Shown: one piece after another, positions 1 to 32,377 of the stretch
Position numbering within the stretch: the first letter of the stretch is position 1
Layout of the letters: each line of letters starts with the position of its first letter
Origin: Clostridiales bacterium
GTDB taxonomy: Bacteria > Bacillota > Clostridia > Christensenellales > Borkfalkiaceae
Assembly: GCA_015055735.1 (NCBI GenBank)
Contig: SVHP01000018.1
Span: 1 to 32,377, forward strand
Direction: 5' to 3'
Length of the DNA: 32,377 nt
The notes under the pieces: generated by a model
Told to the model about the DNA's origin: nothing
What the model saw: the letters and a program-made list of their open reading frames with translations, nothing else
Databases searched by the model: none
Program-made: the position numbers and the translations under genes

Positions 1-838
1 AAGAGCCGTTATTCCTGGCTTTTATGGCAAGAATTTTCAAGGCAATATAAAGACGTTTAGTCGTGGTGGTAGCGATATTACGGGGTCTATTATCGCTCGT
101 GGTGTTAAAGCTGATTTATATGAAAACTGGACTGACGTTAGTGGTTTTTTGGTATGCGATCCAAGAATTGTCCCTGAAGCAAAGGCTATTAAGCAAATTA
201 CTTATAAAGAAGTTAGAGAACTTTCTTATATGGGCGCATCGGTTCTCCATGCAGAAGCAATTATGCCTGTAATGAAAAGAAAAATTCCTATTAACATAAA
301 AAACACGTTTAAGCCTGACGATAAGGGGACTATGATTGTACCCAACGAACATTATAATCAAGGTGAAAACGACAGTTTTGTTACGGGTATTGCTGGGAAG
401 AAAAACTTTACCGTATTGTTGATAGAAAAATCAATGATGAACGCTGAAGTTGGTTTTATTAGGAAAGTGTTGTCTGTTGTTGAGCATTACGGCGTATGTG
501 TTGAACACTTGCCGTCAGGTATAGATACTTTATCGGTAGTGTTGTCTAGTGAACAATTAAAAGGCGGGGTGTTAACTGATATGGTTAATGAAATAAGAGA
601 AAACGTAAACCCTGACTATATTCACGTTATAGAAAATATATCATTAATCGCAACAGTTGGGCATGGAATGGCAATGCGTTCTGGAACGGCAGCAACCTTG
701 TTTAACGCCTTAGCTCAAGCCAATATCAATATTAAGATGATCGATCAAGGCTCAAGTGAAATGAATATTATAATTGGTGTATCAAACAACGATTATGAAA
801 GATGTATTCAAGCAATTTATAAAGCTTTTATTAACTAA
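1..838 (+). CDS. lysC: Aspartate kinase, C-terminal part (5' end outside window)
   Basis: The open frame runs in from the left edge (frame starting at base 2) and ends at TAA 836-838, so the N-terminal part of the kinase domain is missing. The visible part has the conserved aspartokinase stretch with FSRGGSDITGS and YENWTDVSGF, followed by DPRIVPEAK and the YMGASVLHAEA region. After these come two ACT regulatory domains (roughly bases 390-590 and 640-830), which in this family bind lysine or threonine for feedback inhibition. The enzyme phosphorylates aspartate in the first step to Lys, Met, Thr and diaminopimelate. The monofunctional form ends just after the second ACT domain, as here. The family is certain; which amino acid inhibits it cannot be told from the sequence. 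Confidence 0.95.
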   Translation, partial: RAVIPGFYGKNFQGNIKTFSRGGSDITGSIIARGVKADLYENWTDVSGFLVCDPRIVPEAKAIKQITYKEVRELSYMGASVLHAEAIMPVMKRKIPINIKNTFKPDDKGTMIVPNEHYNQGENDSFVTGIAGKKNFTVLLIEKSMMNAEVGFIRKVLSVVEHYGVCVEHLPSGIDTLSVVLSSEQLKGGVLTDMVNEIRENVNPDYIHVIENISLIATVGHGMAMRSGTAATLFNALAQANINIKMIDQGSSEMNIIIGVSNNDYERCIQAIYKAFIN

Positions 839-891
839 TGTTTTAAGTGTAGCTAAAAATTGAAAATAGATTATATCAGTTGGTATTTTTT

Positions 892-936
892 ATATGCACC
901 CCAAAAGTTAAACAAAATTTTGGAGTGCATATTTTT
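892..936 (+). terminator. Intrinsic terminator after aspartate kinase
   Basis: Arms 892-906 and 918-932 (ATATGCACCCCAAAA against TTTTGGAGTGCATAT) pair with one mismatch around an 11-base loop and run into a T tract at 932-936. The hairpin sits between the kinase stop and the next gene. This is why the trmB start must lie downstream of it and not at the earlier in-frame start near 880. Confidence 0.8.
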
Positions 937-966
937 AATGAATTATTTTGTTTAATAGAGAATAGT

Positions 967-1635
967 ATGAGAATAAGAAGAAAAAAACACTTAGATGAAA
1001 GATTGTTTGGAGTTAAGGAACTTTTGATAGTGCCAGATATGGATATAAAAAACGTAAAACTCGCAATAGAAGATAAAAAATATTTTGATTTTAAAGATTT
1101 TTTTAATAACGACAATCCTGTTGAATTAGAGGTCGGCTGTGGTAAAGGTGGTTTTATAGTTCAAAAAGCAAAGACAAATAAAGACGTAAATTTTTTGGCT
1201 GTTGAATTGTTAGAAAATATTATCGTTATGGCTTGCGAATTGGCGCAAAAAGAAAACCTTACTAACGTTAAATTTATAAATAGTGGGGCAGAGTATTTGC
1301 CTAGATATATAAGAGAAAAATCTATATCTAATATATATTTGAACTTCTCTCCACCATTTCCAAAGAGTACTTATGAATCAAGAAGGCTTACTAGTGATTT
1401 TTACGTTCAAGCATATAAAACCTTTTTAAAAGATAATGGTTGTATTTGTCAAAAAACCGATGATAAAGAATTTTTTGATTACTCGTTTAGTCAATTTGAA
1501 AAATTTGGTTTTGAGGTTCAGAACGTTACTGAAAAATTGCGTCTAAACGAAATAGAGAACGTTGAAACCGAGTATGAAAAAATGTTTAAAAATAAAGGTA
1601 TGCTAGCATATGCTTTAATTGCCAAAAAGGCTTAA
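967..1635 (+). CDS. trmB: tRNA (guanine-N7)-methyltransferase, TrmB-like, with altered active-site motif
   Basis: A 222-residue protein of TrmB size. TrmB methylates G46 of tRNA to m7G using S-adenosylmethionine. The SAM site EVGCGKGGF (residues 55-63), the AVELLE stretch, the RRLTS segment and the C-terminal ETEYEKMF all match the family. The start at 967 is chosen because the earlier in-frame start would lie ahead of the terminator hairpin and add 29 residues unlike TrmB. The Shine-Dalgarno is poor. Oddity: the family motif NF(S/P)DPWPK followed by a KRH-type run reads NFSPPFPK (126-133) then STYESRR, so the conserved Asp and His are both gone. It may be a diverged TrmB or a paralogue with another substrate; no other gene of this type is in the window. 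Confidence 0.85.
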   Translation: MRIRRKKHLDERLFGVKELLIVPDMDIKNVKLAIEDKKYFDFKDFFNNDNPVELEVGCGKGGFIVQKAKTNKDVNFLAVELLENIIVMACELAQKENLTNVKFINSGAEYLPRYIREKSISNIYLNFSPPFPKSTYESRRLTSDFYVQAYKTFLKDNGCICQKTDDKEFFDYSFSQFEKFGFEVQNVTEKLRLNEIENVETEYEKMFKNKGMLAYALIAKKA

Positions 1636-1665
1636 AAACAATTAAATAATTATCAAAAATAAAAC

Positions 1666-1764
1666 AATTCTACGTTTAGTAGAATTTAAAAATCACTCTC
1701 CGTTTAATAGAAAATGACTAGCTTAATAATTTATAGCTGTTCAAAAATACGGGGAGTGATTTTT
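1666..1764. terminator. Compound hairpin region after trmB, probable terminator
   Basis: A short perfect hairpin AATTCTAC/GTAGAATT (1666-1673 and 1679-1686, 5-base loop) abuts a larger inverted repeat AAAAATCACTCTCCGT (1688-1703) and ACGGGGAGTGATTTTT (1749-1764), whose arms differ by one wobble pair and enclose 45 bases. The outer repeat starts with A's and ends with T's, so it could stop transcription on either strand. The loop is unusually long for a simple terminator. The rest of 1765-1916 holds a TATAAT at 1799-1804 without a convincing -35 box. Confidence 0.55.
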
Positions 1765-1916
1765 GTTGCAATGTCAACTTTTTTTAGTTATAATAACCTT
1801 GTAAATGACTGATGCAAATTATGTTTTTTACGTAAAATAAATAAGGACTTTAGTATTGCATAGTAAATATTTTAAAATTAAAATTTACAATTTATCATAA
1901 GCAAAAAGGAGTATTT

Positions 1917-2774
1917 ATGAATAATACAATCATTTCTATGGAATCAACTTGCGATTTGTCTAATGAAATCATTGCTGAAAATGATTTTAAAATTATATAT
2001 ATGGATTTTATGATTGACGGTGAAATTTATTCGTCTAGCGAGCATGACGTAGTTTCGACAAATCTATATCAAAAGATGAAAAACGGCTCAAAAACAAGCA
2101 CAAGCCAACTTAATGAACAAAGGTATATTGATTATTTTACAGAATTACTAAAAGAAGGTAAAGATGTTATGCATATAGCTTTTTCTAGTGGCTTAAGCGC
2201 TACTTACAATAGTGCTTTGCAGGCTTCTGAAAAGGTTAATAAGCAGTCTAAAAATAAAGTGTACGTTGTCGACAGTAAATGTGCGTGTGGTGGGCATGGA
2301 CTTTTAGGTTTGCTTGCAAAAGAATATGCTAAAGATCATAACGTAATTGAACTTGGGAAATATTTGGAGCAAATGAAGTATAACGTTGCACATCTTTATA
2401 GCGTCGATAATCTTAAATATTTAGCAAATGGAGGAAGAATAAAAAAGTCTTCAGCAACGATAGGTAATATACTTAATATTAAACCTGTCATGAACGTTGA
2501 TAACGACGGACATTTAATAGTTCTTGAAAAAGTTATGGCAAGGAGAAAAGCGCTTCGTTCTATGCTTGATAAATTTTATGAATCGTATGATGAGAATTAT
2601 AAGATTTGCATAGTTAACCATGCTGATTGTTATCAAGATGCTGAATTTATATGTAAAAATATAAAGGAGAATAAAGGCATTGAACCTATAATAACAAATT
2701 TGGGACCAGTAATTGGTTGTCATTCGGGACCTGGTACTATTACTATTTTTTACGTTTCTAAAAACGGTAGATAA
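1917..2774 (+). CDS. DegV family fatty-acid-binding protein
   Basis: A 285-residue protein with the DegV fold features: an N-terminal STCDLS segment, TSQLNEQRY, the central HIAFSSGLSATYNSA motif that forms part of the lipid pocket, and C-terminal GPVIGCHSGPGT. DegV/FakB proteins bind a single fatty acid. FakB members present it to the kinase FakA for phosphorylation and entry into phospholipid synthesis. No FakA gene is nearby, so which branch this belongs to is not decided. A strong AAAAAGGAG lies just before ATG 1917. It appears monocistronic, with hairpins on both sides. Confidence 0.9.
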   Translation: MNNTIISMESTCDLSNEIIAENDFKIIYMDFMIDGEIYSSSEHDVVSTNLYQKMKNGSKTSTSQLNEQRYIDYFTELLKEGKDVMHIAFSSGLSATYNSALQASEKVNKQSKNKVYVVDSKCACGGHGLLGLLAKEYAKDHNVIELGKYLEQMKYNVAHLYSVDNLKYLANGGRIKKSSATIGNILNIKPVMNVDNDGHLIVLEKVMARRKALRSMLDKFYESYDENYKICIVNHADCYQDAEFICKNIKENKGIEPIITNLGPVIGCHSGPGTITIFYVSKNGR

Positions 2775-2795
2775 ATTGATATTAATTTTATTTGG

Positions 2796-2831
2796 CAAAA
2801 ATAATCCTTAGTAATTAAGGATTATTTTTTT
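2796..2831 (+). terminator. Terminator after degV
   Basis: AAAATAATCCTTA pairs with TAAGGATTATTTT around a loop of about 4 bases near 2811, followed by a run of T's. Confidence 0.85.
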
Positions 2832-2833
2832 GC

Positions 2834-2862
2834 TTTACTTATCAATTTTTTTGTATTATAAT
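2834..2862 (+). promoter_or_regulatory. Sigma-A type promoter for the yhaO-yhaN-HNH unit
   Basis: TTTACT (2834-2839), a 17-base spacer and a perfect TATAAT (2857-2862). It lies directly after the degV terminator and about 40 bases before the start of the phosphoesterase gene. Confidence 0.55.
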
Positions 2863-2900
2863 ATTATAATTAAGTTGTCTTTAAAAAGGAAGATTCATTT

Positions 2901-3977
2901 ATGAAATTTATTCACGTTTCAGATTTGCATTTGGATTCTAAGATAGACGGAATTCCGACTGATAAATCTAGAATAAGAAGAGAAGAAATTGTTAATACCT
3001 TTGAACGATTAGTTGCTTATGCTTCTAATAATCAAGTTCACGCCATTATTATTGCTGGCGATATGTTTGACACTTCTCGTGTAACCATTAAAACTAGAGA
3101 AAGGGTAATAGGTACTGTTAAAAAATATTCTAATATTGATTTTTTATATGTTGCAGGTAACCACGACGAAATAAATTTTTTATCACAAATAGAAGAATTT
3201 CCTGAAAATTTAATCATTTTTTCTGATAATTGGCAAAGTATTGATTACGGTGATTGTGTTGTTTCGGGAATAAATTTGACCAACTTAAATCAAAAAATAA
3301 TATACGATACGCTTATTTTGGATAAAAGCAAGGTAAATATAGTTGCTATTCACGGTCAAGTTGCAGGTTATAATTGTAGTGATAAAGCAGAAATTATTAG
3401 TCTACCAAAACTAAAAGATAAAAATATCGATTATTTAGCCTTGGGACATATTCACTCTTATTCACGTGGAGTTTTAGATGAGCGTGGCGAATACGTTTAT
3501 TCGGGTTGCTTAGATGGTAGGGGCTTTGACGAATTGGGCGATAAAGGATTTGTTTTATTAGAATATAAAGACCAAAAACTTCAAAGTCAATTTATAAAGT
3601 TTTCGAGTAGAAATCTTTATGAAATTGAATATGATGTGAGTGATAAAACTTCTTTTTATGAACTTTGTGATTTTATAGAACAAGATTTATTGAAAAAGAT
3701 AGACGCTAATTCTCTTGTAAAAGTTGTTTTAAAAGGAAAGCACAAGACCGATTTTTATATCGATAAATTTTCGTTGGCAACAAAGTTGAATAATCTATTT
3801 TTCTTTGCAAAGGTTTATGACAAAACTGAGTTGGAAGTAAATTTAAGCGATTACGAATTTGATAAGTCTGTTCGTGGTGAATTTGTTAGAGCCGTTTGGG
3901 AAAGTGAACTTGATAGTCAAGAAAAAAATAAGATCATAATGTGTGGTTTGTCGGCATTAAAAGGGGAGGAAATCTAA
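2901..3977 (+). CDS. SbcD/YhaO-like DNA repair phosphoesterase
   Basis: A 358-residue metallophosphoesterase of the Mre11/SbcD/YhaO type. The five metal-binding motifs appear in order: SDLHLDS near the N-terminus, IIAGDMFD, AGNHDE, AIHGQV and LGHIHSYS. Such enzymes cut DNA ends and hairpins together with an SMC-like ATPase partner. The gene is preceded by AAAAGGAAG and followed with no gap by the ATPase gene (its stop ends at 3977, the next start is at 3978), which matches the usual nuclease/ATPase operon. The length and partner resemble YhaO more than classical SbcD. Confidence in the fold is very high; the exact DNA substrate is unknown. Confidence 0.9.
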   Translation: MKFIHVSDLHLDSKIDGIPTDKSRIRREEIVNTFERLVAYASNNQVHAIIIAGDMFDTSRVTIKTRERVIGTVKKYSNIDFLYVAGNHDEINFLSQIEEFPENLIIFSDNWQSIDYGDCVVSGINLTNLNQKIIYDTLILDKSKVNIVAIHGQVAGYNCSDKAEIISLPKLKDKNIDYLALGHIHSYSRGVLDERGEYVYSGCLDGRGFDELGDKGFVLLEYKDQKLQSQFIKFSSRNLYEIEYDVSDKTSFYELCDFIEQDLLKKIDANSLVKVVLKGKHKTDFYIDKFSLATKLNNLFFFAKVYDKTELEVNLSDYEFDKSVRGEFVRAVWESELDSQEKNKIIMCGLSALKGEEI

Positions 3978-5975
3978 ATGAAGTTAATTAGTTGTTACGT
4001 TTCTTCCTTCGGCAAGCTTAAAGATTTTTCTTACGATTTTAGTCAAGGGTTAAACACCATTAAGCAAGACAACGGTTGGGGAAAAAGCACGCTTGCAACC
4101 TTTATTAAAGCCATGTTTTACGGCATAAGTTCATCAAAGCGTTCTGTCGCTGAAAATGAAAGAATAAAATATAAACCTTGGAATAGTACTGAAAAATTTG
4201 GTGGTTTTATTGAGTTTGAGTGGGGTGATAAGACCTTTAAGTTAGAGAGATTTTTTGGCTCAAAAGAGTCGGAAGATACCGTTAGGTTATTTGATGTGCA
4301 AACGGGAAAAGCATTTTCAAATACTGAAAATTTGGGTGAAAGAATATTTGCAATTGACCAAGACGGGTTTTTGTCAACTACCTATTTTTCGCAAAAAGAT
4401 TTTCAAATTAAAAGCAATACGAGTTTAACGGCAAAATTTAACGACGTTTGTGAAGTTCAAGATAGTCAAGCCTTTGATAAAGCTTTGATAAACTTAGAAG
4501 AAAAAGCAAAAACTTATAAATATCGTGGTGATAAGGGCTTAATTTCTGATACCAAACGTGAAATTGTTCAAATAGATGAACAAATATGCCAAACACAAAA
4601 GTCGTTAGAAGCAGTTAATCTTTTGAAAGATGAAACGCAAACTCTTGAAGGGCAGGTGTTGAAGTTAAAAAATGAAAGCACTATATTGACTGACAAAATC
4701 GCAAAAGTTGGAAACGCTCAGGCTTTAAAAGTTAAGAAAGAAAATTACGAGTGGCTGTTAAATGAAAAAAATCAATTATCAAATAAAATTAAACAGTTAG
4801 ATTATCAATTGAACGGTAACGCCGTTAATCAGTCGGAAATAAACGATTATATTTTGACTAACAATAAGTTGTTGGGGATAAATAATAATATCAAAATTTT
4901 GCAAGACGATATATCTGCATTAAACCAAATTCACGATAATCAAGAAAAGAAACCTGCTAATGGTAAAAATATTTTTCTTATTCTTGCCGTATTGTTGGGA
5001 GTTGTTGGAATTGGCTTGTTTTTTGTCGATCATTTAATAGCAATAATATCAGTTGTTTTGGCGCTAGTAAGTGGCTGTTTGTTTTTAGTTAGTAAGAAAA
5101 AAGTTAACGATAATGAAAATTTAGAGTTTAATCTTCTTTTGTCAAATAAAGAAAAAGAGCTAAACAATTTACTAAATTTAAAAACTCAACTAATCGATGA
5201 GATTGACGGTTATATTGCTAGATTTAATGTTGACGTTAATCAAGATAGGTTTTCTATACTGAACGCTATCAATAATATTCATTTAGAAAGAGAAAATTAT
5301 TTAAAAAGTGCGTTAAATATTGAAGAAAAGTTAAACGATTATAATCAAAACGACATAAATGAATTTAATAAAACAATCGATAAAAATGAAGATTTAGATT
5401 TGTTAAAACAAAAATTGTCAATTGTTCAAAATGAATTTTCAAGAAATTCAAACGAGCTAGCAAACAAAAAGGCAAGTTTAAATTATCACGAAGTTATAGC
5501 AAATAGCGTTGTGGATTTGGAAAGCAAAAAGTCCGATTTGATTACCCAATTAAGCGTTTATGAAGAAGAATATCAAACTTTGTTGACGACTATAAAATTC
5601 TTAAAACAAGCTGATGAAAATTTAAAGGTTAAATATCGTGCACCACTGCAACAAAGTTTGAATAAGTACTTATCTTATATAGACCAAAAAAGCAGTGCGA
5701 AAATAGATATTGATCTTAAATTAACTGTAAGCGAAGTAGATGGGGTAAAAGACACTGACTATTACAGTAAAGGCTATCAAAATTTGTTTGATATTTGCAA
5801 GCGATTTGCCTTAACTGACGTTTTATTTACTAAAGAAAAACCTTTCTTGATTTTAGACGATCCGTTTACCAATTTGGACGATGAAAAAATTAAAAAGGCG
5901 CTAGAATTAATAAAAAAACTAAGTGAAGAATATCAAATTATATATTTGGTTTGTCATGAGAGCAGAAGGGGATAA
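3978..5975 (+). CDS. YhaN/SbcC-like ATPase with membrane hairpin
   Basis: A 665-residue SMC-like ATPase, shorter than typical YhaN or SbcC. Walker A is DNGWGKST (residues 31-38). A signature-like SKGYQNLFD and Walker B FLILDDPFTNLD (from residue 623) lie near the C-terminus. Two coiled-coil blocks (about 180-315 and 380-560) flank two closely spaced hydrophobic segments at about 332-372, a likely membrane hairpin. That arrangement is known in YhaN-type proteins and would tether the nuclease complex to the membrane, where the zinc hook of SbcC/Rad50 would otherwise sit. No CxxC hook is visible. It is translated together with the phosphoesterase. Confidence 0.88.
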   Translation: MKLISCYVSSFGKLKDFSYDFSQGLNTIKQDNGWGKSTLATFIKAMFYGISSSKRSVAENERIKYKPWNSTEKFGGFIEFEWGDKTFKLERFFGSKESEDTVRLFDVQTGKAFSNTENLGERIFAIDQDGFLSTTYFSQKDFQIKSNTSLTAKFNDVCEVQDSQAFDKALINLEEKAKTYKYRGDKGLISDTKREIVQIDEQICQTQKSLEAVNLLKDETQTLEGQVLKLKNESTILTDKIAKVGNAQALKVKKENYEWLLNEKNQLSNKIKQLDYQLNGNAVNQSEINDYILTNNKLLGINNNIKILQDDISALNQIHDNQEKKPANGKNIFLILAVLLGVVGIGLFFVDHLIAIISVVLALVSGCLFLVSKKKVNDNENLEFNLLLSNKEKELNNLLNLKTQLIDEIDGYIARFNVDVNQDRFSILNAINNIHLERENYLKSALNIEEKLNDYNQNDINEFNKTIDKNEDLDLLKQKLSIVQNEFSRNSNELANKKASLNYHEVIANSVVDLESKKSDLITQLSVYEEEYQTLLTTIKFLKQADENLKVKYRAPLQQSLNKYLSYIDQKSSAKIDIDLKLTVSEVDGVKDTDYYSKGYQNLFDICKRFALTDVLFTKEKPFLILDDPFTNLDDEKIKKALELIKKLSEEYQIIYLVCHESRRG

Positions 5976-5976
5976 A

Positions 5977-6417
5977 ATGTCGTATAAATTACAAATAGAG
6001 CTAGTGCCAGATGGGTGCTGGGGATATAATTTAAGGAGTATTCTATCTAAGCAACAATGGGATTTTTTAAAGGCTGATGCTAAACTTCGTGCGGGTGGTA
6101 AATGCAGTATTTGTGGCAAGAAAACGCAAAGGCTAGATGCTCACGAAAGATGGGAATACGATGCTGAAAACGGAATAGCTAAATTAAAAGATATTATTGC
6201 AGTTTGTAAGGATTGTCACAGCGTTATCCATATAAATTTTACTTCTATTAAGGGCGATATTGAAAGGGCTGAAAACCATTTTATGAAAGTAAATAATTGT
6301 ACTTACGTACAGTATAAACAAGAGCTTGGTAAGGCTAACGATATGCATAGGAAACTTAATTTAGTTGATGAGTGGAAACTAGATTTGTCGTATTTGAAAA
6401 GATACGTAAACGACTAA
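5977..6417 (+). CDS. HNH-type zinc protein
   Basis: A 146-residue protein. CSICG and CKDCH zinc pairs flank an LDAHERWEYD segment, with a following HSVIHIN; this is the HNH endonuclease arrangement. The ends (LVPDGCWG, EWKLDLSYL) fit a conserved family of small HNH-like proteins of unproven function. ATG 5977 is chosen because AGAAGGGG lies directly upstream and the start is one base after the yhaN-like stop. An earlier in-frame start at 5923 would lie inside that gene. Tight coupling to a nuclease/ATPase pair suggests, but does not prove, a DNA-processing role. Confidence 0.8.
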   Translation: MSYKLQIELVPDGCWGYNLRSILSKQQWDFLKADAKLRAGGKCSICGKKTQRLDAHERWEYDAENGIAKLKDIIAVCKDCHSVIHINFTSIKGDIERAENHFMKVNNCTYVQYKQELGKANDMHRKLNLVDEWKLDLSYLKRYVND

Positions 6418-6483
6418 AGGAAAATTGTCGTCGTAAGATTAATAGAAAAAATTAAAAAATTGTAATTTTTGTGTTATATGTGC

Positions 6484-6512
6484 TTGATTTATGGTTTTTG
6501 TTGTGATAAAAT
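6484..6512 (+). promoter_or_regulatory. Sigma-A type promoter for the amidohydrolase gene
   Basis: TTGATT (6484-6489), 17 bases, TAAAAT (6507-6512), about 40 bases before ATG 6554. The rest of 6418-6553 is AT-rich and holds nothing else clear. Confidence 0.5.
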
Positions 6513-6553
6513 TTTTAGTAATTTTTTAAGGATAATAATTAGGAAGTGTAAAA

Positions 6554-7348
6554 ATGGAAATAATAGATGCGCACGCACACATATATCCATATAAAATAGC
6601 GCAAAAAGCAACGCAAGCAATAGGCAATTTTTACGATATTCATATGCAGTTAACAGAAGGGACGACGGATATTCTCTTAGAACAAGGTAGTAAGGCTGGT
6701 ATAACAAAATACGTAGTTCATTCTTGTGCAACTAAAGCTGAACAAGTTCGCTCGATAAACGAGTTTGTAAAAAGCGAGTTGGATAAACACGATAACTTTA
6801 TTGGGTTTATGACTTTGCACCAAGATTTAACAGAAGAGCAAATTTACGATGAAGTTTGTTGGGGGGTAAAAAACGGTTTCAAAGGTATAAAATTGCATCC
6901 TGATTTTCAAAAGTTTTATATTGACGGACAAGATGCAAAAAAGTTTTATAGGGTAGTTGGAGATAAAATGCCAATTTTGTTCCATACGGGTGACGATAGA
7001 TATGAATATTCTAAACCACGTCGTTTGGCAAACATGGCAAAAGAGTTTAAAAATGTTAACTTTATAGGTGCGCATTTTGGTGGATATAGATGTTGGGATG
7101 ACGTAGAGGTGTATAAAGGGCTAGATAACGTATTTTTCGATACGTGCTCGTCGCTTATGTTTATAGACGATGTTAAAGCTAAGAGCATTATTGATTTACT
7201 TGGTAGCGAAAAGTTCTTTTTTGGAACTGATTTTCCTATGTGGGGTGCGACAAGCGAATTAGCTAGGTTTAATAAGGTCAAATTGACTGAAAAAGAAAGG
7301 GAAAATATTCTGGCAAAAAATATAAAAAATTTGTTAAAAATTAAATAA
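6554..7348 (+). CDS. Amidohydrolase family (Amidohydro_2/TIM-barrel) metal hydrolase
   Basis: A 264-residue TIM-barrel hydrolase. The N-terminal metal motif DAHAH is at residues 5-9. GIKLHPDF, ILFHTGDD, IGAHFGG and FFGTDFPMW follow in the order expected for the Amidohydro_2 family, with the final Asp in GTDFP. Members hydrolyse or decarboxylate varied small cyclic or acyl substrates, so the substrate cannot be named. AGGAAG lies 7 bases before the start. It stands alone between its own promoter and the first T-box promoter; no clear terminator was seen after it. Confidence 0.85.
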   Translation: MEIIDAHAHIYPYKIAQKATQAIGNFYDIHMQLTEGTTDILLEQGSKAGITKYVVHSCATKAEQVRSINEFVKSELDKHDNFIGFMTLHQDLTEEQIYDEVCWGVKNGFKGIKLHPDFQKFYIDGQDAKKFYRVVGDKMPILFHTGDDRYEYSKPRRLANMAKEFKNVNFIGAHFGGYRCWDDVEVYKGLDNVFFDTCSSLMFIDDVKAKSIIDLLGSEKFFFGTDFPMWGATSELARFNKVKLTEKERENILAKNIKNLLKIK

Positions 7349-7354
7349 AAATAC

Positions 7355-7383
7355 TTGACAAATAAATTTGTGAAGAGTAAAAT
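7355..7383 (+). promoter_or_regulatory. Promoter P1 of the T-box operon
   Basis: TTGACA (7355-7360), a 17-base spacer and TAAAAT (7378-7383). The expected transcription start near 7390 is just ahead of the first T-box stem I. Confidence 0.75.
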
Positions 7384-7389
7384 ATTACA

Positions 7390-7633
7390 AAAATAAATGA
7401 AATATAAACGCAATGAAGGAAACAGACGATTTGTTTTGATATAGAGAGTTGACGGTTGGTGCAAGTCAACGAGAGATTTATCGTTACTCATTCCTGAGCG
7501 GAAACGGCGAAATTAAGTAATCGTTTACGGATGCTTCGTTAAGGCAAAAGAGTGGTTGTTTTGAGCAATAATTCGGGTGGTACCGCGGTAATTTATCGTC
7601 CCTAACTGTTTAGTTAGGGATTTTGTATTTTTT
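7390..7633 (+). ncRNA. T-box leader 1, full stem I, specifier CTC (Leu)
   Basis: A tRNA-sensing transcription attenuator. The T-box sequence GGGTGGTACCGCGG (7575-7588) is followed by a terminator hairpin (arms 7599-7607 and 7612-7620, then T's). Stem I is built from CGC/GCG, AGGAA (7417-7421)/TTCCT (7491-7495) and ACGAT (7426-7430)/ATCGT (7480-7484). The AGAGAG element (7443-7448) and the distal GGTTGGTGCAA loop are present. The specifier loop 3' side is TACTCA (7485-7490). Aligned with leader 2, where the codon sits directly before an A and the lower stem, the specifier is CTC (7487-7489), leucine. TAC remains a less likely reading. Uncharged tRNA would stabilise the antiterminator and let transcription pass. 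Confidence 0.93.
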
Positions 7634-7907
7634 AAGGATAAATGCAAAAATATATCTCGCTAATACCTATTTACTTGACATCACTTTTGTTTTTATATAT
7701 AATGTTATATATAATTTACTTACAATAGCATTTTATGCGCAAAGGCGGAGACGAATAACCTTGCATGTTTAATAAATATTGTAAAAATGCATAAGTTATC
7801 GTATCACTTTAGAACGTAGATGATGAACGAAAATAGTTGTTTACGGATGACTTCGTTAAGGTCAAAGAGTGGTTGCTTTTAGCAACAATTCGGGTGGTAC
7901 CGCGGTA
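7523..7907 (+). repeat. Direct repeat of the T-box antiterminator region
   Basis: The two copies at 7523-7590 and 7839-7907 share stem III and the T-box bulge with only a few differences and one single-base insertion. The stem I regions are not similar in this way. Confidence 0.8.
7675..7703 (+). promoter_or_regulatory. Promoter P2, between the two T-boxes
   Basis: A consensus promoter: TTGACA (7675-7680), 17 bases, TATAAT (7698-7703). It lies after the first T-box terminator and before the second T-box, so leader 2 can be transcribed independently of leader 1. Confidence 0.85.
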
Positions 7908-7942
7908 TTAAATCGTCCCTGACTTTTGTCGGGGATTTTTTT
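7710..7942 (+). ncRNA. T-box leader 2, short stem I, specifier ATC (Ile)
   Basis: T-box sequence GGGTGGTACCGCGG (7892-7905) and a terminator (TCCCTGAC 7916-7923, GTCGGGGA 7928-7935, T run to 7942). Stem I contains ACGA-A-TAAC (7751-7759) paired with GTTATCGT (7795-7802) and AAAG (7741-7744) with CTTT (7807-7810). The specifier loop 3' side is ATCA (7803-7806), so the codon is ATC, isoleucine. The upper stem is a simple TGCAT/ATGCA hairpin; the AGAGAG and GGTTGGTGCAA distal elements of leader 1 are absent. Its 3' part (7839-7907) is nearly identical to 7523-7590, indicating descent from a duplicated unit. Confidence 0.92.
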
Positions 7943-7976
7943 ATTTAAAGTAAGTAATTTGTATTGGAGGTAGATT

Positions 7977-9350
7977 ATGAAGAAAATTTGTATTTCGGAC
8001 GTTACGTTAAAGGCTATCGACGAACAAGGTTTTTCGTTGACTTTTAGAGAGAAGCTTGCTATTGCAGAAAAACTGGATAGCTTATTAGTGGATTATATTG
8101 AATTACCTACTTTAGCAAATTCAAAGGAAACGGAAATTATTTACCGTACTATTTCTTCATCGTTAAAAAATGCAACTGTAAAGATTCCTGTTGGGGATAG
8201 TGAACAAGGTATAGATTTTGCAGTTAAATGTGTAAAAAAGGCAAAGAAGGTTTGCTTGCAAGTGATTTTACCTGTTTCAACTACGTTGATGGAATATTTT
8301 TATCACTTAAAAGCGCCTATGATGCTAGAAAAAATTGCAAATTTAGTATCTCTTGCTAAGGCAAAATGCGATTTGGTAGAGTTCGTTGCACTTGACGCGT
8401 TTAGGGCAGAAGATGGTTTTGTTGAAACTTGCGCTAAAATTGCGTTTGAAAACGGAGCAAGTATAATTACTATTTGCGATAGCGAAGGTGTGGCTTTACC
8501 AGAAGATTATCCTAACTTAATTAAAAAGATTAAGGACTCATGTGATATTAGCGTACACGTACAACCATCAAACAATCTTTCGATGGCATCAGCGTGCGCA
8601 GTTCAATCTATTAAAGCTGGAGCTGACGGGGTTAAGGCTGCGATAAGTGGCAACTATTTAGACCTTGCAGTTTTTGCCGAAATTATTCGTGCAAAAAGAT
8701 TTAATCTAGATATGGAAACCAAGTTGGATATTACTAATACAAAAACTGTTTCTATTGACGTGTGCGACGTGTTGAAAGGTCAAGTACAAACTGTTGAACA
8801 AACGGTTAATATGGGCTTTGTTGATAATAACTGCACGATTAAAGATATTGCCGAAATAGTTAAGCAATTAGGTTATGAAATTTCCGATTCTGATATCGGC
8901 AAGGTTTTTGAAGAATTTAAGAAAATTACTGCTAAAAAGGAAAGGATTGATACAAAGGAATTGGAAGCGTTAGTTGCAAGCGTTGCAATGCAAGTGCCTT
9001 CTACTTATCACTTGATTAACTACGTTGTTAACAGTGGTAATATTATTCCTGCTACAGCAAACGTTACTTTAGAAAAAGACGGCGAAAAGTTTACAGGTGT
9101 TTCGACTGGTGACGGTCCTATCGACGCTGCTTTTCATGCAATCGAACAAGTCGTTGGTCATCATTATGAACTAGACGATTTTCAAGTTCATGCTGTTACT
9201 AAAGGTAGAGGGGCTGTTGGATCTTCTATAATTAGACTTCGTGCAAATGGGAAGTTGTATCCAGGAAACGGCGTTTCAACCGATATCGTCGGCGCATGTA
9301 TTCGCGCATATATCAATGCGTTGAACAAGATAGTTTACGAGGATAAGTGA
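7977..9350 (+). CDS. LeuA-like protein with degenerate catalytic site and intact leucine-regulatory domain
   Basis: A 457-residue relative of 2-isopropylmalate synthase. The HMGL-like TIM barrel spans about residues 1-240, a linker follows, and the LeuA dimer/regulatory domain covers about 345-457. The regulatory domain is well kept: STGDGPIDAAFHAIEQVV, VTKGRGAVGSS and GNGVSTDIVGA align with the leucine-binding part of true LeuA. The barrel is not: the DTTLRDGEQ motif reads D8-VTLKAIDEQ, the HxHNDLG metal motif reads H194-V-Q196-PSNN, the GERAGN loop shrinks to SGNYLD, and no HxSGIH segment is found. It is therefore unlikely to make isopropylmalate. A leucine-sensing pseudoenzyme or a changed reaction are both possible. 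A strong GGAGG precedes ATG 7977; this is the first gene after both T-boxes. Confidence 0.8.
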   Translation: MKKICISDVTLKAIDEQGFSLTFREKLAIAEKLDSLLVDYIELPTLANSKETEIIYRTISSSLKNATVKIPVGDSEQGIDFAVKCVKKAKKVCLQVILPVSTTLMEYFYHLKAPMMLEKIANLVSLAKAKCDLVEFVALDAFRAEDGFVETCAKIAFENGASIITICDSEGVALPEDYPNLIKKIKDSCDISVHVQPSNNLSMASACAVQSIKAGADGVKAAISGNYLDLAVFAEIIRAKRFNLDMETKLDITNTKTVSIDVCDVLKGQVQTVEQTVNMGFVDNNCTIKDIAEIVKQLGYEISDSDIGKVFEEFKKITAKKERIDTKELEALVASVAMQVPSTYHLINYVVNSGNIIPATANVTLEKDGEKFTGVSTGDGPIDAAFHAIEQVVGHHYELDDFQVHAVTKGRGAVGSSIIRLRANGKLYPGNGVSTDIVGACIRAYINALNKIVYEDK

Positions 9351-9351
9351 T

Positions 9352-11805
9352 ATGAAGTTCTCTTTTCCGGATAAATTCGTCAATGCCAATAGCTTTATTG
9401 AGCTTTGCAATATTGCTCAAGACTACGGCTTTGACGGTATAGAAATTTTTGATGCAAAACAAGAAAAAGAAAGTCATATCGACAGTATTTTTCATACTTC
9501 GATAACGACTGATGCAAAGCGTAAATTGGTAAATAGACACATTTCTATTCCAGTTATATGCTATCCTGAAAAAATAAACGAAAATACCGATAGTGAAGAT
9601 ATAATTAAGTACGTTGAATACGCTTCTATTGCAGGTGTTTCGGGTGTAATTATTAAGTTTGAAAAGTTGTTAAGTACAAAAAAACTTAAAGAACTTTTGC
9701 TATCAGTCATTAAGTATGCTGAAGATTGCAACGTTGATATCTTGATAGAAACTTGCGACGCTTTGGTTAAAACAGAAAAGGTTTTAGAAACCATAAACGT
9801 ATTTGCTTCAGCACGTCTTAGAGTTTGTTGGAATATTCGTGAAACTTTCTTTACGACCAACGAAAGCGCAGACAGTATTATCCAAGCCTTGGGCGCATAT
9901 ATCACTTACGTAAGAATAGGCGATAGAAAAGATGGGGTGAATACTCTTATCGGTGAAGGCGAGCTTCCTGTTCAAGATTTTATGAACGCTCTTCGTTCTT
10001 TAAATTACGACGGGTATATCTCGATTATGGATTCGGGAGAAATAACTAATTCGGATATCTTGCTTACTCATTTTAAGAGTTATATGTCGGCAAAATCTAA
10101 CGTTAAGGAAGAAACGCCTATTTATTATAACCGTTCAAAAACGGGTACGCATCCTTGGAAAAAGTATGACGTTTTGGATTTGACTTTCTCTGAAGTTTTA
10201 GACCAAATGGTTAAGAGTTATCCCGACCAATACGCATTTAAGTATACAACGCTAGATTATACTAGAACTTATTCTGAGTTTAGAGATGACGTAGATAAGG
10301 TAGCGGCGGCTTTGATTTCTTTGGGGGTTGAACCTGGACATCACGTGGCTATTTGGGCAACAAATATTCCACAATGGTTTTTGACCTTTTGGGCAACTGT
10401 AAAGATAGGAGCAGTTTTAGTTACCGTCAATACTGCTTATAAAATTCACGAAGCAGAATATCTTTTGAAACAATCGGATACTCATACTTTGGTTATGATC
10501 GATAGTTGTAAGGATTCTAATTATAAGGAAACTATTGAAGAACTTTGTCCTGAATTAAAAAAGATAAAGCCAGGTCAACCATTGTATTCTAAAAAACTAC
10601 CGTTTTTACGCAACGTTATAACGGTTGGATTTGATATGGACGGTTGCTTAGAATGGAAGGATTTCTTTAAGCGCCACGTCCTAGTGCCTAATGAAGAAGT
10701 TAGAAGAAGAGCGTCTAACGTTAAGAGCGACGATGTGTGCAATATGCAATATACTTCGGGAACAACGGGCTTTCCAAAGGGCGTAATGTTAACGCATAGG
10801 AATATAGTTAACAACGGTAAGATTATCGGCGATAGAATGGATACTTCAACTGCTGATAGAATGATGATTCAAGTACCAATGTTCCACTGCTTTGGAATGG
10901 TGCTTTCAATGACTAACATTATGACTCACGGTGGAACTTTGTGTCCTATACCGTACTTTTCACCAAAGTCTTCACTCGCATGTATAAACGACGAAAAGAT
11001 CACTTGCTTTAACGGCGTTCCGACAATGTTTATCGCAATGTTTAACCACGCTGACTTTGCAAAGACTGATTTTTCATATATTAGAACGGGTATTATGGCA
11101 GGCGCTAACTGTCCACCTGATTTGATGCGTAGGGCGGCAAAAGAAATGAATATGACCGAAATAATAAGCGTTTACGGTCAAACCGAAGCATCTCCTGGTT
11201 GCACGATGGGTGAAGTAAACGAAGATTTGGATCATCGTGTTGAAACTGTAGGTAGCGCATTCCCAGGTGTTGAATGTAAGATTATAAATCCTGAAACAGG
11301 TGAAGAAGTAGCAGTCGGTGAAAACGGTGAATTCGTTGCTCGTGGCTATAATATTATGAAAGGCTATTACAAAATGCCAAAAGCAACCGAGCAAACTATC
11401 GATAAAGAAGGCTGGTTACACAGTGGTGACATTTGTTGTAAAACTGCAGACGGATATTATAAAGTTACGGGTAGATTAAAGGATATGATTATTCGTGGTG
11501 GCGAAAACTTGTATCCTAGAGAAATTGAAGAATTTTACTTGACTAATGAAAAGGTAAAAGACGTTCAAGTCGTAGGCGTACCTGACAGTCGTTACGGTGA
11601 GGAAGCTTGTGCGTATGTAATTTTGAAAAATGGAGTTAGTAGCGACGAAAACGAAATGCGTGAATATGGAAATAGCCATATGGCAAAACATAAGGTGCCT
11701 AGATATTTCGTGTTCGTAAACGAATTCCCTATGAACGCAGCCGGTAAAATATTGAAGTATAAAATGCGTGAAGACGCAATAGAAAAAATAAAAAATATGA
11801 AATAA
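9352..11805 (+). CDS. Fusion: TIM-barrel (sugar isomerase-like) domain plus AMP-forming acyl-CoA synthetase
   Basis: An 817-residue two-domain protein. Residues 1 to about 245 resemble the AP-endonuclease-2/sugar phosphate isomerase TIM barrel (YGFDGIEIFDA near the start, DILIETCD, YVRIGDRKDG, GEGELPVQDF), though several usual metal ligands look changed. From about 265 it is a complete acyl-adenylate ligase: P-loop YTSGTTGFPKG (467-477), YGQTE (608-612), WLHSGD (688-693), GRLKDMIIRGGEN (707-719) and the catalytic Lys799 in AAGKILK. It would activate a carboxylic acid to acyl-CoA with ATP and CoA. Operon context suggests a branched short-chain acid such as isovalerate, isobutyrate or 2-methylbutyrate; this is inference. 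The start follows the previous stop by one base, with GAGG upstream. Confidence 0.85.
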   Translation: MKFSFPDKFVNANSFIELCNIAQDYGFDGIEIFDAKQEKESHIDSIFHTSITTDAKRKLVNRHISIPVICYPEKINENTDSEDIIKYVEYASIAGVSGVIIKFEKLLSTKKLKELLLSVIKYAEDCNVDILIETCDALVKTEKVLETINVFASARLRVCWNIRETFFTTNESADSIIQALGAYITYVRIGDRKDGVNTLIGEGELPVQDFMNALRSLNYDGYISIMDSGEITNSDILLTHFKSYMSAKSNVKEETPIYYNRSKTGTHPWKKYDVLDLTFSEVLDQMVKSYPDQYAFKYTTLDYTRTYSEFRDDVDKVAAALISLGVEPGHHVAIWATNIPQWFLTFWATVKIGAVLVTVNTAYKIHEAEYLLKQSDTHTLVMIDSCKDSNYKETIEELCPELKKIKPGQPLYSKKLPFLRNVITVGFDMDGCLEWKDFFKRHVLVPNEEVRRRASNVKSDDVCNMQYTSGTTGFPKGVMLTHRNIVNNGKIIGDRMDTSTADRMMIQVPMFHCFGMVLSMTNIMTHGGTLCPIPYFSPKSSLACINDEKITCFNGVPTMFIAMFNHADFAKTDFSYIRTGIMAGANCPPDLMRRAAKEMNMTEIISVYGQTEASPGCTMGEVNEDLDHRVETVGSAFPGVECKIINPETGEEVAVGENGEFVARGYNIMKGYYKMPKATEQTIDKEGWLHSGDICCKTADGYYKVTGRLKDMIIRGGENLYPREIEEFYLTNEKVKDVQVVGVPDSRYGEEACAYVILKNGVSSDENEMREYGNSHMAKHKVPRYFVFVNEFPMNAAGKILKYKMREDAIEKIKNMK

Positions 11806-11822
11806 CCCGAAGAGGTGACGTT

Positions 11823-12890
11823 ATGCAAGAAATTAAAATTGAAAAAGCAAAAGTATTAAAAGAAAAACCAGATTTTTCTAAACTTGGTTTTGGTAAGTAT
11901 TTTACCGACCATATGTTCGTTATGGAGTATTCTGACACTGAAGGTTGGAAAAATGCAAGGATTGTTCCATTTGATTATATTCCAATCCATCCAGCATCTA
12001 CCGTTCTTCATTACGGTGCTGAAATATTCGAAGGTATGAAAGCGTATAAGACTTTCGATGGATATCAAATGTTTAGACCACTTGAAAATATTAGAAGAAT
12101 GAACGATTCCGCTGAAAGACTTTGTCTTCCTGCACTTCCTGAAGAATTCACGCTAAAAGCTTTGACCGAACTAATCAATTTGGATTACGAATGGATTCCA
12201 GACAAGGAAGGAACTTCTTTATATATTCGTCCATTTATGTTTGGTAACGACGAGTCTTTGGGTGTTCACGCCGTTCATAACGCAACTTTCGTTATTATTT
12301 TATCGCCTGTTGGTGCGTACTATGCAGAAGGTCTTAACCCTGTAAAAATCAGTATCGAAAGCGAGGACGTTAGAGCCGTTCGTGGTGGAACGGGTTACGC
12401 TAAATGCGGTGGTAATTACGCTGCTAGTATGAGAGCAGGCAAAAGAGCTGCTGCAAAAGGTTTTTCTCAAGTTTTATGGCTTGACGGTGTTGAAAGAAAA
12501 TACATTGAAGAAGTTGGCGCAATGAACGTTATGTTTAAGATTAACGGCGAAATTATTACGCCTATGCTAACGGGTTCAGTTCTACCTGGTATAACAAGAA
12601 AGTCTTGTATTGAAATTTTAAGAGAATGGGGATACAAGGTAAGCGAAAGATTGATTTCAGTTGACGAATTGATTGACGCTGCTAAAAACGGTACTCTCGA
12701 AGAAGCGTGGGGTACGGGAACGGCTGCCGTTATTTCGCCTATAGGACATTTGGTTTATAAAGACGTTGACTACGTTGTTGCTGGCGATAAAATCGGCGAA
12801 CTTGCTCAAAGATTGTACGATGAATTAACAGGTATTCAATGGGGTAAGAATCCTGATAAGCGTGATTGGTGTTATAAGGTAAAAATTTAA
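11823..12890 (+). CDS. ilvE: Branched-chain amino acid aminotransferase
   Basis: A 355-residue class IV PLP aminotransferase. HYGAEIFEGMKAY, RPLENIRRM and SLYIRPFMFG are typical of the longer bacterial BCAT branch, and the PLP-binding lysine is Lys194 in GTGYAKCGGNYAAS. LPGITRKS and EEAWGTGTAA complete the active site. It interconverts Leu, Ile and Val with their 2-oxo acids using glutamate/2-oxoglutarate. It follows the synthetase by 17 bases with an AGAGGTGA ribosome site. In this operon it would provide the last step of amino acid synthesis, or the first step of breakdown if the flux runs the other way. Confidence 0.95.
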   Translation: MQEIKIEKAKVLKEKPDFSKLGFGKYFTDHMFVMEYSDTEGWKNARIVPFDYIPIHPASTVLHYGAEIFEGMKAYKTFDGYQMFRPLENIRRMNDSAERLCLPALPEEFTLKALTELINLDYEWIPDKEGTSLYIRPFMFGNDESLGVHAVHNATFVIILSPVGAYYAEGLNPVKISIESEDVRAVRGGTGYAKCGGNYAASMRAGKRAAAKGFSQVLWLDGVERKYIEEVGAMNVMFKINGEIITPMLTGSVLPGITRKSCIEILREWGYKVSERLISVDELIDAAKNGTLEEAWGTGTAAVISPIGHLVYKDVDYVVAGDKIGELAQRLYDELTGIQWGKNPDKRDWCYKVKI

Positions 12891-13558
12891 TGTTTGATAA
12901 AAGAGTTACCATTTTTTTAGGACATTACGGAAGTGGAAAAACTTTTATATCGGTAAATTACGCCATTGCTCTTGCAAAAATGAACAAGGCTGTAAGCATT
13001 TACGATTTAGATATAGTTAATCCGTATTTTAGAACGATTGACGCTAAAAATATGCTAGATAAAAACAACGTGGAATTAGTTGTTTCACCGTATGCGGAAA
13101 CTAACGTTGATTTACCTGCATTAAATGCTAAGGCGTATAAAATGCTAGACGACTTATCTCGTTATGCAGTAGCTGATATAGGTGGCGACGATAGGGGCGC
13201 TTTGGCTCTCGGTCGTTTTTATGAAAAAATTAAAGCTGAAGATAATTACGATGCGCTCTTTGTCCTTAATAATTGTCGCCCTGAAACGAGAGATATAGAA
13301 GGCGCTATCCAAATAATGAAAGAAATTGAGTGGACGGCAAAACTTAAGTTTACGGGTATTGTAAATAATGCAAACCTTGGAAACGAAACTACCGAACAAA
13401 CGATTTTACGTGGCGTAGATTTTACTAACGAGTTATCAAAAATCACTGGTCTACCCGTTAAGTTTACTGCCGTTAGGCGTGACTTAATAGGTGGTCAACT
13501 AATGAAAATAAAAGAAATATTGCCGATTGACCCTATAAAATACGGGGATTGGCTATAA
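12890..13558 (+). CDS. MinD/CobQ-like P-loop ATPase linked to the oxidoreductase operon
   Basis: A 222-residue SIMIBI-class P-loop protein: Walker A GHYGSGKT (11-18), switch-like segment YDLDIVNPYF (38-47) and Walker B VADIGGDD (94-101). VLNNCRPETRD and GIVNNANLG are typical nucleotide-contact regions. There are no CxxC cluster ligands, so it is not a plain Mrp/NBP35 Fe-S carrier. The start overlaps the ilvE stop by one base (TAATG), so the two are translationally coupled, and the ferredoxin subunit gene starts 11 bases after it. Its function is unknown. Position suggests a role in assembly, activation or control of the oxidoreductase. Confidence 0.8.
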   Translation: MFDKRVTIFLGHYGSGKTFISVNYAIALAKMNKAVSIYDLDIVNPYFRTIDAKNMLDKNNVELVVSPYAETNVDLPALNAKAYKMLDDLSRYAVADIGGDDRGALALGRFYEKIKAEDNYDALFVLNNCRPETRDIEGAIQIMKEIEWTAKLKFTGIVNNANLGNETTEQTILRGVDFTNELSKITGLPVKFTAVRRDLIGGQLMKIKEILPIDPIKYGDWL

Positions 13559-13568
13559 AGGAGAAAAT

Positions 13569-13775
13569 ATGGCAAAAGTAAGTTTTGACGAAGAGTTGTG
13601 TAAAGGTTGTGGACTTTGCGAATTAGCTTGTCCAAAGCAAATTATAATTCTTTCAAAAGAAAAAATTAATGCAAAAGGTTATCATCCAGCGCAAGTAATC
13701 GAACAAGAAAAGTGCATAGGCTGTGCGTTCTGCGCAACTATGTGTCCTGATTCGGTTATTAGGGTTGAAAAGTAG
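13569..13775 (+). CDS. vorD: Ferredoxin-type subunit (delta) of 2-oxoacid:ferredoxin oxidoreductase
   Basis: A 68-residue protein with two classical [4Fe-4S] motifs: Cys11, 14, 17 and 21 followed by Pro, and Cys49, 52, 55 and 59 followed by Pro. It carries electrons between the catalytic site and external ferredoxin. AAAGGAGA lies 6 bases ahead of the start. Subunits B, A and C follow directly, the usual order for the four-subunit VOR/KOR type. Confidence 0.92.
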   Translation: MAKVSFDEELCKGCGLCELACPKQIIILSKEKINAKGYHPAQVIEQEKCIGCAFCATMCPDSVIRVEK

Positions 13776-13784
13776 AGGTGTAAT

Positions 13785-14855
13785 ATGGCAGAAAAAGTAT
13801 TGATGAAAGGTAATGAAGCATTAGCAGAAGCAGCGATAATGGCTGGATGTAGATATTATTTTGGATACCCAATTACTCCACAAACAGAAGTTGCTGCATA
13901 CATGAGTAAACGTATGCCAAAGATCGGTGGAACGTTCTTACAAGCAGAATCTGAAGTTGCCGCAATAAATATGGTTATAGGCGTTTCGGCTTGTGGTAAA
14001 AGGGTTATGACAAGTAGTAGTAGCCCTGGAATTTCATTAAAGAGTGAAGGTATTTCATATCTTGCAGGTTGTGACCTACCTGCTCTTATAATCAACGTAC
14101 AACGTGGTGGTCCTGGTCTTGGTGGTATTCAACCATCTCAATCGGACTATTTCCAAGCGCTTAAAGGTGGTGGACACGGTGATTATAAACTTATAGTTTT
14201 AGCGCCTGCATCTATTCAAGAAATGGTTGATTTAACTTTCAAAGGTTTTGACCTTGCAGACAAGTATAGAATGCAAACCATGATCCTTGCAGACGGTACT
14301 ATGGGTCAAATGATGGAGCCTGTTAGCTTAGAACTTGGACAAGTTAAAGAATACGATAAGCCATGGGCAACGACGGGTACAGGTACTCATGAAGGTAGAA
14401 ACGTAGTAAATTCACTATCGTTAAGCCCTGCTCAACTAGAAGAATGGAATATTTCAAGATATGAAAGATACAAAATAGTCGAACGTGACGAAGTTATGTA
14501 CGAAGAATTCATGATGGACGATGCTGAAATTTGCGTAGTTGCGTTTGGTATTGCTGCGCGTGTTTCTAAAAATGCCGTAATGGAAGCAAGGGCAAAGGGA
14601 ATGAAGGTTGGTATGATTAGACCTATTACATTATGGCCTTTCCCAAAAGATGCATTAAAGAATGCAAGCAAAAAAGTAAAATCTTTCCTATCAGTTGAAC
14701 TTAATATGGGACAAATGGTTGATGACGTAAAACTTGCAATCGATTGTGAAAAACCTGTATATTTCTATGGTAGAACAGGTGGTATCATTATGACACCAAA
14801 CGAAGTTTTAAATAAACTTATTGAAATTGAAAAAGGAGAGGCAAAAGCATGGTAG
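13785..14855 (+). CDS. vorB: 2-oxoacid:ferredoxin oxidoreductase subunit alpha (VorB type)
   Basis: A 356-residue alpha subunit of the VOR/KOR family. The start (LMKGNEALAEAAIMAGCRYY), GYPITPQTEV, LQAESEVAAINMVIGVSACG, TSSSSPGISLKSEGISY and QRGGPGLGGIQPSQSDY are hallmarks of the 3-methyl-2-oxobutanoate dehydrogenase branch. The enzyme oxidatively decarboxylates branched 2-oxo acids to acyl-CoA with ferredoxin, and the reaction is reversible when reduced ferredoxin is available. The assignment to branched substrates rests on family resemblance and on ilvE in the same operon; 2-oxoglutarate specificity cannot be excluded. The stop overlaps the next start by 7 bases. Confidence 0.92.
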   Translation: MAEKVLMKGNEALAEAAIMAGCRYYFGYPITPQTEVAAYMSKRMPKIGGTFLQAESEVAAINMVIGVSACGKRVMTSSSSPGISLKSEGISYLAGCDLPALIINVQRGGPGLGGIQPSQSDYFQALKGGGHGDYKLIVLAPASIQEMVDLTFKGFDLADKYRMQTMILADGTMGQMMEPVSLELGQVKEYDKPWATTGTGTHEGRNVVNSLSLSPAQLEEWNISRYERYKIVERDEVMYEEFMMDDAEICVVAFGIAARVSKNAVMEARAKGMKVGMIRPITLWPFPKDALKNASKKVKSFLSVELNMGQMVDDVKLAIDCEKPVYFYGRTGGIIMTPNEVLNKLIEIEKGEAKAW

Positions 14856-15595
14856 TATTTGAAAAAACCAAAGGTTTAACCGATAATCCACTTCATTATT
14901 GCCCAGGTTGTACACACGGAATTATTCACCGTCTAGTTGCTGAAGCATTAGAAGAATTAGGGGTAACAAATAGAACTATTGGTATTGCATCAGTAGGATG
15001 TTCAGTATTCTCATATAATTATTTTAACTGCGATATGATACAAGCAGCGCACGGTAGAGCTCCAGCAGTTGCTACGGGCGCAAAAAGGGCAAATCCAAAC
15101 AATATAGTATTTACTTATCAAGGCGATGGTGACCTTGCTGCTATCGGTACTGCTGAAACGGTACATTCGGCTGCAAGAAATGAAAATATAACTATAATTT
15201 TCGTTAACAACGCTATTTATGGTATGACTGGTGGTCAAATGGCTCCAACAACTCTTCCAAATCAAGTTACGCAAACTTCGCCATATGGTAGAGACGTTAC
15301 CGTTGTTGGTTATCCTATTAAAGTTTGTGAAATGCTTTCACAAGTTGACGGTGCATCTTATTTAGAAAGAGTTGCCGTTAATAACGTAAAGAATATTAAA
15401 AAGGCAAAACAAGCAATTTTACACGCTTTCAAAAACCAAATTGAAGGCAAAGGTTTCTCGTTGATAGAAGTTCTATCTACTTGCCCAACAAACTGGGGTG
15501 TGTCTCCAAAAGATGCGCTTAAATGGCTAGAAGAAAATATGGAAAAACACTATCCATTAGGAGTATTCAAAGACAAGTATAAGGAGGAAAAGTAG
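14849..15595 (+). CDS. vorA: 2-oxoacid:ferredoxin oxidoreductase subunit beta (TPP-binding)
   Basis: A 248-residue TPP-binding subunit. CPGCTHGIIHRL, then GCSVFSYNYFNCD and HGRAPAVATGAKRANP, the GDGDLAAIGTAE magnesium/TPP motif and NNAIYGMTGGQMAPTT are in the standard order. It holds the thiamine diphosphate where the 2-oxo acid is cleaved or formed. The AAAAAGGAGAGG ribosome site lies inside the end of vorB, and the coding regions overlap by 7 bases, indicating coupled translation. Confidence 0.93.
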   Translation: MVVFEKTKGLTDNPLHYCPGCTHGIIHRLVAEALEELGVTNRTIGIASVGCSVFSYNYFNCDMIQAAHGRAPAVATGAKRANPNNIVFTYQGDGDLAAIGTAETVHSAARNENITIIFVNNAIYGMTGGQMAPTTLPNQVTQTSPYGRDVTVVGYPIKVCEMLSQVDGASYLERVAVNNVKNIKKAKQAILHAFKNQIEGKGFSLIEVLSTCPTNWGVSPKDALKWLEENMEKHYPLGVFKDKYKEEK

Positions 15596-15596
15596 T

Positions 15597-16127
15597 ATGA
15601 CGAGTAAAATCCTTATTGCAGGTTTTGGTGGACAAGGTATTCTTTTTGCTGGTAAAGCACTTGCTTTTACAGGCTTAAAAGCCGACAAGGAAGTAAGTTG
15701 GCTTCCTTCATACGGTCCTGAAATGCGTGGTGGTACAGCAAATTGTAGCGTTACTATAAGCGACGAACCTATCGGATCTCCAATCGTTGATAAACCTGAT
15801 ATTTTAGTTGCTATGAACTTGCCTTCGTTAGAAAAGTACTTAAATGAAACGGAAAAGAACGGTTATATTATATTTGACAGTTCGCTAATTAGTAAAGAAG
15901 TTGTTAGAGAAGACGTTTCTATAGTAGGTATTCCTGCAACTAAATTAGCAACTGATAACGGACTAGATGGATTAGCAAACATGATTATTATGGGCAAAGT
16001 TATAAGAGAAACTAGCGTATTAACTTTGGATCAAATCAAAAATAGTCTATCTCAAATGGTCCCAGCTAAAAAAGCAGAATTACTAGAAAAGAATATTAAA
16101 GCGATTGAATTAGGTTTTAATTATTAA
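15597..16127 (+). CDS. vorC: 2-oxoacid:ferredoxin oxidoreductase subunit gamma
   Basis: A 176-residue gamma subunit: ILIAGFGGQGILFAGKALA at the N-terminus, the WLPSYGPEMRGGTANC motif and VDKPDILVAMN. This domain helps bind CoA. It starts one base after the beta stop, with AAGGAGG upstream, and ends the eight-gene operon; a terminator follows. Confidence 0.93.
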   Translation: MTSKILIAGFGGQGILFAGKALAFTGLKADKEVSWLPSYGPEMRGGTANCSVTISDEPIGSPIVDKPDILVAMNLPSLEKYLNETEKNGYIIFDSSLISKEVVREDVSIVGIPATKLATDNGLDGLANMIIMGKVIRETSVLTLDQIKNSLSQMVPAKKAELLEKNIKAIELGFNY

Positions 16128-16143
16128 TATTTAGAAAAATTAG

Positions 16144-16171
16144 AAAGGTAGCAAGAAATTGCTGCCTTTTT
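16144..16171 (+). terminator. Terminator of the T-box/vor operon
   Basis: AAAGGTAGCAA (16144-16154) and TTGCTGCCTTT (16159-16169) pair with one wobble around GAAA, and continue into T's. Confidence 0.85.
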
Positions 16172-16259
16172 ACCTTTTATAGTATTATATCAACTAAGTA
16201 GTGTCATTTTTTGTACTATTTCGCATATATTGAAATAGAAAGCCAAAAAGGAGGAAAAT

Positions 16260-16892
16260 ATGTCGTTTTTCAATAATTTTCAATCGGATAAATGTCCTGG
16301 GCAAATAAACGGAAATCCGTTAAACGGCTTATGCGAAAAGGTGTGCGTTCAAGCAAAAAAGGTTTTTGATGCGTGTATGCAACAAACTCAACTTAATGAT
16401 ATAGTTTTAAACATAACAAATTTAACCCCGTCAAATCCTACATATCCGTTAACTTTTGTTAGTGCAAAAAGTACCACGTCACAAGGAACTATCAGTAATT
16501 TATTAATTGATCCACTTACCGAACGACCAAATTGTGCAAGGGTTAGAGCAGACGTTATAATTCCAGTGTCGGTTGCTTATACCGATGCAAACGGTGTAGA
16601 AGGTGTTGCTACTTCATCTATAACCGTCACAAAAGACGTCATTTTAAATATACCATCAGCATCTATAATGCCGTATATGGTAGAAGCTGTCGTTTCAATG
16701 GTGTCTACGCAAGGCACGTATACCGATTTAAATCAGTTCGTTATTGATGCTTGCGTATCTATAATAATGAAGATAGTAATGGAAGTTGAACTTTTAATTC
16801 CATCGTATGGATATGCCGTAATACCACCTTGTCAAGAATACACACAAGAGGTGTGCGCTGGATTTTTTGAATTGCCAATGTATCCACAATAA
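16260..16892 (+). CDS. Unrecognised Cys-containing protein, possibly spore-associated
   Basis: A 210-residue protein I do not recognise. It has no signal peptide and no clear membrane segment. The N-terminus is Cys-rich: Cys12, 25, 29 and 39, in a CEKVCVQAKKVFDAC stretch. The middle is rich in Thr, Ser and Val and looks beta-structured, and further Cys occur near the C-terminus (ACVSI, PPCQE, EVCAG). The layout recalls uncharacterised clostridial spore-coat-like proteins, but no named family can be supported. It has a very strong AAAGGAGG and stands alone between two terminators. CATATATT at 16224-16231 resembles a sigma-E/K -10 box, without a clear -35. Confidence 0.75.
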   Translation: MSFFNNFQSDKCPGQINGNPLNGLCEKVCVQAKKVFDACMQQTQLNDIVLNITNLTPSNPTYPLTFVSAKSTTSQGTISNLLIDPLTERPNCARVRADVIIPVSVAYTDANGVEGVATSSITVTKDVILNIPSASIMPYMVEAVVSMVSTQGTYTDLNQFVIDACVSIIMKIVMEVELLIPSYGYAVIPPCQEYTQEVCAGFFELPMYPQ

Positions 16893-16916
16893 TTGATTTA
16901 GGCTTGTATTAAAAAC

Positions 16917-16953
16917 AAAAAGGAAAAACTTACAAAAAGTTTTTCCTTTTTTT
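16917..16953. terminator. Bidirectional terminator between convergent genes
   Basis: AAAAAGGAAAAACTT (16917-16931) and AAGTTTTTCCTTTTT (16937-16951) form a perfect 15-pair hairpin with A's before and T's after. It can serve the 16260 gene on the plus strand and the XRE gene on the minus strand. Confidence 0.85.
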
Positions 16954-16972
16954 CTATTTTCACATATTTAAA

Positions 16973-17203
16973 TTAATCGTCGAAGCCAAAAAGGTCGTTT
17001 GGGGTAATATCAAATCGTTTGCATAAATAAACAATTTTGTCATAATCTAATTGAATTCTTCCTGTTTCATATTCACTGTAATCAGATTGATATTTGTTTA
17101 ACTCAGTTGCAATTTGTTTTTGAGTTATTCCCTTTAATTTTCGTGCTAATTTTAAGTTTTTTCCTACTAGAATAGAAAGGTTTGCTTCTCGGTTATTTAC
17201 CAA
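16973..17203 (-). CDS. Small XRE-family HTH regulator
   Basis: A 76-residue single-domain DNA-binding protein. The helix-turn-helix covers nearly the whole length: LKLARKLKGITQKQIATELN, then YQSDYSEYETGRIQLDYDKI. The start is TTG at 17203, chosen because AAAAGGAG lies 8 bases upstream on the minus strand and no Met occurs later in the frame. There is no sensor domain, so it would respond by oligomer state or to another protein. It is divergent from the 17360 membrane protein gene, whose promoter contains a 9+9 palindrome, the likely operator. A TATAAT on the minus strand (17227-17232) may serve its own gene. Confidence 0.88.
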   Translation of the reverse strand: MVNNREANLSILVGKNLKLARKLKGITQKQIATELNKYQSDYSEYETGRIQLDYDKIVYLCKRFDITPNDLFGFDD

Positions 17204-17291
17204 TTTTTTTATCTCCTTTTAGTAAAATTATACAAAAACAAGAAGAACGATAATTTTTATGTAAATAATAGTATTTTTTCCACTATTTTAC

Positions 17292-17320
17292 TTGACATAT
17301 AGGAAAAATTCCTATATAAT
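17292..17320 (+). promoter_or_regulatory. Consensus promoter of the DUF4190-like gene
   Basis: Perfect TTGACA (17292-17297), a 17-base spacer and perfect TATAAT (17315-17320). Such a strong promoter would be expected to need repression. Confidence 0.88.
17297..17317. promoter_or_regulatory. Palindromic operator candidate for the XRE regulator
   Basis: ATATAGGAA-AAA-TTCCTATAT: nine perfectly paired bases on each side of AAA. It fills the spacer between the -35 and -10 boxes, a classic repressor position. The adjacent divergent XRE gene makes it the first candidate for the binding protein. Confidence 0.65.
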
Positions 17321-17359
17321 TACTTACATTAAAAACAAATTTACAAAGGAGGTTTCTCT

Positions 17360-17653
17360 ATGGGAAAAGGTCTATCAGTAACAGGTTTCGTTTTATCGTT
17401 GGTGGGATTAGTATTGTCGATACTTGGCACTTATTTTTCAATTATAGCCCTACCAGTTTCAATCGTTGGTTTAGTACTTTCTGTACTTGGTGGGAAAAAA
17501 GTGAAAGCAAGTGGCGAAAAAAGTGGGTTAGCAACTGCTGGCTTAGTTCTAGGAATTATTGCTGTTGTTTTTTCATCAATATTCTTCTTTACCTGTGGAA
17601 TTTGCGTTTTAGCAGCAGGTTCAGCATTAAGTGGCTTAAATGGATTGATGTAA
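17360..17653 (+). CDS. DUF4190-like small membrane protein
   Basis: A 97-residue hydrophobic protein. Two closely spaced hydrophobic segments (about residues 6-45) are followed by a charged GGKKVKASGEKSG turn, then another glycine-rich membrane segment (about 56-92). The repeated GLVLSxLG/GLVLGIIAV pattern is characteristic of DUF4190-like proteins, whose function is unknown. A strong AAAGGAGG precedes ATG 17360. With its XRE neighbour it forms a compact two-gene module. Confidence 0.75.
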   Translation: MGKGLSVTGFVLSLVGLVLSILGTYFSIIALPVSIVGLVLSVLGGKKVKASGEKSGLATAGLVLGIIAVVFSSIFFFTCGICVLAAGSALSGLNGLM

Positions 17654-17680
17654 GATTTTGCAAACAGTAAAACAAAGTGT

Positions 17681-17714
17681 AAAAGTGGTTTTTTAAAACC
17701 ACTTTTCTATTTTT
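17681..17714 (+). terminator. Terminator after the DUF4190-like gene
   Basis: AAAAGTGGTTTT (17681-17692) and AAAACCACTTTT (17695-17706) form a perfect hairpin with a very short loop; a T-rich tract follows. Confidence 0.75.
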
Positions 17715-17726
17715 AAGAGGTTTATT

Positions 17727-18500
17727 GTGTACATATCTATTTTTGGTAATGATATCCCAATGTATGGAATTTTATTCTTTTTGGGTATTTTTATTTCAGT
17801 AATTCTTGCGATAATTTTTGTTAAGCAAAGCAAGATAAGTCTTTTTGATTTTTTCTCTGCCGTTGCATTTATTTTGATTGGTGCGATTATCGGTGCAAAA
17901 GCCTTATTTATTATTGCATCGATTGATTTAATAGTTGAATTACAATTGTCGTTTATGGAAGTAATGAGAGGAGGCTTTGTATTTTACGGTGGGTTAATTG
18001 GCGGTGCTCTCGGCTTGTGGTTGTATTGTAAATTCTTCAAAATGTCAATGCGAAAACTTTGTCCAATTTGCTCAACTGTTTTACCGTTGGGACATGCGAT
18101 AGGTAGAATAGGGTGCTTTTTTGCTGGTTGTTGTTATGGTATAGAGTATCACGGCGCATTGTCTTACACTTATACACAAAGTATAAATATCTTTACGCCA
18201 ATAGGCGTACCCTTATTGCCAATACAATTAATTGAGAGTTTTATTCTCTTGTTAATATTTGCTATATGTTTAATTTTCTATTTGAAAAATAGGGAATCGT
18301 ATTTATCGTCAATAGTTTATTCTATATCATATGCAGTTGTTAGATTTGTGTTAGAATTTTTTAGGGGCGATGGCGAAAGAGGTGGCGTTTTAGGGCTTTC
18401 AACTTCCCAATGGATAAGCATTTTAATCGTTTTGTTTATAGTTTCTTTAATAATTATTCATAAGAGAAGGAATTTTGATAATGCTATAAAGAAATCATAG
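17727..18500 (+). CDS. lgt: Prolipoprotein diacylglyceryl transferase (Lgt) family protein
   Basis: A 257-residue polytopic membrane protein with about seven hydrophobic segments. GGFVFYGGLIGG and the signature region HAIGRIGCFFAGCCYG match the Lgt family, and VLEFFRGDGERG near the C-terminus matches its conserved Arg segment. Lgt moves diacylglycerol from phosphatidylglycerol to the lipobox Cys of prelipoproteins. The CFFAGCCYG form differs from the classical GNFxNxE signature and marks a clostridial-type subgroup, so this may be a paralogue and not the housekeeping enzyme. The start is GTG 17727 with AAGAGG upstream. Confidence 0.82.
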   Translation: MYISIFGNDIPMYGILFFLGIFISVILAIIFVKQSKISLFDFFSAVAFILIGAIIGAKALFIIASIDLIVELQLSFMEVMRGGFVFYGGLIGGALGLWLYCKFFKMSMRKLCPICSTVLPLGHAIGRIGCFFAGCCYGIEYHGALSYTYTQSINIFTPIGVPLLPIQLIESFILLLIFAICLIFYLKNRESYLSSIVYSISYAVVRFVLEFFRGDGERGGVLGLSTSQWISILIVLFIVSLIIIHKRRNFDNAIKKS

Positions 18501-18526
18501 ATAATTTTAGATGAATAAATATAATT

Positions 18527-18567
18527 AAAGACTTTAGAATTGTTTATAATCCTAGAGTCTTTTTTTA
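18527..18567 (+). terminator. Terminator after the lgt-like gene
   Basis: AAAGACTTTAG (18527-18537) pairs with CTAGAGTCTTT (18552-18562) with one wobble, followed by T's. Confidence 0.75.
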
Positions 18568-18584
18568 TTTATATTTTGATTTAC

Positions 18585-18613
18585 TTGTCAAAATAAAATT
18601 ATTGTGCTACACT
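18585..18613 (+). promoter_or_regulatory. Promoter giving a probable leaderless transcript
   Basis: TTGTCA (18585-18590), 17 bases, TACACT (18608-18613). The start codon A is at 18620, only seven bases past the -10 box, where transcription itself should start. No Shine-Dalgarno is present. Confidence 0.55.
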
Positions 18614-18619
18614 TTAGTT

Positions 18620-19318
18620 ATGAAAATTTATGCTATCAGCGATTTACATATATCGACTAATACCAATAAGCCAATGGATATTTTTGGTGGAAATTGGGTG
18701 GGATATATGGATAAAATACGTGAAGATTGGAATAAAAAAGTGACCGATGACGACGTCGTTTTAATAGGTGGCGATATAAGTTGGGCAATGAATATTGAAG
18801 ACGCTAAAAAAGACTTGGAAAGTTTGGCTGACTTAAAAGGTAAAAAGGTTCTTATTAAAGGTAACCACGATTATTGGTGGAGTGGAATAGGTAAGGTTAG
18901 AGATATTCTTCCACCTAGTTTTTATGCATTGCAAAACGATAGTATTCGTTTTGACGGGGTCGTTATTTGTGGTTCTAGATGTTGGAGTGTTCCAGGTTCT
19001 CCTGATTTTAAGGAGCAAGATAGAAAAATTTATTTAAGAGAAATAGAAAGACTTAAACTCTCGTTTAAGGCAGTGGAAAAGATAAAACAAGAAGGGGATA
19101 AACTCATAGCGCTCGTGCATTATCCACCTTTTAATGTGCATAGAGAAGATTCTGGTTTTACTGAAATATTCAAAGAAAACAAAGTTGATTACGTGATTTA
19201 TGGGCATTTGCATGGTAAAAACGTTCGTGCTGATAAATTGGTCGTGAAAGACGGTATTAAATATTATTTAACCTCTTGTGATAAAGTCGATAATAAATTA
19301 ACTGAGGTAGAATTATGA
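18620..19318 (+). CDS. Calcineurin-like metallophosphoesterase (COG1768 type)
   Basis: A 232-residue phosphoesterase with all metal motifs: ISDLHIS at the N-terminus, IGGDISWAM, KGNHDYWW, LVHYPPF and IYGHLHG. The segment PMDIFGGNWVGYM is typical of a compact Firmicutes family (COG1768) whose substrate is not known. ATG 18620 is chosen over the upstream in-frame TTG at 18602 because the protein aligns from MKIYAISDLH. Neither start has a ribosome site. The last codons overlap the next gene by four bases (ATGA). Confidence 0.88.
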   Translation: MKIYAISDLHISTNTNKPMDIFGGNWVGYMDKIREDWNKKVTDDDVVLIGGDISWAMNIEDAKKDLESLADLKGKKVLIKGNHDYWWSGIGKVRDILPPSFYALQNDSIRFDGVVICGSRCWSVPGSPDFKEQDRKIYLREIERLKLSFKAVEKIKQEGDKLIALVHYPPFNVHREDSGFTEIFKENKVDYVIYGHLHGKNVRADKLVVKDGIKYYLTSCDKVDNKLTEVEL

Positions 19319-20466
19319 TAGAACAAAAAAGCAACAGTGGATTTAAGAACTATTTAAGGAATTTGCCAAAGCGATATTTTATTACGGCATTTTCAGGTAT
19401 GGCTCAAGGCTTATTCGTGACATTAATTGCCGGTACGATTTTGGCGACTATTTCTACCGAAATTATTACTACGAAAAATATTTTTGGACAAATATTGTAC
19501 TATATTGCAAGTATGGCAAAAACGCTTATGGGTGCAGGAATTGGCGTCGGTATCGCTTATGCTTTAGGGAAGAATAAACTATTGATTTTTTCGGCAGGCG
19601 TTGCAGGTTTTATAGGTGCATTTGCAGACAAACTACTTTTTGGTACGTTTATGGGTGCTTTGTTTCCGTTAGTTAAAGCACCGTTTCTTGCAGTTTCTTT
19701 TGGCGCACCAGGTAATCCTATCGGTGCGTACGTTGTCACCATGTTCGTTATTGAATTGGTTGAACTTTATGCAGGAAAAACTAAACTTGATATTATTTTG
19801 ATTCCACTTGGAACTATGTTATTGGCTTTTATAGGGCTGTTCATTGCTGCTCCATTTATTTGGTTAGTAGACCAACTTGGTATTCTAATTGCGCAAGCAA
19901 CTAAGATAACGCCTTTCTTTATGGGTATTATCGTTTCGGTTGTAATGGGTATATTGTTGACAATGCCGACGTCTTCTGCTGCAATATGGATTGCAGTTGC
20001 AAAATCAGTCATTGAAGCAGGTGGAGAAAATGCAAACTATATGTTAATTGCAGGTGGCGCAGCAACCGTTGGTTGTGCGTGTCATATGCTAGGTTTTGCT
20101 GTTGCAAGTTTTAGAGAAAACGGCGTAGGTGGTTTAATTGCTCAAGGTGTTGGAACAAGTATGTTGCAAATACCTAACATTATGAAAAAACCTATAATTA
20201 TGCTTCCTATGATAATTTCAAGCGCTGTTTTAGGTCCGCTTTCAACTTGTGTATTTATGTTGAAATGTAGTTATAATGGTGGAGGTATGGGTACTAGTGG
20301 TTTTGTAGGAGTTATAGATTTGTTTACCAATACTACGGGCACTTTAGGTGTTGTTGGAATTATACTTCTTATGATCGTACTTCCTGTAATATTGAATATC
20401 TTAATAAGTGAGTTTATGAGGAAAAAGAATTGGATAAAATTTGGGGATATGAAACTTCCCGACTAA
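19315..20466 (+). CDS. EIIC-like membrane transporter (PTS_EIIC_2 family)
   Basis: A 383-residue integral membrane protein with about nine to ten hydrophobic helices. LVTLIAGTILATI, FGAPGNPIGAYV and LTMPTSSAAIWIA fit the PTS_EIIC_2 family, relatives of PTS sugar permeases. No EIIA or EIIB domain is fused, and none is encoded nearby, so a phosphotransferase role is not shown. The gene overlaps the phosphoesterase by four bases, so the two are translationally coupled, which is an unusual pairing. Confidence 0.82.
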   Translation: MIEQKSNSGFKNYLRNLPKRYFITAFSGMAQGLFVTLIAGTILATISTEIITTKNIFGQILYYIASMAKTLMGAGIGVGIAYALGKNKLLIFSAGVAGFIGAFADKLLFGTFMGALFPLVKAPFLAVSFGAPGNPIGAYVVTMFVIELVELYAGKTKLDIILIPLGTMLLAFIGLFIAAPFIWLVDQLGILIAQATKITPFFMGIIVSVVMGILLTMPTSSAAIWIAVAKSVIEAGGENANYMLIAGGAATVGCACHMLGFAVASFRENGVGGLIAQGVGTSMLQIPNIMKKPIIMLPMIISSAVLGPLSTCVFMLKCSYNGGGMGTSGFVGVIDLFTNTTGTLGVVGIILLMIVLPVILNILISEFMRKKNWIKFGDMKLPD

Positions 20467-20488
20467 ATTTAATAAAATAAATACAAAT

Positions 20489-20529
20489 AAAAAATGAACA
20501 CAAAATTAAAGTTTTGTGTTCATTTTTTT
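20489..20529. terminator. Bidirectional terminator between EIIC-like and AraC genes
   Basis: The arms 20489-20505 and 20512-20528 pair almost perfectly around TTAAAG, with A's leading and T's trailing. The AraC stop codon lies in the loop (20506-20508). Confidence 0.88.
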
Positions 20530-21387
20530 ATACATTGTCGGGGTAATACCCGATATTTTTTTAAATGTTTTTGAAAAGTAGTTGGGGGTATCAAAGCATA
20601 ATTTGTCGGCAATTTCGTTTATAGAATAAACGTTTTGTCTAAGTAACTTTTTTGCTTCGTTGATTTTTAAGTTGACGTAATATTCGATAATGGTTTTACC
20701 CGTTTGCTTTTTAAATTGTTTGAAAATATAAGATTTTGAATAGTGAGTTTTTTGGCAAATGTAATCGATTGAAATATTAGAATAAATATTTTCTTTAAGG
20801 AGAATTTTTATATCTTTAATCAGCTTATTTCCTAGTTCAAATTCAGAAATGAAAGTGTTGTTTCCTTGGATAGTCTCAGTTTGGGTTTTCATTATGTCAA
20901 TCAATAAGAGTTCAAGTAAGTTTTTGATTATTTGTTCGCCACCGAGCGTTGGGGAAGGAAGGATTTTCATCTTTTTTAAATTAGGATCGGAATAAGGGAT
21001 ATCAAAGGTAAGCTTTGCTTGGTTTAATATTAGGTATAAATACTTAACTTGTTCGGGGGTTAAAGTAATAACTTTATCTTCAAAAAAATGCATTGCTTCA
21101 GAATGACATTCGAACGATATAATAAATACTTTAGGCTTTTGCTTGCCGTCTGCTGAGTGTGCGTGAGTAAAATCAGGCTTATAAAAAATCATATTGCCTT
21201 GTGTTAATAGAGTTTGTCCACTTTCAGTTGAACAAATTAAATCGTTTTTATCAGTGTATACTATTTCCCAAAAATTGTGCTTTTCAAAATCGTATGAAAA
21301 ATCTTTGTCAAATTCAAAATAGTGTATAGTAACAATTTTATTTATTACTATTAGGTCTTTTAATTTATGCTTAAAATATTTTTTCAT
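20506..21387 (-). CDS. AraC-family regulator with N-terminal cupin
   Basis: A 293-residue regulator. The N-terminal part (about 1-110) is a cupin-like sensor (HNFWEIVYT, LTQGNMIFYKPDFTHAH), and the C-terminal 100 residues carry two helix-turn-helix motifs (ISIDYICQKTHYSKSYIFKQ and INEIADKLCFDTPNYFSKTF) ending in GITPTMYKK. It is divergent from the PIG-L-led sugar cluster and is the obvious candidate regulator; its ligand is presumably a sugar from that pathway. There is no ribosome site, and the -10 box lies so close to ATG that the mRNA is probably leaderless. Confidence 0.92.
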   Translation of the reverse strand: MKKYFKHKLKDLIVINKIVTIHYFEFDKDFSYDFEKHNFWEIVYTDKNDLICSTESGQTLLTQGNMIFYKPDFTHAHSADGKQKPKVFIISFECHSEAMHFFEDKVITLTPEQVKYLYLILNQAKLTFDIPYSDPNLKKMKILPSPTLGGEQIIKNLLELLLIDIMKTQTETIQGNNTFISEFELGNKLIKDIKILLKENIYSNISIDYICQKTHYSKSYIFKQFKKQTGKTIIEYYVNLKINEAKKLLRQNVYSINEIADKLCFDTPNYFSKTFKKISGITPTMYKKMNTKL

Positions 21388-21393
21388 AAGTAT

Positions 21394-21422
21394 ATTATAA
21401 CATAATCTTTTTAATTTTACAA
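21394..21422 (-). promoter_or_regulatory. Promoter of the AraC gene, leaderless
   Basis: On the minus strand TTGTAA (21422-21417), 17 bases, TATAAT (21399-21394); ATG begins at 21387, seven bases past the -10 box. The -35/-10 pair is the same as that found for gyrB. Confidence 0.65.
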
Positions 21423-21458
21423 GTAGATTATTTTACCTTTTTTGGCTATTTTATGGCA

Positions 21459-21487
21459 TTGTGTTTTTGTTATCTATATTATATAAT
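21459..21487 (+). promoter_or_regulatory. Promoter of the sugar cluster
   Basis: TTGTGT (21459-21464), 17 bases, perfect TATAAT (21482-21487). The weak -35 box fits a promoter helped by an activator such as the divergent AraC protein. Confidence 0.5.
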
Positions 21488-21515
21488 GTAATAAAAAACA
21501 ATATGAGGAGAAACA

Positions 21516-22241
21516 ATGAGAATTTTAGCAATAGGCGCACATCCTGACGATATTGAAATTGCTTGTTCTGGAACTTTAGCAAAATGCGTTCAACGTGGTG
21601 ATACTGTTATCGTATGTCACGCATCAAGTGGTAATTTAGGACACGTTATTATTCCACCTGAAGAATTAAAAGTTATGAGAGCAAACGAAGCCAAAACTGC
21701 TGGTAAACTAGCGGGAATTGAAGTTATTCACGGTGGTTTTGACGATTTGGAAATTTACGAAAACAACCAATCGGCAAGAGATAAGATGGTTGACGTAATA
21801 AGATACGCTAATCCCGACTTGATTATCACTCATGATCCTGATGACTATATGCCTGATCATACGTCGGTTAGCAAACTTGTGTTCGATGCAAGTTTTACGG
21901 CTACTCTTCCAAACTATAAGTGTTCGGTGCATAGATTTACAAAAGACGATACGCCTGCAAAATTAGTGCCTATCTATTATATGGATACTTTGGCTGGCGT
22001 AAATTTCAACCCAAGCATGTACGTTGATATTACTAGTACCATAGATCTAAAAATTAAGATGCTAAATTGTCACGAAAGTCAAATTGTGTGGATGAGAGAT
22101 CACGACAATATAGATTTTTGCGATATGGTTAGAACTTGTAGTAGATATCGTGGATATCAATGTGGCGCGGATTACGCCGAAGCGTTTAAGCAATGCCAAG
22201 TATATTTAAAAGGAACTACAAAAAGGCTTTTGCCAGAATAA
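21516..22241 (+). CDS. PIG-L/LmbE family deacetylase
   Basis: A 241-residue zinc-dependent N-deacetylase. The zinc/catalytic motif AHPDD is at residues 8-12, and HDPDDYMPDH (106-115) supplies the second motif. CHESQIVWM is typical of the C-terminal part. The family removes acetyl from N-acetylglucosamine-type sugars and related compounds. It leads a five-gene cluster with an oxidoreductase, a NagB-like protein, a polyol-phosphate dehydrogenase and a sugar kinase, so the substrate is probably an N-acetylated sugar or sugar derivative. TGAGGAG lies 7 bases before ATG. Confidence 0.9.
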   Translation: MRILAIGAHPDDIEIACSGTLAKCVQRGDTVIVCHASSGNLGHVIIPPEELKVMRANEAKTAGKLAGIEVIHGGFDDLEIYENNQSARDKMVDVIRYANPDLIITHDPDDYMPDHTSVSKLVFDASFTATLPNYKCSVHRFTKDDTPAKLVPIYYMDTLAGVNFNPSMYVDITSTIDLKIKMLNCHESQIVWMRDHDNIDFCDMVRTCSRYRGYQCGADYAEAFKQCQVYLKGTTKRLLPE

Positions 22242-22260
22242 TTAGAAAAGGTATTAATGT

Positions 22261-23265
22261 ATGAAATGGTGTGTAATAGGTGCAGGTGGTATTGCTGATA
22301 GAAGAACTATTCCTGCAATATTAAAAGATGAAAAAAGTCAACTTGTAGCCGTTATGGATAGGGTTAAAGAAACAGCAGAGCGCATTGGAAATAAATACAA
22401 CGTAGTGTATTTTACCGATGAAGAAACTATGCTAAAAAGTATAGACTGCGACGCTGTATATATTGGAACGCCTGTGTTTAGTCATTATAATCAAGCGATG
22501 TTGGCGCTCAAATACGGAAAACACGTTTTCGTAGAAAAACCCATAGCGATGAACGTTAAAGAAGGAGAAGAGTTAGCTAACGCTTTTAAGAAGGCTGGAA
22601 AACTTTTATGCGTTGGTTATATGATGAAATACCATAATCTTCACGAAAAAGCAAAGCGAATCGTAAAGAGTGGTGGGATAGGCGCAGTCAATGACGTAAG
22701 GGCGCAGTTTTCTTGTTGGTACCCTGAAATCAAAGGTGCATGGCGTCAAAACAAATCGCTTGGTGGCGGTGGCGCAGTAATGGATCTTGGCGTTCATTGT
22801 ATAGAACTAATAGAAGACCTTCTTGATGAAGAAATAGTGGACGTTAAAGCCTTTTATTCCACAAAGACTTTTTCGTATGAAGTTGACGATGGCGCAGTTA
22901 TAATTTTTAAGACCAAAAGTGGAACTCTAGGACATATAGACGTTAATTTTAATATTCCTGATAATGCATCTGAAAGTAAATTAGAACTTTACGGAGATAA
23001 GGGGTACGTCGTTTGTACAGGCACGCTTGCTCAAGAAGAAAAGGGTAAGCTTTGTCATTTATATTCGCCACAAGGCGAATACGTTGCAGCCCAAAATCGT
23101 ACGACGGATAAACCTGAAGAATATTTAGGGGAAGATGGTAATCTTTATTTGAAACAAATAATTTTCTTCCGTGAAAACATTGAAAGTGGTAAATTAGATT
23201 ATTTTTATACGGATAGAGCGGTTCAAGTACAAAAAATTGTAGAAAAAATATATAATGAAAATTAA
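22261..23265 (+). CDS. Gfo/Idh/MocA family NAD(P)-dependent oxidoreductase
   Basis: A 334-residue oxidoreductase. The N-terminal Rossmann motif is GAGGIADRRTIP, the catalytic-site motif is VEKPIAM, and GGGGAVMDLGVHCIE is the conserved helix of the C-terminal domain. Members oxidise or reduce ring hydroxyls or carry out oxidation-elimination on sugars and inositols. AGAAAAGG lies upstream; the gap to the deacetylase is 19 bases. The substrate is unknown. Confidence 0.92.
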   Translation: MKWCVIGAGGIADRRTIPAILKDEKSQLVAVMDRVKETAERIGNKYNVVYFTDEETMLKSIDCDAVYIGTPVFSHYNQAMLALKYGKHVFVEKPIAMNVKEGEELANAFKKAGKLLCVGYMMKYHNLHEKAKRIVKSGGIGAVNDVRAQFSCWYPEIKGAWRQNKSLGGGGAVMDLGVHCIELIEDLLDEEIVDVKAFYSTKTFSYEVDDGAVIIFKTKSGTLGHIDVNFNIPDNASESKLELYGDKGYVVCTGTLAQEEKGKLCHLYSPQGEYVAAQNRTTDKPEEYLGEDGNLYLKQIIFFRENIESGKLDYFYTDRAVQVQKIVEKIYNEN

Positions 23266-23280
23266 AAGGAGAAAATAATT

Positions 23281-24225
23281 ATGAATTTTAATTCAACAGT
23301 AAAAGGTAGTTTGTTAGAAGGGTTTTATCCTGAAGGCTGGGATTTTGAAAAGATTGATAAATGTTGTTCAAACGCACCGGAAAGTATAACAGAAAGACAA
23401 GCTTTCTGGAACGAAAATTTTACGCCCATAATGTGTGATGCTTTAGGCGAATTTGACGTTAAAATGGGTCATGAAATCGCAAATGAAATTAAAAAAGCAA
23501 ACGAAAGAAACCAAAAATTAGCGTTTATTTTACCTGTTGGACCTATGGGTATGTATAAGTGGGCAGTTTACTTCTTAAAAGAATGGAACGTTAGTTGTAA
23601 AAACGTTTGGTGCTTTAATATGGACGAATGGGCTGATGCTGAAGGAAATACTATCACGGGCGAAGCATCTTTCCAAAACGCTATGGAAAATGCTTTCTAT
23701 AATCCACTAGGCGAATTGACGGTACCAAAAGACCATAGAAATTTTGCTACGAAAGATAACCTTCCAACCTATCCTGAAAAAATTGCTAAATTAAAGAGCG
23801 AAGGCGCAAAATTAGTATTGGTTTACGGTATTGGTAGAATGTGTCATATAGCTTTCTGGGAACCACAATTTGGTAGCGAGTTTTCGTCAAACGAAGAATG
23901 GCTAGCTCAACCTTATAGAATTGGTGCAAAACTTCATCCGTTGACCATAGAGCAAAATGCTATTACTTCATTTAAATCAAGAACATCTTTAGTTCCTTGT
24001 AGAGCAAATACTGTTGGTCCTGCTTTAATGTTCCAAGCTGATTACGCTATAGGTGGCGCTGATGGAACGTTTAATCGTGGAATGCAATGGCAAGGTATGA
24101 GTTTATGGATGACGTTAAGATATACTCCAAATAGATACGTTACTTCGTCTTTTATTCCTACTATTCCAGGTAAATTATTTTTCTTAAAAGAACTTGCAGG
24201 CCCTTTAACGCCTGATATGAATTAA
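23281..24225 (+). CDS. NagB-like glucosamine-6-phosphate isomerase family protein with changed active site
   Basis: A 314-residue relative of glucosamine-6-phosphate deaminase, longer than typical NagB. The FNMDEW motif (112-117, with the general-base Asp115) and a GMYK phosphate-loop region ([10 protein letters not shown]) are kept. The second motif GIGxxGHIAFNEP reads [13 protein letters not shown] (183-195): His189 and Glu194 remain, but the Asp normally two places before the His is Met187, and Asn is Trp193. The TGSTP phosphate loop is also altered. A different substrate or reaction (for example isomerisation without deamination) is likely. AAAGGAG precedes ATG; the gap to the oxidoreductase is 15 bases. 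Confidence 0.82.
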
Positions 24226-24234
24226 TAAATAATA

Positions 24235-24260
24235 TTCAGCAGGCAACCTTGCCTGCTGAA
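24235..24260 (+). other. Strong intercistronic hairpin without T tract
   Basis: TTCAGCAGGCAA (24235-24246), CC, TTGCCTGCTGAA (24249-24260): a perfect 12-pair, GC-rich hairpin between the NagB-like and dehydrogenase genes. No run of T's follows, so it is more likely an mRNA stability or processing element than a terminator. Confidence 0.7.
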
Positions 24261-24283
24261 AGCAGTTAAAAGGAAGAATATTT

Positions 24284-25501
24284 ATGAAAAAATTTATAAT
24301 GTATGGCGCAGGAAATATCGGTAGGGGGTTTATTGGTCAACTTTTTTCAAATAGTGGATATCAAGTTGGCTTTATTGACATAAATCAAGAAGTTATCGCA
24401 AGATTAAATAGCGACAAACAATACCCTGTAAACGTTGTTTCAAACGACGGAATAGAAGAACAAATAGTTAAAAACGTGTATGGTATAGACGGAAAAGACG
24501 TAGAACTCGTTTCAAATGAAATTGCAAGTTGTGATATTATGGCAACGGCAATCGGGGTTAATGTTTTAAAGTTTATTGTTAAGCCTATTTCGTTAGGAAT
24601 AAAAAAGAGATTTGAACAAAATAAGGAACCGTTAAATATCATTATTTGTGAGAACTTAATCGGTGCAGACCAATATTTGAAAGGCTTAATTAAAGAGCAA
24701 CTACCTGAATATAGCGATAGAATCGATAAAGAAATAGGCTTTGTTGAAGCAAGCATCGGTAGAATGGTTCCTGTCGTTCCAGAAGATAAAAAATTAGGCA
24801 ATCCTTTAAGAGTTTACGTAGAACCATATAATATTTTACCCGTTGATAAAGATGCTTTTAAGGGCGAAATTCCCGACGTTCAAAATTTATATCCGTATAC
24901 TCCGTTTAATTTGTTTATTCAAAGAAAATTATTTATGCACAATATGAGTCACGCTACTTGTGCGTATTTGGGATATTTAAGAAATTACGAATATATTTAT
25001 CAAGCAATAGCCGACTACGATATAAAATGCGTAGCTTTTAAAGCGTTAGTGCAATCAGCTTTAGCAATATCTAGAGAAAATAAAGTAGATATCGATATGC
25101 TATTAGATCACGCCGAAAATTTATTGTATCGTTTTGCAAACGTTGAACTCGGCGATACCGTTGCGAGGGTAGGAAAGGATACTAAGAGAAAACTATCGTC
25201 AAACGATAGATTGATAGGCGCTATAAAATTAACTGAAAAACACAATTTACCTAACGAATATTTGTGTTTAGGCGTTGCTTGCGCTATGGCTTTTGAGCCT
25301 ATTGATGATGAAAATAGTCAAGAATTAAGTTCTTTCGTTAAAGAATTTGGGGTTAAAGAAACTCTTAAAAAATATAGCGATTACGATGGTGAAAAAACCA
25401 AATTTATCGCTCAATTATACCAAGATATTAAGGACGGAAAGAGTATTCAAGATTTAATAAAATCGTGCGAAATAAAAGCAGGAAAGACAATAAGGGTGTA
25501 G
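24284..25501 (+). CDS. Mannitol-1-phosphate 5-dehydrogenase family protein
   Basis: A 405-residue polyol dehydrogenase. N-terminal GAGNIGRGFIG binds NAD, CENLIGADQYLK matches the family's CEN-(A/L)xxA segment, and KRKLSSNDRLIGAIKL is the conserved C-terminal motif with the catalytic-region Lys/Asn/His pattern. HNMSHATCAYLGYL is also typical. In MtlD the reaction is mannitol-1-phosphate to fructose-6-phosphate. Here, without mannitol PTS genes, the substrate could be another sugar alcohol or uronate-type phosphate. AAAAGGAAG lies ahead of ATG. Confidence 0.87.
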   Translation: MKKFIMYGAGNIGRGFIGQLFSNSGYQVGFIDINQEVIARLNSDKQYPVNVVSNDGIEEQIVKNVYGIDGKDVELVSNEIASCDIMATAIGVNVLKFIVKPISLGIKKRFEQNKEPLNIIICENLIGADQYLKGLIKEQLPEYSDRIDKEIGFVEASIGRMVPVVPEDKKLGNPLRVYVEPYNILPVDKDAFKGEIPDVQNLYPYTPFNLFIQRKLFMHNMSHATCAYLGYLRNYEYIYQAIADYDIKCVAFKALVQSALAISRENKVDIDMLLDHAENLLYRFANVELGDTVARVGKDTKRKLSSNDRLIGAIKLTEKHNLPNEYLCLGVACAMAFEPIDDENSQELSSFVKEFGVKETLKKYSDYDGEKTKFIAQLYQDIKDGKSIQDLIKSCEIKAGKTIRV

Positions 25502-25503
25502 TT

Positions 25504-26508
25504 ATGGAAAGAAATGGAATTGCTGTTGCAGGGAACATATTGACCGATAATATAAAAATGATAGAAGAATACCCAAAAAAGGGAATGCTTGTTACCATTA
25601 CCGATCAATCTCTTGCAATAGGTGGCTGTGTGCCAAACACTGGTATTGACTTAAAAAAATTAGATAAAAGTTTGATTGTGAAAGCGTATGGAAAAGTAGG
25701 TGATGATGTAAACGGTAAATTTGCATTGGATAAAATGAGTTCGGTAGGTATCGACGTTTCAAACGTAAAAGTGACCGACCAAATGCCAACGAGTTATTCT
25801 GACGTTATGACTGTAAACGGCACGGGTGAAAGAACGTTTTTTCATCACCGTGGTGCTAATAAGATATTTTCTATGCAAGATATCGACCTTGATAACCTTG
25901 ACTGTAAAATATTTCACATAGGATATTTAATGCTGCTTGATCAATTTGATAAAATAGAACAAGATGGCAGAACGCCTATGTCTAAACTTTTGGAAAAGGT
26001 TAGAGAAAAGGGTATCAAAACTTCTATCGATATCGTTAGTGAAAGTAGTGGCAATTTTCAAAAGGTTGTTAGTTCAACCCTTCCATATTGCGATTACGTG
26101 ATAATTAACGAAATTGAGGCAGGGCAAATTGCGGGAATTTCGCCAAGAAATCAAGACGATAGCTTAAACGAGCAAAACGTATTTGAAATTATGAAAAAAC
26201 TAATGAAAATGGGCATAAATGAAAAACTTATTGTTCATTGTCCTGAAAAAGGTTTCTCATTAGATAAAAACGATAATTTTGTAAGTTGTCCATCAAGAAA
26301 ATTGCCAAAAGGATTTATAAAGGGTAGCGTTGGGGCAGGCGATGCTTTTTGTGCAGGCTGTTTATATTCGTTATATAACGAATATCCTGACGATAAAATG
26401 CTTGATTTTTCAAATTTAGTTGCAATAAACTGTTTGTCCGAGCCCGATTCGATAAGTGGCGTTTGCGAAAAGGAAAACCTACTTAAAGTTTTGGAAAAAC
26501 AACTTTAG
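25504..26508 (+). CDS. PfkB family carbohydrate kinase
   Basis: A 334-residue ribokinase-like kinase. The N-terminal sugar site (GGCVPNTGIDL) and the ATP-site motif GSVGAGDAF (274-282, catalytic Asp280) are both intact. ATG 25504 is preferred to an upstream in-frame start at 25465, which lies inside the dehydrogenase gene; it follows that gene's stop by two bases with AAGGGTG upstream. It would phosphorylate a sugar, sugar acid or deaminated product of the cluster. Last gene before the sporulation genes; no terminator was seen after it. Confidence 0.9.
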   Translation: MERNGIAVAGNILTDNIKMIEEYPKKGMLVTITDQSLAIGGCVPNTGIDLKKLDKSLIVKAYGKVGDDVNGKFALDKMSSVGIDVSNVKVTDQMPTSYSDVMTVNGTGERTFFHHRGANKIFSMQDIDLDNLDCKIFHIGYLMLLDQFDKIEQDGRTPMSKLLEKVREKGIKTSIDIVSESSGNFQKVVSSTLPYCDYVIINEIEAGQIAGISPRNQDDSLNEQNVFEIMKKLMKMGINEKLIVHCPEKGFSLDKNDNFVSCPSRKLPKGFIKGSVGAGDAFCAGCLYSLYNEYPDDKMLDFSNLVAINCLSEPDSISGVCEKENLLKVLEKQL

Positions 26509-26556
26509 TATTTAGAGATTTAGTGTTTGCGTTTGTTCTTTATTTAATTGCTTTTT

Positions 26557-26564
26557 CATAAAAT
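26557..26564 (+). promoter_or_regulatory. Possible sigma-E -10 element before yabP
   Basis: CATAAAAT differs at one place from the sigma-E -10 consensus CATACAAT and lies 20 bases ahead of ATG 26584. The -35 region is not convincing. The call rests partly on the known mother-cell role of yabP. Confidence 0.3.
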
Positions 26565-26583
26565 ACAATGAAGGAGAAAAATT

Positions 26584-26850
26584 ATGTATGAACAAAGTGC
26601 TATAAATAATGAAAAATTAATAATAGAAGGAAGAAAGCATTTAAGTTTAACGGGGGTTGAAAGCGTAGATAGCTTTAACGAGCAGTGCCTAAAACTCACC
26701 GTTCTAGGCAATAAAATGCAAATTTTGGGCGAAAATATAAAAATTTCAGCCTTTAATAAGTCTAATGGAAATTTAAGTGCCGAAGGCAAATTTTACGAAA
26801 TAAAATACTACCATAAAAAACTGCCTGTAATGAAAAGGGTGTTTAAGTAG
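26584..26850 (+). CDS. yabP: Sporulation protein YabP
   Basis: An 88-residue protein of YabP length. The sequence EKLIIEGRKHLSLTGVESVD followed by SFNEQCLKLTVLG and ILGENIKISAFNKSNG matches the YabP/YqfC fold. YabP is needed for spore coat or cortex formation in Bacillus. AAGGAG precedes ATG. It overlaps yabQ by one base (TAGTG). Good evidence that the organism is, or descends from, a spore former. Confidence 0.93.
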   Translation: MYEQSAINNEKLIIEGRKHLSLTGVESVDSFNEQCLKLTVLGNKMQILGENIKISAFNKSNGNLSAEGKFYEIKYYHKKLPVMKRVFK

Positions 26851-27200
26851 TGTTCGTTACTAAAAATCAGTTTTACGTATTTGTTGCTTGTCTTGCTTTC
26901 GGCACAGTTTTAGCCCTTTTATATAGCGTCGTTAGACTTGTAAGGTATGTGTTTAATAGTAAAGTCTTGCTAAGTGCTATCGATTTGCTTTTTTTAGCTT
27001 TTTCAGGCTTGCTTTTTTCGTATTATTCGCATATGCTCTTTTTTCCTAATTTTAGACCATACATGCTGATAGGCGTGTTTAGTGGTTTTTTTGGGTATTT
27101 AAAAAGTTTTCATATATTACTTGCAAAAACTATAAAAAAGTTTTATAATATAATAGTAAATAAAATACCTAAAAAGAGAAGGACGAAAAATGACCAATGA
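26850..27200 (+). CDS. yabQ: Spore cortex protein YabQ
   Basis: A 116-residue membrane protein with three to four hydrophobic segments and a basic tail (IPKKRRTKNDQ). Its length, topology and position directly after yabP identify YabQ, which is required for cortex formation. The start is GTG 26850, overlapping the yabP stop. The end overlaps the next gene by 11 bases. Confidence 0.85.
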   Translation: MFVTKNQFYVFVACLAFGTVLALLYSVVRLVRYVFNSKVLLSAIDLLFLAFSGLLFSYYSHMLFFPNFRPYMLIGVFSGFFGYLKSFHILLAKTIKKFYNIIVNKIPKKRRTKNDQ

Positions 27201-27450
27201 AAAGACTAAAAAAATGATAGTTGCAGGTACTGTTGGAGCAGTGTTGCTTTTGGTTACCTTGTTGGCTATTATGATATACCAAATGGTGGCTATTCAAAAG
27301 AAAAAGGCAGATATTGCAAGATGGGAAAAAGCCACTGTTGAATTACAACAATTAATAGAAGACGGCGAAAAGACGGTAGAAATACGTTCTATGCGTGATT
27401 GGATAGAAAGAGAAGCTAGAAGGCTTAATCTTGTTTATCCTGAAAAATAA
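27190..27450 (+). CDS. divIC: Septum formation initiator DivIC/FtsL-like
   Basis: An 86-residue bitopic protein: a short cytoplasmic N-terminus, one membrane helix (about 9-34), then a coiled coil (VAIQKKKADIARWEKATVEL) and a C-terminal MRDWIEREARRLNLVYPEK end typical of DivIC (the usual ending is EAR-LGLV-P-E). It acts with FtsL and DivIB in the divisome. The order yabP-yabQ-divIC is conserved in Firmicutes. Confidence 0.9.
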   Translation: MTNEKTKKMIVAGTVGAVLLLVTLLAIMIYQMVAIQKKKADIARWEKATVELQQLIEDGEKTVEIRSMRDWIEREARRLNLVYPEK

Positions 27451-27455
27451 TCAAT

Positions 27456-28316
27456 ATGAAATACGGTGTTGTGGATATAGGTTCTAACTCGGTTAGGCTT
27501 ATGATAAGTATTGATGACGTGACTGAAAGTAAGTTTATAAAAACTACTCGTCTTGCCGAAAAAATGGGTGATAGTTGTATTTTGCAATTCGAGCCTATGA
27601 ATAGAACTGCGCAAGCAGTTTCTTTTTTTGTAGAAAAAGCAAAAGAGCTTGGCGCTGATAAAATTTACGTATTTGCGACTGCTGCGGTAAGACAAGCTAC
27701 TAATAAACAAGAGTTTTTGGAATTGGTTAGAAAACTTTGTTCTATTAACGTCGATGTTATTAGTGGGGATATGGAAGCAAGCTTGGGCGCTTTAGGCGCA
27801 GTTCAAGACAACGGTGGAATTATTGACGTAGGTGGGGCTAGTTCCGAAGTCATGGTTGTTAAAGATGCTAAAACCGTTTTTTCTCGAAGTTTAGACGTTG
27901 GCGCTGTTAAGCTTACCGATAAATTTGGACAAGATAAAGAAAAGATTATTTCCTTTATCGATAAAAAAGTGGAAGAATATGGTAATATACCAATAACTAA
28001 TTTTTTTGGGATAGGTGGAACGGCAACAACATTAGCATCTATTGATCAAAAAATGAAGGTTTACGATCCTAAATTAGTGCATGGTTATTCGATTTCTATA
28101 GAAAGGATAAAAGAGATAAGAGATATGCTTTTTTCAATGTCGCTTGAGCAAAGACAAGAACTTGACGGACTTCAAAAAGAACGTGCTTTGGTAATTCCGA
28201 GTGGGGTAGCGCTCATCTACCGTATATTAACTAAGGCAGGGGCTCAAAAAATCACTATAAGCGAAAGGGATAATTTGGAAGGGTATTTAATGATAAAAAG
28301 GAGTCAAAATGAATAA
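27456..28316 (+). CDS. Ppx/GppA family phosphatase
   Basis: A 286-residue exopolyphosphatase/guanosine pentaphosphatase domain protein. DIGSNSVRLMI is the first phosphate-binding motif, FATAAVRQA and ISGDMEASLGALGA follow, and GIIDVGGASSEVM is the second nucleotide motif. FFGIGGTATTLA closes the site. It is shorter than the two-domain Ppx and lacks the C-terminal HD part. It starts 6 bases after divIC, so it belongs to the same transcript; there is no clear ribosome site. The substrate may be polyphosphate or pppGpp. Confidence 0.9.
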   Translation: MKYGVVDIGSNSVRLMISIDDVTESKFIKTTRLAEKMGDSCILQFEPMNRTAQAVSFFVEKAKELGADKIYVFATAAVRQATNKQEFLELVRKLCSINVDVISGDMEASLGALGAVQDNGGIIDVGGASSEVMVVKDAKTVFSRSLDVGAVKLTDKFGQDKEKIISFIDKKVEEYGNIPITNFFGIGGTATTLASIDQKMKVYDPKLVHGYSISIERIKEIRDMLFSMSLEQRQELDGLQKERALVIPSGVALIYRILTKAGAQKITISERDNLEGYLMIKRSQNE

Positions 28317-29412
28317 AAAAATTAACGTTGTAAGTTATATAATAAACATGGTTTTGACAATGGCGTCTTTACTGTGCGTTGTTAGTCTAAGTTTGAATAA
28401 TTATCCAGATACCACCATAAATTCATTGATAAGATTTGTCGTAGGTGCAATTTTTGCAGGGCTAGTTAACGCTTTTGCTCACGAGCTAGCGCATTTGATT
28501 AGCGGTAAAAAAAATAAGTTTACCTTTTCGTCAATGGTAGTATGGTTTTTTAAATGGACTAAAGTTAAGAAAAAAACTAGATTCGATTTAGTCATGGTTG
28601 GCGATGAGGCGGGTTATACCGAAATGATTCCAACGACTGAAGAAAATATAGAAGCAAAATTTAAGAAAATGACAAGAGCAGGTGCTATTGCTTCAATTAT
28701 AATAACGATTTTAGGTGTTCCGCCGTTATTTATGACAGCTATTTTACCCGACTGGATTTTTACTTTATGGGCTATGCTTTTTCCAATAGGGGTTTATTAC
28801 TTTTTTGGAACTATATTGCCTTCGTCTAGTTACGGGGTGCTAAATGACGGGGCTGTTTTATACCATTTTAAGAAGAATACTGACACTGCAAAAGTTATGG
28901 TAAACTTGTTGAAAATTCAAGCGAATTTATATAATGGAAAAACGCCTGCGCAAATTGATGAAAAGTTATATTTCGATCTTCCACAACTTCCTGAAGATGA
29001 TTTAAATTTTGCATTATTATTAAATGCTAGATATAATTATTATTTAGACAAAGAAGATTATGAAAACGCTAAAAAGACAACTCAAAGATTGTTGACGCTT
29101 GAAGATTATCTTCCAAAACAATTTATGGACGTTATAAAGGTTGACGCTTTGTACAATGCTTGTACCTTCGATTTTAATGAGGAAACGGCTGACGATTTAA
29201 TGTACGAATTAGAAAAATATATTAACAATGTTAATAATAGTGCTAACGTTAGAACTAAATTGGCTTATTTAATCGCTATAGACGGCGAAAAGCAAGGGCT
29301 CGATATCTTTATCAAAAAGGGATACAAAGAAGCCGATAGGTGCCAAATAAAAGGCTTGGGGCAATATGAAAGGACTCTTCTTGATAAGTTAGTTGCTAAT
29401 ATTTCTAAATAA
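28309..29412 (+). CDS. M50-like intramembrane metalloprotease with C-terminal helical domain
   Basis: A 367-residue membrane protein. The zinc motif HELAH is at residues 58-62 inside a hydrophobic helix, and a second motif LNDGAVL (Asp180) supplies the third ligand, as in M50/site-2 proteases. Four to five membrane segments lie in the first 180 residues. The last 180 residues are soluble and helical, resembling tetratricopeptide repeats (ARYNYYLDKEDYENAKKTTQ). It overlaps ppx by 8 bases with AAAAGGAG upstream. Its place in a sporulation/division operon brings SpoIVFB to mind, but the architecture differs; the substrate is unknown. Confidence 0.75.
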   Translation: MNKKINVVSYIINMVLTMASLLCVVSLSLNNYPDTTINSLIRFVVGAIFAGLVNAFAHELAHLISGKKNKFTFSSMVVWFFKWTKVKKKTRFDLVMVGDEAGYTEMIPTTEENIEAKFKKMTRAGAIASIIITILGVPPLFMTAILPDWIFTLWAMLFPIGVYYFFGTILPSSSYGVLNDGAVLYHFKKNTDTAKVMVNLLKIQANLYNGKTPAQIDEKLYFDLPQLPEDDLNFALLLNARYNYYLDKEDYENAKKTTQRLLTLEDYLPKQFMDVIKVDALYNACTFDFNEETADDLMYELEKYINNVNNSANVRTKLAYLIAIDGEKQGLDIFIKKGYKEADRCQIKGLGQYERTLLDKLVANISK

Positions 29413-29441
29413 AAACTATAATAAATAAAAAATAATAAAAT

Positions 29442-29492
29442 AAAAAACACTTGTTTGAAAATCGAAATTCGATATCTAACAGGTGTTTTTTT
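29442..29492 (+). terminator. Terminator of the yabP-M50 operon
   Basis: AAAAAACACTTGTT (29442-29455) pairs with AACAGGTGTTTTTT (29478-29491) with one wobble pair; an inner ATCGAA/TTCGAT stem extends it, and T's follow. Confidence 0.85.
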
Positions 29493-29530
29493 GTTTGCTT
29501 TTTACCCTAATTTATCCTTGAATTTAATGG

Positions 29531-29680
29531 TTATCCTATATATTCCATATCCGAATAACAGTAAGGACAAATACGCATAGTTTTGTTTGCGCAATCGCCA
29601 CAAAATTCTGCGCCACAGTTGCTACAACCGATTATATTTCCGTTTGGAATTTCTTTATTACAACTTTTGCAAACACTCAT
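29531..29680 (-). CDS. Small double zinc-ribbon protein
   Basis: A 49-residue protein with four CxxC pairs: CKSC, CSNC, CGDC and CPYC, enough to bind two zinc ions in a RING-like or double-ribbon fold. ATG at 29680 is chosen because AAGGAGAG lies 8 bases upstream on the minus strand; an earlier in-frame start at 29713 would add 11 residues unlike the rest and would overlap the ribosome site. It stands alone between the yabP operon terminator and the gyrB promoter, facing away from gyrB. Function unknown. Confidence 0.8.
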   Translation of the reverse strand: MSVCKSCNKEIPNGNIIGCSNCGAEFCGDCANKTMRICPYCYSDMEYIG

Positions 29681-29775
29681 AATTCTTCTCTCCTTGTGTC
29701 CTAAAAATATCATGTGTAATTTAATTAAATATATTCACCAAATAAAGAAAAAAATAATTTGTCAAAAAATTGCCT

Positions 29776-29797
29776 TTAAAACTATAAATAGTTTTAA
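29776..29797. repeat. Perfect inverted repeat upstream of the gyrB promoter
   Basis: TTAAAACTA (29776-29784), TAAA, TAGTTTTAA (29789-29797), ending 17 bases before the gyrB -35 box. It lacks a T tract long enough for a good terminator and could be a protein-binding site. Confidence 0.5.
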
Positions 29798-29813
29798 TAG
29801 TGCCGATTTATGC

Positions 29814-29842
29814 TTGTAAAAAAATGTAAAATATGTTATAAT
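29814..29842 (+). promoter_or_regulatory. gyrB promoter
   Basis: TTGTAA (29814-29819), 17 bases, perfect TATAAT (29837-29842). The predicted leader of about 65 bases contains AAATAAAAAA and its complement TTTTTTATTT about 15 bases apart. Confidence 0.7.
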
Positions 29843-29854
29843 ATTACCAAATAA

Positions 29855-31825
<1,971 letters not shown>

Positions 31826-31843
31826 TAAGAAAGGAATAGAATT

Positions 31844-32377
31844 ATGGCTAAAAAAGAAATAAGTGCGGAATTATCCGCTGAATTCAAAGCGACGCTTGAA
31901 AAAACAAAGTTAATTAACGTTGAAGTAAATAACGAAGTTAAGAAATCGTTTATCGCCTACGCTATGGCTGTAAACGTTTCTCGTGCTATTCCTGACGTTC
32001 GTGACGGTATGAAGCCCGTTCATAGACGTATTCTTTACGCAATGCATGACATGGGCTTAACTAGCGATAAAGCATTTAAAAAATGTGCAAAAATCGTCGG
32101 CGAAGTTTTAGGTAAATATCACCCACATGGCGATAGTTCGGTTTATGATGCGCTCGTTCGATTGGCTCAAAATTTCTCAATAAATTTTCCACTCGTTGAC
32201 GGACACGGAAACTTTGGCTCGGTAGACGGTGACCCTGCTGCAGCTTATAGATATACTGAAGCAAGGTTATCTAAACTTGCTAACGAAATGCTTCGTGAAA
32301 TAGATAAAGATACGGTTGATTTCTATCCAAACTTTGACGATACTGAAATGCAACCGATTGTTTTACCTTCTAGAATT
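31844..32377 (+). CDS. gyrA: DNA gyrase subunit A, N-terminal part (3' end outside window)
   Basis: The frame opens at ATG 31844 after AGAAAGGA and runs off the right edge with no stop (178 residues visible). [40 protein letters not shown] and [21 protein letters not shown] identify GyrA; the catalytic Tyr is Tyr137, next to Arg136. The quinolone-region positions equal to E. coli Ser83 and Asp87 are Ser98 and Asp102, the susceptible-type residues. It starts after a 14-residue extension common in clostridial GyrA. Confidence 0.95.

Follow-up and report, generated by a model that had tools for sequence, protein, structure and literature searches.

The window is the whole 32,377-nucleotide stretch that was analysed, from a contig of an uncultured, gut-type Clostridiales bacterium (Borkfalkiaceae). 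It was found that one operon on its forward strand encodes, in this order, a LeuA-like protein, a fusion of a TIM barrel and a CoA ligase, an aminotransferase, a P-loop ATPase, a ferredoxin, VorA, VorB, and VorG. Two T-boxes lie upstream of the operon, a full one with a Leu codon (CUC) followed by a degraded one that apparently reads Ile. All the genes named in the original prediction, which had placed a CoA ligase, an oxidoreductase, and a branched-chain aminotransferase (BCAT) in one operon, were found in their place. The ferredoxin gene (13569-13775), between the P-loop gene and VorA, had been missing from it. Where two bit scores are separated by a slash, the second is the cut-off.

6554..7348, + strand: Amidohydro_2 family protein (PF04909), a frequent neighbour that may or may not belong to the operon
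7404..7606, + strand: T-box leader 1, specifier CUC (Leu), with antiterminator and terminator (Rfam RF00230, 116.5 bits)
7772..7923, + strand: T-box leader 2, shortened stem I, triplet AUC (Ile) by eye (RF00230, 73.2 bits)
7977..9350, + strand: LeuA-like protein, 457 aa, degenerate isopropylmalate-synthase TIM barrel and LeuA regulatory (leucine-binding) domain (PF00682, PF08502)
9352..11805, + strand: fusion ligase, 817 aa, proposed isovaleryl-CoA synthetase (PF01261, PF00501, PF13193)
11823..12890, + strand: branched-chain aminotransferase, IlvE type II (NF009897 464/307, TIGR01123 378/250 bits)
12890..13558, + strand: MinD/CbiA-like P-loop ATPase, 222 aa (PF01656 29.6/25.4)
13569..13775, + strand: 2x[4Fe-4S] ferredoxin, 68 aa, Vor delta subunit (PF12838 56.2/27)
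13785..14855, + strand: 2-oxoacid:ferredoxin oxidoreductase alpha, VorB-type in NCBI naming (NF005507 544/399; PF01855, PF17147)
14849..15595, + strand: 2-oxoacid:ferredoxin oxidoreductase beta, TPP (PF02775)
15597..16127, + strand: 2-oxoacid:ferredoxin oxidoreductase gamma (PF01558 133.5/27.4)

The BCAT exceeds two NCBIfam equivalog cut-offs (464 versus 307 and 378 versus 250 bits). The Vor subunit set is complete at the locus, with alpha, beta, gamma, and ferredoxin all encoded, while only alpha exceeds a Vor-specific cut-off (the NCBIfam VorB model, 544 versus 399 bits). Gamma falls just under that of TIGR02175 (75.6 versus 81.1 bits), and a profile search of the beta protein gave no NCBIfam model above cut-off. 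Of 80 loci from relatives, only 25 have Vor genes within the DNA that was retrieved, many contigs being short. Since the P-loop ATPase gene stands immediately upstream of the ferredoxin and VorA genes in all 22 loci holding VorA, it is apparently part of the Vor module. The Amidohydro_2 gene is also present in 33 of the 80 relatives' loci and in most loci of the genus.

T-box leaders and their codons

Specifier calls rest on reading by eye and on a pattern, a triplet followed after 6 bases by GAG or AAG, rather than on a fitted model. T-box 1 is firmly of the leucine type; it scores above the Rfam gathering threshold (116.5 versus 93 bits) and its specifier is CUC. Among 67 leaders of the same operon from other species, 55 have CTC at one and the same spacing, and none of the other spacings tested gives more than 2. 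Thus, the Leu codon is not due to chance. By the specifier pattern, 17 of the 80 relatives' leaders have no T-box. The second T-box, which the original prediction had called isoleucine-type beside the leucine one, fared less well. It has an antiterminator motif but scores under the gathering threshold (73.2 versus 93 bits, E 8.5e-15), its stem I is shortened, its AUC triplet was read by eye, and the fold of 7735-7850 is unremarkable (z -1.09). Eight of nine near-relative leaders inspected by eye have a second T-box without a normal stem I, while the ninth (L035) has a full second T-box with AUC. Thus, the isoleucine type is plausible but weaker.

A LeuA-like protein and three codon-addressed ligases

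The LeuA-like protein has the PF08502 regulatory domain (108.8 versus 24.9 bits) and lies far under the NCBIfam LeuA cut-offs (best 249.8 versus 532 bits). I take the metal ligands of LeuA to be an Asp and a His-x-His motif. Both metal-binding histidines are lost in 53 of 53 members of the LeuA-like family, and the complete Asp/His/His set is present in none of them; two loci (L203 and L209) were left out of this comparison as wrong open reading frames. In canonical LeuA, both histidines are present in 9 of 9 sequences and the Asp in 7, the remaining two being short gene calls. The most conserved part of the LeuA-like protein is the leucine-sensing domain, with a mean pairwise identity of 64.2% versus 40.7% for the barrel. 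Canonical LeuA (n=9) is the opposite, with 40.5% for the regulatory domain and 56.7% for the barrel. Because the metal histidines are lost and the leucine-sensing domain is best conserved, the protein is probably a dead enzyme turned leucine sensor. It is less likely that it is instead an enzyme of a new activity, a reading that the retained TIM barrel and some invariant residues would favour but that the missing metal set and the reversed conservation of the two domains argue against. The presence of a LeuA-like protein had been correctly foreseen, whereas a working isopropylmalate synthase is very unlikely and was set aside on the lost residues. Its gene adjoins the fusion ligase gene in 74 of the 80 loci; in the other 6 the contigs end.

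The fusion ligase consists of a xylose-isomerase-like TIM barrel (about residues 1-255) and an AMP-forming acyl-CoA ligase (about 263-817). Among solved structures, feruloyl- and fatty-acyl-CoA ligases are closest to it. It passes none of the best 25 NCBIfam models listed, and it is under the cut-off of its best match, the fatty acid CoA ligase model PRK12583 (667 versus 832 bits). Elsewhere in the host genome, two further CoA ligases were found, each with a T-box, one Ile and one Val (87.5 and 85.7 bits, below the Rfam gathering threshold of 93; E about 1e-19). Both are HTH-cupin-CoA-ligase fusions. Their nearest solved relative is 3ETC (E 1.4e-190 and 3.8e-183), the Macs enzyme of Methanosarcina acetivorans, which prefers 2-methylbutyrate (PMC10455477). 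Their best NCBIfam match is MbcS, although they are under its equivalog cut-off (446 and 443 versus 850 bits). MbcS of Staphylococcus aureus activates 2-methylbutyrate and isobutyrate, while isovalerate is a poor substrate (PMC10026030). As MbcS hardly uses isovalerate, leucine should need another ligase, that of the operon. By the Leu T-box codon and by exclusion, isovalerate, and with it leucine, is the most likely assignment for the fusion ligase.

Do codon and paralog match beyond the host? In a tree of 69 HTH-cupin ligases, the 30 with an Ile leader and the 23 with a Val leader lie on opposite sides of one branch (SH-aLRT 99). Any ATC among the candidate triplets of a ligase gave it the label Ile, and any GTA the label Val; other triplets were often listed too, and 16 of the 69 were left unlabelled. 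One residue follows the Ile/Val split of the tree in 69 of 69 ligases (Gly in 40, Ala in 29). It lies in a GW[G/A]K motif and may be an acyl-pocket residue, the equivalent of Val310 in acetyl-CoA synthetase, although searches on this point had no result. Several relatives carry HTH-cupin ligases within the operon itself, and some of these ligases have an Ile or Val T-box of their own. The stretch upstream of one ligase (L200 of genome G043) has no T-box by the specifier pattern. A third type of ligase with an Ile T-box occurs in two genomes and was left off the tree.

Standard branched-chain amino acid genes in the host and its relatives

The original prediction had suggested a survey of the genome for ilv and leu genes and a search of related genomes for the same gene order and T-boxes, and both turned out in its favour. 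In the host genome (76% complete), family searches gave no match for ilvB, ilvC, or ilvD, and for leuB only a 30-bit match, with none over the cut-off. No leuC-sized protein was found, the family search giving one 728-aa aconitase-type protein, and the search for LeuA returned the LeuA-like protein only. Only 9 of 14 control genomes had a leuB match above the cut-off, and in 7 members of the genus there is a leuB-family match below it (257-273 bits). Both ilvC and ilvD are present in 2 of 37 genomes of the genus; the other 35 are without both. The gene order and the T-boxes recur in many relatives. Gene content thus suggests that the host no longer has the usual route to leucine, isoleucine, and valine.

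In a draw of genomes from the order, ilvC is present in 1 of 32 fused-ligase genomes (G088) versus 44 of 119 others (Fisher p 5.9e-5, kinship ignored). Fused and unfused ligases were told apart by hand from the length of the open frame (817 aa and more versus 552-619). Where the homologous ligase is unfused, 12 of 34 genomes have ilvC. The gene is also absent from 53 of 85 genomes without the ligase, so that its loss alone does not imply the route proposed here. Likewise, ilvC is present in 1 of 33 genomes with an HTH-cupin ligase versus 10 of 28 without (p 0.0016; 61 genomes, hand-classed). Two members of the genus (G002 and G024) have ilvB, ilvC, and ilvD yet keep the Leu-codon operon, the codon of G002 having been read by eye. 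Their listed ligases include no full-length HTH-cupin fusion of the Ile or Val type, but there is a third, split MbcS-like one after VorG, which has Leu where the others have Gly or Ala. The kept operon and the retained ligase weaken the notion of a clean swap of pathways in these two genomes.

Proposed pathway and known systems

Very probably, the operon holds the leucine arm and the common core of a pathway that stands in for the usual synthesis of branched-chain amino acids. The order of steps in the original prediction, from acid to acyl-CoA, 2-oxo acid, and amino acid, is well supported by the missing ilv and leu genes and the recurring operon. I infer the following substrates and directions. 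The fusion ligase would convert isovalerate to isovaleryl-CoA, VorABG with ferredoxin would add CO2 reductively to give 2-oxoisocaproate, and the BCAT would aminate this to leucine. The same Vor and BCAT would also serve isoleucine and valine, whose precursors, 2-methylbutyrate and isobutyrate, would be activated by the two HTH-cupin-CoA-ligase fusions at the other loci. Through the T-boxes, each ligase would be switched on when the tRNA of its amino acid is uncharged. The leucine-binding domain of the LeuA-like protein probably lets leucine feed back on the fusion ligase, with which it is constantly paired. More tentatively, in the whole lineage three codon-addressed T-box ligases and a shared reductive-carboxylation core might replace de novo synthesis of these amino acids, with the dead LeuA sensor regulating the isovaleryl-CoA ligase by direct contact in place of classical feedback inhibition; this broader picture may well not hold in full.

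Vor and BCAT are reversible, and oxidative use of Vor is the better-known direction in peptide fermenters. The operon might thus oxidise branched-chain amino acids to acyl-CoA with a yield of reduced ferredoxin, the ligase running backwards or recycling acids. However, T-boxes turn genes on at low charged tRNA, and here the codons match ligase by ligase. The ligases are AMP-forming, which is the ATP-costing direction, no phosphotransacylase or acid kinase was named in the family searches of the operon proteins, and the biosynthetic pathway was not found in the host genome. Fermentation was set aside on the T-box logic and is quite improbable. The chance is slighter still that, like MbcS of S. 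aureus, the ligases provide branched acyl-CoA to prime the synthesis of iso/anteiso membrane lipids. In favour of lipid priming, MbcS and Macs are the nearest relatives of the HTH-cupin ligases, and MbcS serves lipid synthesis (PMC10026030). However, control by Leu/Ile/Val T-boxes fits amino acids rather than lipids, as does the linkage to Vor and BCAT, seen in the window and in some of the relatives. Lipid priming as the sole role was set aside on these grounds, while a dual use of the ligases for lipids and amino acids is possible.

The locus offers candidate genes for each step and would make the trait readable from genomes. It would mark bacteria needing branched acids from their neighbours, which bears on feed additives and syntrophy. 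The codon-to-ligase match would allow substrate specificity to be predicted from RNA, and these LeuA-like genes, with their weak matches to LeuA models, should not be taken as a sign of leucine synthesis.

For some six decades, gut anaerobes have been known to turn branched volatile fatty acids into amino acids. That isovalerate, 2-methylbutyrate, and isobutyrate give Leu, Ile, and Val is known rumen physiology (PMC7356843), and the same article cites Allison and colleagues (1962-1971) for the carboxylation route in rumen bacteria. A passage of a 2020 paper states that the step from branched acids to amino acids "was not proven yet" and is only theoretically possible via ferredoxin oxidoreductase (PMC7709123). 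A gene-level account of the route, or a codon-addressed gene system, was not found in searches of an open-licence library. The chemistry is that of 1960s rumen physiology. The net conversions proposed here are the same, and many of the bacteria are from herbivore guts (a habitat count without a background for comparison); what is added is an assignment of genes, T-box control, and paralog ligases. Macs and MbcS are the nearest characterised relatives of the HTH-cupin ligases, with 2-methylbutyrate (and isobutyrate for MbcS) as substrates, but here the ligase is fused to HTH and cupin domains and split into Ile- and Val-addressed paralogs, and MbcS feeds lipids, unlike the proposed amino acid role. 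The LeuA-like protein shares the two-domain family of LeuA (2-isopropylmalate synthase) and has strongly kept its regulatory domain, but it has lost the catalytic and metal residues, its linker is about 30 residues shorter, and its partner is a CoA ligase. The oxidoreductase resembles Vor (2-ketoisovalerate ferredoxin oxidoreductase) in its alpha, beta, gamma, and ferredoxin subunits and differs by the accompanying P-loop ATPase and the leucine T-box control.

The operon and its constant gene pair

As listed below, two T-box leaders precede a row of genes including a LeuA-like protein (a degenerate homologue of isopropylmalate synthase), a fusion of a TIM barrel with a CoA ligase (the fusion ligase), a branched-chain aminotransferase (BCAT), and a 2-oxoacid:ferredoxin oxidoreductase (Vor).

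Features of the operon (position, strand, description)
7404-7606, +, T-box 1, specifier CUC (Leu)
7772-7923, +, T-box 2, shortened copy, specifier AUC (Ile) read by eye; 73.2 bits against an Rfam threshold of 93 bits
7977-9350, +, LeuA-like protein
9352-11805, +, fusion of a xylose-isomerase-like TIM barrel and an AMP-forming CoA ligase, 817 aa
11823-12890, +, branched-chain aminotransferase, type II
12890-13558, +, small P-loop ATPase
13569-13775, +, 2x[4Fe-4S] ferredoxin
13785-16127, +, Vor-type 2-oxoacid:ferredoxin oxidoreductase alpha, beta and gamma

Since the genes overlap or stand less than 20 bases apart, they are likely to form a single transcription unit. The original prediction assigned leucine- and isoleucine-type T-boxes to this operon. 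The CUC specifier of T-box 1 bears out the former, while the latter is less firm, T-box 2 being shortened and below the threshold with an AUC read by eye. The stem I of T-box 2 looks decayed by eye in eight of nine near relatives; the ninth (locus L035) has the full AUC form. At least one T-box scored above the Rfam gathering threshold in all eight relatives' loci scanned with Rfam.

A search of the genomes of 84,980 species with a LeuA-like profile pattern yielded at least 594 matching stretches and at least 589 confirmed relatives, possibly including ordinary LeuA, and the loci of the best 80 of these relatives were compared. It was found that the LeuA-like gene is followed by the fusion ligase gene in 74 of the 80, the contig ending in the remaining 6. 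The pair is the constant unit of the locus. Vor genes lie within the fetched DNA of 25 of these best 80 loci. In all 22 loci holding VorA, the P-loop ATPase and ferredoxin genes precede it. Elsewhere the pair is found without Vor, in some cases in loci of 21 kb. T-boxes recur among the same best 80: an antiterminator lies within 1500 bases upstream in 63 loci (2 of the other 17 offer at most 300 upstream bases), and CTC is among the candidate triplets in 53 of the 63, any other triplet being found in at most 6. Of 67 leaders, 55 have CTC 6 bases ahead of the closing GAG/AAG, whereas each other spacing from 2 to 10 occurs in at most 2. The records of these best 80 comprise 77 Clostridia (24 Oscillospiraceae, 11 Lachnospiraceae, and the rest mostly without a family), 1 Bacillota, and 2 Spirochaetales. 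The titles of 57 name a ruminant, a horse, or a RUG/RUI-type isolate, which I assume to denote a rumen project; this count has no background rate for comparison. An Amidohydro_2 family protein, encoded at 6554-7348 in the window, is present in 33 of the best 80 loci.

In an alignment of 53 distinct LeuA-like proteins with 9 canonical LeuA proteins of the same order, both metal-binding histidines are missing from all 53, none of which has the complete Asp/His/His set; they also have a linker some 30 residues shorter than that of canonical LeuA. Among the LeuA-like proteins, the regulatory domains share a mean pairwise identity of 64.2% and the barrels one of 40.7%, the opposite of canonical LeuA (40.5% and 56.7%, respectively). 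It follows that the leucine-sensing domain is the part under the strongest selection. The simplest role of the LeuA-like protein would be leucine feedback on the fusion ligase, because the latter is its constant partner and the leader is a leucine T-box. The fused TIM barrel has also lost, in the clade of the window, what I take to be the usual metal-ligand motifs, which are kept by separate homologues in three other families. Three loci (L054, L055, and L056) have an unfused TIM-barrel gene beside a homologous unfused ligase gene, with no LeuA-like gene seen at the locus. The association of the barrel with the ligase may predate the fusion.

Ligases addressed by isoleucine and valine T-boxes

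The host genome has six T-box matches, two of them above the Rfam threshold and two of the six in the operon. One precedes a tryptophan-synthase beta-like gene (locus L060, contig C17) with the specifier UGG (Trp), and another precedes thrS with ACC (Thr), both genes being identified by eye; the agreement of leader and gene supports the procedure of specifier reading. The remaining two leaders lie on contigs C47 (87.5 bits, AUC for Ile) and C4 (85.7 bits, GUA for Val), ahead of HTH-cupin-CoA-ligase fusions of 755 and 768 aa, respectively, the domain make-up having been established on relatives. The idea that branched-chain amino acids are built from branched acids is supported and reaches beyond the window.

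Among 69 such ligases including both host copies, 30 have an Ile leader, 23 have a Val leader, 16 have an unreadable one, and none has both. A single branch parts all Ile from all Val rows (quick IQ-TREE, SH-aLRT 99), and clustering as tight as observed for each label appeared in none of 500 shuffles. By the criterion of at least 90% within each group and no overlap, a single column of the ligase domain tells the two types apart, with Gly in 30/30 Ile-type and Ala in 23/23 Val-type ligases. The 16 unread ligases each match their own clade there, giving 40 Gly and 29 Ala in all. In 20 further upstream stretches, GTA was found in 17/17 of the Val type (two from genes already counted) and ATC in both of a third type, while in that of the G043 ligase no T-box was recognized by pattern. 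This third type (L198 on G031:C70 and L199 on G028:C18) is 61-62% identical to the Ile type and has an Ile T-box.

In several relatives, the operon itself contains both ligases, positioned after the fusion ligase gene and before the BCAT or P-loop gene; in the two loci inspected closely (L170 of G048 and L172 of G032), each retains its own T-box. In loci L044-L050, VorG is followed by a split pair, an HTH-cupin protein (~190 aa) and an MbcS-like ligase (~564 aa) whose residue at the Gly/Ala position is Leu; the pair perhaps serves a third substrate and perhaps represents the pre-fusion form. Downstream of the Ile-type ligase on host contig C47 (L069, 3930-6740), a 479-aa ACT and metallo-beta-lactamase-like protein, a MaoC-like protein, and a short-chain dehydrogenase were recognized by eye.

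The standard pathway in the host, genus, and order

It was proposed that an incomplete standard pathway would support salvage. The host genome, a 76% complete assembly of 1.52 Mb in 67 contigs, has no match for ilvB, ilvC, or ilvD, the only protein matched in the aconitase-family search is aconitase-sized (728 aa) rather than leuC-sized, and the search for canonical LeuA gave only the LeuA-like protein of the window. The ilvB, ilvC, ilvD, and aconitase searches each matched in 14/14 control genomes. The result for leuB, whose best host match has merely 30 bits in a 409-aa frame, is weaker because the 14/14 control matches exceeded the cut-off in only 9 and seven genus members have matches of 257-273 bits, below the cut-off. 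In the genus, 2 of 37 genomes have ilvC and ilvD, and the same 2 have ilvB above the cut-off; below it, ilvB has a strong match in G031 and weak ones in four others.

In a sample of 151 genomes of the order, with genomes missing from the search output scored as no match, ilvC was found in 1 of 32 genomes with the fused ligase versus 44 of 119 others (Fisher p = 5.9e-5, kinship uncorrected). Against a simple reading, ilvC is also absent from 53 of 85 genomes without such a ligase and is present in 12 of 34 genomes whose homologous ligase is unfused.

The putative route and known systems

From the observed genes, RNA leaders, and distribution, I infer substrates, a reaction direction, and leucine feedback as follows. 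When charged tRNA-Leu is low, transcription would read through T-box 1, the fusion ligase would produce isovaleryl-CoA, Vor would convert it with reduced ferredoxin and CO2 into 2-oxoisocaproate, and BCAT would yield leucine. Low charged tRNA-Ile or tRNA-Val would turn on the corresponding HTH-cupin ligase, supplying the same Vor and BCAT.

For both HTH-cupin ligases, the closest relative with a solved structure is 3ETC (E 1.4e-190 and 3.8e-183), a Methanosarcina enzyme described as preferring 2-methylbutyrate (PMC10455477), and their best NCBIfam model is MbcS, with a score below its cut-off. MbcS is reported to be active on 2-methylbutyrate and isobutyrate and poor on isovalerate (PMC10026030). 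These substrates agree with Ile and Val, the amino acids addressing the two host ligases, and the poor use of isovalerate would account for leucine requiring a ligase of a different family. Isovalerate as the substrate of the fusion ligase is suggested by the T-box and by exclusion, its sequence alone being insufficient.

Host locus L066 (contig C11, ~9308-9838) has a POR-gamma gene above the cut-off that by eye belongs to an IorA-IorB pair followed by a phenylacetate-CoA-ligase-like gene; it is possibly an aryl-acid counterpart (Phe/Tyr/Trp from aryl acids). None of the RF00230 matches of the host genome lies on this contig.

The conversion of isovalerate, isobutyrate, and 2-methylbutyrate into Leu, Val, and Ile by rumen bacteria is classical (PMC7356843, citing Allison and others), and a review of rumen methanogens mentions the use of branched acids for isoleucine and leucine synthesis (PMC10658910). 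Another paper calls the conversion of branched acids into branched amino acids "not proven yet" and theoretically possible via ferredoxin oxidoreductase (PMC7709123). A survey of T-boxes (PMC2494555) never uses the terms ferredoxin, oxidoreductase, CoA ligase, and acyl-CoA in its main text, and the open-licence literature searched, which excludes subscription papers and preprints, yielded no description of either T-box-controlled acid ligases or a genetic system behind this route. The chemistry is known, and the genetic form, dead LeuA homologues excepted, is new as far as this search reaches.
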